Shown in pieces: positions 1 to 64,000 of a stretch of 64,000 nt of DNA. The notes beneath the pieces are model-generated. The model saw only the letters and a program-made list of their open reading frames with translations, was not told where the DNA came from and did no database searches. The position numbers were made by a program, and so were the translations under genes. Numbering within the stretch: position 1 is the first letter of the stretch; every line of letters begins with the position of its first letter. The stretch spans positions 540,001-604,000 of the forward strand of contig NZ_CP026363.1 in NCBI RefSeq assembly GCF_004117055.1. Direction: 5' to 3'. The stretch is from Brevibacillus agri (GTDB lineage: Bacteria > Bacillota > Bacilli > Brevibacillales > Brevibacillaceae).

Positions 1-18
1 CAACTGAGCTACAGCCCC
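1..18 (-). tRNA. tRNA-Ala, 5' fragment at window edge
   Basis: The reverse complement reads GGGGCUGUAGCUCAGUUG, the 5' acceptor strand and start of the D arm of a typical tRNA-Ala. The anticodon is outside the window, so the identity is inferred from the acceptor stem and from pairing with the neighbouring tRNA-Ile. Confidence 0.6.
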
Positions 19-73
19 ATTTTCCAAAAAATGGAGAAGCGATGTCGCATCCGGCGCTATCGCCTTGTATAAG

Positions 74-150
<77 letters not shown>

Positions 151-170
151 GTATCACTTCCTGGATCTTT

Positions 171-199
171 AATCTAGCATACATTTTAATTCATTGCAA
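171..199 (-). promoter_or_regulatory. sigma-A promoter for the tRNA pair
   Basis: On the minus strand TTGCAA (199-194), a 17-bp spacer, then TAGATT (176-171) with an extended -10 TG. Transcription would start about 12-15 nt before mature tRNA-Ile. This suggests the tRNAs have their own promoter rather than depending on gyrB read-through. Confidence 0.6.
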
Positions 200-241
200 T
201 AGAATTTTTGATTTTTTTATCGTGCGGCAGTGAATTTTTTT

Positions 242-351
242 GCAAGAAGGCAGACTCAGCTATCCAAAGCTCAGCAAAATAATAGCTTCGTTCAGCGCAA
301 ACCGCCTGTTGAAGCCATTTTCATACCGCCTGGATCGCTGAGCCTTCTTGC
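242..351. repeat. long-range inverted repeat between gyrB and tRNA-Ile
   Basis: GCAAGAAGGC-agac-TCAGC at 242-260 pairs with GCTGAGCCTTCTTGC at 337-351, giving 15 bp with a 4-nt bulge and a loop of about 76 nt. There is no T-run on the minus side, so it is not an ordinary terminator for gyrB. Role unknown. Confidence 0.4.
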
Positions 352-375
352 CATATACCGAATCTATTTCAAAGC

Positions 376-2588
<2,213 letters not shown>

Positions 2589-2597
2589 CCCTGACCC

Positions 2598-3716
2598 CTA
2601 CCTTTCTCCCGAGATTGTCCCTTCCTTCACGTAAAACCGAGAGGCTTGCTGGAGAACCTGATGCTTTAAGCCTTCCACACCTGTCGTGCTTACAAACGTC
2701 TGAACCCGATCCTGAATGGTTTCGAGCAGCAGGGTTTGCCGATGTTCATCCAACTCTGACAAGACATCATCCAACAAAAGAACGGGGTATTCCCCGACTT
2801 CTTCTTTAATCAGCTCAATTTCGGCCAATTTGATGGACAGGGCGCTCGTGCGCTGCTGCCCTTGCGAACCGTACGTCTGGACATCCATGTTGTTCACTTT
2901 GAGTGAAAAATCATCGCGGTGCGGTCCGATCAGCGTGCTTCCGCGCATAATTTCCCGGTCGCGAACCTCTTCATAGGCAGCCAGCATTTTTTCAACCGCT
3001 TGCTCTGCCGACATTTCATCCGTAACGGGCGATGAGTTCACGTAATGCAAAGAAAGCATTTCCCTGCCGTTGGTAATGCCGGTGTGGATCTCCTGCGCCC
3101 ACACCTCCAGCTTGCGCAGAAACTCAAATCGCTTCCTCAACAATTTTACCGCTAAATCGGCCAGTTGGGTATTCCAAATTGCCAGCATTTCCAGCGAATG
3201 GCTTTTTTTCATCGCCAAGTCCTTCAGCAGTTGGTTCCGCTGAGCCAGCACCTTGTTGTAGTTGCTCAAATAATACAGATAGGTGGGCGAAACTTGGCCA
3301 ATTTCCATGTCAATGAAACGCCTACGCTGGGCAGGCGCTCCTTTTACAATGGACAGGTCCTCCGGCGCAAACATGACTACGTTCAAAGCTCCCACGTAGG
3401 CGCTCAGCTTTTGCTGCTCCATTCCGTTGATTTTGGCCCGCTTTCCCTTGGTTGTCAACTGCAGCTCCAAACGAACAGAACCGTAGCGACGAAGAACATC
3501 GCTACGGATCGTGGCGTAATCGGCATCCCACGCAATCAGCTCCTTGTCTCGGGGCGTGCGGTGGGATTTGGCCAGAGCCAGAACGTATATCGACTCGAGT
3601 GCATTGGTTTTCCCTTGGGCGTTGTTCCCGATGAACAACTGGATCGGTCCGTCAAAATCCAAGGACAAGGATTGGTAGTTGCGATAGTTGGTTAGCGACA
3701 GGTTCTTGAGAAACAA
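2598..3716 (-). CDS. recF: DNA replication and repair protein RecF
   Basis: RecF is an SMC-like ATPase that helps load RecA at single-strand gaps with RecO and RecR. The 372-aa protein has Walker [10 protein letters not shown] at residues 30-38, the ABC signature region YGSQGQQRT near residue 285 and Walker [14 protein letters not shown] near 315. Length and order are normal for the family. It lies 16 bp downstream of rlbA and is probably cotranscribed with dnaN. Confidence 0.97.
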
Positions 3717-3732
3717 GAATCACGCTCTCCTC

Positions 3733-3948
3733 TCAGCGGCGTACCACTTGAAAGCGGCCATGGCCTTCAATCGCCACTTCATCGCCAGGATATAGCTTGC
3801 GGCCGCGCCGGTTGTCCAACTCGCCATTGATCTTGATCGGCACTTCTGCCAAAAACGCTTTAGCCATGCCGCCTGTGTCAATGACGTCAGCCAGCTTCAA
3901 AAATTGGCCGAGCGCAATGTATTCGGTGTTGATGGAAACCTCACGCAT
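3733..3948 (-). CDS. rlbA: S4-domain RNA-binding protein YaaA/RlbA
   Basis: A 71-aa protein made almost entirely of one S4 RNA-binding domain (FLKLADVIDTGGMAK then INGELDNRRGRKLYPGDEV). It is the conserved small gene between dnaN and recF in Firmicutes (yaaA, rlbA in B. subtilis), thought to associate with ribosomes. ATG start at 3948 follows AAAGGAGCC. Function is inferred from the family. Confidence 0.9.
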   Translation of the reverse strand: MREVSINTEYIALGQFLKLADVIDTGGMAKAFLAEVPIKINGELDNRRGRKLYPGDEVAIEGHGRFQVVRR

Positions 3949-3996
3949 GGTTTGGCTCCTTTCTTTTACGAAAAAGAACTTTTTTACGAAAAAGAC

Positions 3997-5136
3997 CTAG
4001 TAAGTACGGACTGGCAGGATCAAATGCAGCATCCAGTCGTGGTCTGTCGGACGAATCACGAACGGACTCATCGGGCCGGTAAAGCTGGCTTTGATCTCGG
4101 CGCTGTCGATCGCACGCAAGGCGTCAATCATGTACTTCGCGTTGAAGGAAATCTTCAGCTCTTCGCCGTTCGTGGCTTTTGGCGTCAAAATGTCCGTAAC
4201 TTTACCGATTTCCGGTGCGTTGGAAGTGATCTCCACGCTGCCGTCCGGCAATGTAACCAGCTTGACCACGTTCGATTTGCCTTCGCGGCTGAGCAAGGAA
4301 GCGCGCTCAATTGATTGCAAAAATTCCTTGGTGCTGACGGTAATCTCGGTTTTGCTGCCTTGCGGGATGATTCTGGTCGTGTCCGGGTAAGTTCCTTCCA
4401 GCAGACGGGAATAGAACAGAATGTGCTTGGACTTCACCAAAATCTGATTGTCGGCTACGACGATGTCAGCCGGGTTTTGGTCGTCATCGAGAATTTTCAC
4501 CAGTTCGTTGCAGCTTTTTCCTGGCACGACTACGTTGTGGAAGGACAAGTCTTCCGGGCATTCTACCATCGCAGTACGGCTGGCCAGACGGTGACTGTCA
4601 GTAGCGACAAAGCGCAGCTTGCCTTGTTCCAGGGACCACATGAGTCCAGTCAAGATCGGACGCATTTCGGAAGTAGAGACGCCAAAAACGGTTTGCCGGA
4701 TCATGGCTTTCAGCAAGTCACAGGGAACGCTGAAAACTTTGTCTTCTTCCAGATGCGGCAGTTGAGGATACTCGCTGGCATCCATTCCGTTAATGGTGAA
4801 TTCGGCTTGTCCCGAACGGATTTGCGTAACGAGACGGTCGTCTACCTGAATGTGAATCTCATTGCTTGGCAGCTTGCGCACGATTTCGCTGAAAATGCGC
4901 GCTGTCAAAACAATGCTCCCATGCTGATGGATCGTTACTCCCCATTCTCCCGCTTCTTCCAAAGGAATCTGCACCTCGATGGATACATCCGAATCGCTTG
5001 CAGTCAGAGTAAGTCCCTCATCATCCGTCTTTATCTTAATCCCTGTCAAAATCGGAATGGTGGTTCTGCTGGAAACCGCTTTGCTGACATGTGACACGGC
5101 GTTAGACAGCTTGTCTCGCTGAACGGTAATATGCAT
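3997..5136 (-). CDS. dnaN: DNA polymerase III beta sliding clamp
   Basis: DnaN is the ring-shaped processivity clamp that tethers replicative polymerase to DNA. I place the start at ATG 5136 (MHITVQRDKLSNAVSHV), after the ribosome site GGGAGGATCAC, giving 379 aa. The open frame extends to 5301, but that part crosses oriC sequence and lacks family similarity. The C-terminus ends in the usual clamp form (VIRPTDHDWMLHLILPVRTY). It follows dnaA across the second origin half. Confidence 0.98.
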   Translation of the reverse strand: MHITVQRDKLSNAVSHVSKAVSSRTTIPILTGIKIKTDDEGLTLTASDSDVSIEVQIPLEEAGEWGVTIHQHGSIVLTARIFSEIVRKLPSNEIHIQVDDRLVTQIRSGQAEFTINGMDASEYPQLPHLEEDKVFSVPCDLLKAMIRQTVFGVSTSEMRPILTGLMWSLEQGKLRFVATDSHRLASRTAMVECPEDLSFHNVVVPGKSCNELVKILDDDQNPADIVVADNQILVKSKHILFYSRLLEGTYPDTTRIIPQGSKTEITVSTKEFLQSIERASLLSREGKSNVVKLVTLPDGSVEITSNAPEIGKVTDILTPKATNGEELKISFNAKYMIDALRAIDSAEIKASFTGPMSPFVIRPTDHDWMLHLILPVRTY

Positions 5137-5194
5137 CAACGTGATCCTCCCTCTATCTGCGCCATTTTTTAAGTGGCTATGCATAATGGCTGCG

Positions 5195-5340
5195 TCTTTA
5201 TCATATCTTATTAGGATAAATCTTTTTAAACAGAAGTAGTAATAGGGCCTGTGGATTTGTGGATATGTGGATTGATAACGTAAAAGATAGCCTATACACA
5301 TGTGGGTAAGTTGTGTATAGGCTTTTTGCGTTATGCACAG
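5195..5340. other. oriC, dnaA-dnaN part: DnaA boxes, DnaA-trio, AT-rich unwinding element
   Basis: Going leftward from dnaA there is TTATGCACA (5331-5339, perfect box) and CTATACACA/TGTGTATAG at 5292-5300 and 5312-5320. These two form an 11-bp hairpin (5290-5322) with a TGTGGGTAA box in its loop. Then come three TGTGGAT units overlapping every 8 bp (5250-5274). Directly beside them, on the minus strand, lies CCTATTACTACTTCTG (5246-5231), matching DnaA-trio repeats of the B. subtilis basal unwinding system, followed by AT-rich DNA to about 5195. The hairpin could also attenuate dnaA transcripts. Confidence 0.85.
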
Positions 5341-5342
5341 GT

Positions 5343-6704
5343 TTAATGGTTTGCTTTTAACTTTTCAATGAGCGACTGAATCGTAGTCTGCATCTGCGGG
5401 TCGCTTGCCAGCGCCCGAGAGATTTTTTCGTGTGCGTGAATGACGGTCGTATGGTCGCGTCCGCCAAATTCGTCCCCGATTTTCGGCAAAGAGGCATCTG
5501 TCAGCTCGCGAGACAAATACATGGCAATTTGCCGCGGAAAAGCGACGGTTTTGGTTCGCTTTTTCGCCTTGAAGTCTTCCAGCTTGAGGCTAAAGGCTTC
5601 TCCGACTGCGCGCTGGATGTCCATGATCGTAATGACGCGAGGGCGAGAAGACGGAATGATGTCTTTCAGCGCTTCAGCGGCCAACTGCGTATCAATGTCG
5701 CGATTAATCAGCGAAGAGTAAGCCACGACGCGGATCAGGGCGCCTTCCAGCTCGCGGATGTTGCTGTCGATCTGGTTCGCGATGTACGCCATTACCTCAT
5801 TCGGGATGTCGAGATTCTCAGCTTTTGCCTTTTTGCGCAAAATGGCAATCCGCGTTTCCAAATCTGGCGGCTGAATGTCGGTAATGAGTCCCCATTCAAA
5901 GCGGGAGCGCAGACGATCCTCCAGAGTCGGAATCTCCTTGGGAGGCCGGTCAGAGGAGATAATGATCTGCTTGCTTTCTTCGTGCAGGGCATTAAACGTA
6001 TGGAAAAACTCTTCCTGCGTCGATTCCTTGCCTGCCAAAAACTGAATATCATCAATTAAAAGAACGTCTACACTCCGGTACTTATTGCGGAATTCGACGG
6101 CCTTGTTGTCGCGAATAGAGTTGATGAATTCATTGGTGAACTTCTCTGACGACAAATAGACCACTTTCGCCGATGGATTGTGTTGAATGACATAATGGCC
6201 AATTGCGTGCATCAAGTGGGTTTTGCCAAGTCCGACTCCTCCGTAAATGAAGAGAGGATTGTAAGCTTTAGCAGGAGCTTCAGCGACCGCAAGCGAAGCG
6301 GCGTGAGCGAATCGGTTCCCGGCACCGATGACGAAGGTGTCAAAGGTGTACTTGGGATTTAAAATGCTGGGTGGCTGGTCATCCGCTGCTGAGGGCGGAG
6401 CGCTCATTTTCACCCGCGGGGCTGGTTGTTCTTCGGCAAATGCGGCGTCCTGATTTTGCAGGGCGACGAATTTTACCTTCATATTGATACCTGTCACTTC
6501 ATATAGTGTATCGGTAATCAGTTGAGCGTACCTGGTTTCAAGCCAATCCCTCGCAAAGTCGTTGGGCGCGACGACGATCAGTGCATCTTCTTCCAAGGTT
6601 GTTGCTCTCGTCGCTTTGAGCCAGGTATCAAAACTTGGTTTGCTTAGCGATTTTTCTATCTTGGCGAGAACTTTGCGCCATAGTTCGCTAATCGCTGCAT
6701 CCAA
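5343..6704 (-). CDS. dnaA: chromosomal replication initiator DnaA
   Basis: DnaA is the AAA+ ATPase that binds DnaA boxes and melts the origin. I choose TTG at 6704 ([20 protein letters not shown]) because AAGGAGG sits 8 nt upstream and it aligns with known DnaA N-termini. This gives 453 aa. Visible parts are domain I with FDTWLKAT, Walker [10 protein letters not shown], Walker [10 protein letters not shown] and the DNA-binding signature [15 protein letters not shown]. The upstream minus strand has a good -35 TTGACA (6804-6799) but no clear -10. DnaA boxes on both sides suggest autoregulation. Confidence 0.98.
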
Positions 6705-7170
6705 CCAGAATCCCTCCTTTTGGGCCGTCCGAAAAATAAAATCACCGATAAGAAACAAACGATAGCAATTGCAAAAAACCTCATATGTGTGACCCAATTG
6801 TCAACACGGTCGTTTACAGCGACTGTGGATAAAAAAAGTCGAAAAATAGGGATTCCGCTCGTAGAAGAGAAAAAAAGCAGACGGTTATCCGCATCCCTGT
6901 GAGTAACGACATACACATAGGAAGGAATCTGTCCACAAACTTATCCACACCCTGTGGAAAAACCGATTAGCCTATCGGAGTTATTCACGCTTCAAAACAA
7001 AAACATAATAACAGATATAAGGCATGGCATCAATGGTTTTTTCATACTTATCCACAAACACAACCACTGGTACCAGGCACATATTCACATATCTATATTT
7101 TGTGTACAAGCTGTAGATAAACTTGTCGAAATCTGCTTTTGTGGATAAGATGATATCCACAGATCCGGGA
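6705..7170. other. oriC, dnaA-upstream DnaA-box cluster
   Basis: The gap between divergent dnaA and rpmH has perfect DnaA boxes at 6824-6832, 6941-6949, 7048-7056 and 7140-7148. One-mismatch boxes are at 6885, 6953, 6981, 7081, 7101, 7112 and 7153. Both orientations occur. With the dnaA-dnaN cluster this gives a bipartite origin that loops across dnaA, as in B. subtilis. Confidence 0.93.
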
Positions 7171-7218
7171 AATAGTTTTATGGGGATATTTGCCTTGGTA
7201 ACGAAATTCCACTGTCGC

Positions 7219-7247
7219 TTGACTTTTTTACTATATGTCCTTATAAT
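7219..7247 (+). promoter_or_regulatory. sigma-A promoter of rpmH
   Basis: TTGACT (7219-7224), 17-bp spacer, TATAAT (7242-7247). This is a near-consensus vegetative promoter 40 bp upstream of rpmH. Confidence 0.85.
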
Positions 7248-7286
7248 GCAAAAGAATGTCTGTGCGAGACGGAGGTGTAATACGAA

Positions 7287-7421
7287 ATGAAACCATCTTT
7301 TAATCCTAACAATCGCAAGCGCAAAAAGGATCATGGATTCCGTAAGCGCATGAGCACAAAAAACGGCCGTAAAATTTTGGCTGCTCGTCGTCAAAAAGGT
7401 AGAAAAGTTCTTTCCGCGTAA
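7287..7421 (+). CDS. rpmH: 50S ribosomal protein L34
   Basis: A 44-aa, very basic protein reading [18 protein letters not shown] and ending GRKVLSA, the standard L34. GGAGGTG lies 9 nt before the ATG. It has a strong promoter and is followed at once by a terminator, so it looks monocistronic. In most bacteria rpmH is directly followed by rnpA. Here a 1-kb gene separates them. Confidence 0.98.
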
Positions 7422-7449
7422 GGCCACATTTCCAGTGGCCTTTTTGTTT
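7420..7449 (+). terminator. Rho-independent terminator after rpmH
   Basis: An 8-bp stem AAGGCCAC (7420-7427) / GTGGCCTT (7435-7442) with a 7-nt loop and TTTTTGTTT tail. It overlaps the rpmH stop codon. Confidence 0.9.
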
Positions 7450-7583
7450 GCGCAATGATGTCGGAAAATTCTTTTTAAGGTGTGAAGAGGAAGTCTAACC
7501 GCGATGTGGAACCTTTCTTGGGGGAGAATCATTACCTAGCTATGGAAAGGCTCTTGCAGCATAGCAAAGAGCGGGAGGAACCG

Positions 7584-8552
7584 ATGAAGCCTTATAAGGA
7601 TGAAACCGACTTTTTTATTGAGTTGGGCCGTGACTTTGTCGAGCAGCTATCGCTTTCGGGGATGGTATGCGCCTATGCGGGCGGTTCGGTCGGGAGGGGG
7701 GAGGCAGACGCCTTCAGCGATCTCGACCTGAATGTGTTCATGGAGGGAGCCTCTGAACATCGAAGTGAAAACCGCCAGTTTCGCGGGCAACTGATTCAGC
7801 TTCACGTGCATTCAGTGCCGACGATAGAGGACGTGCGTGCCAACCCGTGGGCGTGGCGGTATTTGCAGGAGGCCCGGCTGATTGCCGATCCCACGGCTCG
7901 TTTTGCGGGCTGGTTTGTGCAGATGCAAGATTACCTCGAATCGGAAGAGGCTCGGCAAAAGATGATTGGCCAGGTGAAGGCGGCGATTGCGGCGTATGAG
8001 CGGAGCGGAGATGAGGCGCTTGCAGAAGGACGCTTTTATTCAGTTGCCCTGCTTGAGTGGGCCGGCTGGTTGGAAGCTTTGCAACTGATCGCTTGCGTTT
8101 CGCATGGAAAGCTCAGCGATCGTGCGCTGTATCAGTTGCTGCGGGAGCTGGGCGAATGGACAGCGCTTGAGCAGTGTTTTGCGGAGACGTATCAGACAAA
8201 AGAGGCGCTCATGGATGGGCTGGCGGTGCTTGCGGCCTATCGTGCCCATTTGAAAACGCGCCGCGGTCAGGAGACGTTTTCGCTGGGAGCAGAGAATGAC
8301 GTTCTATTGAAGCGAAAGATCGACAGGCTGCTGCGACAAGGCCAGTACGTAGAGGCGGGCTTTCTGCTGTTTTCCGAGGCCGTGTGGCTGTATTCCAGCA
8401 CGGACGAGGGCAACTGGTGGGAGGAGCATTGGGGAGAGCTGCCGCCCGAGTTGGGCGAGGCGCTTTTGGAACTTGGTTTTTTCCAGATGGATGAGCTGGG
8501 AGTCTCTGAGCTGCGCAGGGCAAAGGCCGAGCTGATCGCAAAAATAGACTAA
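7584..8552 (+). CDS. nucleotidyltransferase-fold protein between rpmH and rnpA
   Basis: A 322-aa protein whose N-terminal part carries a minimal nucleotidyltransferase signature: AYAGGSVGRGEADAFSDLDLNVF, i.e. GGS, then paired acids in SDLDL, the motif of KNTase/MNT-type domains. The rest is predicted helical, without motifs I recognise. It could adenylylate a small molecule or protein, but the substrate is unknown. I use ATG 7584 (GGGAGG 5 nt upstream). The frame is open from GTG 7482, so a longer form is possible. Its place between rpmH and rnpA is unusual. Confidence 0.75.
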   Translation: MKPYKDETDFFIELGRDFVEQLSLSGMVCAYAGGSVGRGEADAFSDLDLNVFMEGASEHRSENRQFRGQLIQLHVHSVPTIEDVRANPWAWRYLQEARLIADPTARFAGWFVQMQDYLESEEARQKMIGQVKAAIAAYERSGDEALAEGRFYSVALLEWAGWLEALQLIACVSHGKLSDRALYQLLRELGEWTALEQCFAETYQTKEALMDGLAVLAAYRAHLKTRRGQETFSLGAENDVLLKRKIDRLLRQGQYVEAGFLLFSEAVWLYSSTDEGNWWEEHWGELPPELGEALLELGFFQMDELGVSELRRAKAELIAKID

Positions 8553-8692
8553 TTTTCCCTGATTTTCCCTGGTGTTTTTTGATTTTCGCACAAAGTGCGC
8601 AGACTTTGGGAAAAAAGTGGACGAAACAAGGATATACTGGTAGATGCTGTTTACGTTTTCTACTATAATTGTGATGTTAGGGGTTGTTTACC

Positions 8693-9061
8693 TTGCATCG
8701 TTCACACCGGCTCAAAAAAAATGAGCACTTTCAAGCAGTGTTTCAACGAGGAACTTCGGCTGCCAACAAGCAATTTGTCCTGTATTCAGCCAAACAAGAG
8801 GGACAGGCTGCTTTTCGCGCCGGAATTTCTGTCAGCAAAAAAATTGGTAACGCTGTTATCCGCAACAGAGTCAAACGGCTGATTCGCGAAGCGGTAGCGC
8901 GGCTGGAGTCAGACATTCCACTCGGCCTCGATCTTGTCATCATCGCCCGTCCGGGAGTGGAAGCCATGTCGCTTGAAGCCATTGAGCAATCTCTGTTGCA
9001 CGTGATGAAGCGCGCCAAAGTAATCAAACGGGCACCCGTACATAATGGAAAAAGAGGGTGA
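8693..9061 (+). CDS. rnpA: ribonuclease P protein component
   Basis: RnpA is the protein cofactor of RNase P, which matures tRNA 5' ends. The 122-aa protein has the core [18 protein letters not shown] and the signature [23 protein letters not shown] at 8693 is preferred over TTG 8684 because AGGGG (8680-8683 region) then lies at a normal distance. TATAAT at 8664-8669 is a possible -10 without a good -35. It starts the rnpA-yidD-yidC-jag operon. Confidence 0.96.
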
Positions 9062-9065
9062 AACG

Positions 9066-9290
9066 ATGATTGCGAAAGTCATGGTTTGGTTGATCCGCGG
9101 ATACCAGTTGTTTATTTCTCCGCTGAAACCTCCTACATGCAGATTCGCGCCCACCTGCTCGCACTACGCTATCGAATCGGTTCGCCGGTTTGGGGCGTGG
9201 CGTGGAGGCTGGCTGGCTCTTCGTCGCATCCTGAAATGTCATCCGTTCCACCCGGGCGGGTTTGATCCAGTTCCGGATCAACGCAAATAA
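9066..9290 (+). CDS. yidD: membrane protein insertion efficiency factor YidD
   Basis: A 74-aa protein with the invariant YidD pattern: [27 protein letters not shown] then [12 protein letters not shown]. It helps YidC-dependent membrane insertion. The start ATG 9066 lies 4 bp after the rnpA stop and within reach of GAGGGTG. It sits between rnpA and yidC, as in most bacteria. Confidence 0.96.
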
Positions 9291-9327
9291 GCATACCTCA
9301 TTGAAGCGGGGAAAAGGAGGATCACCC

Positions 9328-10086
9328 TTGAGTAGACGTACCCTCAGCATGCTAATGCTGACTATGCTGGTTCTTGTGCTGTCAGGCTGTAACCCGGCGA
9401 CTGCTGAGCCTATCGGCCCTGACGCAACCGGCTTCTGGGACAAGTATCTCGTATATCCCTTGTCCTGGTTGATTAAAGAAAGCGCTTTGGTGCTTGGAGA
9501 CAACTACGGTTTCGGTATCCTGGTAGCGACAGTCATCATCCGTTTGATTGTGCTGCCATTGATGGTTAAGCAAATCAAGAGCTCCAAGAAAATGCAAGAG
9601 CTTCAACCGGAGATGCAAAAAATTCGTGAGAAGTATAAAAACGATCCGCAAAAAGCGCAACAGGAAACAATGGCTGTCTTCCAGAAAAACGGCGTCAATC
9701 CACTCGCGGGTTGCTTGCCGATGCTGGTGCAAATGCCTATCCTGATCGCCTTTTACCATGCCATCATCCGGACGGAGGAAATCAAGACGCAAACGTTCCT
9801 CTGGCTGACTTTGGGTGAAAAAGACCCGTACTACATCTTGCCGATCATCGCTGCGATTACGACGTACTTGCAGTCGAAAATGATGGGACAAGCGACACAG
9901 GGCAACCCGCAAATGCAAATGATGCTGGTCATGATGCCGCTGATGATTTTGGCCATCGCCGTCACATTGCCATCTGCGCTGTCTCTGTACTGGGTTTACG
10001 GCAACCTGTTTACCATCGTACAAACGTACTTCCTGTATCGTGATAAAGGCAATAAGCTTACTCCCAAGGAGGGAACCTCCAAGTGA
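9328..10086 (+). CDS. yidC: membrane insertase YidC/SpoIIIJ
   Basis: A YidC/Oxa1-type insertase, in B. subtilis SpoIIIJ, also needed for SpoIIIAH-SpoIIQ channel assembly in sporulation. I start at TTG 9328 (AAGGAGG 7 nt upstream), giving 252 aa. The N-terminus is a lipoprotein signal ending LVLSGC, cysteine near residue 22. After it come about five membrane segments, the basic IKSSKKMQELQPEMQKI loop and a conserved PILIAFYHAI region. The 3' end overlaps jag by 4 bp. Confidence 0.95.
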   Translation: MSRRTLSMLMLTMLVLVLSGCNPATAEPIGPDATGFWDKYLVYPLSWLIKESALVLGDNYGFGILVATVIIRLIVLPLMVKQIKSSKKMQELQPEMQKIREKYKNDPQKAQQETMAVFQKNGVNPLAGCLPMLVQMPILIAFYHAIIRTEEIKTQTFLWLTLGEKDPYYILPIIAAITTYLQSKMMGQATQGNPQMQMMLVMMPLMILAIAVTLPSALSLYWVYGNLFTIVQTYFLYRDKGNKLTPKEGTSK

Positions 10087-10712
10087 AAAAGGTGGTAGCT
10101 ACGGCAAAAACGATAGACGATGCTGTGCAAAAAGCTTTGCTGGAATTGGGTGTACCGCGTGAAAAGGCGAGTATCCGCGTTCTGGAGGAGCCGAGCAGGG
10201 GCCTTTTTGGACTGATTGGGGCCAAGGACGCCAAAGTGGAAGTGGAATTTCATTTTGACCCGGTTGCACAGGGACGTGACTTTCTTCAAGATGTTTTGTC
10301 TAACATGAAGGTGAACGCCAAAGTGGAGACTCGTACTAATGAAGAGGGCATCCTGTTTGATATCCAGGGCAGCAACCTGGGAATTATCATTGGCCGCAGA
10401 GGGCAAACTCTGGATTCCTTACAGTATCTCGTAAACGTCGTAGCGAACCGTCATGCGGACAAACATGTACGCATCACCTTGGATGCGGAAAATTACAGGA
10501 TGCGCCGCAAGGAAACATTGGAGCAGCTCGCTGACCGTGTCGCGAAAAAGGCTCTGTCGACCAGGCGGGACGTGCGGCTGGAGCCGATGTCAGCCGCGGA
10601 GCGCAAAGTAATTCACGCCTTCCTGCAAAAAAGAGCGGATGTCGTCACCTTCAGCGAAGGAGACGAGCCAAACCGATATATCGTCATTGCACCGAAAGAA
10701 GCCTCTCGTTAG
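10083..10712 (+). CDS. jag: RNA-binding protein Jag (KhpB)
   Basis: A 209-aa protein with an N-terminal Jag_N domain (VVATAKTIDDAVQKAL), a KH domain with the GRRGQTL loop (about residues 102-110) and a C-terminal R3H domain (SAAERKVIHAFL). Jag/KhpB works with KhpA as an RNA chaperone affecting cell division in Gram-positives. The GTG start overlaps the yidC stop (GTGA), implying coupling. The terminator stem lies inside its last codons. Confidence 0.95.
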   Translation: MKKVVATAKTIDDAVQKALLELGVPREKASIRVLEEPSRGLFGLIGAKDAKVEVEFHFDPVAQGRDFLQDVLSNMKVNAKVETRTNEEGILFDIQGSNLGIIIGRRGQTLDSLQYLVNVVANRHADKHVRITLDAENYRMRRKETLEQLADRVAKKALSTRRDVRLEPMSAAERKVIHAFLQKRADVVTFSEGDEPNRYIVIAPKEASR

Positions 10713-10724
10713 GCTTCTTTTTTT
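10695..10724 (+). terminator. terminator at the 3' end of jag
   Basis: A perfect 10-bp stem AAAGAAGCCT (10695-10704) / AGGCTTCTTT (10711-10720), 6-nt loop and seven T. It begins within the jag coding sequence. Confidence 0.92.
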
Positions 10725-11057
10725 GGCTTCGCTCGAAATAGACGGAGAACGGTTCGCCAGTTGGAGCGGGCGCGAGAGCGAGGAAAATCGACAAATTGCG
10801 ACGTGCGCGCTTGCAGCGTGGCCGCCAAAAACAGTTGTCCACTGTGGATAAGCGCGGGAAGGGTTGAGCTTTTCGCAAAAAGATCATACTGTGGATAACG
10901 AGAACGGACAGCAACCTTGGACGGCGGGGTTGCTTTTTCTGGTTGGGGAAGGAGAGCGTGCAAAATTTGCACTTTCATTTGGAATTTTTCAGGGCGATCT
11001 GTTAAGCTAGTAAGTTAGTGGCTGACTTGTCTGATTGGAAAGCTTGAGGTGAAGGTC
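10725..11057. other. jag-mnmE gap with two perfect DnaA boxes
   Basis: There is no gene here. Perfect TGTGGATAA boxes lie at 10843-10851 and 10890-10898. A third is inside mnmE at 11150-11158, followed by a one-mismatch box TTGTCCACA at 11181-11189. All three perfect boxes have the same orientation. No clear sigma-A promoter was found. Confidence 0.7.
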
Positions 11058-12434
11058 ATGAAATTCGATACAATAGCAGCGGTTGCGACACCGATGGGCG
11101 AAGGCGGCATCGCCGTCATTCGGGTAAGCGGTGCGGAAGCGATCGACGTTGTGGATAAGATATATAAAGGAAAACAGCGGTTGTCCACAGTGGATAGCCA
11201 TACGATTCACTACGGTCACCTATACGATCCAGAAACGGGTGAACGGGTGGAAGAGGTGCTTGTGTCTGTGATGAAGGCTCCGCGTACGTTCACGCGAGAG
11301 GATGTAGTGGAGGTAAACTGCCACGGAGGAATCGTGTCCGTTGAAAAGGTGTTGGAGCTGATTCTGGATAACGGCGCCAGACTGGCGGAGCCGGGCGAAT
11401 TTACGAAGCGTGCGTTTTTAAACGGACGCGTCGATTTGTCTCAGGCTGAGGCCGTGATTGATTTGATCCGGGCGAAAACAGACAGAGCGATGAAGGTGGC
11501 TTTGAACCAGGTAGAGGGCAAGCTGTCGCGGCTCATTCGACAGTTGCGCCAAAATTTGATTGAAGCCATGGCGCATATAGAAGTAACGCTGGACTATCCC
11601 GAGCATGACGTCGAGGAGTTTACGCAAAACTTCCTGCGCGGAAAATGCCAGGAGGTAAAAGGCGAGATTCAGCGGCTTTTGCAGACAGCCAAGCAAGGGA
11701 AAATATTGCGCGAAGGCTTGTCTACGGCGATTATCGGGCGGCCGAATGTAGGAAAGTCCTCTCTTCTGAACAGTCTCGTTCAGGAGGAAAAAGCAATCGT
11801 CACCGATGTGGCCGGAACGACTCGTGACGTGATTGAAGAGTACGTCAACGTGCGCGGGGTTCCTCTGCGTCTCATTGATACGGCAGGGATTCGCGATACG
11901 GAAGATATCGTGGAGAAAATCGGGGTGGAAAAATCGCGTCAGCTTTTGCAAAAGGCTGATCTTGTTCTGCTCGTCGTCAATTACAATGAGCCGCTCACGG
12001 CTGACGACTATGCGATTTTTGAAGCGGCAAAAGGCTTTCAGGTCATCGTGATCGTAAACAAGTTCGACTTGCCGCAAAAAGTGGACCTGGAAGAGATCAA
12101 GCGTCATTTCCCGCAGCAGCCGCTTATCATGACCTCCGCGCGTGAGGAGAAGGGGATCGACTTGCTGGAGCAGGCGATCGGGGACATTTTCTTCAGTGGA
12201 CGCGTGCAGCAGGATGATTTGACCTATGTGAGCAATGCCCGTCATATTCAACTGCTTCGCCAGGCTGAAAAAGCGATTGACGAGGCGCTGGCCGGAATTG
12301 ATGATTTGATGCCTGTCGACATGATCCAGATCGACATCAAAAAGTCGTGGGAGCTGCTCGGCGAAGTGATTGGGGAGAGTGTCGGCGAAGATTTGATCGA
12401 CCAGATTTTCTCTCAGTTTTGTCTGGGCAAGTAA
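11058..12434 (+). CDS. mnmE: tRNA modification GTPase MnmE
   Basis: MnmE with MnmG adds (carboxymethyl)aminomethyl groups to wobble U34 of tRNAs. The 458-aa protein has an N-terminal THF-binding domain ([16 protein letters not shown]), a G domain with [12 protein letters not shown] (about 224-235), DTAG and NKFD, and the C-terminal cysteine motif FSQFCLGK. I use ATG 11058, which follows GAGGTGAAG. The frame also contains GTG 11049. mnmG follows after about 105 bp, then rsmG. Confidence 0.97.
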
Positions 12435-12540
12435 TCGAAGCGAAATGGACGCAGCATAGAAGTATTTGGAGGACACATCGTCCTGTTTAAAAGGAAGTCG
12501 TGTGCGAGAGAGTCACTCACGAGTAAGGGGGAAAACAAAA

Positions 12541-14439
12541 ATGAACGTTGTACCTGCGTATGAAGCGGGCTCGTTTGACGTCATCGTAATCGGGGCAGGT
12601 CATGCCGGCTGTGAAGCGGCTTTGGCGGCGGCGCGCATGGGCTGCAGCACGTTGCTTTTGACGATCAACCTGGACGCTGTTGCGTACATGCCGTGCAACC
12701 CGTCGGTAGGTGGACCGGCAAAAGGCCACGTCGTGCGGGAGCTGGATGCCCTCGGCGGCGAAATGGGACGCAATACCGATAAAACGCACATTCAAATGCG
12801 CATGCTCAATACGGGAAAAGGTCCTGCTGTACATGCTTTGCGCGCGCAGGCGGACAAATTCGCCTATCAGCATGAAATGAAAAAAACGATTGAAAATACG
12901 CCAAATTTGATCCTCCGTCAAGCGATGGTAGAGGAGCTGCTCGTCGAGGACGGTGTCTGTGTAGGGGTTATCACCCAGACAGGGGCGCGGTACAAGGCAA
13001 AATCGGTTGTTTTGACGACCGGAACGTATTTGCGCGGAAAAATCATTCTCGGCGATTTGCAGTACGAGAGCGGCCCGAACAACATGCGTCCGTCGATTCG
13101 CCTGGCCCATCATCTGAAAGAACTCGGCTTTGAAATGACGCGCTTCAAGACAGGTACGCCTCCGCGCGTGCACAAAAACAGCGTCGATTTTTCCAAAATG
13201 GAGATTCAGCCTGGAGACTCGGTGCCACGCGCCTTTTCGTATGAAACAACGGAGTTTATCATGGACCAGTTGCCTTGCTGGCTGACATATACCAATGAGG
13301 AGACGCACGGGCTCATCAATTCGAACCTGCACCGTGCTCCGATGTACTCGGGCATGATCGAAGGGACCGGACCGCGTTACTGCCCGTCTATTGAGGACAA
13401 AGTCGTGCGCTTTAACGACAAACCGCGCCATCAAATCTTCCTGGAGCCGGAAGGGCGGAATACGGAAGAAATGTACGTGCAGGGCTTGTCTACAAGCTTG
13501 CCGGAAGACGTGCAATTGTCGATGCTGCGTTCGATGGCGGGGATGGAAGAAGTCAAAATGATGCGCCCAGGCTATGCGATCGAGTACGATTCGATTGTGC
13601 CGACGCAACTGTGGCCGTCTTTGGAAACGAAAAAATTGCCTGGCCTGTTTACGGCCGGTCAAATCAACGGAACTTCGGGGTATGAAGAGGCAGCGGGCCA
13701 AGGGCTGATGGCGGGCATCAACGCAGCGCGCCGGGTTCAGGGCAAACCGCCAGTCATTTTGGGCCGGGAAGAGGCGTACATTGGCGTTTTGATCGACGAC
13801 CTGGTGACAAAAGGGACACATGAGCCTTATCGTCTGCTTACTTCCCGCGCCGAGTATCGTCTGCTTTTGCGTCATGACAATGCCGACCTGCGTCTGACCG
13901 ACATCGGCTACGAAATCGGCTTGATTAGCGAAGAACGCTACAAGCGTTTTACCGAAAAACGCCGCTTGATCGAGCAGGAAAAGGAGCGCGTGGAAAATAC
14001 GCGCGTGCGTCCCGACATGGAGCATGTACAGGAAGTGTTGCGTGCAGCGGGCTCGCCAGAACTGACAGAAGTGATTGAGCTGGCGCAACTGCTGCGCCGC
14101 CCGGAGCTGACTTATAGCCATATCGAAGCGATGGTTCCCGCGCCGCAAGCGTTGCCGGAGGAAGTGAAAGAGCAGGTAGAAATCCAGATCAAATACGACG
14201 GCTACATTAAAAAGTCTTTGCAGCAGGTCGAACGGATGAAAAAGATGGAGGAACGCCGCATTCCGGCAGACATCGACTACCATCAGATTTCCGGCTTGTC
14301 CAAAGAGTCCCGGGAAAATATGTCCAAAATCCGTCCTTTGAACATCGGGCAAGCGGCGCGCATCGCAGGGGTAACTCCTGCAGACATTTCCGTTTTGATG
14401 GTGTATCTGGAGTATAAACGCGCAGGTGCAGCGGAGTAA
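12541..14439 (+). CDS. mnmG: tRNA uridine-5-carboxymethylaminomethyl modification enzyme MnmG (GidA)
   Basis: An FAD-dependent partner of MnmE, 632 aa. It has the N-terminal dinucleotide-binding motif [19 protein letters not shown] (residues 16-34), [14 protein letters not shown], and [20 protein letters not shown] in the C-terminal half. ATG 12541 follows AAGGGGGA. The open frame begins earlier, at 12466, but the added residues do not resemble the family. It is part of mnmE-mnmG-rsmG. Confidence 0.97.
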
Positions 14440-14452
14440 GGAGATCAGCTAA

Positions 14453-15169
14453 ATGACCAAAGAACAGTTTGCCGAGGCTCTCGCAGCGCAAGGCATTTCG
14501 TTAACGGATCGTCAGAAGGAGCAGTTTGACCAATTTTTCCGTCTGCTTGTGGAATGGAACGAGAAAATGAATCTGACGGGCATTACCGAAGAGGGGCAAG
14601 TGTACATCAAGCACTTTTACGATTCGATCACGCCTGCCTTTTACTTCCCTTTTGACCAGGTAAAGTCGGTCGTAGATATTGGCGGCGGTGCCGGCTTCCC
14701 GAGCATCCCGCTGAAAATTTGCTTCCCGCATCTGAAAATGACGATTATTGATTCGCTGAACAAGCGCATGAGCTTTTTGCAGCATGTGGCGAGCGAATTG
14801 GGGCTGGCAGATGTTCATCCCGTCCATGGACGGGCAGAGGATCGCGGACAAGAGGCCGGCTATCGCGAGCAGTTCGATCTCGTAGTTGCCCGCGCTGTGG
14901 CACGGCTGAACTTGCTGGCTGAATTTTGTCTGCCATTTGCCCAGCCGAAGGGCCATTTTATCGCTCTCAAAGGGGCAGATATTACGACTGAGCTGAACGA
15001 AGCGAAAAAGGCGATCAAAACGTTGGGCGGCAAAACGCGAAAGGTGGAGACGTTCCAACTGCTGGAGGACGCAGGGGAGCGCAACATCGTCATCATTGAA
15101 AAAATAGAGGCGACGCCGAAAAACTATCCGCGCAAGGCGGGGGTTCCGGCTAAGAAGCCGTTGGTATAG
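14453..15169 (+). CDS. rsmG: 16S rRNA (guanine527-N7)-methyltransferase RsmG
   Basis: RsmG (GidB) methylates G527 of 16S rRNA with SAM. The 238-aa protein has the SAM-binding motif VVDIGGGAGFPSIPLKI (about 70-86), DSLNKRMSFLQ and VVARAVARLNLL. ATG 14453 follows AGGAGATC, 13 bp after mnmG. The C-terminus (NYPRKAGVPAKKPL) is typical. A terminator follows. Confidence 0.97.
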   Translation: MTKEQFAEALAAQGISLTDRQKEQFDQFFRLLVEWNEKMNLTGITEEGQVYIKHFYDSITPAFYFPFDQVKSVVDIGGGAGFPSIPLKICFPHLKMTIIDSLNKRMSFLQHVASELGLADVHPVHGRAEDRGQEAGYREQFDLVVARAVARLNLLAEFCLPFAQPKGHFIALKGADITTELNEAKKAIKTLGGKTRKVETFQLLEDAGERNIVIIEKIEATPKNYPRKAGVPAKKPLV

Positions 15170-15183
15170 TAAGAGGATTGGAG

Positions 15184-15215
15184 AAGATCGCAGAGCGGGG
15201 CTGCGGTCTTTTTTT
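15184..15215 (+). terminator. terminator after rsmG
   Basis: Stem AAGATCGCAG (15184-15193) / CTGCGGTCTT (15201-15210) with one G-U pair, a 7-nt loop and a T-run. It ends the mnmE-mnmG-rsmG transcript. Confidence 0.9.
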
Positions 15216-16020
15216 GTTTTGGGAAGTGGAGAGAGAGTTAGGGGAAGATGAGCGGGGATAAGGTGGTTTTTATTGTTTTAGGGGGCTAAGGGAGTTAAAG
15301 GGTTTTTGGTGGAGTTTTTTTGCTATCGGTCGTTATTGGTCGGGAGAGCGTAAGTCGGTATTGGTGGGATTGGAACGGAGGGGGTGGGCATGTGTTGTAA
15401 GTGGGGAGGTGTTTTTGAGCGAGGCGGGCGTGGTCTTGGGGAGTTAGAGTGGCTAGCGGCCTGGGGAACAGGCTGAAAAGCGGTCTGAAAAGCAGCCTGA
15501 AAACTTTTGGGGCTTTTTTGCTTAGGTCAAAGTTCTTTTTCTTATATGGCTATGGTGCGCGAGGAACGATTAGCGCGAGGTTAAAGGGGATATGTGTGTG
15601 TAGAGAGGAAAATTGGAGTGTAGGTGGTTGTGGGGTGGGCGAGCAGGCAGACAGACAGGCAGACAGGCAGGCAGGTGGACAGCCAGCCAGACACCAGCCA
15701 GACATTCGGACCCATAAGCTGTTTTGGCTTGGTTGGCGAAGTTTTCTTTTCTCACGGCAGAACGTTTGGAACGAAGCGACTTACTCTCGTGAGCAGAGGC
15801 GAGTTCGGGTGGAGGTAGTCGTGGCCTGCGCGAGCGGACAGTCGACCTCCAAAGCTTCTTCGGTCCTTTATGAGAAGTCCTTTTACCCGCGACCAACCAA
15901 CATTCGAGTCCTTACACGCCAAAATGAATCTACCGCTTAGGCGCATGCAGCTCTCTCAGGGCGCATATACATACGAGTAACAGTGACGATAACGATTACC
16001 GTTCTGAGAGGATGATAGAT
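15216..16020. other. gene-free stretch between rsmG and the MgtC-like gene
   Basis: I see no convincing gene on either strand. The first part (15220-15440) is unusually rich in G and GT. The middle has repeats of the type CTGAAAAGC (15470-15505) and a tetranucleotide microsatellite. Open frames here lack ribosome sites and family-like sequence. Confidence 0.6.
15644..15675 (+). repeat. CAGG/CAGA tetranucleotide microsatellite
   Basis: Eight consecutive four-base units CAGR (cagg, caga, caga, cagg, caga, cagg, cagg, cagg), followed by looser CAG-rich sequence to about 15710. It is in non-coding DNA. Such runs can slip during replication. Confidence 0.85.
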
Positions 16021-16581
16021 ATGGAAGAAGCGTGGACTTCCCTTTTTCCACCGGAGCTTCCGACTATTTTGTTGCGGCTGTTCCTTGCCTTTTTGGCGGG
16101 AGCCATCATGGGGTGGGAGCGGGAGCGTTTTATTAAGGACGTGAGCAGGCAACGAGGAGCTGGCTTTCGGACTTACAGCCTCGTTTGTTTCGGATCTTGT
16201 CTGTTTGGACTGGCCTCCATTTACGGCTTTCAATCCAGCGGGGTGAACAACGATCCCGGCAGGGTAGCTGCACAGGTGGTTACGGGCATGGGTTTTTTGG
16301 GGGCGGGGGCGATCATCAAATTCAACGGCTCAGTGAAAGGCTTGACGACTGCGGCCGGGATGTGGGTGGCGTCGGCGATCGGACTGATGTTTAGTGCGGG
16401 CATGTACATAACGGCGATTGTAGCTGCATTTTTTGCTTACCTGACTCTGGACTTCCATCGGTTGTTTCCCAAGCTCTTTTCTGTCACCAAGATTTCACAT
16501 CCTACCGATGAGAGCATAGGTGGGGAAGAGCGGGGAAAACACAGTGGCAAAGCCAATTTCTATGACCACGATCACGATTGA
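16021..16581 (+). CDS. MgtC/SapB family membrane protein
   Basis: A 186-aa inner-membrane protein of the MgtC/SapB family: RLFLAFLAGAIMGWERE, RGAGFRTYSLVCFGSCLF, VVTGMGFLGAGAIIKFNGSVKGLTTAAGMWVASAIG, with about four to five membrane helices. MgtC proteins affect magnesium homeostasis and, in pathogens, acid and phagosome survival; the exact activity is unsettled. The C-terminus is rich in His and Asp (YDHDHD), perhaps metal-binding. ATG 16021 is preferred to 16012 by distance from GAGAGG. A parS site begins directly after the stop codon. Confidence 0.88.
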   Translation: MEEAWTSLFPPELPTILLRLFLAFLAGAIMGWERERFIKDVSRQRGAGFRTYSLVCFGSCLFGLASIYGFQSSGVNNDPGRVAAQVVTGMGFLGAGAIIKFNGSVKGLTTAAGMWVASAIGLMFSAGMYITAIVAAFFAYLTLDFHRLFPKLFSVTKISHPTDESIGGEERGKHSGKANFYDHDHD

Positions 16582-16597
16582 TGTTTCACGTGAAACG
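16582..16597. other. parS site (15 of 16 bases)
   Basis: TGTTTCACGTGAAACG, one base from the 16-bp Bacillales parS consensus (final A). It is the binding and loading site of Spo0J (ParB), 4.3 kb upstream of the spo0J gene, and begins immediately after the MgtC-like stop codon. Confidence 0.93.
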
Positions 16598-16800
16598 TTT
16601 TTCCCAAGCAGGAATTGGGCGAAGCTTGCAGAATTACTAATATAAAAGAAAACTAAGTCATTTACAGAGAAAATGGCAATAGGTCAAAGGGGATTTTTCA
16701 AAACGATCGGATAGGCAATACGAGTCTGGCAGGAAGTGCATCGTGTAGTGCTTGGGAACCTTGTTCGCGGGTGTTGACCGCAATTCTCCAATGAAAATGG

Positions 16801-17000
16801 GGGAATGCAAGGAAGGGGGCATTTCTGCGTTAAGTGGCTAACGATCTGAAAGGCGAGGGGGACGGAAACTAGCTCTGAAGAACTAGCCTCGTTTCACAGT
16901 GGACACCGGACAGCAGCATCCACTTAACGGTATAGGGAGACTCTATCAGTCCCATGCAACTCTGAGCGGCTGCTGGCAGCATAGCGGAGGGTTTTTAGCG
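16801..17000 (+). ncRNA. candidate structured RNA between parS and noc
   Basis: CGTTAAGTGG (16828-16837) pairs perfectly over 10 bp with CCACTTAACG (16920-16929). Inside is a second stem GCGAGG (16853-16858) / CCTCGT (16887-16892), continued by CTAG/CTAG (16869-16872, 16883-16886). Flanking hairpins are AATGC/GCATT (16804-16823) and GCTG-CTGG-CAGC (16969-16980). A weak promoter TTGGGC-17-TAATAT lies at 16615-16643. It matches no RNA family I recognise. The strand is assumed from neighbours. Confidence 0.35.
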
Positions 17001-17487
17001 AAAAAATGCCTGAAGCGGGCGCTGATGCACTTCGTCATGCCTGACAAAATGGCAAGGCGCGCGGACTAGCGAATGTGTATATGTTTTAACAGTCAATTCC
17101 AGCCGATATTTACACCAGAAAGACAAATAGCTTTTTGCCGAGATTCTGCCATGTGAATGGACAGGACCTTTTTTTCACGTGGAGGGATGTTTTTCGTTTT
17201 CACCACGCAAAAATTTGTACAGGATTGCCTGTTTAAGCAAAACGGTTGATTACAGACAGCTTTTGGCGTCGCAGGATTACTTTTTGCAGGTGATGATGCA
17301 AAGGCAGCGCAGCTAGTCGCGTCGACTTGGCGGCGAGGCTTGGAATGACTGATGAAGAAGCCCGTGCCGCTTGGCATTCAGTTCTTCGGCAGATGCTTAG
17401 AGAGCTGGAGTCTCGAAAGCTTTACGCACAGAGCAGCAGTGGTTTTACATTAGCGCGATGGAACGGGTAGAAGTGGGGGATTTTTCT
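17001..17487. other. gap upstream of noc with protein-like but interrupted frames
   Basis: No intact gene. Plus-strand frames between about 17180 and 17470 read like protein but are cut by stops. The longest start is ATG 17345, a 40-codon frame (MTDEEARAAWHSVLRQ) that runs past the upstream end of the noc frame. This may be a decayed gene or chance. Confidence 0.35.
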
Positions 17488-18333
17488 ATGGCAGTGAAGG
17501 ATTCATTTTCTCGGATTTTTGGATTGACAGACAAGACAGATAATGAAGAAATCAGGCAGCTTCCAGTCGAAGAGATTGTGCCAAATCCATATCAGCCTCG
17601 AACGGTTTTTGATGACGAGAAAATCGACGAGCTGTGTCAAACGATTCGCACTCATGGGCTGATTCAACCGATCGTTGTCCGGGTGAGAGACGGCCGCTAC
17701 GAGTTGATTGCCGGAGAACGGCGTTTGCGCGCAACAAAAAAGTTAGGCATGGAGAAAATTCCTGCGATCATCAAAGATTTCAACGATGCACAAACAGCTT
17801 CGATTGCCTTGATTGAAAATCTTCAGCGCGAAGGACTGACGGCGATTGAAGAGGCTGTTGCCTATCAGAAGCTGATCGATTTGCACGATTTGACGCAGGA
17901 GAGTCTGGCGCAGCGTCTGGGAAAAGGGCAGTCGACCATCGCCAACAAGCTGCGACTTTTGCATTTGCCGCAGGAGGTGCAAGATGCGCTGTTGACTCGC
18001 CAGGTGACAGAGCGCCATGCGCGAGCATTGATTCCACTCAAGGACGCGGAACTGCAAGTAAAAGTGCTGGCAGAAATCCTGGAGCGAGAGTGGAATGTCA
18101 AGCAGACAGAGGTGCGCGTCAAGCAGCTTCTGGAAGCGGCGGAAAATCCAAAGGCGGAAAAAGAGTCAAAACCGCGCTGGAAAGCATTCTCCAGAGATGC
18201 CCGCATCGCGATCAATACAGTGCGCCAGTCGATTGACATGGTCATGCAGACGGGCTTGCCAGTAGAGACGAACGAGGAAGACCATGATGAATTTTATCAA
18301 TTCACCATTCGGATTCCGAAAAATAACAAGTAG
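17488..18333 (+). CDS. noc: nucleoid occlusion protein Noc
   Basis: Noc is a ParB-family CTPase that binds NBS sites and the membrane and blocks Z-ring assembly over the nucleoid. The 281-aa protein opens with an amphipathic membrane-targeting helix ([13 protein letters not shown]), then NPYQPR, GERRLRA, the HTH region [24 protein letters not shown] and the Noc C-terminus ([28 protein letters not shown]) that separates it from Spo0J. ATG 17488 follows GTGGGGGA; ATG 17458 is less likely. No NBS palindrome was noticed in the window. Confidence 0.95.
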
Positions 18334-18475
18334 GAAGCAAGTGTACGAAGTATGGTAGGCGAAGGGCTTAGCTGCCTTCTCTTCTATGAGAAGGGCTGTT
18401 TTTGCAAGAAGGGCGTAGTCGATTTCGGGTAGTGGCTTTTGGGCGAGATGGGCTTCGTCATGAGTTGTGGGCATG
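18334..18475. other. gap after noc, possible degenerate flank of the tandem array
   Basis: The 3' side of noc. Sequences at about 18393-18470 resemble very diverged copies of the following repeat, for example TTGCAAGAAGGGCGTAGTCG. There is no clear terminator or gene. Confidence 0.4.
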
Positions 18476-19199
18476 GTGAATCGTGTCCTAGCGAAAGCCT
18501 ACGAGTTGAACACGTATTGAGAATCGCGGCCTTGCAAAAAGTCTGCGATTTGAAGGCGGTTTTGATCGTTGCCTTGCGCAAAGCTTGTGAGTTGAAGTTG
18601 CGTTGTGAATGGTGGACTTGGGAAACAGCTTGCGAGTTGAATAGCGTCAAAAATCGTAGACTTGGGAAAAGCTCGCCAGTTGAAGTGATATTCCGAATCG
18701 TGCCCTTGCGCTAAGCCTGCGATTTAAGGGCGGAGCGTTGCAAAAGTTGTCGAGTTAAAAGGGCGGCGAGAATGAAGGCTGTGAGAAAAGATTGTGGGTT
18801 GAAGTGCCGTCGTGAATGGTGATCTTACGAATAGATTTCGAATAGAAGCGGCGCTGTGAACCGTGGCTTGCCAAATGGTTACGAGCTGAAATGGCGTGTG
18901 AATCATAGCATTGCCAAAAGCTGACGAGCTAAAATGGCGTGCGAATCATGGCATTGCCAAAAGCTTGCGAGAAATGGCGTTGTGAATCGTGTCCTCGCGA
19001 AAGCCTACGAGTTGAAATGCCGTTGTAAATCTGGCATTGCCAAAAGCCTACGAGCGATAGTACCGTTGAAAACGATGTCCTTACAAAAACCTAACGAGTT
19101 GAAGTGACGCTGCGGATCATGCTTTTGCAAAAGCTTACGAACTAAAGTGCCGTCGTGCCCGCCCGCGTGACCTCGCGAAATCCATGCGAGTTGAAATCA
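18476..19199. repeat. degenerate 41-44 bp tandem array between noc and soj
   Basis: About 17 imperfect copies of one unit. Its idealised parts are GTGAATCRTGGCATTGCC, AAAAGCYTACGAG and TTGAARTGGCGTT. Copies begin at 18476, 18519, 18561, 18605, 18649, 18693, 18732 (short), 18768, 18812, 18856, 18898, 18941, 18982, 19025, 19068, 19112 and 19155. The period is not a multiple of three and shifts between copies, so the array cannot encode a protein repeat. Some copies contain a small TGGC-ATT-GCCA hairpin. No mobile gene is nearby. Confidence 0.85.
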
Positions 19200-20108
19200 A
19201 ATCGTGTCCCGTACCCTTTAGAAAGCCAACAGTCCGAAAAAACGCCAAGAATCGCAACATAAGAGCATGAACGGCAACACCTGCCCCACTATACCTCTGT
19301 CTCTATAATAATAGATAATAGAGAACAGAAAGCCACTCCCATAAAAAAAGAACATATCAAAACATAAAACGAAAAAACGGCAAGGGCGTGGCGACAGGGT
19401 CGCCTTTCTTTTTGGGCAAATCCGAATGAGAAAAGTAATAGATCGGAGCAGCGAGCACTTACGACTGTGCCCGACTACCTGCACGACCGATTCTTTTTGG
19501 GAGTTTGCATGCGCGGCCTTGACCGTTTTTTCCAAGCTTTGCTTGCGTAAGAAGCATCTTTTTCTGGCAAAAAGGGGACAATCGGAACTGTTCGGACAAA
19601 ATTAAGGACAAATTGTCTCAATATCAAAAAAACAGCGTACGGGCAAGCAATAAATCTGGTAACATGGGTAGTACCAAGCTTTTTTTACGTTTTGGGGTAG
19701 TCGTTGTTTCGCGATGAGGTTTCGTTTTGTGTATAACAGACAAGCTAGCGCAGCTTTTTGCTTCAGAAGGGGAAGTTTGGAACGGATGGAAGCCTGAAAA
19801 AGCTGTCCGAAAGCTTCTTCCTGGTTGGAAACAACAACCGCCATCCCGCAAAAAGCTTTTCCATAACGCTACCTGATACACACATTTCAGAGGCAACGTC
19901 ACAGGCCCCACATTGAAAAGTTCTTAGATAGTTAAAGAATCTGCCCGGGTCCAGCCGGATCAGGCAGAGCATAGGCAGTTGAAGATAACCGATCACGAGT
20001 CTTTTGGCACAAACCAGATATTCTTGAAGGCGTTCCGGAAAGCTGGCGATTGTATCTTGCTAGGCAAAATCACAAGCTTTCCTACACGAGAAAAATGAGG
20101 TGGAGAAG
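19200..20108. other. gene-free stretch upstream of soj
   Basis: No convincing gene on either strand; the minus-strand frames at 19218-19535 and 19624-19911 lack ribosome sites and family features. It contains the hairpin at 19390-19413 and mostly unstructured sequence up to the soj ribosome site. Confidence 0.55.
19390..19413 (+). terminator. terminator-like hairpin upstream of soj
   Basis: GGCGAC (19390-19395) / GTCGCC (19399-19404) with a 3-nt loop and TTTCTTTTT tail. It would stop transcription coming from the noc or repeat side. Confidence 0.6.
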
Positions 20109-20867
20109 TTGGGTAAAATCATTGCGGTTGCGAACCAGAAAGGCGGCGTCGGGAAAACGACTACGTCCGTCAATCTAAGTGCTTGTCTGGCCGCATTGGG
20201 GAAAAAGGTGCTGCTGGTGGATATTGATCCACAAGGGAACGCAACCAGTGGTATCGGAGTAAACAAAGCCGATGTCCGCTATTGTATTTATGATGTTCTC
20301 ATTAACGACATCAGCCCCGTAGATGCGACTCTGCCTACCGAGATTGAAGGATTGATGATTATTCCGGCGACGATTCAATTGGCGGGAGCAGAAATTGAAT
20401 TGGTTCCAACGATATCCCGGGAGGTTCGTCTGAAAAAAGCCTTGGAGGTTGTGAAGGACAAATACGACTTTGTCATTATCGATTGCCCGCCTTCCTTGGG
20501 AATTTTGACAGTCAACTCCCTGACTGCTGCTGACTCGGTCTTGATCCCGATTCAATGTGAATACTACGCATTGGAAGGATTGAGCCAACTGTTGAACACA
20601 ATTCGCCTGGTACAAAAGCATCTCAATTCGCAATTGGCGATTGAAGGCGTCGTGCTGACCATGCTGGATGCACGCACGAATTTGGGGCTGCAAGTGATTG
20701 AGGAAGTGAAAAAGTACTTCCAGGAGAAAGTGTACAAAACGATTATTCCGCGAAATGTTCGTTTGAGCGAAGCGCCATCACATGGACAAGCCATTATAAC
20801 GTACGATCCACGCTCGCGTGGTGCAGAAGTTTATTCTGACTTGGCGAAGGAAGTGGTAGGGGTATGA
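20109..20867 (+). CDS. soj: chromosome partitioning ATPase Soj (ParA)
   Basis: Soj is the ParA-type ATPase that with Spo0J drives origin segregation and modulates DnaA. The 252-aa protein has the deviant Walker A KGGVGKTT near the N-terminus (IIAVANQKGGVGKTTTSVNL), DIDPQGNATSG and DYDFVIIDCPPSLG-type Walker B. I take TTG 20109 as start (GAGGTGG 5 nt before); it aligns with the B. subtilis start, while GTG 20100 overlaps the ribosome site. The stop overlaps spo0J by 4 bp (ATGA). Confidence 0.97.
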   Translation: MGKIIAVANQKGGVGKTTTSVNLSACLAALGKKVLLVDIDPQGNATSGIGVNKADVRYCIYDVLINDISPVDATLPTEIEGLMIIPATIQLAGAEIELVPTISREVRLKKALEVVKDKYDFVIIDCPPSLGILTVNSLTAADSVLIPIQCEYYALEGLSQLLNTIRLVQKHLNSQLAIEGVVLTMLDARTNLGLQVIEEVKKYFQEKVYKTIIPRNVRLSEAPSHGQAIITYDPRSRGAEVYSDLAKEVVGV

Positions 20868-21709
20868 GTAGAGGTTTGGGAAAAGGGCTGAATGCACTTA
20901 TTACGTCCAATCTCATTGAAGAAGGGGAGCAAGTAAAAGAGGTTTCCGTCAGTGAGATTCGTCCCAACCCGTATCAGCCCCGTAAAGAATTCGAACAATC
21001 GGCTATTGATGAATTGGCAAACTCGATACGGGAACATGGCATTATCCAGCCGCTGATTGTCCGGAAAAGCATCAAGGGTTACGAGCTGGTAGCGGGAGAA
21101 AGACGCTTGCGTGCAGCGAAGCTCGCGGGCTTGAAGCAGGTTCCGGTAGTCGTCAAAGCCTACACCGATCAGCAGTTGATGGAAATTGCGCTGATTGAAA
21201 ATCTGCAGCGGGAAAACCTCAATCCGTTGGAAGAAGCGGAAGCATATGAAAAGCTGATCGCGCACCACGATTATACCCAAGAGCAGCTTGCTCAGCGAAT
21301 CGGAAAAAGCAGACCGCATGTAGCGAACATGCTGCGGCTGTTGCAACTTCCGGAAAGCATTCGAAAAATGGTTTCAGCAGCAGAGTTGTCCATGGGCCAC
21401 GCTCGGGCGCTTTTGGGTGTCTCAGATGAGAAAGTGCAAAAGCAGCTTGCGAAGGATGTAGTGGAAAAAGGGCTGAACGTGCGACAACTGGAAGAGTTGG
21501 TCAAACAGTTGAGTGTTTCACGTGAAACAAAGAAGAAAAAGCCGGCAAAAAGCGAGCCAATTTTGGTTGAGCTGGAAGAACGGCTGCGCAGTCGCTTTGG
21601 AACCGCCGTGAAAATTAAAAAAGGCGCGAAACGCGGCAAGATCGAAATTGACTTTTATTCGCAGGAAGATTTGCAGCGGATCATTGAGATACTGAATGAT
21701 GAGAAGTAA
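20864..21709 (+). CDS. spo0J: chromosome partitioning protein Spo0J (ParB)
   Basis: Spo0J binds parS, uses CTP to clamp and slide on DNA, and loads condensin. The 281-aa protein has the N-terminal Soj-activating peptide SRGLGKGLNALI, NPYQPR, the CTP-binding GERRLRAAK, the HTH region YTQEQLAQRIGKSRPHVANMLRLL and a dimerisation tail. ATGA overlap with soj shows coupling. Its own coding sequence contains a perfect parS site at 21514-21529. Confidence 0.97.
   Translation: MSRGLGKGLNALITSNLIEEGEQVKEVSVSEIRPNPYQPRKEFEQSAIDELANSIREHGIIQPLIVRKSIKGYELVAGERRLRAAKLAGLKQVPVVVKAYTDQQLMEIALIENLQRENLNPLEEAEAYEKLIAHHDYTQEQLAQRIGKSRPHVANMLRLLQLPESIRKMVSAAELSMGHARALLGVSDEKVQKQLAKDVVEKGLNVRQLEELVKQLSVSRETKKKKPAKSEPILVELEERLRSRFGTAVKIKKGAKRGKIEIDFYSQEDLQRIIEILNDEK
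21514..21529. other. parS site within spo0J
   Basis: TGTTTCACGTGAAACA, a perfect 16-bp palindromic parS inside spo0J, in the same relative place as the B. subtilis site. It encodes the residues SVSRET of Spo0J. Confidence 0.97.
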
Positions 21710-21724
21710 GTCCAGGAGGTAGTC

Positions 21725-22879
21725 ATGGCGATCATCTATTTGGATAACGCAGCTTCAACTTGGCCGAAGCCACCCGGCGTGAAAGAGCGGATGGCTGAAG
21801 TCATCGAAGATTTTGCCGCCAACCCTGGCCGGGGTGGACATACCTTGGCGATGAAAGCGAGCAAGACCGTGTTTCGGACACGAGTGCAGTTGTCGCGGTT
21901 GTTTGGGATTCAAAACCCGAATAACCTCTTTTTTTATCTAAATGCGACACAAGCACTCAACCAGGCGATCAAAGGGTTTCTAAAGCCGGGCGATCATGTG
22001 ATTTCTTCGTCAGTGGAGCATAATTCAGTGAGACGTCCTATTGAATATATGCGCCGCGTCCATCAGGTAGAAGCTACTTTTGTCGAGCCTAGAGGCGATC
22101 ATCTTTTTCATGTTGACGATTTTGCCAAGGCGATCCAGCCAAACACGCGTCTGCTGGTCGTAAGCCACGCTTCCAACCTGACAGGTGTTATTTTGCCGAT
22201 TGCAGAGTTGGGCAAACTGGCCAAAGAGAAGGGTATCACGTTTCTGGTAGACGCCTCGCAGTCGGCGGGAGTGCTGCCTATTCACGTCGAAGAAATGAAT
22301 ATTGGCATGCTGGCGTTTCCCGGGCACAAAGGGCTGTATGGTCCACAAGGGACAGGCGGATTGTATGTGCACAGCGACATTGATCTGGAGCCGTTGCTGC
22401 ATGGGGGAACTGGCAGTCAATCAGAAGCGATTGAGCAACCGACTACGCGTCCGGACCGCTACGAGAGCGGGACGTTGAATACAGTCGGTTTGGCAGGATT
22501 ACTGGCCGGGGTCGAATTTGTCCTGGAAAAAGGCGTGGAAAACATTCGCCAGCATGAATGGGAGCTTGCCAAGCAAACGATCACAGGTCTGCAGCAAATT
22601 CCTGGAGTAGAGGTGTACGGTCCGGGAATTGAAACAGAGCGGGTCGCAGTAATCGCGTTCAACATCGGGCAGGTGGATGCATCGGAGGTATCCTTTATTC
22701 TCGATCAACAATACGGAATCGCAACGAGATCGGGCTATCATTGCACGCCGCTGGGGCACCATACGGCAGGGACCGAGCAGCGGGGAGCGGTGCGGGCCAG
22801 TTTTGGGATGTTCAATACAGAGAAAGACGTAGAAGCTCTTATGAACGCTGTTAGAGAGATAGCATCGGCGTTTTCGTAA
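21725..22879 (+). CDS. aminotransferase class V / cysteine desulfurase-like protein
   Basis: A 384-aa PLP enzyme of the NifS-like class V family. It begins YLDNAASTWPKP and has the cofactor histidine region SSSVEHNSVRRP, the PLP aspartate LVDASQSAG, the Schiff-base lysine in FPGHKGLYGPQGTGG and the putative catalytic cysteine in RSGYHCTPLGH. It probably removes sulfur from cysteine or a related substrate; the acceptor is unknown. ATG 21725 follows AGGAGG. It is close behind spo0J and is probably cotranscribed with the DUF554 gene. Confidence 0.9.
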   Translation: MAIIYLDNAASTWPKPPGVKERMAEVIEDFAANPGRGGHTLAMKASKTVFRTRVQLSRLFGIQNPNNLFFYLNATQALNQAIKGFLKPGDHVISSSVEHNSVRRPIEYMRRVHQVEATFVEPRGDHLFHVDDFAKAIQPNTRLLVVSHASNLTGVILPIAELGKLAKEKGITFLVDASQSAGVLPIHVEEMNIGMLAFPGHKGLYGPQGTGGLYVHSDIDLEPLLHGGTGSQSEAIEQPTTRPDRYESGTLNTVGLAGLLAGVEFVLEKGVENIRQHEWELAKQTITGLQQIPGVEVYGPGIETERVAVIAFNIGQVDASEVSFILDQQYGIATRSGYHCTPLGHHTAGTEQRGAVRASFGMFNTEKDVEALMNAVREIASAFS

Positions 22880-22902
22880 GGTAGCGGTAGGAGGACACAC
22901 AC

Positions 22903-23613
22903 GTGATCTTGTTAGGAACCCTGGTAAACGCTGGCGCCATCATAGTAGGAGCTTTGTTGGGGAGGCTCTTGACGAGGATTCCCGATTCGATCCGACATAC
23001 AGTCATGCAAGGAATCGGGCTGGCTGTGATGATTTTGGGCGTCAAGATGAGCCTTGGATCGGGCAACTTCTTATTGGTGATCGTCAGCATTGTTTTGGGG
23101 GCAATTATAGGGGAATTGATGGGGATTGAAAAAGGCTTGAATCGTCTGGGGCACTGGCTGGAGCGGAAGGTTGGCGGCGGAAAAGGCAGTATTGCCACCG
23201 GGTTTGTAACAGCTACTCTGGTCTATTGTATCGGCGCAATGGCTGTTTTGGGAGCGATGGACAGCGGGTTGCGAAACAACCACGACATTTTGTTCACCAA
23301 AGCGCTTCTGGACGGCTTTTCCGCGATTATTTTCACTTCGACGCTAGGGATTGGCGTCATATTTTCAGCAGTACCTGTGTTTTTGTACCAAAGTGTGCTG
23401 ACGTTGCTGGCTACCCAAATTTACAGTGTGGTGAGCCAAACGATGCTCGATGCGATGCTGGCAGAAGTAACGGCAGTGGGTGGCTTGATGATTATCGCGA
23501 TTGGGATCAACATTTTGGAGATCAAAAATATCAATGTAGCGAACATGCTGCCCGCACTGGTGATTGCAGCATTGGGAGTTCCGATTAGCCAGTGGTTGTC
23601 CAGTTTTTTATAA
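22903..23613 (+). CDS. DUF554 membrane protein
   Basis: A 236-aa integral membrane protein of the DUF554 family: N-terminal GTLVNAGAIIVGALLGRLL, GIGLAVMILGVKMSL, then FVTATLVYCIGAMAVLGAMDSGL and further hydrophobic helices, about six to seven in all. The function of this family is not established, though it looks like a small transporter or channel. GTG start at 22903 after AGGAGGACAC. It lies 23 bp behind the desulfurase-like gene. Confidence 0.88.
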   Translation: MILLGTLVNAGAIIVGALLGRLLTRIPDSIRHTVMQGIGLAVMILGVKMSLGSGNFLLVIVSIVLGAIIGELMGIEKGLNRLGHWLERKVGGGKGSIATGFVTATLVYCIGAMAVLGAMDSGLRNNHDILFTKALLDGFSAIIFTSTLGIGVIFSAVPVFLYQSVLTLLATQIYSVVSQTMLDAMLAEVTAVGGLMIIAIGINILEIKNINVANMLPALVIAALGVPISQWLSSFL

Positions 23614-23630
23614 GATGGCAAGATAGCGGG

Positions 23631-23678
23631 AAAAGACTTTTTCTGTGCGCGGGTAGCGTGCAGGAGGGGTCTTTTTTT
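23631..23678 (+). terminator. probable terminator after the DUF554 gene
   Basis: AAAAGAC (23631-23637) pairs with GTCTTTT (from 23670), with CTG/CAG pairing inside, followed by a run of seven T. The stem is interrupted, hence moderate confidence. Confidence 0.6.
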
Positions 23679-23679
23679 C

Positions 23680-24185
23680 ATGCAGGGCGATGGGGCGCGT
23701 AGAACTCAGGGCGGACATTTTAAAGATGGGAGCAGGCAAAGGCAAAGCTGTAGGGGGAGTCGGGGGTTCGGAGTAAAAGCTAGGGAGCAAGTAGGAAGAG
23801 TGGGGAAGAGAAATGAAGCAGGACAAAGGGAAAAGGCAGAAAGAAGAAACCAGAAACCAGAGAGCATGACAGGTAGCCGTGCGCTGTGCCGTTTGAAATG
23901 ACCTACTGCAAAAGGCACACACATAGCCATTTGATTTCAAGGGACTGTCCACAACAACTCGCAATAATAGTGTGAGACCAAGTAAACAGTAAACGGAGCT
24001 GCTGAGACTTACTTTTTTTGACGCGACGAACGGGCCATGCCACTGTAAACCATACAGCGAGGAACAACGGAGCGAAAGGAATGCGACATGTAAGTTTGGC
24101 ATAAAAAAAACCGCTATCATCAAAAGAAAATGTCGTGCGATAATGACCATTAGAACGGAAAGCGTCTTGTGGGGAGAGAAAGTCA
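23680..24185. other. gene-free stretch upstream of the lipid kinase gene
   Basis: No gene supported. The first 200 bases are strongly purine-rich on the plus strand (AGGGAAAAGGCAGAAAGAAG type). Open minus-strand frames in this part have low-complexity proteins without ribosome sites. No clear promoter was found. Confidence 0.55.
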
Positions 24186-25085
24186 ATGGTGGGTTTTATC
24201 GTCAATCCCGTGGCGGGAAATGGCAAAGGGAAGAGAGTATGGGAGAGGATAGAGCCTGCTGTAAATGGCTTAGGAGCGGTTTTTTCCGTGAGGGAGACAT
24301 CGGGAGAGGGAGACGCGGAAAAGCTGGCAAAAGAGTTGATTCAAAAAGAGGGAGTAAATAAAATCATTGCAATAGGGGGAGACGGAACCGTTCATGGCGT
24401 GTTGAACGGGATCTATCAGTCCGGACAAGCATGCAAGTTTGGCTTGGTGCCGGCTGGATCAGGGAACGACTTTGCCCGGGCGCACGGCATTGTCAACGAT
24501 CCGAGCGAGGCAGTGGAGCGAATTTTGTCAGAAAAAGCAGAAAGACGGATTGATCTGATGCTGATGAACGGGCGAATTGCTGCAAATTCGATTGGAGCAG
24601 GCTTTGATGCGCAAGTAGCGAAAGCGACCGATGCAGCGCAATATAAAGCGTGGCTGAACCGATACGGACTGGGTGGACTGGCTTATGTCATTTCCGTTTT
24701 ACGGGAGCTGCGCAACTTCAAGCCGGGCCATCTGAGCTTGCAGGTCGACGGGCAAACGATCGACAAGTCGGGAGTTTGGCTTGTGACAGCAGCCAATATT
24801 CCGAATTACGGCGGGGGAATGAAAATTTGCCCTATGGCGGTCGCCGACGATGGCCTGACGGATATTTGCGTCGTCAGCAATGCAAGCCGGGGAGAGCTGC
24901 TGCGCGCCTTTTTGAAAATATACACAGGCACCCATGTCACGCATCCGAAAGTTTCCTTTTTCCGCGGGAGCCAGGTCACGATTGAAACGGCTGTGCCGCT
25001 CATGGTTCATGCCGATGGCGAATTGATGGGGGAAACCCCCGTTCAGGTGAAAATGCTTCCCGGTCAACAGGTGATTTTCGTCTAA
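24186..25085 (+). CDS. diacylglycerol kinase family lipid kinase (YegS/BmrU-like)
   Basis: A 299-aa soluble lipid kinase of the DAGK catalytic-domain family. It has VGFIVNPVAGNGKG at the N-terminus, the nucleotide-binding GGDGTVHGVLNG (about 64-75), PAGSGNDFAR and the C-terminal MVHADGELMG. Members phosphorylate diacylglycerol or related lipids with ATP at the membrane. ATG 24186 follows GGGGAGAG. It is convergent with yyaC. Confidence 0.92.
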   Translation: MVGFIVNPVAGNGKGKRVWERIEPAVNGLGAVFSVRETSGEGDAEKLAKELIQKEGVNKIIAIGGDGTVHGVLNGIYQSGQACKFGLVPAGSGNDFARAHGIVNDPSEAVERILSEKAERRIDLMLMNGRIAANSIGAGFDAQVAKATDAAQYKAWLNRYGLGGLAYVISVLRELRNFKPGHLSLQVDGQTIDKSGVWLVTAANIPNYGGGMKICPMAVADDGLTDICVVSNASRGELLRAFLKIYTGTHVTHPKVSFFRGSQVTIETAVPLMVHADGELMGETPVQVKMLPGQQVIFV

Positions 25086-25124
25086 AAAAAGAGACTTGCC
25101 ATCCGCAGAGGGACCGGGCAAGTC
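25084..25124 (-). terminator. terminator of yyaC
   Basis: Stem GACTTGCC (25093-25100) / GGCAAGTC (25117-25124). On the minus strand it is followed by TCTTTTTTT, so it ends yyaC transcripts; the plus side has no T-run. Confidence 0.85.
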
Positions 25125-25166
25125 AAAGAAAATGGCTATTGATTTGAAAAGGTCGAGGGAAGATGG

Positions 25167-25772
25167 TCAGTCGTGCAAAACACTATCCAAACGGTTCGGC
25201 GCAGCAGCGAGTGTCGCGGCTTTGGCCAAACCAGAGGCAATAATCTCGGCCATGTTCATGACGACGGCAAGTCGCGTGTTTTGGAGTACGAAATACTCCA
25301 TGAAGCCGCCGACATTGACGATTCCAGTAATGTGAAACGTACCGACAGGCGGCAACTCCTTTTTGACCCCGGCACCTGGCTTTAGCGGACCGCTGATGAC
25401 ATTGATGTTGCCGACGTGGCTGAATTGGCCCAGACAGGCGTCTACGGCAATCAGTGTAGCGCTGGGGTGGTTCGTTTGGATGGAATCGAGTTTTTCCTTG
25501 AGATTCATCGCATGCACCGGATCGTCCAGCGTTCCGTACACTTGCAAATGACTGGGCGCGGCAGTTTGCAGCTTGGTTCCGACGAGCGGCCCAAGCGCGT
25601 CGCCTGTCGAACGGTCTGTGCCGATACATATAATTACAATGTCTTCATCATACGGTTTTAAGCGAAAGCGCTGCGCAAGGTGTCTAGCCAGATGATCGTC
25701 TGCGTTTTCACTGCGGTATTCCACTTTAAAAGGTGGCAAAGAACAGCTTTTGAGATTTTCAAATGTACTCAT
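25167..25772 (-). CDS. yyaC: spore protease YyaC
   Basis: A 201-aa protein of the YyaC family, related in fold to the germination protease GPR. It has IICIGTDRSTGDALGPLVG, YGTLDDPVHAMNLKEKL and IAVDACLGQ. In spore formers it is expressed in the forespore. I use ATG 25772 (MSTFENL, GGGGGT 5 nt upstream) rather than GTG 25784. The upstream minus strand has GTATA and GGTACTATACT, loosely like a sigma-F/G promoter. It is transcribed against its neighbours, as a separately regulated sporulation gene. Confidence 0.9.
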   Translation of the reverse strand: MSTFENLKSCSLPPFKVEYRSENADDHLARHLAQRFRLKPYDEDIVIICIGTDRSTGDALGPLVGTKLQTAAPSHLQVYGTLDDPVHAMNLKEKLDSIQTNHPSATLIAVDACLGQFSHVGNINVISGPLKPGAGVKKELPPVGTFHITGIVNVGGFMEYFVLQNTRLAVVMNMAEIIASGLAKAATLAAAPNRLDSVLHD

Positions 25773-25988
25773 GGCTACCCCCACTCTTGCGGACTTGGCC
25801 TAAACGTTATAGAAGAGTATTCACAGTATAGTACCGGGAAGTCATTTTTATACCTGCTAATGGGAAGGTTGTGGAGGTTTTGAAAAATCAGCGAAGCTGG
25901 CAAGCCGGAAATTGAACGGGTAAAATAAGAGAAGCACGTCAGCAAAGCCTTGTGAAAAAGAAAACAAGGACGCGAAGGAGGGAGAGGG

Positions 25989-26270
25989 ATGGAAGGAGAG
26001 ACTGTACTGATTGCATTTGATTCCACACAGCAAGCTTTGCGTGCAGAAATGCTGCTGGAGTACGAAGATATTGATATCGACACAAGACCGACGCCAAAAG
26101 AGATAACGGCTGGCTGTGCCCTTTCCATTGAGTTTCCTTTGCCCGACTATTCTCGCGCGAAAACGATCATGGAAGAGCAGCAAGTAGTCATTCGAGGATA
26201 TTTTCGTCAGTTTGCTGGCCGATACCAGGAGGTTGACGAATACGGCAGACAGAAGGAGAGGACAGAATGA
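25989..26270 (+). CDS. DUF3343 domain protein
   Basis: A 93-aa protein of the DUF3343 family: ETVLIAFDSTQQALRAEMLLEYEDIDIDTRPTPKEITAGCALSIEF. These small proteins resemble putative sulfur or selenium carriers, and the single Cys in TAGCALS is conserved as I recall, but function is unproved. ATG 25989 follows GAAGGAGGGAG. Its stop overlaps the MscS-like gene (ATGA). Confidence 0.85.
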   Translation: MEGETVLIAFDSTQQALRAEMLLEYEDIDIDTRPTPKEITAGCALSIEFPLPDYSRAKTIMEEQQVVIRGYFRQFAGRYQEVDEYGRQKERTE

Positions 26271-27160
26271 ATACTACAAATGCAGAAGGCTTTTTTCAAA
26301 AGCTGTACAACCAAATTTACGACTATCTCACAGATGCCGACATGTGGGTAACTGTAGGGATGGTGCTGGCGAAAATTTTGGCGATCATCGTTGCCTCGCG
26401 TATCGTTGTTTCGTTGTTGCACGCGACAGTCAACCGCATTTTTCATCATCGCCACGGAGGCGGCAAGCTCCAACTGGATCAACGCCGTGTCGATACGATG
26501 CGCGTGCTCGTTAACAATATCATTCAGTACACGATTTATTTCCTGGCGATTTTGATGATCTTGCAACTGATCGGGATCGACTTGCGGCCTGTGTTGGTGA
26601 GCGCAGGGGTGCTCGGGCTGGCTGTCGGCTTTGGGGCGCAAAGTCTCGTGCGCGATATTATCACTGGTTTCTTTATCATTTTTGAAGACCAGTTTGCTGT
26701 AGGGGATGTCGTGACGATCAATAACATGACCGGGACCGTACAGGAGATTGGCCTGCGGATCACACGCGTGCGCAGTTGGACGGGAGAAGTATTTATTTTC
26801 CCGAACGGAACCATTACGCAAGTGACCAATTTTTCACTGCAAAATACGTTGGCTGTTGTGGATGTCTCGGTAGCGTACGAGGAAAATCTGGGTCAGGTTG
26901 AAGAAGTGCTGAAAGAAGTGCTGGCAAAAGCGCAAGCCGAGCTGACAGATATCGTGGCGGAGCCACAAATTTTGGGCGTACAAGCATTGGGGCCGTCTGA
27001 GGTCGTCATGCGGGTGACTGCCGAGTGCAAGCCGAACACCCACCACGGCGTCAATCGCAACCTGCGGGCGATGATTCGCACCGAGTTTACCAAACGGGGC
27101 ATTCAGATTCCGTATCCGAAAATCGTCGCGATGTCGGGCAAGGCACAAGGCCAAGCATAG
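26267..27160 (+). CDS. MscS-family mechanosensitive channel
   Basis: A 297-aa small-conductance mechanosensitive channel. The N-terminal region has three membrane helices; the pore helix is GVLGLAVGFGAQSLVRDIITGFFIIFEDQFAVGD, the MscS hallmark, followed by the beta domain (INNMTGTVQEIGLRITRVR, FPNGTI) and a cytoplasmic alpha/beta domain. It releases osmolytes on hypo-osmotic shock. It is translationally coupled to DUF3343 and followed by DUF951, a conserved Bacillales cluster (ykuT/yyaF neighbourhood). Confidence 0.94.
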   Translation: MNTTNAEGFFQKLYNQIYDYLTDADMWVTVGMVLAKILAIIVASRIVVSLLHATVNRIFHHRHGGGKLQLDQRRVDTMRVLVNNIIQYTIYFLAILMILQLIGIDLRPVLVSAGVLGLAVGFGAQSLVRDIITGFFIIFEDQFAVGDVVTINNMTGTVQEIGLRITRVRSWTGEVFIFPNGTITQVTNFSLQNTLAVVDVSVAYEENLGQVEEVLKEVLAKAQAELTDIVAEPQILGVQALGPSEVVMRVTAECKPNTHHGVNRNLRAMIRTEFTKRGIQIPYPKIVAMSGKAQGQA

Positions 27161-27179
27161 AGTAGAGGGGAGAAGAGAG

Positions 27180-27389
27180 ATGGAAAGGAAGCAATTTGGG
27201 CTGGGGGACATCGTACAAATGAAAAAGCCGCATCCATGCGGAACAAATGCGTGGAAAGTCATTCGCATGGGCATGGACGTGCGAATCAAATGTACGGGCT
27301 GCGACCACAGTGTCATGATCGGTCGTCTTGAATTTGAACGCAAACTGAAAAAAATATTGGTGCGCGCAGAGGAAGAGCCGAAAGAGTAA
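27180..27389 (+). CDS. DUF951 domain protein
   Basis: A 69-aa protein of the DUF951 family: FGLGDIVQMKKPHPCGTNAWKVIRMGMDVRIKCTGCDHSVMI. The Cys residues (PCG and CTGC) and small size suggest a metal or nucleic-acid binding fold, function unknown. It lies upstream of ychF in many Firmicutes; here two secreted proteins separate them. ATG 27180 follows GGGGAGAAGAG. Confidence 0.9.
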   Translation: MERKQFGLGDIVQMKKPHPCGTNAWKVIRMGMDVRIKCTGCDHSVMIGRLEFERKLKKILVRAEEEPKE

Positions 27390-27494
27390 AGCAAAAAACT
27401 TTTGAAGGAACCGTCTGTCTTTTTCTACACTGTCCGTAAACAGTGGTGGAGCTGACCAAAAGCTTTCGCCACGCAGACGAAAGGGATGGTTAGG

Positions 27495-28271
27495 ATGAGT
27501 GCCAGACGGTTGTGGATGCAATGGATCGCTGTGCTGGGGATGCTGCTTGCGTTTTCACAGGCGGCATGGGCGAAGGACGCAAGCAACTGGAAGATAAGCG
27601 TCTCGCCGACGGACAAAGCGACAGAGGTAGCAGCAGACGCTGTCATTACGCTGACGTTTTCCGGGACGGTCCGTTTGGCAAATTCGCGTGACATCACGGA
27701 CAAGTCGTTGCTGTCCATCGTGCAGCTTGGGGACGAAAAGAAAAAGAAAGTCCCGTTCACAGCCAAGTGGAACAAGACAGCGAGAAGCATCGTGATCGAC
27801 CCTGTGGGTAACCTGGAGGCGGGAAAAGCGTATCGCGTCACACTGCCCGCCAAAAAGCTGAAGGATGCGCGAGGGGAGCTGAACCCGGAGCTGTCCGCTG
27901 CGTTCACGACAAAAAAGCCCGTGGATAACATTGCTCCGCAGGCGATTATTTTGCCTGGTCATGGCGCCAAGCAGGTGAAGCTGGAGGAGAAAGTGACGCT
28001 GCAGTTTGCGGAGGAAGTGACTCTGGCAAGCGGAGGAGCACTCTCCAGCAAAACGGCGGCAGGACTTGTGCGCTTGACAGATGAAAAAGGCCAGGCTGTC
28101 CCGCATACCGTCACCTGGAACAAGAGCAAGCGAATGCTGTCGATCAAGCCAAAAGGAAAATGGCAGCCGCATACGAGCTATCAGGTCAGTCTCGCTGGCG
28201 GCCTGCTGCAAGATCAGGCGGGCAATGTGAATAAGTCACAATGGTCGAGTTTCACGAGTGGCGCGAAGTAA
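27495..28271 (+). CDS. secreted protein with two Ig-like (Big_5) domains
   Basis: A 258-aa protein with a signal peptide (RRLWMQWIAVLGMLLAFSQAAWA, cut near residue 24) followed by two repeats of a bacterial Ig-like Big_5 module: VSPTDKATEVAADAVITLTFSGTV about 33-56, and LPGHGAKQVKLEEKVTLQFAEEV about 154-176, each ending with a YRVTLP or YQVSLA strand. Such modules are found in surface and S-layer proteins. There is no anchor. ATG 27495 is preferred over 27486 by ribosome-site distance. Confidence 0.8.
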   Translation: MSARRLWMQWIAVLGMLLAFSQAAWAKDASNWKISVSPTDKATEVAADAVITLTFSGTVRLANSRDITDKSLLSIVQLGDEKKKKVPFTAKWNKTARSIVIDPVGNLEAGKAYRVTLPAKKLKDARGELNPELSAAFTTKKPVDNIAPQAIILPGHGAKQVKLEEKVTLQFAEEVTLASGGALSSKTAAGLVRLTDEKGQAVPHTVTWNKSKRMLSIKPKGKWQPHTSYQVSLAGGLLQDQAGNVNKSQWSSFTSGAK

Positions 28272-28293
28272 TGGAAGTTTGGTTGTGGATAAA

Positions 28294-28338
28294 AAAAGGA
28301 TGCAACCCGTAGCAAGCGGCGCATCCTTTTTTCCTTTT
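28294..28338. terminator. bidirectional terminator after the Ig-like gene
   Basis: A perfect 10-bp stem AAAAGGATGC (28294-28303) / GCATCCTTTT (28321-28330) with T-runs on the plus side and A-runs before it, so it can work both ways. A perfect DnaA box TGTGGATAA overlaps its left edge at 28284-28292. Confidence 0.88.
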
Positions 28339-28497
28339 TGTACGATCAGATGTATCTCCCGGTGATTGTACTTTAAGGTTATGACCGATCATTTTCCGTC
28401 GGCTGCGTAGCCAGTCAATGATCTATGTGGAATGGGGAAGGTAAGATGCATGGTCGTGCAAGCTTACCTTCAGATAGGCCGGATGGCAGCGGGAAGC

Positions 28498-28584
28498 TTA
28501 GTCGCAGTCACAACCTACGATTACGAGAAGGATGAAAAGAACCAGGATCAGCGCGAAATCGTCGAAGCCGTTAAAGAGACCCAC
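28498..28584 (-). CDS. YjcZ-like sporulation peptide
   Basis: A 28-aa minus-strand gene: MGLFNGFDDFALILVLFILLVIVG then CDCD. The FALILVLFILLVIVG core is the hallmark of the YjcZ family, tiny hydrophobic proteins of Bacillales spores, and the Gly-Phe start fits. GGAGGT lies 8 nt before the GTG start at 28584. The hairpin GAAGGTAAG / CTTACCTTC at 28437-28471 lies downstream and may be its 3' end. The C-terminus is unusually acidic. The overlapping plus-strand frame is not convincing. Confidence 0.75.
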   Translation of the reverse strand: MGLFNGFDDFALILVLFILLVIVGCDCD

Positions 28585-28677
28585 TTGCTAACACCTCCTA
28601 CCCTAGTTTCAATACTCATGCTATGTAGGAACATGAAAATGGGTATGGGCGAATGCCCTGGTTCCGACGAAAATAAG

Positions 28678-28795
28678 TTATTCACACTCTATCCACAGAA
28701 AATGTGGACAACTTTTTGTCGAAAAATGCAAAACGGAAAAGGGGGTTGGGAATAAACAAGCTGTGGATAGACAGTTATCCACAAAATTATCCACA
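28678..28795. promoter_or_regulatory. DnaA-box cluster upstream of pepF
   Basis: Within 118 bp there are three perfect boxes (TTATTCACA 28678-28686, TTATCCACA 28775-28783 and 28787-28795). Three more have one mismatch (28689-28697, 28703-28711, 28762-28770). A further perfect box lies at 28284-28292. The cluster ends 23 bp before the -35 of the pepF promoter. It may titrate DnaA or regulate the gene. Confidence 0.8.
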
Positions 28796-28818
28796 AATCT
28801 GAATTTTCTCTGGATAAA

Positions 28819-28846
28819 TTGACTGTTGTTAGTAAATATTTAAAAT
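28819..28846 (+). promoter_or_regulatory. sigma-A promoter of the secreted oligopeptidase
   Basis: TTGACT (28819-28824), 16-bp spacer, TAAAAT (28841-28846), about 100 bp before the start codon and directly behind the DnaA-box cluster. Confidence 0.7.
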
Positions 28847-28944
28847 ATTTTTCTTAATAAGAAGGAATTTGGACGTGCAACAACGTAATTACACTAACTA
28901 GAAATTGGAAAAGATAAAGAGTAAGGAAAAGGGGCGATTGAGAT

Positions 28945-30855
28945 TTGAAAAAGCAAGTGTTTGCATCAGTTACAGCTTTGGCTATTGCGTTTTCGGCCGT
29001 ATCGGTACCATTTATTCCGTACAGCACGCCGGCAGTCGCTTTTGCTGCGGAAAAGCCAAATTATCAGACCCGCGCTGAAATTCCAGACCAATATAAGTGG
29101 AAACTGAATCATATTTACCCGACTGTTCAGGATTGGGAAAAAGACGTAGTCAAGGTGGAGGCTTTGGCGAATGCTTTTACCAAGCACCAGGGCAAGCTGG
29201 GGACTTCTGCTGCGGCGATGCTCGCTGCTTTCGATGATTACGTGGACATGATGCGGCTCAACGACAAGGCGTATGTGTACGCCAACATGTCGCTGGACGT
29301 AAACTCGGCCAACTCTGAGCTGCAGAAGCTGGCAGACCGCGCCGAGAAAATGTACACGCTTGTTTCGGAAAAAACGGCATGGCTCCAGCCAGAAATCGTT
29401 GCCATTCCGGATGAGAAAATGAAGAGCTTGCTCGCTGACAAGTCTTTGGCGCCGTACAAGCTTTTCATTGAGGACATGCTGAGAACCAAGCCGCATTCGC
29501 TCTCCACAGAGATGGAGGAGCTGCTGGCAAAATCCTCTCCGCTGGGCAATGCGCCAACCAACATTTACAGCATGCTGTCCAAAGATGTGAAGTTCCCGAA
29601 AATCAAGGATGAGCAAGGCAAGGAAGTCCAACTGACGCGTGCCAACTTCATTTCGTATATGGAAAGCAAGGACCAGCGTGTGAGAAGGGATGCTTTCAAG
29701 GCATACTACAGCGCCTTGATTGACTTCCAGGATTCGTTCGCACAGACACTGGCAGCAAAAGTGAAGGCAGACAATTTCTACGCGCAGGCACGCAACTACA
29801 ACTCTGCGCTGGAAGCGAGCCTGACGCCGAACAACATCCCGACCAAGGTGTACGATGAGCTGATCGACACGGTCAACGACAACTTGCCGCTGCTGCACCG
29901 CTATATTGCCTTGAAGAAAAAAATGCTCGGAGTGAAGGAGCTGCACATGTACGACATCTATGTGCCGATCGTTCCATCCGACGACAAATACATTTCCTTC
30001 GAGGAAGGAAAAAAAATCGTCGCCGACGGATTGAAAGCCATGGGCGACGATTACGTGAAAGTGCTGGCGGAAGGACTGGATGGCGGCTGGGTAGATGTCT
30101 ATTCCACCGACGACAAACGCACCGGCGCTTACCAGTGGGGAGCCTACGATACGCATCCGTACGTGCTTTTGAACTATCAGGGCACGCTCGATGACGTGTA
30201 CACGATCGCCCACGAGATGGGCCATGCGATGCAGTCGTACTACACGAACAAGAATCAGCCGTACATTTCGTCCAACTATCCGACCTTTACGGCGGAAGTG
30301 GCTTCCACGATGAATGAGACGTTGCTGTTCAAGAGCATGTACGCGCAGGCGAAGACGAAGGAAGAGAAAATGTATCTCCTGAACCACTACCTGGAGAACT
30401 TCCGCTCGACCTTGTTCCGCCAAACGCAATTTGCCGAGTTTGAAAAAGCCATTCACGACAAGGAGCAGGCAGGAGAATCGCTCAACGCCGAGGCGATCAA
30501 AAAAATCTACCTCGACATCAACAAAAAGTACTACGGCAAAGACATGGTTTCCGACGAGGAAATCGCGATGGAGTGGGCGCGCGTTTCCCATTTCTTCAAC
30601 TATAAGTACTACGTGTACCAATACTCTACGAGCTTTGCGGCGTCCCAGGCGCTGGCGAAACAAATCCTGGATGAAGGACAGCCGGCAGTTGACCGCATCC
30701 GCAAAAACTTCCTTGAAGCGGGTAACTCTGCTCCGCCAATCGAGGTGCTGAAGGCAGCGGGCGTAGACATGTCTACATCGAAGCCGATCGAGCAGGCTAT
30801 GGAGATTTTTGAAGAGACTTTGAATGAGCTGGAAAAACTGGTGAACGAAAAGTAA
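28945..30855 (+). CDS. secreted M3B oligoendopeptidase F-like protease
   Basis: A 636-aa zinc peptidase of family M3B (PepF/oligoendopeptidase F). The active-site HEMGH is in TIAHEMGHAMQSYY at about residues 427-440, with a downstream glutamate in FTAEVASTMNE. It cleaves short peptides. Unlike ordinary cytosolic PepF it has an N-terminal signal peptide (KKQVFASVTALAIAFSAVS ... AVAFA) predicted to be cut near residue 34, so it probably acts outside the cell. TTG start 28945 follows AAGGGGCG. It has its own promoter, with DnaA boxes upstream, and a terminator. Confidence 0.93.
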   Translation: MKKQVFASVTALAIAFSAVSVPFIPYSTPAVAFAAEKPNYQTRAEIPDQYKWKLNHIYPTVQDWEKDVVKVEALANAFTKHQGKLGTSAAAMLAAFDDYVDMMRLNDKAYVYANMSLDVNSANSELQKLADRAEKMYTLVSEKTAWLQPEIVAIPDEKMKSLLADKSLAPYKLFIEDMLRTKPHSLSTEMEELLAKSSPLGNAPTNIYSMLSKDVKFPKIKDEQGKEVQLTRANFISYMESKDQRVRRDAFKAYYSALIDFQDSFAQTLAAKVKADNFYAQARNYNSALEASLTPNNIPTKVYDELIDTVNDNLPLLHRYIALKKKMLGVKELHMYDIYVPIVPSDDKYISFEEGKKIVADGLKAMGDDYVKVLAEGLDGGWVDVYSTDDKRTGAYQWGAYDTHPYVLLNYQGTLDDVYTIAHEMGHAMQSYYTNKNQPYISSNYPTFTAEVASTMNETLLFKSMYAQAKTKEEKMYLLNHYLENFRSTLFRQTQFAEFEKAIHDKEQAGESLNAEAIKKIYLDINKKYYGKDMVSDEEIAMEWARVSHFFNYKYYVYQYSTSFAASQALAKQILDEGQPAVDRIRKNFLEAGNSAPPIEVLKAAGVDMSTSKPIEQAMEIFEETLNELEKLVNEK

Positions 30856-30881
30856 AGCGTTTAGCGCTGCATAAACAAAGC

Positions 30882-30919
30882 AAAGGCTCCCTGTCTGTAA
30901 GCGGCAGGGAGCCTTTTTT
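30882..30919 (+). terminator. terminator after the oligopeptidase gene
   Basis: A perfect 12-bp stem AAAGGCTCCCTG (30882-30893) / CAGGGAGCCTTT (30905-30916), 11-nt loop and T-run. Confidence 0.95.
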
Positions 30920-31014
30920 GGGCAATCAAAGGACTTTTCAGCTGCGAACTGTGACACAATAGCTTATGCCACGAAGAAACAAGAACAAGAACGTTTTTCT
31001 TGTTAGGACCGTAT

Positions 31015-31386
31015 TTACGGGGACGTGGCTGTACGTCTAGCCGTACAAAATAAAACAATCCAAATAAACGTACTGCAAAGAAATCCGGTAATAGCCATGA
31101 TCGTATCGTATTTGTGATAGTTGTACATGAATGATTGAGTCATGGAAAAGCCCCAAAGAAAGGTAGGAAATATAAGGAAATAATATAGTGGGTTGCCGGG
31201 AGTCAGTTTCACGTAAAGGACAGCAATGGCTGTAGAAACGAGAATGGCAATAATTTCGCTTTTCATCTCCTCATAACTGATGTTTATGGGAATATCACTG
31301 GCAAGCAGCATCTTGTTACACCAAAGGAGAAAGAACCATATGGCGATGATGCTATTCGCGCATACTAGCAAAAGTTTTTTTATCAT
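31015..31386 (-). CDS. unrecognised small membrane protein
   Basis: A 123-aa protein with four predicted membrane helices: LLLVCANSIIAIWFFLLW, IIAILVSTAIAVLYV, YYFLIFPTFLWGF and IMAITGFLCSTFIWIVLF. I do not recognise the family. ATG 31386 follows GGGAGG; the frame extends to 31410. The gene is AT-richer than its neighbours and points toward the pepF terminator. It is possibly strain-specific. Confidence 0.6.
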   Translation of the reverse strand: MIKKLLLVCANSIIAIWFFLLWCNKMLLASDIPINISYEEMKSEIIAILVSTAIAVLYVKLTPGNPLYYFLIFPTFLWGFSMTQSFMYNYHKYDTIMAITGFLCSTFIWIVLFCTARRTATSP

Positions 31387-31476
31387 TTTCCCTCCCACAT
31401 AAAGTGACACATCATTTTGAGCTATTTAATAGGACGGAAAAAAAGGAAAAGGTTTCGTGCTTCATTCAAACGGTAA

Positions 31477-32100
31477 CTAATAAGCAATCCCTACCCGTAC
31501 ACGCAAATAATCAGAACTGCCGAGCTGCCTGTACGTAAACTCCGCCGTATCGGGAACGGAAATTTGCATGCCATCTGCAGGCAAGTAATCGGCCTCGACC
31601 CGGTAATTGCCTGTGTAGCTGCCGTCAGGCAAATAGGTCGGGCACACAATCGTCCAGTCCAGTCCGGATTGTTGCAGGAGCAAGTACGCCTTGTGGTGCT
31701 CCTCGGCGGCCCTGGTCAGCTTTTGCCGCGATTCGCTGGACTGGTAGCGGAGCAAATCGGGGGAGACTCTGCTTTGCAAAATTCCCGCTGTGCCTACTGT
31801 GACAATTCGGGAGACGCCTTCCTGCTTCATGGCATGCAGGATGAGCGGCATGCCCTCCGACAGTGTGGTCGTGCCATCTGTGCCAAGGGCGCTGATAACG
31901 GCATCGACGCCCTGCATCGCCAGTTTGACGTCCTGTTCATTCAAGACGTTTCCCGTAAGCACGCGCACGTTTTCGGGCAAAGGCTGGGGGAGCTTGTCCG
32001 CAGAGCGCACCAAAATCGTAGCTTCATGGCCATCTGCCAGCGCGTGCCGTAAAATATGGCTGCCGACGCGGCCGGTGGCGCCGAAAAGCAAAAGCTTCAT
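31477..32100 (-). CDS. NAD(P)-binding SDR-like protein (NmrA/YwnB type)
   Basis: A 207-aa atypical short-chain dehydrogenase-like protein. It has the Rossmann motif LLLFGATGRVGSHILRHAL at residues 3-21, DAVISALGTDG, and VTVGTAGILQ. It resembles NAD(P)H-binding NmrA/flavin-reductase-like proteins; the substrate is unknown. ATG 32100 follows GAGGTGAATAC. It is divergent from ychF. Confidence 0.88.
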   Translation of the reverse strand: MKLLLFGATGRVGSHILRHALADGHEATILVRSADKLPQPLPENVRVLTGNVLNEQDVKLAMQGVDAVISALGTDGTTTLSEGMPLILHAMKQEGVSRIVTVGTAGILQSRVSPDLLRYQSSESRQKLTRAAEEHHKAYLLLQQSGLDWTIVCPTYLPDGSYTGNYRVEADYLPADGMQISVPDTAEFTYRQLGSSDYLRVRVGIAY

Positions 32101-32277
32101 TATGTATTCACCTCATGAACATGAATGAGTGATCGGGTCAACAGTTTTTTTGCTAGTGTAAGTCTAGCATTTCTTTTTTTGTCCCACCACCATCAGCTAT
32201 CGTGGAAGTGGAAAGGGGGACATTCCGACAGCACGGTGAGCTTCCTGTCAGGGCCCAAAGTTGCCACAAGGAGACAA

Positions 32278-32306
32278 TTGTATTCTTAAATCCAAATCTA
32301 TATACT
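32278..32306 (+). promoter_or_regulatory. sigma-A promoter of ychF
   Basis: TTGTAT (32278-32283), 17-bp spacer, TATACT (32301-32306), 40 bp before ychF. Confidence 0.72.
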
Positions 32307-32345
32307 TAAAAGGATGTTAGGACGATGACAAGGGAGTGTATATAG

Positions 32346-33446
32346 ATGGGTGCATCTTGCGGTATTGTTGGGCTTCCCAACGTGGGGAAATCAACACTGT
32401 TCAATGCCATTACACAAGCGGGTGCGGAGTCGGCGAACTACCCGTTCTGTACGATTGACCCGAACGTGGGGATCGTAGAAGTTCCGGATCCGCGTCTCAC
32501 AAAGCTGACAGAGATCGTAGTGCCGAACAAAGTCGTTCCGACGGCATTTGAGTTCGTGGACATTGCCGGCCTGGTAAAAGGCGCGAGCAAAGGCGAGGGG
32601 CTTGGCAACCAGTTCCTCGGACATATCCGGGAAGTAGACGCGATCGCGCATGTCGTTCGCTGCTTCGAGGATGAAAACATCACGCACGTGGCAGGCCGTG
32701 TCGATCCACTGAGCGATATCGAAACGATCAATCTGGAGCTGATTTTTGCCGATCTGGATTCAGTCGAGCGCCGTATCGACCGTATCGCGCGCAAGGTGAA
32801 ATCCGGCGACAAGGAGTCCAAGCAGGAGTTGGACGTGCTGGAAAAACTGAAGGCTGCATTCGAAGAAGGCCAGTCCGCGCGCAGCGTGGAGTTGGACGAC
32901 GAAGAGCGCAAATGGATTCGCGACCTGCACCTTTTGACGATCAAGCCGATGCTGTACGTGTGCAACGTGGCAGAGGACGGAATCAATGACGCAGACAACA
33001 ATCCTCACGTGCAGGCTGTTCGCGAGCATGCGGCGAAGGAAGGAGCAGAGGTCGTTGTCATCAGCGCCAAGGTCGAGGCAGAAATTGCTGAACTGGAAGG
33101 CGAAGACAAAGAAATGTTCCTGCAAGAGCTTGGTTTGGCCGAGTCCGGTCTGGACCGCCTGATTCGCGCTGCTTACAAGCTGCTCGGTCTGGTTACCTAC
33201 TTTACGGCAGGGGTACAGGAAGTGCGCGCGTGGACCATTCGCAAGGGCACAAAGGCTCCAGGTGCGGCAGGCGTGATTCATACCGATTTCGAGCGCGGCT
33301 TTATTCGCGCAGAGGTTATTGCTTACGACGACCTGGTAGATGCTGGATCGGTTGCGGCAGCCAGAGAGCGCGGGAAGTACCGTCTTGAAGGGAAAGAGTA
33401 CGTTGTGGCTGACGGAGATGTCATGCATTTCCGCTTCAATGTTTAG
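32346..33446 (+). CDS. ychF: redox-regulated ribosome-binding ATPase YchF
   Basis: An Obg-family P-loop ATPase of 366 aa that binds ribosomes and affects stress responses. It has G1 [15 protein letters not shown] (9-23), [13 protein letters not shown], the G3-like [10 protein letters not shown], the YchF-specific NVAE in place of NKxD (explaining ATP preference), and a C-terminal TGS-like domain ([30 protein letters not shown]). It lies upstream of rpsF, as in many Firmicutes, but with its own promoter. Confidence 0.97.
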
Positions 33447-33456
33447 TACGAAATAG

Positions 33457-33485
33457 TTGCTTCACTATAGGCGTTTTGCTATAAT
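33457..33485 (+). promoter_or_regulatory. sigma-A promoter of rpsF-ssb-rpsR
   Basis: TTGCTT (33457-33462), 17-bp spacer, TATAAT (33480-33485). The transcript would have a leader of about 95 nt before rpsF. Confidence 0.8.
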
Positions 33486-33494
33486 ACGATAATG

Positions 33495-33588
33495 CGAGTA
33501 TTTATGGAGTGCATGTTTTGTGCGTTTCGTTTTAGCACTCGCTCCTTGCCCGTACAGGGCCGCAAAGTCCATAAGGAGGTGAAAAGGT
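33495..33588 (+). promoter_or_regulatory. rpsF leader, possible S6:S18 autoregulatory element
   Basis: The leader contains the hairpin GCCC-GTACA-GGGC (33548-33560) directly followed by a CCG (33560-33562 region), before GGAGGTG. Many bacteria have an S6:S18-binding structure with an essential CCG at this place. I have not verified the full consensus. Confidence 0.4.
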
Positions 33589-33876
33589 ATGCGTCAATAC
33601 GAAGTTATGTATGTATTGCGTCCAGACCTTGAAGAAGAGAAAGTAAAATCCAATGTAGCTCGTTACAGTGAAATTGTGACCAACTACGGTGGCGAAATCT
33701 CTAAGCTTCAAGAAATGGGTAAACGTCGTCTTGCGTACGAGATCAATAAGTTCCGTGAAGGTTACTACGTTCTGATGAACTTCAAAGCGAACGCTGATGC
33801 TGTTGCGGAAGCTGAGCGTCTGATGAAAATCAACGACGACGTAATCCGCTTCATGTTCGTTCGTGATGAGAAGTAA
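33589..33876 (+). CDS. rpsF: 30S ribosomal protein S6
   Basis: A 95-aa S6: [43 protein letters not shown], ending FMFVRDEK. It binds the central domain of 16S rRNA as a dimer with S18. AAGGAGGTG precedes the ATG. It is the first gene of rpsF-ssb-rpsR. Confidence 0.98.
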
Positions 33877-33905
33877 TCATTGTCGCGGTCAGAGGGGGAA
33901 CCAAG

Positions 33906-34385
33906 ATGAATAAAGTTATTCTCATCGGCAACCTGACGAAAGATCCTGAACTTCGCTACACGCCGAATGGCGTTGCCGTTGCTACTTTTACCGTGGCTGT
34001 CAATCGTCCTCGCACCAATCAGGCAGGCGAGAGAGAAGCCGATTTCATTAATATTGTCGCTTGGCAAAAACTTGCCGATCTTTGTGCAAGCTACTTGCGC
34101 AAAGGAAGACAAGCTGCCATCGAAGGACGCATTCAAACGCGCTCCTACGATAATAAAGAAGGAAAACGCGTATATGTAACAGAGGTCGTTGCGGAGAACG
34201 TTCAATTTTTGGGCGGTCGAGGCAATGAAGGCGGCGGAGACAACGCAGGATACGATCCAGGACCAGGATTTGGTGGCGGAAACAAGCCATCCGGTCAGAG
34301 AAACAATGACTTTGATCCGTTTGGTGATCCCTTCGCGAGTGCAGGCAAGCCGATCAACATTTCTGATGACGACTTGCCGTTCTAA
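33906..34385 (+). CDS. ssb: single-stranded DNA-binding protein
   Basis: A 159-aa SSB with an OB fold ([49 protein letters not shown]), a Gly-rich linker (residues about 108-140) and the acidic partner-binding tip ISDDDLPF. It coats ssDNA during replication and recombination. It lies between rpsF and rpsR, the usual Firmicute order. Confidence 0.98.
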
Positions 34386-34426
34386 GAATCGTAAAACTTT
34401 CACATTCCTAAGAAGGAGGGACTATC

Positions 34427-34657
34427 ATGGCACGCAAAGGACGTCCTAATAAGCGTCGTAAAGTATGCTTCTTTAAAGTGAACAAAATCAAGCACATCGA
34501 CTATAAAGATGTAGACTTGCTCAAAAAATTCATCAGCGAACGCGGCAAAATCTTGCCACGTCGTGTAACTGGTACTTCTGCGAAGTATCAACGTGCTTTG
34601 ACAATTGCGATCAAACGCGCTCGTCAAGTAGCACTGCTGCCTTACACGGCTGAATAA
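34427..34657 (+). CDS. rpsR: 30S ribosomal protein S18
   Basis: A 76-aa basic protein, [20 protein letters not shown] then [27 protein letters not shown], the standard S18. AAGGAGGG precedes the ATG. It contains one Cys in the N-terminal zinc-ribbon remnant. It is the last gene before a terminator. Confidence 0.98.
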
Positions 34658-34672
34658 TTTACACAAGCGATA

Positions 34673-34706
34673 AAAAGGGGGACACAATTGCGTGGCCCTC
34701 TTTTTT
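34673..34706 (+). terminator. terminator after rpsR
   Basis: An imperfect stem AAAGGGGGACAC / GTGGCCCTCTTT (about 34674-34703) with a T-run. The stem has unequal G runs, but position and tail fit. Confidence 0.7.
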
Positions 34707-34741
34707 CCATATTTTTCGCTACTCGCAAATGAGGTGCTGAC

Positions 34742-35650
34742 ATGCCTTCCAAAACGAAGCAATTGGCTGAAAATGCCCTGATGCTGGGTATTGCACTGGT
34801 ACTGTTGTTCCTTAGTACATATACCGTACTGGGAGCACTGGTCAGTTTCCTTTTACCGCTGCCGTTTATTTTCCTGGCCGTAAGCCGCAACGTGTCGATT
34901 ATGGTGTGGATCTCTGTCGTGTACACGTTCCTTGGCTGGATCATCGCAGGACCGATCGCTGCTGCGATCGCCTTGAGCGGAGCGGTTTGGGGCTCTGCCA
35001 TGGGAATTGTTTATGCGAAAAGAGGGAAGGCACTTCCGGCGATTGTAGCCGGAGCTGGTGTTGTGTTTCTCAGCACCGTTTTCGGGCTTGCCTTCATGGC
35101 ATTTGGAATGAACCTGAATTTCCAGACCATGCTGGAACAGACCGCTCAAATGCGCCCTTCCTTCGTGACAAAAGAGCAATTTGACCAGACGGTTGCTCTT
35201 ATCAAAATGGTGCTGCCTACGAGCATCGTGATGTTCAGCTTTATCTCCAGCGCGATCACACATGGATTGGCCAGCCTGATTGGAAAACGGATCAAAAAGC
35301 CGATTCCGGCGTTGAAGCCAATCCGGGAGTGGAGTTTCCCGCGATCTTTGCTGTACTATTATTTCCTCGCCATGATTAGCATTCTGGTGTTTGGCGGCAG
35401 CATGCAGGGAACGTTCTGGGAGACCGCCATCATGAACGTAAAAGTCATGCTGGACGGGATTTTTACACTCCAAGGTTTGAGCTTCTGCCTGTTTGCAGCG
35501 TACCTGTACGGGTGGAAGAGATTGACTCCAGTGCTTGTTGTCTGTCTATTTATTTTTCCGTTCTTAAGCACTATACTTAGTCTGGTAGGGATATTTGACT
35601 TAGGGCTTCGTTTGCGTGAAAAACTGGAAACAAGAGTGAAGAGGGGCTGA
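34742..35650 (+). CDS. yybS: YybS family DUF2232 membrane protein
   Basis: A 302-aa polytopic membrane protein of the YybS/DUF2232 family with about eight helices: ALMLGIALVLLFLSTYTVLGALVSFLLPLPFIFLAV at the N-terminus and SILVFGGSM / GLSFCLFAAYLYGW near the C-terminus. Function is unknown; the conserved place before gdpP suggests a linked membrane role. Start ATG 34742 follows GAGGTGCTG. It lies 4 bp before gdpP. Confidence 0.9.
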   Translation: MPSKTKQLAENALMLGIALVLLFLSTYTVLGALVSFLLPLPFIFLAVSRNVSIMVWISVVYTFLGWIIAGPIAAAIALSGAVWGSAMGIVYAKRGKALPAIVAGAGVVFLSTVFGLAFMAFGMNLNFQTMLEQTAQMRPSFVTKEQFDQTVALIKMVLPTSIVMFSFISSAITHGLASLIGKRIKKPIPALKPIREWSFPRSLLYYYFLAMISILVFGGSMQGTFWETAIMNVKVMLDGIFTLQGLSFCLFAAYLYGWKRLTPVLVVCLFIFPFLSTILSLVGIFDLGLRLREKLETRVKRG

Positions 35651-35654
35651 GGAG

Positions 35655-37592
35655 ATGCCCAAATTCCTGTTAAAGCGTTGGTACGGGATGCACATGGTCC
35701 TGGCACTCAGCTTTAGCTTGCTGTTGTTGGGGATTTTGACCCTGCACCATTGGATGTACGGGGCGATCGGCATTGTTTGCTTGATTGGCCTGGTTCTATA
35801 CGCCCTTCAAGCAGAAAAAGGATTTCAGCGGGACTTGCGCCTGTATTTGGCGACAGTCACTCACCGCGTGAAAAAAGCCGGAGAAGGCGTTATTCAGGAG
35901 CTGCCGATCGGAATTCTCTTATACAACGAGGAAAAGGCAATCGAGTGGGTCAACCCGTTCATGACACATATGTCCGGGGATGAGTCGATGATCGGGAAGA
36001 GCCTTCAAGAGGTATTCCCCCAACTCGTGTGGAAGCCGGAACAAAAACGGCTCGAATTTACTTACAATGAGCGGGTTTACGAAGTCATGGTTCGGTCCGA
36101 TGAGCGTCTTTTGTATTTCAAGGACATTACGGACTTCAAAGAATTGACGACGCGTTACCATCGCGAAAAGGCTGCTCTCGCCATTATTCACCTCGACAAC
36201 CTGGACGAGGTTGGACAAGTCATGGACGATCAGAGCCGTACGCTTTTGTCGACAAGCGTGGCTGGTGTGATTACAGAGTGGGCCAACAAACATGGCATAT
36301 ACCTTCGCCGAATCACGGCTGACAAATTTTTGGCGCTGATGGAACGGGAAGCCCTTGATAAATTGGAAGAAACGCGTTTTGACATTCTCGATGTGGTTCG
36401 GGAAATGACGGCTGACAACAAAATTCCGATTACGCTCAGTATCGGGGTTGGGGCAGCGGCGACGACGTACATCGAGCTGGGGCAAATGGCCCAATCGAGC
36501 TTGGACATTGCGCTGGGCCGCGGTGGCGACCAGTGCGCGATCAAGATCGGTAACAAGCTCACCTTCTACGGTGGCAAATCAAATGCGGTAGAAAAACGGA
36601 CGCGCGTTCGGGCACGGGTGATCGCCCATGCGCTGCGTGATTTGATCCACGAGGCTGAGCATGTGATCGTAATGGGCCACAAACAGCCAGATATGGACTC
36701 CATCGGTGCTTCGCTTGGTGTATTGAAGGCCGTGCAGTTGCACAACAAGGCAGCCTATATCGTCATGGATGAAGGCAACAACTCTGTCGAACGCTTGATG
36801 CGGGAGATTTACGCCAATGAGGAATTGGCTGAAACATTTATTACGCCGGAGCAGGCGATCAGACTGGTGACGGGCCGCACGTTGCTCGTGGTTGTCGATA
36901 CGCACCGTCCTTCGCTGGTCATTGAGCCGAAGTTGCTCGGTGAGACAAGCCGGATCGTCGTCATTGACCACCATCGACGCTCCGAAGAGTTTATCGAGCC
37001 GGTTCTGTTGTACCTCGAACCGTATGCGTCTTCGACATCTGAGCTGGTCACAGAGCTTTTGCAATATCAGAGCGAGCGCTTGAATATCGACAATCTGATT
37101 GCCACCGCACTGTTGGCAGGGATTGTGGTAGACACGAAAAGCTTTGCGTTCCGTACAGGCTCGCGCACGTTTGAAGCGGCGTCCTTCCTGCGGCGCAACG
37201 GGGCCGATACGGCTGCTGTTCAACGTTTGCTGAAGGAAGATTTGACGCAGTATGTGAAGCGGGCACGCATCATTATGAACACGGAAACGTACAGAGATAA
37301 TATGGCGATTGCCATTGGGGATCCTACCGAGAACTACACGCAAGTCCAGGTGGCCCAGGCGGCCGAGCAGTTGCTTACGCTCTCGGGCATCCAGGCATCT
37401 TTTGTCATTGCCGAGCGGGGAGACGATACGATCCTGATTAGCGGACGCTCTTTGGGCGACATCAACGTGCAAGCGATCATGGAGCTCTTGGGCGGTGGCG
37501 GACACCTGACAGGAGCCGCCACGCAAATTCAGGGCATTTCCGTGAAGGAAGCGACTCGACGTTTGAAAGAAGCGATTGATTCGGTCGTGTAG
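35655..37592 (+). CDS. gdpP: cyclic-di-AMP phosphodiesterase GdpP
   Basis: GdpP (YybT) degrades c-di-AMP, a messenger for potassium and cell-wall homeostasis. The 645-aa protein has two N-terminal membrane helices (about 13-52), a heme-type PAS domain, a degenerate GGDEF domain ([13 protein letters not shown]) and a DHH/DHHA1 catalytic part with [28 protein letters not shown] and the C-terminal [10 protein letters not shown]. Operon yybS-gdpP-rplI-dnaB is conserved in Bacilli. Confidence 0.97.
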
Positions 37593-37618
37593 GCCAATTT
37601 GAAAAGGGGGAAACGATG

Positions 37619-38062
37619 ATGAAAGTCATTTTTCTTCAAGATGTAAAAGGCCAAGGCAAAAAAGGCGAAATCAAAGACCTGTCTGAAGGCTACGTACGCA
37701 ACTTCCTGCTGCCGCGCAAGCTGGCGAAGGAAGCTACAGATAGCAACATAAAAACGCTGGATGCGCAAAAGCGCAGCGAAGAGAAGCGCAAGGAGCAGGA
37801 AAAGCTGGAAGCACAAGCGCTGGGCGCGAAGCTGAGCGAGCTGACAGTAAAAGTAACAGGAAAAGCCGGCGAGGGCGGACGACTGTTTGGCGCAATTTCG
37901 AGCAAACAAGTGGCACAAGCGCTGGAAGAGCAGTTCAAAATCAAGCTGGACAAACGCAAGCTGGAGATGGACGCCATCCGCGCGCTTGGCGTAACGCAAA
38001 TCAAAGTCAAGCTGCACAACGAAGTAACTGCGACACTCAAAGTTCACGTGGTAGAAGAATAA
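37619..38062 (+). CDS. rplI: 50S ribosomal protein L9
   Basis: A 147-aa two-domain L9: [35 protein letters not shown], then a long connecting helix and C-terminal domain with [13 protein letters not shown]. It stabilises the L1 stalk base and translational fidelity. Two adjacent ATG codons (37616, 37619) are possible starts; I use the second, as in relatives. Confidence 0.97.
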
Positions 38063-38086
38063 TGACGCAATCCTGGAGGGTGTGAC

Positions 38087-39436
38087 GTGAGCGACCTGTT
38101 TTTGGATCGTGTGCCGCCGCAGAACAAGGAAGCGGAACAATCAGTGCTGGGTGCCGTGTTCTTGTCTAAGGAAGCTTTAATCACGGCCATTGAGATTCTC
38201 CGTCCGGAGGATTTTTACAAGACAGCGCATCAGCGCATCTTTCAAACCATGGTGGACCTGTACGAAAAGGGCGAGCCAGTCGATCTGGTTACCGTAACCG
38301 CTGAGCTGCAGGACCACAAGCTGTTAGACGAAGTCGGCGGCGTCACGTATTTGACCGAAATCGCCAGCTCGGTTCCGACCGCGGCCAATATCGAATACTA
38401 CGCCAAAATTGTAGAAGAAAAAGCGCTGCTACGGCGCTTGATTCATACGGCAACAAAAATTGCGAACGACGGTTACTCCCGCGAGGACGACGTAACGGAG
38501 ATCATTGCGGATGCCGAGAAGTACATCATGGAGATCGGGCAAAACCGCAACAGCGGCGGTTTTACGCCAATCCGAGACGCGCTTCTGGAAACGTATGAAC
38601 GGATCGAGTTTTTGAGTCAACGGCGTGGAGACATTACCGGGATTCCTTCCGGATATACCGATTTGGATAAAATGACCGCCGGATTTCAGCGCAGTGACCT
38701 CATCATTCTGGCAGCCCGTCCCTCTGTCGGGAAGACGGCTTTTGCCTTGAATGTCGCGCAAAACGTCGCTGCACGAGCTGGAGAGACTGTCGCCATCTTC
38801 TCTCTGGAGATGGGCGCTTCCCAGTTGGTACAGCGTATGATCTGTGCCGAGGGCAATCTGGACGCCTCGCGGATGCGTTCCGGTACGCTGGAGGAAGACG
38901 ACTGGCAGAAGCTGACGATGGCGATTGGTACGTTGGCGAAGGCACCGATTTTTATTGATGATACGCCAGGCGTAACCGTGCAGGACATTCGCGCAAAATG
39001 CCGCAGATTGCAGGCTGAACGCGGCCTGGGCATGATTCTCATCGACTACCTGCAATTGATTCACGGCCGCGGCAAGGGAGACAACCGCCAGCAGGAAGTA
39101 TCGGAAATCTCCCGTACGCTCAAAGGAATCGCCCGTGAGCTGAATGTTCCCGTAATCGCTTTGTCCCAGTTGAGCCGTGGCGTAGAGCAGCGGCAGGACA
39201 AGCGCCCGATGATGTCCGACATCCGCGAGTCCGGTTCGATCGAGCAGGACGCCGATATCGTTGCGTTCCTGTACCGTGATGACTACTACGACAAGGAAAC
39301 GGAAAACAAAAACGTCATCGAGGTCATCATCGCCAAACAGCGAAACGGCCCGACCGGGACGGTAGAGCTGGCATTCCTCAAAGAATTTAACAAATTCGTA
39401 AGCTTGGATCAGCGCTTTCGAAATCAGGCTGGATAA
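38087..39436 (+). CDS. dnaB: replicative DNA helicase DnaB (DnaC in B. subtilis)
   Basis: The hexameric helicase of the replisome, 449 aa. The N-terminal domain (PPQNKEAEQSVLGAVFL) is followed by a RecA-like ATPase: Walker A ARPSVGKTAFALN (about 210), Walker B MILIDYLQLI, and GSIEQDADIVAFLYRDDYY. GTG 38087 start follows TGGAGGG. No intein is visible. It ends the rplI operon. Confidence 0.98.
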   Translation: MSDLFLDRVPPQNKEAEQSVLGAVFLSKEALITAIEILRPEDFYKTAHQRIFQTMVDLYEKGEPVDLVTVTAELQDHKLLDEVGGVTYLTEIASSVPTAANIEYYAKIVEEKALLRRLIHTATKIANDGYSREDDVTEIIADAEKYIMEIGQNRNSGGFTPIRDALLETYERIEFLSQRRGDITGIPSGYTDLDKMTAGFQRSDLIILAARPSVGKTAFALNVAQNVAARAGETVAIFSLEMGASQLVQRMICAEGNLDASRMRSGTLEEDDWQKLTMAIGTLAKAPIFIDDTPGVTVQDIRAKCRRLQAERGLGMILIDYLQLIHGRGKGDNRQQEVSEISRTLKGIARELNVPVIALSQLSRGVEQRQDKRPMMSDIRESGSIEQDADIVAFLYRDDYYDKETENKNVIEVIIAKQRNGPTGTVELAFLKEFNKFVSLDQRFRNQAG

Positions 39437-39450
39437 TAGAGCAAATGGAG

Positions 39451-39480
39451 AAAAAGCCGGAGCAATTCCGGCTTTTTTTT
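39451..39480 (+). terminator. terminator after dnaB
   Basis: AAAAAGCCGG (39451-39460) / CCGGCTTTTT (from 39468) with a 7-nt loop and a run of eight T. Confidence 0.95.
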
Positions 39481-39488
39481 CTTGCTTG

Positions 39489-39531
39489 AATTGCCGAACA
39501 TATAATCTTTGCACTATTTAAATGTTCGTAT
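39489..39531. promoter_or_regulatory. candidate PurR operator (paired PurBoxes) of purA
   Basis: Two inverted PurBox-like sites: GCCGAACAT with CGAA at 39495-39498 and ATGTTCGTA with TTCG at 39525-39528. They lie just upstream of and next to the purA -35. The arrangement resembles Bacillus PurR operators, released by PRPP. Confidence 0.7.
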
Positions 39532-39537
39532 TTTCCG

Positions 39538-39566
39538 TTGACATGCAAGAAATGGTTTAGTACACT
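39538..39566 (+). promoter_or_regulatory. sigma-A promoter of purA
   Basis: TTGACA (39538-39543), 17-bp spacer, TACACT (39561-39566), 52 bp before the start. Confidence 0.85.
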
Positions 39567-39569
39567 TAG

Positions 39570-40904
<1,335 letters not shown>

Positions 40905-40964
40905 GCCTAGTTCCAACGTCGTAGCAGAAAAGTCGGCCTGACCATTTTCATGGGCAAGCCGTAT

Positions 40965-41004
40965 GAAAAAAGCTGTCGATAATTCGGCAGCTTTTCCTTT
41001 TTTT
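40965..41004 (+). terminator. terminator after purA
   Basis: AAAAGCTG (40968-40975) / CAGCTTTT (40988-40995) with further loop pairing and CCTTTTTTT tail. Confidence 0.9.
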
Positions 41005-41074
41005 ACGGACAGACAAGAAACGGCACCCTCTGGGCATAAGGTTAGACATAAGGAGAAATGGAGAGGTGATCGTG

Positions 41075-41284
41075 ATGATGGGGTTTGACCAAAAAGCCAA
41101 GAAGCTGCTGGGGAAAAACGTACAGGTGAAAATGATTAACGGCGTCGTTATCAAGGGGACCATGACTCATTTCAACAACGGTTACCTTTGCTTCATCACC
41201 ACTTACAAGCAGCAAAACGACGCAGAGAAAACGACGATTCGCAGACTCGCCCTGAAAGACGTGACATCAATGCAAGAGGTGTAA
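41075..41284 (+). CDS. unrecognised small protein, possible Sm-like fold
   Basis: A 69-aa protein, MMGFDQKAKKLLGKNVQVKMINGVVIKGTMTHFNN and a C-terminal LALKDVTSMQEV. The order of strands (KNVQVKMINGVVIKGTMTHF, then a short strand ending at DVTSM) recalls an Sm/LSM half-barrel, but this is inference from pattern only. GAGAGG lies 8 nt before ATG 41075. Monocistronic by position. The family is not one I can name. Confidence 0.65.
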   Translation: MMGFDQKAKKLLGKNVQVKMINGVVIKGTMTHFNNGYLCFITTYKQQNDAEKTTIRRLALKDVTSMQEV

Positions 41285-41307
41285 GCCTGGATGCCTGAGA
41301 CGAAATA

Positions 41308-41350
41308 AGCCATCTTTCCTCCAAAAAGGGAAAGATGGCTGTTTATTGTG
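41308..41350. terminator. hairpin between the convergent small genes
   Basis: A perfect 12-bp stem AGCCATCTTTCC (41308-41319) / GGAAAGATGGCT (41329-41340), weak T-tail GTTTATTG. It separates the plus-strand gene from the minus-strand gene at 41360. Confidence 0.75.
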
Positions 41351-41359
41351 TTTCACATT

Positions 41360-41731
41360 TCAGATCAGGCCGCTATGAGAGCGGATGATGGCGATCGCTT
41401 CGTCCCCCCGTTCTTCCGCAACGACTGCAGTCAGCAGCACCGTACGGGTCAGATTATCGTCACCGCGATCGGACAGCCCGCTGGCATCCGGATTCGCCGC
41501 TGCCAGGATGCGTGCATCCGGTCCGCTTGGAAAATCGCCAGCCAGTGTCAGCACCCCTACCCCCGGAAAATCGCCGGAGAGCGGGGTGGTGATCTGTTCT
41601 AATCCGTCCCCTGGAAATTGGCCGATTTTGTCGATTTGAATGGTCGTAAAGCCGGCTTGTCGAAGCGCATTTTCTGCCTGTTTCGCCTCATCCTCGGTAT
41701 GGAATCCAGCCAAAATGTTGCGTTCTTTCAC
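41360..41731 (-). CDS. unrecognised 123-aa protein
   Basis: I place the start at GTG 41731 (VKERNILAGFHTEDEAKQAE), since GGGAGG lies 8-9 nt upstream; the frame is open to 41815. The N-terminal half looks like a small alpha/beta fold (AENALRQAGFTTIQIDKIGQFPGDG), the middle is Gly/Pro-rich, and the end (TVLLTAVVAEERGDEAIAIIRSHSG) suggests a second beta-alpha unit. It resembles stress-type paralogue proteins in general form but I cannot name it. Confidence 0.7.
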   Translation of the reverse strand: MKERNILAGFHTEDEAKQAENALRQAGFTTIQIDKIGQFPGDGLEQITTPLSGDFPGVGVLTLAGDFPSGPDARILAAANPDASGLSDRGDDNLTRTVLLTAVVAEERGDEAIAIIRSHSGLI

Positions 41732-41988
41732 GTAATCAGCCTCCCAGTAATGAAAAAAACCCCCAATTGTATGTCCATATGGTGACGCTTCGTCATATTT
41801 TTTATTCGACAGCAATTTACACTTGATGTTGTCGTGAAATTTATGGTAAAGTCGACATAGTTGGTTTCTTTAGGCATTTTGGCAGATAATTGGTAACTAA
41901 ACATTGGGATATATGACCTAGTCGGTATATTTAAAATTTTCAGGAAATGGAACGAGATAGCTGTATCTGTTTTCAGGAGGGACAAGTT

Positions 41989-43485
41989 ATGCAATGGTCT
42001 GAGTGGAAGGCCAAGCTGCAGGAACGGTCCGAACGCATCGTTCGGGATTGCAGCGATCTGGCGAAACGTGCAATGAAACGTACAAGCTCGTACATCCAGG
42101 GACATAAAAAGCAAACGGTTTCCATCGCAGCGGGATTGCTGGTGACGGTGGCCGCCGGAGCTTCGGCGCAATATTACTATACGAGCAATGTCACATCGGT
42201 CTATCACGTCATCGTAAACGGACAGGAAATCGGTGTGGTGAACGATCCTAAGGTCATTCAGGATTGGACGGCAGCAAAGCTGGCAGAAGAAAAAGCCAAA
42301 AAAGGGCTGAATCTGACGCTGGCGGATTACATCACCTTCAAGGAAGAGCGCCAGTTCAAGGCTCCTTTTGACAACGATGCCGCAGTCAAAGCGCTGGCTT
42401 CCGTGGCAGACATCAAGGTTCAGGCAGTGAAGCTGGTGATCGACGGCAAAGTGGTTGGCTACTTGCCCGATCAGCAATCGGCTGAAGAAGTGCTGGCCGA
42501 AGTGAAGCAAAAATATTCCGGCGTGCCTATTCTCACTGGCAAAAAAGCCGCAGTAGCGGCGGCGTCCATGGCGGAGATGAAGGCAACCCCGATAAAAGAA
42601 GTGACTTTCAAAGAAAACGTAGAGTTGCAGACGGAAACAGTACCTGCAGCTCAAATTTTGCCTGCCGAAAAAGTCGAAGAGCTTTTGGTCAAGGGCACCT
42701 TCAAGGAACTGAAGCACACGGTAGTTGAGGGCGATTGCATCGGCTGTATTGCCAAAAAGTACGGAATTACCACAAAAGACATTTATGCCAATAACCCTGG
42801 CATTACGGAAAACACGCTTTTGCAGCTAGGACAGGAAATCAACGTCACAGCGATTCGCCCGTTGGTTACGGTACGGGTGAAGGAAGACGTTTCGCAGCAA
42901 GAAGTCATTGCATTCCCTACCCAGATCAACAACAATGACAAGCTTCCCAAAGGGGAAACAAAAGTTGTTCAAGAAGGCAAAAACGGTACGAAGCTCGTTC
43001 AGTATGAAGTCGTGAAAGAAAATGGACAAGTTGTCGAGCGCAAGGTTGTCAAACAAGAAGTCATTGCACAGCCAGTCGCAAAAATCATGGAGCGCGGAAC
43101 AAAGGTTATTCCTTCGCGTGGGACAGGCCGTCTGAGCTGGCCTGCAAGCGGATATATCAGCAGCGGATTCGGCTCTCGCTGGGGCCGACTGCACAAAGGA
43201 ATCGACATTGCCGGATCAGGGTCTGTCATGGCGGCAGACAACGGCCGCGTCAAATTCGCGGGCTGGGACGGCGATTACGGAAAAGCGATCATCATCGACC
43301 ATGGAAACGGGATGGAAACGCTGTATGGCCACTTGAGCACGATCAGCGTGAAGGTCGGCGATGTAGTTGAACAAGGGAAGAAAATTGGCGTAAAAGGTTC
43401 GACCGGAGACTCTACCGGTGTCCATCTCCATTTTGAGGTTCATCAAAATGGACGAGTTCAGAACCCGATGCGTTTCTTAAAATAG
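41989..43485 (+). CDS. membrane-anchored M23 peptidase with LysM and G5 domains
   Basis: A 498-aa cell-wall endopeptidase. Basic N-terminus, one membrane anchor (TVSIAAGLLVTVAAGASAQYYY, about 44-65), a long extracellular stalk, a LysM-like domain (HTVVEGDCIGCIAKKYGITTKDIYANN, about 258-284), a G5 domain (VTVRVKEDVSQQEVIAFPTQ) and a C-terminal M23/lysostaphin-type domain with HKGIDIAG and HLHFEVH zinc ligands. It probably cuts peptidoglycan cross-links. ATG 41989 follows AGGAGGG. Its place before walRK suggests co-function in wall growth. Confidence 0.93.
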   Translation: MQWSEWKAKLQERSERIVRDCSDLAKRAMKRTSSYIQGHKKQTVSIAAGLLVTVAAGASAQYYYTSNVTSVYHVIVNGQEIGVVNDPKVIQDWTAAKLAEEKAKKGLNLTLADYITFKEERQFKAPFDNDAAVKALASVADIKVQAVKLVIDGKVVGYLPDQQSAEEVLAEVKQKYSGVPILTGKKAAVAAASMAEMKATPIKEVTFKENVELQTETVPAAQILPAEKVEELLVKGTFKELKHTVVEGDCIGCIAKKYGITTKDIYANNPGITENTLLQLGQEINVTAIRPLVTVRVKEDVSQQEVIAFPTQINNNDKLPKGETKVVQEGKNGTKLVQYEVVKENGQVVERKVVKQEVIAQPVAKIMERGTKVIPSRGTGRLSWPASGYISSGFGSRWGRLHKGIDIAGSGSVMAADNGRVKFAGWDGDYGKAIIIDHGNGMETLYGHLSTISVKVGDVVEQGKKIGVKGSTGDSTGVHLHFEVHQNGRVQNPMRFLK

Positions 43486-43504
43486 ACATGTAATTTTTGG
43501 ATAG

Positions 43505-43536
43505 AAAAGGGCGACTCTTTGGAGGAGCCCTTTTTG
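43505..43536 (+). terminator. terminator after the M23 peptidase
   Basis: AAAAGGGC (43505-43512) / GCCCTTTT (43527-43534), 14-nt loop, T-run. Confidence 0.82.
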
Positions 43537-43669
43537 CTATGTCGGCACTTTGACGATGCGAAAGGCAGGGAGTGGCTGGCAGGGGCTTCTATGCCGGGTG
43601 GACATGGTGTATTGTAGAGGAATAGCGATGTTCGAAGTGGAATCCTTATAGAGAAAAGGAGGGAGCGGG

Positions 43670-44380
43670 ATGGCAAAACTCCTCGTGGTAGACGATGAAA
43701 AGCCGATTGCAGATATATTGAAGTTCACGTTTGAAAAAGAAGGGTATCAGGTCGTGTGCGCCTACGATGGCGACGAAGCGCTTGTTGTCGTTCAGGATGA
43801 GCGGCCGGATTTGATTTTGCTCGATGTCATGCTGCCGGGCAGGGACGGAATGGACGTCTGTCGGGCTGTCCGGCAAACGCACGACGTGCCGATCATCATG
43901 CTGACGGCAAAGGACTCGGAGCTGGATAAAGTGCTGGGGCTGGAGCTGGGAGCGGATGATTACGTGACCAAGCCTTTCAGTACCCGTGAGCTGGTGGCGC
44001 GGGTCAAAGCGCATTTGCGCCGCCACCGCCCAAGAGCCGAGGAAAAAGACAGCCAGCATCTGCTGCGTGTGCACGAGCTGGAAATTGATTTGAACTCGTA
44101 CACGGTGGAGAAGGCGGGAGAACCGCTGGATCTGACGCACCGCGAGTTTGAGCTGCTGATGTACTTGGCCCGTCATCAGGGACAAGTTTTGACGCGGGAG
44201 CACTTGCTTCAGTCGGTGTGGGGCTTCGACTATTTTGGCGATGTACGGACGGTGGACGTCACGATCCGCCGCTTGCGCGAAAAGATCGAGGACGACCCGA
44301 GCCAGCCGAAGTACATTATTACGCGGCGCGGATTAGGCTACACCATGCGCAATCCCGGGGTGGGAGGCACGCCTGGATGA
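43670..44380 (+). CDS. walR: response regulator WalR
   Basis: An OmpR-type regulator of cell-wall metabolism, 236 aa. The receiver domain has DDEKP, phospho-acceptor [11 protein letters not shown] (Asp near 53), T82-like LTAKDSE and K in VTKPFS. The DNA-binding winged helix includes [15 protein letters not shown] and [13 protein letters not shown]. It is essential in B. subtilis and S. aureus. AAAGGAGGGAG precedes ATG. The stop overlaps walK (ATGA). Confidence 0.97.
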
Positions 44381-46203
44381 TGAGGCGGCTGTTCAAAACG
44401 ATCCAGTGGAAAATGGTCGTCATCTACATGCTGCTGATTCTGCTCGCCATGCAGTTCATCGGCGCTTATTTTGCCAGGGAAGTGGAGAGCTATTACATCA
44501 ATAACTTTTCAGAGGCGCTCAATGCCCAGGCGAGCCTTTTGGCGAGTTTGCTGGAGAGCGATCTGCGGCCGCGCGACGGGAAGGAGCCGAGCGCGGAGCA
44601 AAACCGCCAGGACATCGACAACCTCATTAACAACCTGGTGAAAATAAACGGCGCCAATGTGCAGGTCATCGACCAGACCGGAACAGTGGTCAGCACGACA
44701 GAGGACAAGAGCACGATTGGTCAGCGCACCTCGCAGCCGGAGGTCACAGTAGCTTTGCTCGGAACGCGCAGTGAGTCGATGCGGATTGACCCGCGCACCG
44801 GAGCAAGGGTAAAGGTGCTGGTGCTGCCCGTAAAAGGCGACCAGATCGTCTATGGCGCAGTCTACATGATGGCTTCGATGGAAGGCACCTACACGACGAT
44901 TCGTAAAATGAACGGGATTTTGGCGACGGGCACGATGTTTGCGCTCGTCATTACGGCGGGCCTGGGGGTCGTGCTCGCGCGAACGATTACCAAGCCGATC
45001 AAGGAAATGACCAAACAGGCAAGGCTCGTTGCCGACGGCGATTTCAACAGCAGCGTGCGGGTGTACAGCGACGACGAGATCGGCCAACTGGGAATGGCCT
45101 TTAACCACATGACGCTGCGGCTGCAGGAAGCGATTTTGCAGCAGGAGGAAGAACGGGAAAAGCTCGCGGGTATTTTGAGCAACATGACGGACGGCGTGAT
45201 CGCGGCCAATCGCAACGGGCAGATTATTTTGTTCAACCGCGCAGCGGAAGAGATGCTGCAAGTGCGCATGGCAGATGTTTTGCGAAAAAAAAGGACGCTG
45301 GCCGATCTGCTCAGCCTGCCTCCCGAAGAAGAGATGTCTTTGTACGCGCAGGAGGAGCCGCTGTTTATTGAAATGCGCCTCCCGAATCAGGAAGAAGTCA
45401 TTTTGCGCGTGACGTTTACGCCTTTGCAGCACGACAGCGGAAAAAAGGGCGGGATCATCGCGGTAGTCGCGGATGTAACCGAGCAGCAGCGACTGGAGCA
45501 GCAGCGCAGGGAGTTTGTCGCCAATGTCTCGCATGAGCTGCGCACTCCGCTGACGACGATCAAAAGCTACGTGGAAGCCTTGCTGGACGGTGCAGTAGAT
45601 GAGCCGGAGCTGTCCAATCGCTTTTTGAAGGTGACCATGTCCGAGACAGAGCGGATGATTCGCCTGGTCAATGACTTGCTGCAGCTTAGCCGCTTCGATT
45701 CGCAGGGCGTGCGTCTGCACTGCAAGGAGGCGGACATCAGCCGGCTTTTGCGCTATGCGGCCGATCGCTTTTCCATGTTCAGCGAGCAGCAGGAGGTACA
45801 GCTTACTGTTGATGTGCCAAACAAGTTGCCGCCTGTGTACATTGATTTGGATGCGATCAACCAGGTGCTGGACAATTTGCTGTCCAATGCGATCAAATAT
45901 ACGTCCCAAGGCGGCACGGTCGTGCTGTCCGCCAAAGAAAACCGCAGTCAGAAGCGGGTGCAAATCTCGATTAGCGATACAGGGATCGGGATACCGGCCC
46001 GTGATTTGAAGCGAATTTTTGAACGGTTTTACCGGGTAGACAAAGCGCGCTCGCGTGGACAAGGCGGCACAGGTTTGGGACTGGCTATCGCCCGCGAACT
46101 GGTTCAGGCTCACGGCGCAGATATCGAGATTACCAGCGAATGGAACGTGGGGACGACGGTGACGTTCTGGGTCCCATTTGCCCAAGGAGGTAATGCGGGA
46201 TGA
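44377..46203 (+). CDS. walK: sensor histidine kinase WalK
   Basis: A 608-aa kinase partner of WalR. Membrane helices at about 13-32 and 183-203 flank an extracytoplasmic Cache-like domain. Then come HAMP ([21 protein letters not shown]), PAS, the dimerisation/phospho-acceptor box [23 protein letters not shown] and the ATPase with [21 protein letters not shown] and [11 protein letters not shown]. Start ATG 44377 overlaps the walR stop. The earlier in-frame extension lies in walR and is not used. Confidence 0.97.
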
Positions 46204-47582
46204 AGCGGATGCTGGAGCCTGCCAAGACCGTCTTGCTGATCCTGCTGGTCGTGGCCAGCTTTTGCCTGACAGCTATGCTGTGGTCGAACCAGCCCAATTT
46301 GCAGTTCATCGAGCCCGCACAATACACAGAGTCCAAACCGGTTAAGGAAAAGACGCTGGAGCAATTGGTGACCCCGGAGTCGGTCGTGTTTCATTACGGG
46401 GAAGAGCGCCATACGCGTGCAGTAGCGACAGATGCGCCTTACAGCCTGATCGTAAGCGAGATGTCGAAATGGATTTTCCTCGATTTCTCCCCGTTTGCGC
46501 TGTCCAATGAAAAGTGGGGGGAAATTGCCCGGGAAAAGTTGGGGCTGGAGGTCCGGTTTCGCAGTACAGTACCGCTGTCGATCGTATCGCGACTGGTCAC
46601 GTTTCGCGACGAGTATGACAGCGGCATCAAGGGCATTGACCGCTTGTGGCTGTACTACGAAAAAGACGAGGACGTCGTCTATGCGCTGTTTCTCTCGACA
46701 GAGGAAGGTCGCATGATGCGTTCGCGTACTTCGATCAGCCCAAAAGATTTGCGGGAGTCGTACTTGGCTTCCGGCAGTTCTATGCCGGAGCAAATCATGA
46801 AGGTCGTCAGGCCGGAGCGGACTTATTCGGTACTCGAAGGCCCGACGCCGATCTGGAGCATGTATTACTTGCCGAAAAACCAGATGCGGATGCAGCAGTT
46901 CCGCTACAGCTATGTGCCTGTCACCAACGAGCGGCTGATGGAGGCGTATTTTATCGACCAGTCGCTGGTCAGACAAATCATGGAGCGGGACAAAACAGTC
47001 ATTTTCACAGACGGCAGCAGATCCATCCAGTTGAGGGCAGAGCAGCAGGCGATCACCTTCACAGACCCGGCTTACCAGCAGCGGGCGCAGGAGCTGTCTG
47101 ACGAGGAAAAAGTCCAGAGTGCGGTTACGTTTATCAACAAGCATCTCGGTTGGCTGGACGATTTTCATTTTGAACGAATCAAGAAAAGCTACAATGAAAA
47201 AGATTTAATCACCTTCCGCCAGTATGTCGGGGCGTATCCTCTGGTGAGCACAAGTGAGCCGATCCAGATTGATACGATCCAGATTACATCGGAAGCGGGA
47301 CAGGTTGTAACGATGAGCCGTTCCCTGCTCGATCTGGATAAATACATCGGCAACAACGAGCAGACGATCATGTCGGGGCCGGAGCTGTACAAGCTGATCC
47401 GGGACAAAAAGCTGGCCGATACGGAACAAATCACAAATGCCTACCTCGCCTATCAAACGGTCATAGGAGACGGATACGTCGATCTGGTTCCGACCTGGAT
47501 CGTCGAGCTGGCGAATCAGGGGAATCTGTACATTCTCGCGCGAGTGAAGCAGGGAGGAGGAGGGGCGCATGGATTGGAGTAG
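46200..47582 (+). CDS. walH: WalK regulator WalH (YycH)
   Basis: A 460-aa membrane-anchored extracytoplasmic protein with one N-terminal helix (TVLLILLVVASFCLTAMLW), the YycH layout. With WalI it modulates WalK. Family sequence conservation is low, but position, length and topology agree. ATGA overlap with walK; it overlaps walI by 14 bp. Confidence 0.92.
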   Translation: MKRMLEPAKTVLLILLVVASFCLTAMLWSNQPNLQFIEPAQYTESKPVKEKTLEQLVTPESVVFHYGEERHTRAVATDAPYSLIVSEMSKWIFLDFSPFALSNEKWGEIAREKLGLEVRFRSTVPLSIVSRLVTFRDEYDSGIKGIDRLWLYYEKDEDVVYALFLSTEEGRMMRSRTSISPKDLRESYLASGSSMPEQIMKVVRPERTYSVLEGPTPIWSMYYLPKNQMRMQQFRYSYVPVTNERLMEAYFIDQSLVRQIMERDKTVIFTDGSRSIQLRAEQQAITFTDPAYQQRAQELSDEEKVQSAVTFINKHLGWLDDFHFERIKKSYNEKDLITFRQYVGAYPLVSTSEPIQIDTIQITSEAGQVVTMSRSLLDLDKYIGNNEQTIMSGPELYKLIRDKKLADTEQITNAYLAYQTVIGDGYVDLVPTWIVELANQGNLYILARVKQGGGGAHGLE

Positions 47583-48342
47583 AACGAAGACCATTCTGAT
47601 CTGGGCCTTTCTTCTGCTCGATCTGTTTCTTTTCTATCAGGTGTACGTGACGCGCATCAGCCTCTGGAATGACAAGGAAGTGGCGCAGGGAGAAAAGTGG
47701 AATATGGAGCTGTATCTGAATCAGCAAAATATTGCCCTGGACACAGAGGTTCCGCAAGAAACTCCGGAGATGGCTTATCTCGATGCGGAATACGTCGGAA
47801 TCAGTCCGATTAACTTGCTTGAGCTGCCTGGCATTCAGGCTACGGTGGAGAAAATGTCGCTTGCGGCAAGGCTGGATCCGCCGATTCAGATTCGCGGCCA
47901 ACTGACGCCGAATGAGCTGCTGCGTCAGATCGGGCCAAGGCTGATGTACGCCGAGCAGTACGGGCCGGATTCGTACCAGTCGAATCAATCACGGCTGCTG
48001 TACTGGCAGGTTCACGAAAAAATGCCGATCTTCGTCGCCCCTTTGGAAGTGTATTTGGAAAACGGAGCGATTTTGGGCTATCGGCAAACGTTTTTCCACG
48101 TGCGGGAACAAAAAGGCGGGCGGCAGGTCATCTCCGGCTACAAGGCGCTGCTCTCGCTGGTCGAGAAGCAAATTATCCAGCCGGGTGAACGGATTGAGAA
48201 TGTAAGCCTGGGCTATTACGGTTCATACGATGCGGATATTCAGGCGCTGGCTCCGGTATGGCGGGTCGTCCACGATGGCAAGCAGCATTTTGTCAACGCG
48301 TTCACCGGGGCTTTGGAGCGGGCGATGGTCACGCAGCGATGA
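47569..48342 (+). CDS. walI: WalK regulator WalI (YycI)
   Basis: A 257-aa protein with one N-terminal membrane helix (TKTILIWAFLLLDLFLFYQVYV), typical of YycI, and an extracellular domain of the same fold as the WalH C-terminal domain. It forms the WalK-WalH-WalI membrane complex. The ATG lies inside the end of walH after GGGAGGAGGAGG, so the two are coupled. Confidence 0.93.
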   Translation: MDWSRTKTILIWAFLLLDLFLFYQVYVTRISLWNDKEVAQGEKWNMELYLNQQNIALDTEVPQETPEMAYLDAEYVGISPINLLELPGIQATVEKMSLAARLDPPIQIRGQLTPNELLRQIGPRLMYAEQYGPDSYQSNQSRLLYWQVHEKMPIFVAPLEVYLENGAILGYRQTFFHVREQKGGRQVISGYKALLSLVEKQIIQPGERIENVSLGYYGSYDADIQALAPVWRVVHDGKQHFVNAFTGALERAMVTQR

Positions 48343-48385
48343 ACAAATAGACAGCCAGGGAAAGCGACGGGAAGAGGGATGTTCG

Positions 48386-49174
48386 GTGAGATTTAGTGTG
48401 TTGGCAAGCGGGAGCACAGGCAATGCCATCTACGTGGCGACAGACCGTGTTTCCGTGCTGATCGATGTGGGGATTACAGGCAAGCAGGCAGAGGCGGCGC
48501 TGCAAACAATCGGCGTCAATCCTGCCGATTTGAGCGCGATCCTCGTTACCCACGAGCACGTCGACCATATCAAAGGGGTCGGCGTCATGGCGCGGCGATA
48601 CGATTTGCCGATTTACGCCAATGAAAAAACGTGGGCGGAGCTGAACGGACAGATTGGCGCGATCAAGGAAGAGCAAAAGCGCCTGTTTGCCGTAGGGGAG
48701 AAGCGGGAGCTGGAGGACTTGGGCATCGAGTCGTTCGGCATCTCGCACGATGCGGCGGAACCTATGGGCTTTTGCTTTTATCACGGCAAGAAAAAGCTCA
48801 GTGTGGCAACAGACCTGGGCTATGTCAGCGACCGGATCAAGGAGACGATTCGCGGTGCGGACGCGTATGTATTCGAGTCCAATCACGATGTCGAGCTGCT
48901 GCGTATGTCGCAGTATCCGTGGAGCATTAAACGGCGCATTTTAAGCGACGTGGGCCACTTGTCGAACGAGGCGGCAGGCGACGCTTTGACCGAGTGTTTG
49001 ACGGGCGGAGCAGAGCGCGTGTATTTGGCCCATTTGAGCAAGGAAAACAACATGATCGACCTGGCCCGACTGACGGTGAAAAACATTTTGGAAGAAAAGG
49101 GGCTGACCGTCGGGGATGACGTGCATTTGCGCGATACCTACCCGGACCGCCCGACCAAGCTGGAAGAGCTATAG
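48386..49174 (+). CDS. walJ: metallo-beta-lactamase fold hydrolase WalJ (YycJ)
   Basis: A 262-aa MBL-fold protein, with RFSVLASGSTGNAIYV at the N-terminus, the metal-binding THEHVDHIKG (HxHxDH) and LGYVSDRIKE, SNHDVELL and DVGHLSNE. Family members are likely nucleases affecting DNA replication and cell-wall coordination. GTG 48386 follows GAGGGATG; the longer open frame overlaps walI. Last gene of the wal operon. Confidence 0.95.
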   Translation: MRFSVLASGSTGNAIYVATDRVSVLIDVGITGKQAEAALQTIGVNPADLSAILVTHEHVDHIKGVGVMARRYDLPIYANEKTWAELNGQIGAIKEEQKRLFAVGEKRELEDLGIESFGISHDAAEPMGFCFYHGKKKLSVATDLGYVSDRIKETIRGADAYVFESNHDVELLRMSQYPWSIKRRILSDVGHLSNEAAGDALTECLTGGAERVYLAHLSKENNMIDLARLTVKNILEEKGLTVGDDVHLRDTYPDRPTKLEEL

Positions 49175-49405
49175 GAGCGGTTCGATCCGGGTCTGGCGGC
49201 TGCTGATCGCATCGGAGAGCTTGACCATCGTATCGAGCTGAAAGCTGAGCTGGCTGTCGAGCTCCTTTACTTTGGCTGTCAGCTCGTCATGCGTCAGCAG
49301 TCCTTTTGCAACGAGGAGGTCGATCAGGGCATGCAGGACAAGCGTATTGTGGTAATCCGTTTCCTGCAGATCGGCGAGCTTGGCGATGAGCTGTACTTCT
49401 TTCAT
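49169..49405 (-). CDS. unrecognised 78-aa helical protein, antisense to the wal 3' end
   Basis: MKEVQLIAKLADLQETDYHNTLVLHALIDLLVAKGLLT and then a helical acidic/basic tail with DELTAKVKELDSQL. Two or three amphipathic helices with heptad-like spacing suggest a small dimer. AAAGGG lies about 12 nt upstream of the ATG. It overlaps the walJ stop by 6 bp and lies between walJ and the likely operon terminator, so it would be antisense to the wal transcript. It could still be a real conserved small gene. Confidence 0.6.
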   Translation of the reverse strand: MKEVQLIAKLADLQETDYHNTLVLHALIDLLVAKGLLTHDELTAKVKELDSQLSFQLDTMVKLSDAISSRQTRIEPLL

Positions 49406-49465
49406 ACTCTATCAACCCTTTCTTTTAGCTGGTGTCAGAAAAAGCTTTTAATCTATCATATCCGC

Positions 49466-49497
49466 GCTCTCGGTGAAATATTCCGAGGGCTTTTTGC
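49466..49497 (+). terminator. terminator of the wal operon
   Basis: GCTCTCGG (49466-49473) / CCGAGGGC (49483-49490) with one G-U pair, 9-nt loop and TTTTTGCTTTTTT. It is the first good plus-strand terminator after walJ. Confidence 0.8.
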
Positions 49498-49681
49498 TTT
49501 TTTCATTCCACAACCTTTCCATATTTCTCACGCGATTTTGCCGAAACCAGGACGTATACTAAAGGTGTCAAAAGGAACAGACAGCAACGAACTCATACAT
49601 GCAATCGGCTGACACAGGGGTATAGGAGAATGAAAAACCTGTAACCCTAGTATTAGTAGAGGAAGAAGGAGAGTGTGAATC

Positions 49682-50902
49682 ATGGGGTTTTACGATGATT
49701 TGACTCACGTGGAGCGGAAAAAACGAAGCGGTTCTATCGGTCGCACTGTCTTGACGTCCGTAACGTCGGCGGTGATTGGGGGAATGGTCGTCCTGCTCAT
49801 GCTGCCGACTCTCTCCAACTCCGGATATATCAATATGGTCAAGCCAGGAGCGTCAAACGTCATGAGCAATCCCGCGGCCAACCTGTTTGCCACGCCTGTA
49901 TCTGTAAAGGTAGAAACCGGTACAGTAAACGCAGTGAAAAAAGTGGAGAACGCGGTTGTCGGCGTCATCAATATCGGCCGTGCCCGCAGCAATTGGTTCA
50001 GCAATACGCAAGATGTCGAGCAGGGTGAAGGTTCTGGCGTCATTTTCGAGAAAAAGGGCGGCAAAGCCCACATCATCACCAACTACCACGTCATCGACCA
50101 GGCGCAGAAGCTGGAAATCGCCTTGCCGACAGGGGAAAAGGTGGACGCGAAGGTTTTGGGTGCTGACCCGTACGCCGACCTCGCCGTCCTGGAAATCGAC
50201 GGCTCCAAGGTAACCGCCGTTGCCGAGCTGGGGGACTCCTCCACGCTGCAAGTAGGCGAGCCGGCGATCGCCATCGGGAACCCTCTGGGCATGAAGTTTT
50301 CCCGCACGGTGACACAGGGCATCATCAGTTCTCTGGAGCGCTCCATGCCGATGGACTTTAACGAAGACGGCCAGGACGACTGGGAGCTGGATGTTTTGCA
50401 AACGGACGCAGCGATCAACCCGGGCAACAGCGGTGGCGCACTCGTCAACATTCAAGGACAGGTCATCGGGATCAATACGCTGAAAATCTCCAAAGCCGGT
50501 GTAGAAGGTCTTGGTTTTGCCCTGCCGATCAATGACGTGAAAGTCATCGTCAGCGAGTTGATGGAAAAAGGCAAGCTGGAACGCGCTTACCTCGGCGTAC
50601 AGCCATTCGACCTGACCAACGTGCCGCGCGTGCATTGGAAAGAAACCTTGAACCTGCCGGATGAAGTAAAAGCAGGGGTCGTCATCCAAGGCGAAGTCGG
50701 CAAATTCTCCCCAGCGGGCGAAGTCGGCCTGAGACAATACGACGTCATCGTCAAAATGGACAACAAGGACATTGCCAACGGCGCTCAACTGCGCAAGTTC
50801 CTGACCTTGAACAAAAAGCCGGGCGACACGGTTGTGATTACGTACTACCGTGACGGCTTCAAGAAGACGGCTACTGTCAAGCTGACGAAAACACCGCAGT
50901 GA
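49682..50902 (+). CDS. htrA: HtrA-like serine protease (YyxA/HtrC)
   Basis: A 406-aa membrane-anchored protease/chaperone. N-terminal helix (about 24-44), trypsin-like domain with catalytic H in ITNYHVID, D in YADLAVLEID and S in NPGNSGGALV, then a C-terminal PDZ domain (VVIQGEVGKFSPAGEVGLRQYDVIVKMD). It degrades misfolded exported proteins. It is the usual gene after walJ in Bacillales. A short motif NEDGQDDW in the LD loop is Asp-rich. Confidence 0.95.
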   Translation: MGFYDDLTHVERKKRSGSIGRTVLTSVTSAVIGGMVVLLMLPTLSNSGYINMVKPGASNVMSNPAANLFATPVSVKVETGTVNAVKKVENAVVGVINIGRARSNWFSNTQDVEQGEGSGVIFEKKGGKAHIITNYHVIDQAQKLEIALPTGEKVDAKVLGADPYADLAVLEIDGSKVTAVAELGDSSTLQVGEPAIAIGNPLGMKFSRTVTQGIISSLERSMPMDFNEDGQDDWELDVLQTDAAINPGNSGGALVNIQGQVIGINTLKISKAGVEGLGFALPINDVKVIVSELMEKGKLERAYLGVQPFDLTNVPRVHWKETLNLPDEVKAGVVIQGEVGKFSPAGEVGLRQYDVIVKMDNKDIANGAQLRKFLTLNKKPGDTVVITYYRDGFKKTATVKLTKTPQ

Positions 50903-51283
50903 TGAGTTGACGTGATATTGTGAGTAACAACAGTAAGGCTTTTGTGGTCGATTAAGCTTATGGATGGCAAGCGTTGCGTTGTTGCTATGGCGTTGCGCTT
51001 CCTTTCATAGAGTTTCCATAGATGGAGATGCGGACATGGCATGGCATGGCATGTAGCATGAATAAGGGCTGTGAATGCAAGTCCGCTCCGTGAGTAAAGA
51101 TCGAGCTTGGCGGCGCTCTGGTGGCTGGTGAAAGACGGAATCCAGAAGTCTTCTGGAAGCCTGTTGCCAAACCGGAGCGTCTCGCCAGCAACAACTGACA
51201 GCAATTCCGGGACGATTTTGTCCCGTTTGCATATAAGTAGTTCCCCCCTCTATCTATTTGTAAAATAGATCCCTTCTTTGTAG
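50903..51283. other. gene-free stretch between htrA and the CxxH/CxxC gene
   Basis: No gene supported. It contains CATGGCATGGCATGGCATG (51035-51053, a 5-bp repeat that is also palindromic at each CATG) and a near-perfect palindrome CCAGAAGTCTTCTGG (about 51144-51158). Minus-strand frames here lack ribosome sites. Confidence 0.55.
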
Positions 51284-51316
51284 AGCGTCGAGCTGAGATC
51301 GGCGCTTTCTTTTTTT
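51284..51316 (+). terminator. terminator upstream of the CxxH/CxxC gene
   Basis: AGCGTCGA (51284-51291) / TCGGCGCT (51299-51306), 7-nt loop, T-rich tail. It probably ends htrA transcripts after a long 3' region. Confidence 0.75.
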
Positions 51317-51450
51317 GTGTGGAAACTGGGGTGAAGTGTCAGCTTAGCTTAGTTCGGAGCAGCAAATCAGCACGTCATGGATTTGTTTTGCTGTCGTTCT
51401 GGGGTAGAATAAGAAGCGACATGAAAATGCGCGGAAAAGAGGCAATGGAG

Positions 51451-51693
51451 ATGGACAAGATGATGGAAAGCATTCGCATAGAGGGCAAGGAAGTGGAGCT
51501 GCAAGCGGGATATCCGGTGCGTTTTTCCTGCATGGAGCATCTGGAGCAGGAACTGGATGACTACGTGAACGACTTCGAGACGGCACCGGACACGTATCCG
51601 GCACAGGCGATCGACGACAGCGCAGCCGACAAGCGCTGCCGGGTATGCGGCGAGCCAGGCCAGATTGCGCTTTTGAAAGAGAAAGGAATGTAG
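51451..51693 (+). CDS. CxxH/CxxC protein
   Basis: An 80-aa protein with paired metal-binding-like motifs: CMEH (CxxH) and CRVCG (CxxC) in a short acidic domain, matching the CxxH/CxxC family found directly before rlmH in Bacillales. Function is unknown; zinc binding is likely. I use ATG 51451 (GAGG 9 nt before); ATG 51421 or 51445 would lengthen it. It lies 6 bp before rlmH. Confidence 0.82.
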   Translation: MDKMMESIRIEGKEVELQAGYPVRFSCMEHLEQELDDYVNDFETAPDTYPAQAIDDSAADKRCRVCGEPGQIALLKEKGM

Positions 51694-51699
51694 ACGAAC

Positions 51700-52179
51700 G
51701 TGCAAATTTCGATTATCACCGTAGGCAAGCTGAAAGAAAAGTATTTGCGCGAGGGCATCGACGAGTACAGCAAGCGCCTGTCTGCCTACTGCAAACTGCA
51801 AGTAATCGAGGTCAACGACGAAAAAGCCCCGGAAGAAATGAGCGCGGCCGAAATGGAGCAGGTAAAGCGCAAGGAAGGCGAGCGCATCCTCGCGCAGATC
51901 AAACAGGACCAGTATGTGATCGCACTTGCGATCGAGGGGCAGATGTGGTCGTCGGAAAAGCTGTCGGCGGAGCTGGACAGGCTGGCGCTGCACGGGCGCA
52001 GCCAGGTGGCGTTCGTAATCGGCGGATCGCTCGGGCTGGCAGACACGGTGCTGAAGCGGGCGGATGCGCTGTTGTCTTTTTCGAAGATGACGTTTCCGCA
52101 TCAGTTGGTGCGGTTGGTGTTGTTGGAGCAGGTTTATCGGGGGTTTCGGATTAGTCGGGGGGAACCGTATCACAAGTAG
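51700..52179 (+). CDS. rlmH: 23S rRNA (pseudouridine1915-N3)-methyltransferase RlmH
   Basis: RlmH (SPOUT family, OrfX in staphylococci) methylates pseudouridine 1915 of 23S rRNA. The 159-aa protein has [21 protein letters not shown] at the start, the knot region [16 protein letters not shown], and ends [14 protein letters not shown] start 51700. In staphylococci the last codons hold the SCC integration site. Here too, the base composition changes sharply directly after this gene. Confidence 0.97.
52162..52179 (+). other. candidate attachment site at the rlmH 3' end
   Basis: GAACCGTATCACAAGTAG encodes EPYHK-stop. It aligns with the SCC att core in the last codons of staphylococcal rlmH (GAAGC.TATCA.AA.). 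All DNA downstream to the window end looks accessory. No second copy is visible within the window, so use as an att site is inferred. Confidence 0.35.
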
Positions 52180-52195
52180 CGGCAACGGTTTGAAT

Positions 52196-52224
52196 TTGAT
52201 TTATTAGAAAAAGTTCACTACAAT
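52196..52224 (+). promoter_or_regulatory. promoter of the three-gene cluster
   Basis: TTGATT (52196-52201), 17-bp spacer, TACAAT (52219-52224), beginning 17 bp after rlmH. The transcript would have a leader of about 115 nt. Confidence 0.65.
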
Positions 52225-52343
52225 TTTGAAAGAGATACTATAGGAAAAAGTACCCCTTTATGGAAAATGGATATAAAATAGATGTGAGAATTGAACTGTT
52301 TTTCATATATCAAAAGGGGACTTGGAATTGGAGGAACAAAAAT

Positions 52344-53588
52344 ATGTACGTTAAAGGTGTTTTGGAAAAGTTATATACAAGACTAAAGACCGAAGATGTT
52401 AAGGAGCTAATTAGCAAATACAGCCCAACTTGGGATGCAGGAAAGAAAATAAAGAAAAAGGATTTAATGCAGGAATTTTTATTACTTGAACAGTTCATAA
52501 GGCCAGAAGAAATTAAAGATTTTGTAGAAATGGCTGTAATGAAAAAAGTGATCGGATTGCCTGCTTATACCCACAAATTGGAAAATACTGATTTTCTATA
52601 TGGAAAGGATTTAACAACATTAAAGACAGAATATGAGAAACTGGATCACCCATTTACTGGAAGGAACACTGTGACTGTTAAGGTTACAAATTTTGAAACT
52701 AGTACATTCTCTCTAAAATTTCGTATAAAAGAATTTGAGGGGAGTTGGAAAACTGGAATTAAGGATTTGGATAGCTTAACAGCGATTGATACCGCCAACG
52801 TGGTAATTAATTTAAGTACTAAAGTTGTATCAATTAATGCAGGAAGCGATGCTATCCATGATATGGTTCTTAATTATTTGAAATATGTTTGCAGATGGCC
52901 CTTATCAACATATAGAATTAGTAAATCAAATTCATATACACACTCTGAGAATGCTAGTTATAAAACTACAATTCTCTTAGACTTGGTCTATAACCGATTA
53001 AAAGACCAAGGTATAGATGCTAGATTTGAGGAAATAAAATTCAAAGTTGGAAGTGAAAAAGATGACGTTAAAGATGTAACAATGAATGGAAATCAATTAC
53101 TTACATCTTATTTGGCATGTGAATATATTACTTTAGGTAAAGATATCATTCAATTTAAGCTTAAGGCCTCATTTAATGGAAATTCGTTTGCAGTTCAATT
53201 TTCACTAAAAGGAAAAGATTTAGATTATCTGAAGATAGTTATTGTTGATACAACCAATGAGCAACTAAAAAATAGGGTAATGGAAATTATTCAAGAAGAA
53301 TATATTAAAATGTGCGAACAAGGGATTGGTGACCTTCTAAGAATTAAGAAATTGTTAAACTCAATTTATGAACGGTTTGCCAAAAAAGACCAGGTCTATA
53401 CTGAGGTTATTGAAAATAGTGTAATCATTACTATTGAATCAGTAGCAAAATTGCTAAACAAATTAGACAATGAAGATCAAGAAATCAAAGAAGTATTGCA
53501 AAGCATTGTTAGTGCAAATGAAACCATCTTACACTCGACTGGGTATAAGGCTGAAATAAAAAGTCTTAGTGATATTAAAAAGTTTTAA
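52344..53588 (+). CDS. unrecognised protein A of the three-gene cluster
   Basis: A 414-aa protein, start ATG 52344 after GGAGG (the frame is open from 52260). An N-terminal helical part (about 1-75; KLYTRLKTEDVKELISKYSP, LMQEFLLLEQFIRPEEIKDFVEMAV) may be a small DNA- or protein-binding domain. A beta-rich centre follows (VTVKVTNFETSTFSLKFRIKEF, NVVINLSTKVVSI), with a repeat of similar shape later (IQFKLKASFNGNSFAVQFSLKG), then a helical C-terminus. No catalytic motif and no membrane segment were seen. The gene is much AT-richer than the chromosome. I do not recognise the family. Confidence 0.7.
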   Translation: MYVKGVLEKLYTRLKTEDVKELISKYSPTWDAGKKIKKKDLMQEFLLLEQFIRPEEIKDFVEMAVMKKVIGLPAYTHKLENTDFLYGKDLTTLKTEYEKLDHPFTGRNTVTVKVTNFETSTFSLKFRIKEFEGSWKTGIKDLDSLTAIDTANVVINLSTKVVSINAGSDAIHDMVLNYLKYVCRWPLSTYRISKSNSYTHSENASYKTTILLDLVYNRLKDQGIDARFEEIKFKVGSEKDDVKDVTMNGNQLLTSYLACEYITLGKDIIQFKLKASFNGNSFAVQFSLKGKDLDYLKIVIVDTTNEQLKNRVMEIIQEEYIKMCEQGIGDLLRIKKLLNSIYERFAKKDQVYTEVIENSVIITIESVAKLLNKLDNEDQEIKEVLQSIVSANETILHSTGYKAEIKSLSDIKKF

Positions 53589-53649
53589 TTTGTAACCAGA
53601 GTATATTAGATATATTTCTTTACCAAGAATACGGAAAGGGGGGATTAAT

Positions 53650-54276
53650 ATGTTTGATCTAGAGCGAAATTGTGTGTTCTATAATGTAGATGATATCAAT
53701 AGAATAAAAAATAGTATAAAGATAAATACTTCTTTGTTTGATAAATTTCAGATTGAAGAAGATTGTTCAGATTACACTAAAGTAACATATACGTGGATTG
53801 ATCATATTAGGGTGAGGGACAAAATTGTAGGTAGAGAACAAAAAACGGTTAGCTTTTTATTATTGGGACCAAGTAACATAATATGTTTCTTTTTAAATTC
53901 AGAAAGTAAGATGGTATTCATAATAAAAAAGTTAATAGACATCTCACAAGTTTCTTTCAAAAAACTAAATCTGTTTAATATTTTTATTAACGGTCGATTA
54001 GATGAAAAAAAGACGTTGTTCAAAATAATAAACTACCATGTTAAAAAACCATCTACGACTTATAATGAAAATATTTTTTGGGAAATAAACAATGAAGAAA
54101 TAGGTAGGAGCGAAATTAGAAATTTTTATGATTCAAATTTAATAACCAATCTTACATTAAAAAGCAATAACATTTATTTTTACTTGGATAGCCAATCAGT
54201 AGTCTCGTTTAATGATACAGATGGGATAAAGGAGATCTTGGATGTCATTGTTAAAATTACGGGAAATATTAACTAG
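53650..54276 (+). CDS. unrecognised protein B of the three-gene cluster
   Basis: A 208-aa protein, MFDLERNCVFYNVDDINRIKNS, with alternating beta strands and Lys/Asn-rich helices and no signal peptide, membrane helix or known catalytic motif. GGGGGGA precedes the ATG. It lies 61 bp after gene A and overlaps gene C by 35 bp, so B and C are probably translationally coupled. Base composition is as in gene A. Function is unknown. Confidence 0.68.
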   Translation: MFDLERNCVFYNVDDINRIKNSIKINTSLFDKFQIEEDCSDYTKVTYTWIDHIRVRDKIVGREQKTVSFLLLGPSNIICFFLNSESKMVFIIKKLIDISQVSFKKLNLFNIFINGRLDEKKTLFKIINYHVKKPSTTYNENIFWEINNEEIGRSEIRNFYDSNLITNLTLKSNNIYFYLDSQSVVSFNDTDGIKEILDVIVKITGNIN

Positions 54277-55330
54277 GTGGGGTACATTTTTATTTGTTAT
54301 TTTTTTATCTATTGTAGCAGTTTTAGTGATTGTTTACATTTATGGGGATCAGGATTTATCTAAGGTTAATATAAACGACAAAGCAGAATTGTTAAGTTGG
54401 ATTTATGCAGGAATAATGTCTTTGGTAGCTATCTTGACGATATTCGTAACATTTTCTTATGAACACAAATTGATAGCCGCAACTGAAATTTTGAACTCTT
54501 TCTATAGACCCTATACATTATCACTTGAGGAATTAAGGCATGGACTAATAAAATACCATTCTTTAACAGCGAAAGATAGACTTCTAAATTATATATACTT
54601 CATATTACTATTGCTATCATTCTTGTCTTTTGTTTTTTGGGGAACTATAATCTTAATTTATTCTAAATTTTCAATCCTTAGGCTAAATGGCACCCTATCA
54701 GTAGAGAGCATTGTTGATTTTGGGTTATATTCCTTTTGGTTTCTAATGGCTACAATATTTATTTTAATTCTTTTTGTTATTAATCAGTCTAGGAATAATA
54801 AAAATCCATTAACTAAGGGATATTTGCCAATAGTGAATCAATTGTTAGACGTCGATTTCATTAGTAAGCAAAATATTGATATTAGTGAGCTTTTGTATAA
54901 AACCTGTCCGATTGTCGAGTTATACTCAAACCCTGTTGAAAATAATTTGAATAGCTATGAACTAAATATCTATTTTCCAATAATGATGAAGAATTACAGA
55001 TATGTAATCAATATATTCAACCACAACCATGAAATAATTTTTAAATGTTATGGTACAATTCTAGATATATTTGAAGTAGGAATGATGCACAAAGAGTCTC
55101 TAGATTTACTAGAAGATGCGTTTGTTAGTATAAATGAAAATTGCTATGGTGAAATTAAAATCTATAATCAAAATCTAGATGCATTAACTAGGATAAGATT
55201 GACTCCTGAGATAAAAAGAGACAGCGTTACATTTACTCCACAAAGAAAAGTTAAAATTAGTACCCATGACAATGATAAAAGCATACTACTACAGCAAGAA
55301 TCAATAAATATTCAATACGAGAAATTTTGA
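54242..55330 (+). CDS. unrecognised four-helix membrane protein C of the three-gene cluster
   Basis: A 362-aa protein. Four membrane helices: about 14-34 (TFLFVIFLSIVAVLVIVYIYG), 48-70, 113-140 and 160-182. A soluble C-terminal part of about 175 residues (LNSYELNIYFPIMMKNYRYV ...) is probably cytoplasmic. The start overlaps the end of gene B by 35 bp. A membrane protein encoded after two soluble ones is the layout of several anti-phage systems, but no known effector motif is visible; another role is equally possible. Confidence 0.7.
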   Translation: MSLLKLREILTRWGTFLFVIFLSIVAVLVIVYIYGDQDLSKVNINDKAELLSWIYAGIMSLVAILTIFVTFSYEHKLIAATEILNSFYRPYTLSLEELRHGLIKYHSLTAKDRLLNYIYFILLLLSFLSFVFWGTIILIYSKFSILRLNGTLSVESIVDFGLYSFWFLMATIFILILFVINQSRNNKNPLTKGYLPIVNQLLDVDFISKQNIDISELLYKTCPIVELYSNPVENNLNSYELNIYFPIMMKNYRYVINIFNHNHEIIFKCYGTILDIFEVGMMHKESLDLLEDAFVSINENCYGEIKIYNQNLDALTRIRLTPEIKRDSVTFTPQRKVKISTHDNDKSILLQQESINIQYEKF

Positions 55331-55473
55331 GTTTAAGAACAAAAAATCCTAAGATTTGTATGAACCAAATTCACTAGCGCTTCTGCCAATAATTTTGTGC
55401 TTGACCAACCAAAATATACCAGGAAGTACTTTCCCTAATTGAGACTTTTTTCAGGACAATAGAATACATTGAG

Positions 55474-55504
55474 TAAGGCGAAGTGTATCATTGTCTTCGC
55501 CTTA
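55474..55504. terminator. hairpin between convergent gene C and the recombinase
   Basis: A perfect 10-bp stem TAAGGCGAAG (55474-55483) / CTTCGCCTTA (55495-55504), 11-nt loop. T-runs are weak on both sides. It is probably a shared terminator or barrier for the two converging genes. Confidence 0.55.
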
Positions 55505-55536
55505 TCTTACAAAAAATACGTTACCCCAGCTAACAA

Positions 55537-57096
55537 TTAATTTAGCATGCTATCAAACTGCCATTCAATACTATCAATTTTCCTATCTTTCGTCACCGTT
55601 ATTTCCTTAATCAACGCATGGACAAGCTGCTTCCGCTTCGCATGATCAGCCCTTTTAAACACATTCCGAAACTCCCTCAACATACCCTTCAACACTTCAA
55701 ACGGTATTGGAGCGGCTTCACCAGATTGCAACTGGCACTCGATTTCCGCTTTTCGAGCCGACAACCTCTGCTCCTGTTCCTTTAGCTCCTGAAATCTTGC
55801 TTTCAATATTTCAACTTCGAGCATATCGTTTTCGTACAGCCCCATATACTTGCCCATCTTACGCTTAATATCTGCCAGTTCCTTGTCCAGATGTTTCAAT
55901 TCCTGTACTAGTGGCTCTTTATCCACTTCTTGTCGTTGTCCCAGTTCCCTTGCCACATCTTCTGTGATTTGTGGCTGGCTTACTATCTTCTCTATACGAG
56001 CAAGAATCTCTTCTTCAGCATAATCTGCCCTAACGCTATTCGCCCGGCATACCGCAGAGCCTTTATTGGCAAACTGTCCACATTGATAGTACAGTGTGTA
56101 TTTGATTTCCCCATTCTTGTTTTTACGAGTGGCACGCTGAGCAACCATACCATGCCCACACATAGGGCAGCGCATGACCCCAGTAAAGGGAAAGGAGCCA
56201 TGAAACACCTGTGCTGGCTTTTCGGATTTTGTCTTGTACATGGCTTGTACGGTGTTCCAGAGTTCTTCAGAAATGATTGGTTCATGCTCACCATCTGCCA
56301 GAATGGGGCTGGCATTGGTACCTTTACGTCTTTTAACTGTCCAATTCTCTTGTTTATTGAAACGGATTTTGCCTACATAAAGCGGGTTATTCAGGATGTC
56401 TTTAACTGCCACTACACTAAAAGGCTTGCCCCATTTGGTCTTGTAGCCGAGGTGATTTAGTTCATTGGCAATCGCTTTTATCCCTTTTCCACTGGCGTAT
56501 TTTTCAAAGATCATCCGTACCAATGCCGCTTCTGATTCCACAATTACGAGTCTGGTCTCCTTTCGTTTACGGAATGTACTGCCTTCCACTTCAACAGACT
56601 CATACCCCAAAACTTTACCACCGTTCCATTTCCCTTGTCTGGCACGTTGTTTCATGCCCATTTTGACGTTATCGACAATTGTATTACGCTCCAGTTCCGC
56701 AACTGACCCCATCATTTGGAGAGCAAATCTGCCCATTGGTGTCTCTGTTTCAAAATTCTCGGTATAGCTGCGGAAGGAAACACCATGTTTTTGCAGTTCG
56801 TCTACGATGGTCAACAGATCAAGTTGGTTACGTGAAATCCGGTTAATCTTCCAAACGATCACTTCTTGAAACAGCCCTTGTTTGGCATCTCGCAGTAACT
56901 GTTGGAGTTGAGGACGATTCTGTATTGACTTGCCAGATATACCTTCGTCTTTATACTCCTTGGAAACTATATATCGGTTTTGTTTAGCATATTGTCTCAA
57001 TGTGTCCAACTGAGCCTGTATAGAGTAACCTTCCTCAGCTTGCTCCTCAGTACTTACTCGAGCATAGATCGCAACGGATTTCAAGTTATCAAACAT
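55537..57096 (-). CDS. large serine recombinase (site-specific integrase)
   Basis: A 519-aa recombinase. The resolvase catalytic domain has VAIYARVSTEEQAEEGYSIQAQ with the nucleophilic Ser near residue 15 and ISRNQLDLL; then the Recombinase domain (GYESVEVEGSTFR ... IANELNHLGYKTKWGKPF), a zinc ribbon (MRCPMCGHGM, QCGQFANKGSAVC) and a coiled coil (about 390-455). Enzymes of this class integrate phages, SCC elements (Ccr) and transposons. GGGAGG lies 8 nt before ATG 57096. It is the best candidate for the mobility gene of this region. Confidence 0.95.
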   Translation of the reverse strand: MFDNLKSVAIYARVSTEEQAEEGYSIQAQLDTLRQYAKQNRYIVSKEYKDEGISGKSIQNRPQLQQLLRDAKQGLFQEVIVWKINRISRNQLDLLTIVDELQKHGVSFRSYTENFETETPMGRFALQMMGSVAELERNTIVDNVKMGMKQRARQGKWNGGKVLGYESVEVEGSTFRKRKETRLVIVESEAALVRMIFEKYASGKGIKAIANELNHLGYKTKWGKPFSVVAVKDILNNPLYVGKIRFNKQENWTVKRRKGTNASPILADGEHEPIISEELWNTVQAMYKTKSEKPAQVFHGSFPFTGVMRCPMCGHGMVAQRATRKNKNGEIKYTLYYQCGQFANKGSAVCRANSVRADYAEEEILARIEKIVSQPQITEDVARELGQRQEVDKEPLVQELKHLDKELADIKRKMGKYMGLYENDMLEVEILKARFQELKEQEQRLSARKAEIECQLQSGEAAPIPFEVLKGMLREFRNVFKRADHAKRKQLVHALIKEITVTKDRKIDSIEWQFDSMLN

Positions 57097-57362
57097 CTAC
57101 AACGCCTCCCTATGAATCAGTGCATTTCCACACTTGGCAGAGCCTCATCAAACACAAATTTTTTCGATGAGGGAACCGCATCTCAATCCCTTTTTTCGTG
57201 AAAATGCTCTACATAAAAGAAGGCGAGAACATCAAAATTTACTCCCTGTATCTATGACGACTGTGAAGATTACAGGCTTTTTGAGATATAGATAACACTT
57301 TGAGCCAATTACAGAAGCGGGAGAGTTTAGAAGTAAAGTGGACATGTTTGGAGGGAACGGCA
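57097..57362. other. gap upstream of the recombinase
   Basis: No gene. It contains the inverted repeat CCTCATC / GATGAGG at about 57145-57174, a possible operator. On the plus side the ribosome site GGAGGGAAC for the next small gene begins near 57350. Confidence 0.45.
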
Positions 57363-57521
57363 ATGACGGGACTGGATGTGTTATGTGTGTTGTTTGGACT
57401 GTATTGCTGGGATAGGATTCTACAGCACAGGCTAAAAGAATGGACGGGACAGCATACCACACTTAGAAATCGTGGAAGAAAACGATTTGTCATTCGATCA
57501 TTTAAGGTAAGAGGAAAATGA
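57363..57521 (+). CDS. unrecognised 52-aa protein
   Basis: MTGLDVLCVLFGLYCWDRILQHRLKEWTGQ followed by a basic tail (LRNRGRKRFVIRSFKVRGK). One hydrophobic N-terminal segment with a positive C-terminus suggests a small membrane peptide. TTGGAGGGAAC precedes the ATG 57363. It lies directly before the IS110 element. It is possibly an element gene of unknown role. Confidence 0.5.
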   Translation: MTGLDVLCVLFGLYCWDRILQHRLKEWTGQHTTLRNRGRKRFVIRSFKVRGK

Positions 57522-57722
57522 GCAGAACTAGAAGGTTTGTATCCTTAGGCGGGTATGGTTATTATCCTGCCGACTTCATCTGCTCAGCAACCAAGCTCAT
57601 TGCCGAGTTAAGGAGCCATTCCTGTAATGAATGAATTTGGGGTTTGAATAAAAAAAGCACCTTCTGTAAACTGGGAAACGTTCCGTCCAAAGAACAATTA
57701 CCCGTACAGGAGGTACTCCACA

Positions 57723-59018
57723 ATGAAGTATAAGCAATCGAAAAAGCAGAATCAACGTATTCAACAAATTACCGAATTAACCCTTGTTGTCGGTGCAGAT
57801 ATTGCCAAGAAAACGCATGTTGCCAGAGCTGTCGATTTCCGCGGAATCGAGATTGGTAAGGACTGTGTGTTCGGCAATGACCATTCTGGCCTGACGAAAC
57901 TCGTTTCGTGGATGAAGGAGCTTCAGCGGCAATACGCCAAGACGGATATCATCTTGGGCATTGAGCCAACCGGACACTACTGGTTTCCACTGGCCGAATT
58001 TCTGCATCGAGAAAACATCAAAGTCGTTATCGTGAATCCTCATCACGTCAATAAAAGCAAAGAACTTGAAGACAATTCACCGACGAAGAATGATTACAAG
58101 GATGCTAGGTTAATCGCTGATTTAGTTCGCAATGGCAAGTACAGCGAGCCCAAATTGCCTACGAGCGTTTATGCCGATCTTCGTATTCTCATGAACCTTC
58201 GAGAGAAGGTGATGGTGAACTTCGGTCAAGTCCAACGGCGTATCCAGAACTGGCTTGATCGCTTCTTTCCGGAGTACAGCCTTGTGTTTAAAGATTGGGA
58301 AGGAAAGGCCTCGCTCATCACGCTTCGTGAATTTCCGACGCCACAGGAGATTGTATCGCTTGGCGCGAGTACAATCGTGAACCGATGGAAGGAAGACGTG
58401 AAGCGAGCGGTTGGCTCCAAACGTGCAGCGCAACTCCTACAAGCTGCCACAAACTCAATTGGACTTACCGAAGGGCTGACGGCGGCGAAAATCGAGCTCA
58501 AGGCCTTACTGGAACAATATGAACTATTCTCAAGGCAACTTGAAGAAATCATGGCGCAAGTGGAAGCATTGCTTGCACAAATTCCAGGTACAAATGAAAT
58601 GCTGACAGTACCAGGAATCGGCGTTGTTACGCTGGCGGGCTTCTTGGCTGAAGTTGGTGATCTTAGCGGTTATGACCATGGGCAGCAGATCATCCGTCTT
58701 GCTGGATTTAACCTCAAAGAGAACAGTTCCGGCAAGAAGAAGGGCAAGTCCACGATTACCAAGCGTGGACGATCCCGACTAAGAGCCTTGCTATTTCGGG
58801 CGATGATGCCGATGGTCGCCAAAAACGCCGAATTCAAGGCGTTGCACCATTACTTTACGAAGCGAAGTCATAATCCGCTCAAGAAGAAGCAGTCTATAGT
58901 GGCACTCTGCGGGAAGCTCATTCGCGTACTGTACACACTAGGCACGAAGTGCATTCCGTACAATGCGTCCGACGTATTAGGACCTGTACGCCAGTCCCAA
59001 ATACAGATGGTAGCTTAA
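57723..59018 (+). CDS. IS110-family transposase
   Basis: A 431-aa recombinase. The N-terminal DEDD/RuvC-like domain has GADIAKKTHVAR (first Asp), IEPTGHYW (Glu) and NDYKDARLIADL (paired Asp). The C-terminal Transposase_20 domain has LLAQIPGTNEMLTVPGIGVVTLAGFLAEVGD and the catalytic serine region LAGFNLKENSSGKKKGK. IS110 enzymes move DNA using a bridge RNA encoded in the element. It appears full length and intact. AGGAGG precedes ATG 57723. Confidence 0.96.
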   Translation: MKYKQSKKQNQRIQQITELTLVVGADIAKKTHVARAVDFRGIEIGKDCVFGNDHSGLTKLVSWMKELQRQYAKTDIILGIEPTGHYWFPLAEFLHRENIKVVIVNPHHVNKSKELEDNSPTKNDYKDARLIADLVRNGKYSEPKLPTSVYADLRILMNLREKVMVNFGQVQRRIQNWLDRFFPEYSLVFKDWEGKASLITLREFPTPQEIVSLGASTIVNRWKEDVKRAVGSKRAAQLLQAATNSIGLTEGLTAAKIELKALLEQYELFSRQLEEIMAQVEALLAQIPGTNEMLTVPGIGVVTLAGFLAEVGDLSGYDHGQQIIRLAGFNLKENSSGKKKGKSTITKRGRSRLRALLFRAMMPMVAKNAEFKALHHYFTKRSHNPLKKKQSIVALCGKLIRVLYTLGTKCIPYNASDVLGPVRQSQIQMVA

Positions 59019-59039
59019 ATTCAAACGATAATTCTCGTT

Positions 59040-59220
59040 TCTCACAAGAGCTTGGAAGTAAACCAATGACAACAGAAGCACGGAGCAGCCGCAGGATCTA
59101 TTCCGTAAGGGCAACGACCCAGTAAAGGAGCAAGAAGCGGCGTCCACACCTTGAGAGGCAGAACGAAGGAATGTAAGGGCGAAGACCCAGCGTGACATGG
59201 GAGGGTAAGCCGTCAGGGGA
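59040..59220 (+). ncRNA. candidate bridge RNA in the IS110 right flank
   Basis: The 3' flank has two near-identical 18-bp segments, GTAAGGGCAACGACCCAG (59105-59122) and GTAAGGGCGAAGACCCAG (59173-59190), each able to form a GGG/CCC hairpin, 68 nt apart. IS110-family elements encode a bridge RNA with two recognition loops in a non-coding flank, downstream of the gene in the IS1111 group. The assignment to this flank is inference. Confidence 0.4.
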
Positions 59221-59426
59221 ATGGAGTGGATATCCAAATGTGCGGTCATACGATTTACCAATAGATTGGAAAAAAGATTCGAATCTTTATTCCCGCCACC
59301 GGCTCATCCAGAAAAATATTCCATAATTACATGCTTCGCCCACTTCTCTGGAATGTTGATGGTTGAAAATCTAAGAATGAGTGAGCAAACGCGAGAAAAC
59401 ATTAATTTATAGTGGGAGTGAACATA

Positions 59427-59843
59427 ATGGCAGGAACAAAAGTGGCACTGAACCGATCACAAAAGATGCTCAGCCAATTGGAAAAGCAAGATCGGGAACA
59501 GATACAGAAGAGAATAGCCCGATTAGGCTTTGTTCCAGATGAAGTGCTGGCAACGTTACCACTGGAAAAGAGAGCTACAAGGGCAAGACTGCTCGTTTTC
59601 TTGGAATACGAAGAGATCAATCAGGCGTATGCCTGTTCCCATATAACAGAAATCCATTATTCTTGTACCTTTTATCCCAGCGTGATGATCGAATACCTGC
59701 ATTATATGCTGGATGAGGTAGGGCTTTTACCAGCAGAAGAAATAGACGTTTACAGAGACTTGATTGTGGCTACAAATCCAGACGTAATGCAAAACTTTGA
59801 TCAGTTGGAAAGGAAGTGGAGAGCATGTCTAGCTCAGGTGTAA
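59427..59843 (+). CDS. unrecognised 138-aa protein
   Basis: MAGTKVALNRSQKMLSQLEKQDREQIQKRIARLG, with a helical N-terminus, then LEYEEINQAYACSHITEIHYSCTFYPSVMIEYLHYMLDEVGLLP. GGGAG lies about 9 nt before ATG 59427. No membrane segment or catalytic motif. It overlaps the next gene by 19 bp, so the pair is one unit. Codon and sequence style differ from the core genome. I do not recognise the family. Confidence 0.6.
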   Translation: MAGTKVALNRSQKMLSQLEKQDREQIQKRIARLGFVPDEVLATLPLEKRATRARLLVFLEYEEINQAYACSHITEIHYSCTFYPSVMIEYLHYMLDEVGLLPAEEIDVYRDLIVATNPDVMQNFDQLERKWRACLAQV

Positions 59844-60112
59844 CCATTGAGACCAAAATACCCTTGCCGGATAAAACGGCAGACTCGCTCACATCCGTCA
59901 TGACGATAACGGATAAAGAAGAGCGGGGGAAAAAGATCACTACGGTTGACCATATGATCTATCTGGACAAGGAAGTGGGGAATAAGCCGAAACGGTCTGG
60001 GAATCAAGCGGCACTACAGCAGATATTTGACAAAGTGCTGCATGGGAAGAAGCTGAATCGTACCGAAACATCGACTCTGTTGAAAGCAATAGCGGCTGTA
60101 GTGGAGAAGTAA
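59825..60112 (+). CDS. unrecognised 95-aa protein
   Basis: MSSSGVTIETKIPLPDKTADSLTSVMT then a basic stretch and a helical end (NQAALQQIFDKVLHGKKLNRTETSTLLKAIAAVVEK). GGAAGTGGAG precedes ATG 59825, inside the end of the upstream gene. It is small and charged, with no known motif. It may act with the upstream protein. A terminator follows about 120 bp later. Confidence 0.6.
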   Translation: MSSSGVTIETKIPLPDKTADSLTSVMTITDKEERGKKITTVDHMIYLDKEVGNKPKRSGNQAALQQIFDKVLHGKKLNRTETSTLLKAIAAVVEK

Positions 60113-60228
60113 CCCCCCTAAAGTTTTCTTTTTACTGGATAAGAAACTTATGTTTCCTTAGATACTACCATCCCAGCCGTACCGCCCATGATGGAAACGA
60201 GTTCAAAAATTACACAATCCCGATCAAC

Positions 60229-60266
60229 AAAAAGTAGGTTTTTCTCCATGAGAAACCTGCTTTTTT
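60229..60266 (+). terminator. terminator of the 59427-60112 gene pair
   Basis: AAAGTAGGTTT (60231-60241) / AAACCTGCTTT (60253-60263) with one G-U pair, 11-nt loop and T-run. Confidence 0.85.
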
Positions 60267-60563
60267 CTTATGCTGGGTATTGGAAATGTAAGCTCATCCC
60301 CCCTGTTATGTGGCAGATAAGCGGGATGGGTTGTGCCGCCCATGATAAAGAGATGATAACCAATTTTCGCAGAAAAAATTTCTGACGATGAAACACCTTG
60401 ACGGAACCGATCAGCTAAGCAAGTTGATAGACGAAAATCGCCCAGATCGCTGCCGAATTGGTTCGGGGCTTCCGATTACGGACAGATGGAGCAGATGAAG
60501 AACAAGGTGATTCTGCCGTGTCCATATCATCAGTATGTGGTTGGGGTGTGATATGTAGGAGTT

Positions 60564-60651
60564 CCTAGGAACTTATAGGGCAATTTTCAACGAAACGGTC
60601 GAGGACGATAAAACATACCAGCAAAGGCAGATAGCCTATAAAGTTCCTAGG
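60564..60651. repeat. inverted repeat with CCTAGG cores
   Basis: CCTAGGAACTTATAGG (60564-60579) and CCTATAAAGTTCCTAGG (60635-60651) are inverted copies differing by one inserted base, 55 bp apart. The left copy lies in a perfect palindrome AGTTCCTAGGAACT (60560-60573). It could be a regulator, recombinase or replication site. Confidence 0.65.
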
Positions 60652-60742
60652 CTAAAATCGGTCTGGTGATGTGCTGAAGAGGGGGAGCAGAGGCAGATTG
60701 ATTTTTAAGAATAACGAAAGCAATGAAAGGATGGAACTCGGA

Positions 60743-61012
60743 ATGAGCAATATTGTGCGTATTTCAGTGAAAGCAGAAGAGGGTAAGCCAAAGAAGCGGA
60801 ATGTGTATGTGCAGTCTGCCAGTGATGTGAAACGACTGCTCAATAATACGATCAATGAACTAAGGAATGGCGAGATAGACAGTAAGAGTGCCAATTCGAT
60901 TGGCTATCTGGCGAACATCTTGCTCAAGGTGTTCGAGACAGAAGAAGTTATCCAGAAAGTGAAGGAACTGGAAGAAAAGTTTACACTGATTACCGACCAT
61001 AGCCGTCCATAA
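60743..61012 (+). CDS. unrecognised plasmid/phage-type 89-aa protein
   Basis: MSNIVRISVKAEEGKPKKRNVYVQSAS then VKRLLNNTINELRNGEIDSKSANSIGYLANILLKVFE and a coiled end. The part LLNNTINELRNGEID...IGYLANILLK resembles small proteins frequent in Firmicute phages and plasmids, whose function I do not know. ATG 60743 is uncertain: GTG 60671 and ATG 60731 are in frame. All-helical C-terminal half. Confidence 0.55.
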   Translation: MSNIVRISVKAEEGKPKKRNVYVQSASDVKRLLNNTINELRNGEIDSKSANSIGYLANILLKVFETEEVIQKVKELEEKFTLITDHSRP

Positions 61013-61266
61013 GGGCGGCTATTATCCTGTAATAAATGACAATAAAACCATTTTGAGTAAATATATTCCTTTTAATTACATCAGTATATAAAATTTACCA
61101 GATTGCCCAGCCCAGTATTCTCCACACTGGTCATAGTACGAGGGGGTAAATTTTGATGTTTCGGGTTATTTCTTTTAGATGGATTTTTTATCGGGCTACG
61201 TTTTGTACGACAAAATGACCGCTCCATTTTCCATCTACAAATACACAATTGTGGAGGCTGATTAGC
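61013..61266. other. AT-rich gap upstream of the DUF669-like gene
   Basis: No gene seen. AT-rich sequence (61060-61100, TATATTCCTTTTAATTACAT type) and the ribosome site GTGGAGG for the next gene. Confidence 0.45.
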
Positions 61267-61785
61267 ATGGCAAAGATCAACATTAACGGAGTTAAGAATG
61301 AAAAAGGGACGGGTTTTACGCCCGTACCTGAGGGGGTCTATGAAGCGATCATTACCAGAGTAAATATCACCACATTTAGTTCTGGTAATCCGGGACTGAA
61401 CCTCATGTTAACCATTCGTACTGATGTGGAGCAACCATGCGGAAATCGTAAACTTTTTGACAATTTAGTACTTGTAGAGAGTTCCATGTACAAATATGAT
61501 CTGGTTGCTGAGGCTACAGGGTTCCCAGAAGACCAAGAAATTACCTCGTTGGAGCAGTTCAGAGACTATATCTTGCATAAGCCTGTACAGGTCAAGGTAC
61601 TTCATGAGCCTGACAAATATAATCCAGAAAAAACAAGAGAGCGTATCAGCACATACAAAAAAGGACTGGAGCTTAGCGAAGATACTGAGCTTCCAGCAAC
61701 TGAGGATGAGGTTATAGACAAGATGACCGAGCAAGTAAAGGACATCATACGTAAGAAACGGGAGAAAAAGGACATGCAAGGATAA
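61267..61785 (+). CDS. DUF669-like phage/plasmid DNA-metabolism protein
   Basis: A 172-aa protein: INGVKNEKGTGFTPVPEGVYEAIITRV, SSGNPGLNLMLTIRTD, KLFDNLVLVESSMYKYDLVAEATGFPEDQEI, PVQVKVLHEPDKYNPEKTRERISTYKK. This is the layout of DUF669/single-strand-binding-like proteins of phages and mobile elements (an OB-like domain with a Lys/Glu-rich tail). GGAGG lies 9 nt before ATG 61267. It is probably a recombination or replication accessory protein of the element. The family call is from memory of the pattern. Confidence 0.65.
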   Translation: MAKININGVKNEKGTGFTPVPEGVYEAIITRVNITTFSSGNPGLNLMLTIRTDVEQPCGNRKLFDNLVLVESSMYKYDLVAEATGFPEDQEITSLEQFRDYILHKPVQVKVLHEPDKYNPEKTRERISTYKKGLELSEDTELPATEDEVIDKMTEQVKDIIRKKREKKDMQG

Positions 61786-61964
61786 GAATATTCGAGTGTC
61801 AGCGGGAAGCGGGCGATACCAGCCCTATTCCGCTGAACGGGAAAAAGTGGCTCTGAGAGGAAAGGGAACTGGAGAGGGTACAGGAGAGCATACATTCCCA
61901 AAAAGAAGAGAAAACCAAGCGGACATGGGGGCGCAGCCCCCACCCCGCAGGGGAATCAGTAAAA

Positions 61965-62005
61965 CTCTTTTATTTCTCTTTTATTTTCTCTTTTAAACTC
62001 TTTTA
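61965..62005 (+). repeat. four CTCTTTTA octamers spaced 10-12 bp
   Basis: CTCTTTTA at 61965-61972, 61976-61983, 61988-61995 and 61998-62005, i.e. one per helical turn, in a pyrimidine-rich strand. Such phased AT-rich repeats occur in unwinding regions of plasmid and chromosomal origins. Confidence 0.75.
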
Positions 62006-62049
62006 AGGATTCATCTATCACCGTTCCGTATGGATAAAGGGCTATATTT

Positions 62050-62134
62050 CCTCGTAAATCCTCCAGTTACCCTCTTAAGTCCACCACCTGTCCGCTTACC
62101 TTCTACACCTGTCCTCGTAAATCTTCCACTTGTG
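62050..62134 (+). repeat. iteron-like direct repeats (four units of 20-22 bp)
   Basis: Imperfect units begin at 62050 (CCTCGTAAATCCTCCAGTTA), 62070, 62092 and 62113. The first and last share CCTCGTAAATCNTCCA; the inner two share CTTA and CACCTGT. They lie about 160 bp before the putative initiator gene. Confidence 0.65.
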
Positions 62135-62294
62135 AAAGGTAATGCAATCAGTGGGGAATCAGGACGTGGAGATATTGGGAGGAAGGTAGGCTTCCGTAAG
62201 AATACAGGGAAATGCCTAGCCTAACTTTATAAGATATATTGCCAGATTGTTTGATTTTTTCATTATCATCGAAAACAGTATCGGAGTGCATAAT

Positions 62295-63269
62295 ATGGAA
62301 ATTATATCCTCAAGCATGCCAAGAGGGCATCTAGCTTTTCATCTCTTGAGTGAGCGAGCATTGGATGCCATGAATCTATGCGGCAATCGGGGCAGGCTTT
62401 CTAAAGGAAATTTGCCAGCAGAACGAGTATACCAATCCAGTAATAAAGAGGAGATAAGGTTACAACTGCCTTTTATAGACGGAAAGTACGAAGAAATTAC
62501 GCAAAATGATCTAGACGTTTTACGGGCGATCACGATCCATTATGCAGAGATAAAGGAAATACATTGCCCATTTGCCACACCAGACCCCACGGAGTGGGTC
62601 GATGAATCATTATCAGGTGCCCAGTTAAAAATAGTAGATTCCTCAGACATTTTTGACTTATGGCATGATGGAAAAGCCATTGCGATAGGCATTACTCCAG
62701 AACAAATACGGAAGCGGCTTGGCAACGTGACAAATAAACAGCTTCCTACACCTACCATTACCCGTTCCCTACAACGCCTTTCACAGATGAGAGTGGAGGG
62801 AATCTATAAGGTACGATCTGAAAAGGGAACACTTGATGTTCCGATCAATGGAACGCTGCTTCATTTTGAGATAGGAACAGGGGGTAACCATAGTATCGTG
62901 TACAATATCTATTTTGCGACTCAATGGGGGCGACTCTATTTAAACAATGTCCAGTGGGGAAACCTCATCCGAATATATACACCAGATTATCTTACTCTTT
63001 CTAATGGGGCCAAGAATCTGTTCATGACAGTCATGGTATTTCCTAATCCCGTTTTCATTCGTAGGGAAGATACACTACTTTCCATGCTGGGAATTAAGAT
63101 TGGAAAAAATCGTAATAGAGCAGTACAAAATCTGGTTAGGTATGCAGACGAACTGGAACAACTTCAGATGATAACTTGGCAATGTAAGAACGGAACCTAC
63201 ACCATTGAGCGTTTGATCGACCCTGCCATTGTACCAGGAACAGAAGCAAAAGAAGATCAAGACTGGTAA
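62295..63269 (+). CDS. putative replication initiator-like protein
   Basis: A 324-aa protein, start ATG 62295 (CGGAG 9 nt upstream; frame open from 62247). A central stretch (ITPEQIRKRLGNVTNKQLPTPTITRSLQRLSQMRVEGIYKVRS, about 150-195) reads as a winged helix with recognition helix TPTITRSLQRL. A second helical HTH-like part is near the C-terminus (SMLGIKIGKNRNRAVQNLVRYADELEQLQMI). Two winged-helix halves resemble plasmid initiators, and repeats lie upstream. The assignment is inferred from architecture and context; a regulator is the alternative. Confidence 0.55.
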   Translation: MEIISSSMPRGHLAFHLLSERALDAMNLCGNRGRLSKGNLPAERVYQSSNKEEIRLQLPFIDGKYEEITQNDLDVLRAITIHYAEIKEIHCPFATPDPTEWVDESLSGAQLKIVDSSDIFDLWHDGKAIAIGITPEQIRKRLGNVTNKQLPTPTITRSLQRLSQMRVEGIYKVRSEKGTLDVPINGTLLHFEIGTGGNHSIVYNIYFATQWGRLYLNNVQWGNLIRIYTPDYLTLSNGAKNLFMTVMVFPNPVFIRREDTLLSMLGIKIGKNRNRAVQNLVRYADELEQLQMITWQCKNGTYTIERLIDPAIVPGTEAKEDQDW

Positions 63270-63284
63270 GGAGTGAGCCAAGCC

Positions 63285-63392
63285 ATGACAGAATGGGATG
63301 AAAAAGAACAATATCTGCTGTTTATTAAGCTCCTAGCTGATTTGATACAAGAAGAGGTAGATAAGAGAAATACCGAACAGATTGCCAGCTAA
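63285..63392 (+). CDS. unrecognised 35-aa peptide
   Basis: MTEWDEKEQYLLFIKLLADLIQEEVDKRNTEQIAS, a single acidic amphipathic helix. AAGGAG lies 11 nt before the ATG, 15 bp after the initiator-like gene, with the terminator right behind it. It is probably the last gene of that operon; it may be a small regulator. Confidence 0.5.
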   Translation: MTEWDEKEQYLLFIKLLADLIQEEVDKRNTEQIAS

Positions 63393-63393
63393 G

Positions 63394-63434
63394 CAAAAAG
63401 GGAACCAACTCAAGATGAGCGGTTCCCTTTTTGC
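63394..63434. terminator. bidirectional terminator
   Basis: AAAAAGGGAACC (63395-63406) / GGTTCCCTTTTT (63421-63432), 14-nt loop. T-runs flank both sides, so it serves the initiator operon and the converging gene. Confidence 0.92.
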
Positions 63435-63454
63435 TTTATCTTCTGTCTAATGAT

Positions 63455-64000
63455 CTACATTCCGTTGTTGTATCTGACCAGTTGTTCTTCATTGCCGTTG
63501 TCATACTTGGCTAGAACTAAGCCAATATGCGGGGCATAGTATTTGGTTACGGTTGCTTTTCCATCTTTATCAGAAAGCTCTTCCGTCACTTCTATGCAAT
63601 TTTTGAATGTTCCGGCAGGTGTTGTCACTTCTTGGTCAACTGCAGTAATTTCTCCTGTAATCTTACTGTTTTCGCCCTGATCACTGACCCAGTTAGATTC
63701 CGATGTGGTCAATAGAATATGTTCCGTAGAATCTGTACGGTCTAAAAGAGTATTGTAAGACTGAACTTGCATAATCGTGTTTGAGCTAACCGAATACACT
63801 GTTTCCAATAGAGAAGTAGGTGTAAGGGATGGGTTATTGTCTGTTATGGTGACCTTTTTTGTGACAGAAAATTGGTTTCCAGCTACCCCATTATTCATGG
63901 CGTGAGTAACTTCCAGCGAATTCATGATGACTTTCCCATCTTTATCGTACATATTGTAGCTACGCTCTGACATATGTTTAGTTGGGAAATATTCGGTCAG
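63455..64000 (-). CDS. unrecognised protein, 5' end outside the window
   Basis: The frame runs without a stop to the window edge, so the ATG at 63973 need not be the start: the upstream codons read LTEYFPTKH. Of the visible 181 residues, most are beta-strand rich (VTHAMNNGVAGNQFSVTKKVTI, EITAVDQEVTTPAGTFKNCIEVTEEL, YYAPHIGLVLAKYDNGNE). The pattern YFPTK ... TPAGTF(K)NCIEV ... YAPHIGLV is typical of secreted or lipoprotein beta proteins of unknown function. A signal peptide would lie outside the window. Confidence 0.65.
   Translation of the reverse strand: MTEYFPTKHMSERSYNMYDKDGKVIMNSLEVTHAMNNGVAGNQFSVTKKVTITDNNPSLTPTSLLETVYSVSSNTIMQVQSYNTLLDRTDSTEHILLTTSESNWVSDQGENSKITGEITAVDQEVTTPAGTFKNCIEVTEELSDKDGKATVTKYYAPHIGLVLAKYDNGNEEQLVRYNNGM

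Follow-up and report, generated by a model that had tools for sequence, protein, structure and literature searches.

Deletion of six DnaA-box clusters located outside oriC leads to early initiation of replication in Bacillus subtilis (PMC5295017; PMC13220808), and a cluster moved from oriC to terC has a weaker effect (PMC5010248), while the role of single clusters was doubted (PMC5295017, PMC13220808). The DnaA-box consensus of this organism is TTATNCACA (PMC4447404). In Escherichia coli DnaA boxes accumulate near the origin (PMC12371093), and a model for this organism predicts that fast-growing cells would be protected from re-initiation only by titration sites placed close to the origin (PMC9640692). 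E. coli also has datA and the DARS elements, the latter defined by three boxes with box I opposite to boxes II and III (PMC5742627). According to a 2026 review, datA and DARS are absent from B. subtilis, and it is not known whether this organism regulates the balance between ADP- and ATP-DnaA at all (PMC13220808). Our literature search found no paper on Brevibacillus DnaA boxes, and among the matches listed there was no DARS site from Firmicutes.

The window, i.e. the whole stretch of 64,000 nucleotides analysed here, comprises bases 540001-604000 of the 5.37-Mb one-contig genome of Brevibacillus agri and includes dnaA (ORF 5343-6797, minus strand, TIGR00362). The region upstream of dnaA contains the DnaA boxes of one half of oriC (6824-7161). 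At a distance of about 21.5 kb from these, seven DnaA boxes with at most one mismatch to TTATCCACA are arrayed at 28678-28817. They lie in a 360-bp gap between a YjcZ-family sporulation gene of 28 amino acids (28498-28584, minus strand, TIGR01732 above cut-off) and the divergent pepF (28945-30855, plus strand), which encodes an oligoendopeptidase F of peptidase family M3 (TIGR00181, PF01432/PF08439), secreted according to a signal peptide judged by eye. The DUF951 gene (27180-27389, plus strand) is the left border of the locus throughout the family and ychF (32346-33446, plus strand) the right border in most of it; in G004 ychF is found 64 kb from the locus, and G024 and G036 have DUF951 and ychF on separate contigs. 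Boxes A (28678-28686, TTATTCACA) and B (28689-28697, CTATCCACA) are on the plus strand and box C (28703-28711, TTGTCCACA) on the minus strand, B and C being arranged head to head with the 5-bp spacer GAAAA between them. This triplet A-B-C (28678-28711) has a near-DARS geometry, in which A, B and C are the counterparts of the DARS-core boxes III, II and I, respectively. A filler (28712-28774) that includes box D (28762-28770, minus strand, CTATCCACA) separates the triplet from the plus-strand boxes E (28775-28783) and F (28787-28795), both TTATCCACA, with F starting 12 bp after E. An earlier note on this DNA had counted three perfect and three near-perfect boxes in 118 bp, 23 bp ahead of a sigma-A -35. 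Count and extent both proved correct with TTATNCACA as consensus: the boxes at 28678, 28775 and 28787 are perfect, those at 28689, 28703 and 28762 deviate at one position each, and together they span 28678-28795, ending 23 bp ahead of a TTGACT at 28819. With strict TTATCCACA as the standard just two boxes are perfect. Absent from that count was the seventh box, G (TTATCCAGA, 28809-28817, minus strand), located 1 bp ahead of the -35-like TTGACT.

The comparison with shuffled sequences confirms the proposal of a real DnaA-box cluster outside oriC. While 28600-28944 (345 bp) contains seven boxes with at most one mismatch, 2,000 composition-matched shuffles averaged 0.13 boxes and never exceeded two, so that none of the 2,000 reached seven. 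When 64-kb windows were shuffled (60 in all), no 150-bp stretch had more than two boxes. The array is the densest 150-bp box stretch of the window and exceeds the oriC half beside dnaA (4 per 150 bp).

A protein search yielded 80 peptidase loci, 21 of which are named members of the Brevibacillus family (L031-L049, L058 and L059, with L040 recorded as Anoxybacillus sediminis). At least four boxes within 200 bp were present upstream of the peptidase in 20 of these 21 loci, L046 being the one without such a group. A sample of the family and order comprised 39 whole genomes of seven genera, for which the family name was inferred from the named loci. Since 20 of the 21 named loci share peptidase DNA with the 39 genomes, the counts for loci and genomes overlap and are not independent of each other. 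Three to seven boxes lie within a 200-bp stretch of the locus in all 39 family genomes, so that the conservation among close relatives, which the earlier note had named as a check, was found. The count is five to seven in 26/26 genomes of the same genus, and three to six in 12 of the 13 genomes of other genera, with seven in the remaining one; the fewest, three boxes at one mismatch, occur in G028, G030 and G035. The distance between array and dnaA is about 14-23 kb in the 31 of 39 genomes with both on one contig, as calculated by hand and with a circular contig assumed for nine genomes. Over the 26 genomes of the genus, box columns have a mean identity of 0.89 vs 0.68 for the rest of 28670-28824, and when the box mask was shifted cyclically, none of the 154 shifted versions was as good, although the best came close (0.885). 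Mean column identity in these genomes is highest for C (0.99), E (0.98), G (0.97, kept within the genus), F (0.95) and A (0.93), followed by B (0.88), which is present with at most two mismatches in 33/39 family genomes, and D (0.53), the place of which is not conserved. An additional perfect box reported before, 28284-28292 on the minus strand, does exist; it recurs perfectly at the same offset in two of the 21 named family loci (L031, L032) and with one mismatch near this offset in three (L036, L044, L058). As this isolated box is rarely kept in the 21 named loci, it was left out of the array. It adjoins a terminator-like hairpin, judged by eye and absent from the computed listing.

Outside the family, 20 loci of related Bacilli were considered, of which three were dropped because DUF951 was missing. 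In 17/17 of the loci with DUF951 and ychF there are at most two boxes per 200 bp between these genes and hence no cluster. In nine of the 17, other parts of the same stretch reach four to six boxes per 200 bp, thus the method can detect clusters there. Judging from these sequence comparisons, the array is anchored at one locus, from DUF951 towards ychF and near oriC.

The spacing of the boxes is nearly rigid. A search for the core C-E-F with at most two mismatches, allowing 11-13 bp for E-F and 69-77 bp for C-E, identified this core in 36/39 family genomes, and it was not found within these limits in G010, G035 and G036. E-F is 12 bp in 36/36. From start to start, C-E is 70-74 bp in the 36 genomes and 72 bp in 26 of them, including the B. 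agri window; A-C is 25 bp in 34/36 and B-C 14 bp in 27, with B missing in six. Since the sequence of the C-to-E filler is poorly conserved and its length nearly constant, it is the length that is kept and not the sequence. In 71 outgroup loci, 1.4 Mb of sequence in total, the core with one mismatch was not found. The exact C-E-F pattern occurs in 24 of 36 family genomes, once each and always at the array locus, and outside the family in 11/362 genomes, ten of which belong to one genus. Three of these ten were fetched and have the C-E-F place directly after dnaA and before dnaN; for the eleventh, G307, neither dnaA nor dnaN was found in the 3.5 kb fetched. The presence of the pattern in non-family genomes means that the spacing is not unique to the array locus. 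Such a fixed arrangement would fit DnaA assembling into an ordered complex better than loose titration alone.

The earlier note had also suggested that the array would link the functions of the secreted peptidase and the YjcZ-like gene to the state of replication. This did not hold, as the array persists with the peptidase absent (G026) or located elsewhere (G036). No secreted peptidase was found in G026 at E <= 1e-100; its sole match (47%) lies elsewhere and is of the kind present as a second copy in other genomes, and five boxes are kept in a 464-bp gap between DUF951 and ychF. In G036 the peptidase has moved and has one box in about 500 bp upstream, and four boxes are still present at the DUF951 locus, which lies at the end of a contig; the moved copy is the same peptidase copy as L046. 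A second peptidase copy of G034 (71%) lies elsewhere without any box in about 500 bp, and the copy at the locus (53%) has seven. Eleven peptidase paralogues have zero or one box in about 500 bp upstream. For eight orthologues from Aneurinibacillus, Bacillus and Peribacillus the number is zero to two in the six with a full 1 kb upstream, and zero or one in the remaining two with just 155-198 bp. The flanking genes were not found beside these eight orthologues in the stretches examined, except for a weak yjcZ-like match in L052. Since relatives keep the array where the neighbouring peptidase is missing, it probably regulates the start of replication and not that gene; a peptidase-specific regulation is contradicted by G026, G036 and G034.

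We propose, with reasonable though not high confidence, that the array is an oriC-proximal, position-anchored counterpart of the B. subtilis clusters in the Brevibacillus family, which limits the amount of free DnaA. DnaA would bind cooperatively to A-B-C and to E-F(-G) as two sub-assemblies, with a constant separation of about seven helical turns between them. Because the array adjoins oriC, it would be copied very early in the round, the high-affinity DnaA sites would double just after initiation, and the resulting decrease of free DnaA would guard against early re-initiation. The array may represent a natural case of titration near the origin, the only placement at which re-initiation in fast growth would be prevented according to the E. 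coli model (PMC9640692). Plain titration, however, requires no fixed spacing and leaves the geometry unexplained. Tenfold overproduction of DnaA without over-initiation in B. subtilis likewise speaks against simple titration (PMC13220808).

A control of transcription similar to that at ywlC, vpr and sda of B. subtilis, in which DnaA on the array would repress or tune pepF, the divergent yjcZ or both, appears unlikely to us. B. subtilis DnaA does activate sda and apparently represses vpr and ywlC (PMC4447404), box G is only 1 bp from a -35-like hexamer and the distance from the array to pepF is steady within the genus, but this distance varies in other genera, the array is present without the peptidase and peptidase copies elsewhere are without the array. 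Furthermore, the -35 itself is not conserved in an alignment of 22 sequences, and columns 28820-28825, 1 bp off the hexamer at 28819-28824, average 0.71 identity over the 26 genomes. The sigma-A promoter assumed before (TTGACT-16-TAAAAT, 28819-28846, plus strand) turned out to be a weak candidate, since two such sites were found in 28250-28960 vs 1.5 expected by chance. At 28859-28893 a conserved AAGGAATTT is followed 12-13 bp on by a TATAAT/TAATTA-like element ahead of pepF; this is the better conserved promoter candidate, and it is perhaps SigH-like. As box G abuts the -35-like hexamer, a side effect of the array on the pepF and yjcZ promoters may occur. A secondary or vestigial replication origin would account for the array next to an AT-rich stretch (28820-28860) and for the C-E-F-like spacing that another genus of Bacilli has between dnaA and dnaN, yet we regard it as highly improbable. 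Reading by eye, the dnaA-dnaN gap of B. agri has GGCCC and then TATTACTACTTCT, whereas no GC strip with a CTACTTCT-like DnaA-trio follows E-F. Moreover, in G026, which has no pepF, the about 80 bp after E-F are not AT-rich (57-60% A+T), and an AT-rich stretch lies further on. With neither trio nor GC strip beside the boxes, a secondary origin was rejected.

The geometry of the triplet A-B-C unexpectedly resembles that of DARS. A DARS-like element, in which the head-to-head pair C-B together with A would assemble ADP-DnaA like the E. coli boxes I-II-III and promote the release of ADP, so that ATP-DnaA would be generated and DnaA not just stored, is nevertheless a doubtful assignment. Read on the minus strand, C, B and A lie at 0(+), +14(-) and +25(-), and the E. 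coli DARS1 and DARS2 cores at 0(+), +14(-) and +26(-). The DARS2 core was placed by published deletion primers (PMC4585315), the arms of which (286-332 and from 371 of L210) leave exactly 333-370 with the core at 336-370 inside; the DARS1 arms bracket its core (208-242 of L222) more widely (PMC4585315). The DARS2 core reads TTCTTCACA ACT CTATCCACA GAAAA GGTGAATAA and the window triplet TTATTCACA CT CTATCCACA GAAAA TGTGGACAA, and the two are identical at 30/34 positions with one gap. A blastn search with 28678-28711 against 5,426 E. coli genomes found 5,370 places in 5,369 genomes, of which the two annotated ones are both in the mutH-rppH gap, the home of DARS2, and four other box-rich 34-35-mers of the B. 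agri genome had no E. coli match. A match of 30/34 is exceptional in the B. agri genome only (null P 0.0006 with the geometry fixed), though; of the 30 triplets scored 19 reach 28 (P 0.03) and nine fewer, and the G001 triplet matches just 2/5,426 E. coli genomes, at coordinates shared with two window-triplet matches, and the G003 triplet none. The orientation of box I opposite to II and III was found in 33/39 genomes, 25 of these 33 having the B-C spacer GAAAA of DARS2 (chance about 0.004 by base composition), and the triplet pattern occurred in 23/398 Bacilli genomes, all of the family, with 0/362 among the others and no control match. The spacing II-III, on the other hand, is 11 and not 12 bp in 31/33 genomes (I-II and II-III are 14 and 11 in 30/33, 15 and 11 in one, and 13 and 12 in G002 and G025); since it thus deviates from the 14 and 12 bp of DARS1 and DARS2, the array was not filed as DARS. 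A search of 12 family genomes for a triplet with the exact E. coli II-III gap (one mismatch) yielded a single place, L227 (G036:C7:29602-29636), away from the array. Box B, which corresponds to box II of DARS2, is missing from six genomes (G026-G031), and the activity of DARS2 was described as crucially dependent on its boxes 1 and 2. DARS2 also requires IHF and Fis (PMC5742627), and B. subtilis is without IHF (PMC13220808). Since DARS1 moved beside oriC raises the origin number (PMC5010248), the position of the array fits titration or datA better. It is a tentative thought, and not a probable one, that the array holds a DARS-type core in a Gram-positive order, in which a GAAAA-spaced head-to-head pair and a third box would release ADP from DnaA, with a tandem DnaA pair attached at constant spacing; the resemblance, seen in the sequence, is a lead only. 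If true, the placement at oriC would let the origin copy number feed back on ATP-DnaA, and this would be, to our knowledge, the first chromosomal DnaA-recharging site outside Proteobacteria. A rigid array of near-DARS geometry throughout a family makes the question of the ADP-/ATP-DnaA balance testable in vitro in a Gram-positive organism.

Other DnaA-box groups of the B. agri genome were sought around perfect boxes only (45 places), a procedure that overlooks any cluster in which no box is perfect. Groups are present at trmE, at ywlC and beside tsaD, and these sites are DnaA-bound also in B. subtilis (PMC4447404); the array would extend this set, shared in part between the two organisms, by a member beside oriC. 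Four boxes lie at the start of ywlC/sua5 (PF01300; L020 1366-1521, about 987.8-988.0 kb of G000:C1), the same gene as in B. subtilis, and five, three of them perfect, downstream of tsaD (gcp; L122 661-988, about 5317.2-5317.5 kb), also shared with B. subtilis. With trmE, ywlC and tsaD, three tRNA-modification genes have DnaA boxes adjoining. For yydA, the counterpart is a single rlmH at window 51703-52173 with no box cluster nearby. Where a sulfatase gene is followed by a gene for a PF03601 membrane protein, another five boxes lie within about 160 bp around the gap that separates the two (L018 1395-1553, about 847.5 kb), for which the accessible literature on the B. subtilis clusters yielded no counterpart. 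Four boxes, of which two are perfect and abutting, were observed upstream of a gene for an amino-acid ABC solute-binding protein (L023 1475-1530, about 1093.3 kb), and two perfect inverted boxes directly 3' of a Spo0E-like gene (PF09388, a family of sporulation regulators; L021 1501-1521, G000:C1:1062443-1062463). L001, L029, L030, L111 and L120 have a common box pattern with intervals of 209, 24 and 117 bp (and 634 bp where the stretch reaches) and one perfect box each, and are probably copies of a mobile element with a DnaA box.

Among the known systems, the B. subtilis clusters (trmE, ywlC, gcp/tsaD, yydA, ywcI/vpr, yqeG/sda) likewise consist of several intergenic boxes and are in some cases near oriC. 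They differ from the array in that the accessible reports mention no cluster at DUF951-ychF and describe no rigid spacing throughout a family. E. coli datA is also a DnaA-box cluster towards oriC. With respect to the single direction of the essential datA boxes, A, B, E and F of the array share a direction, which C, D and G oppose; the datA intervals found, 67 and 162 bp, are unlike those of the array. Moreover, datA requires an IHF site (PMC5742627), and B. subtilis has no IHF (PMC13220808). With unlike intervals and no IHF expected, the array was not assigned to datA, although it may be related to it. From the core of E. coli DARS1 and DARS2 the array differs in the II-III distance of 11 instead of 12 bp, in having no known IHF/Fis module and in its place adjacent to oriC, while it shares with this core box I opposite to II and III, the I-II distance of 14 bp and, with DARS2, the spacer GAAAA.
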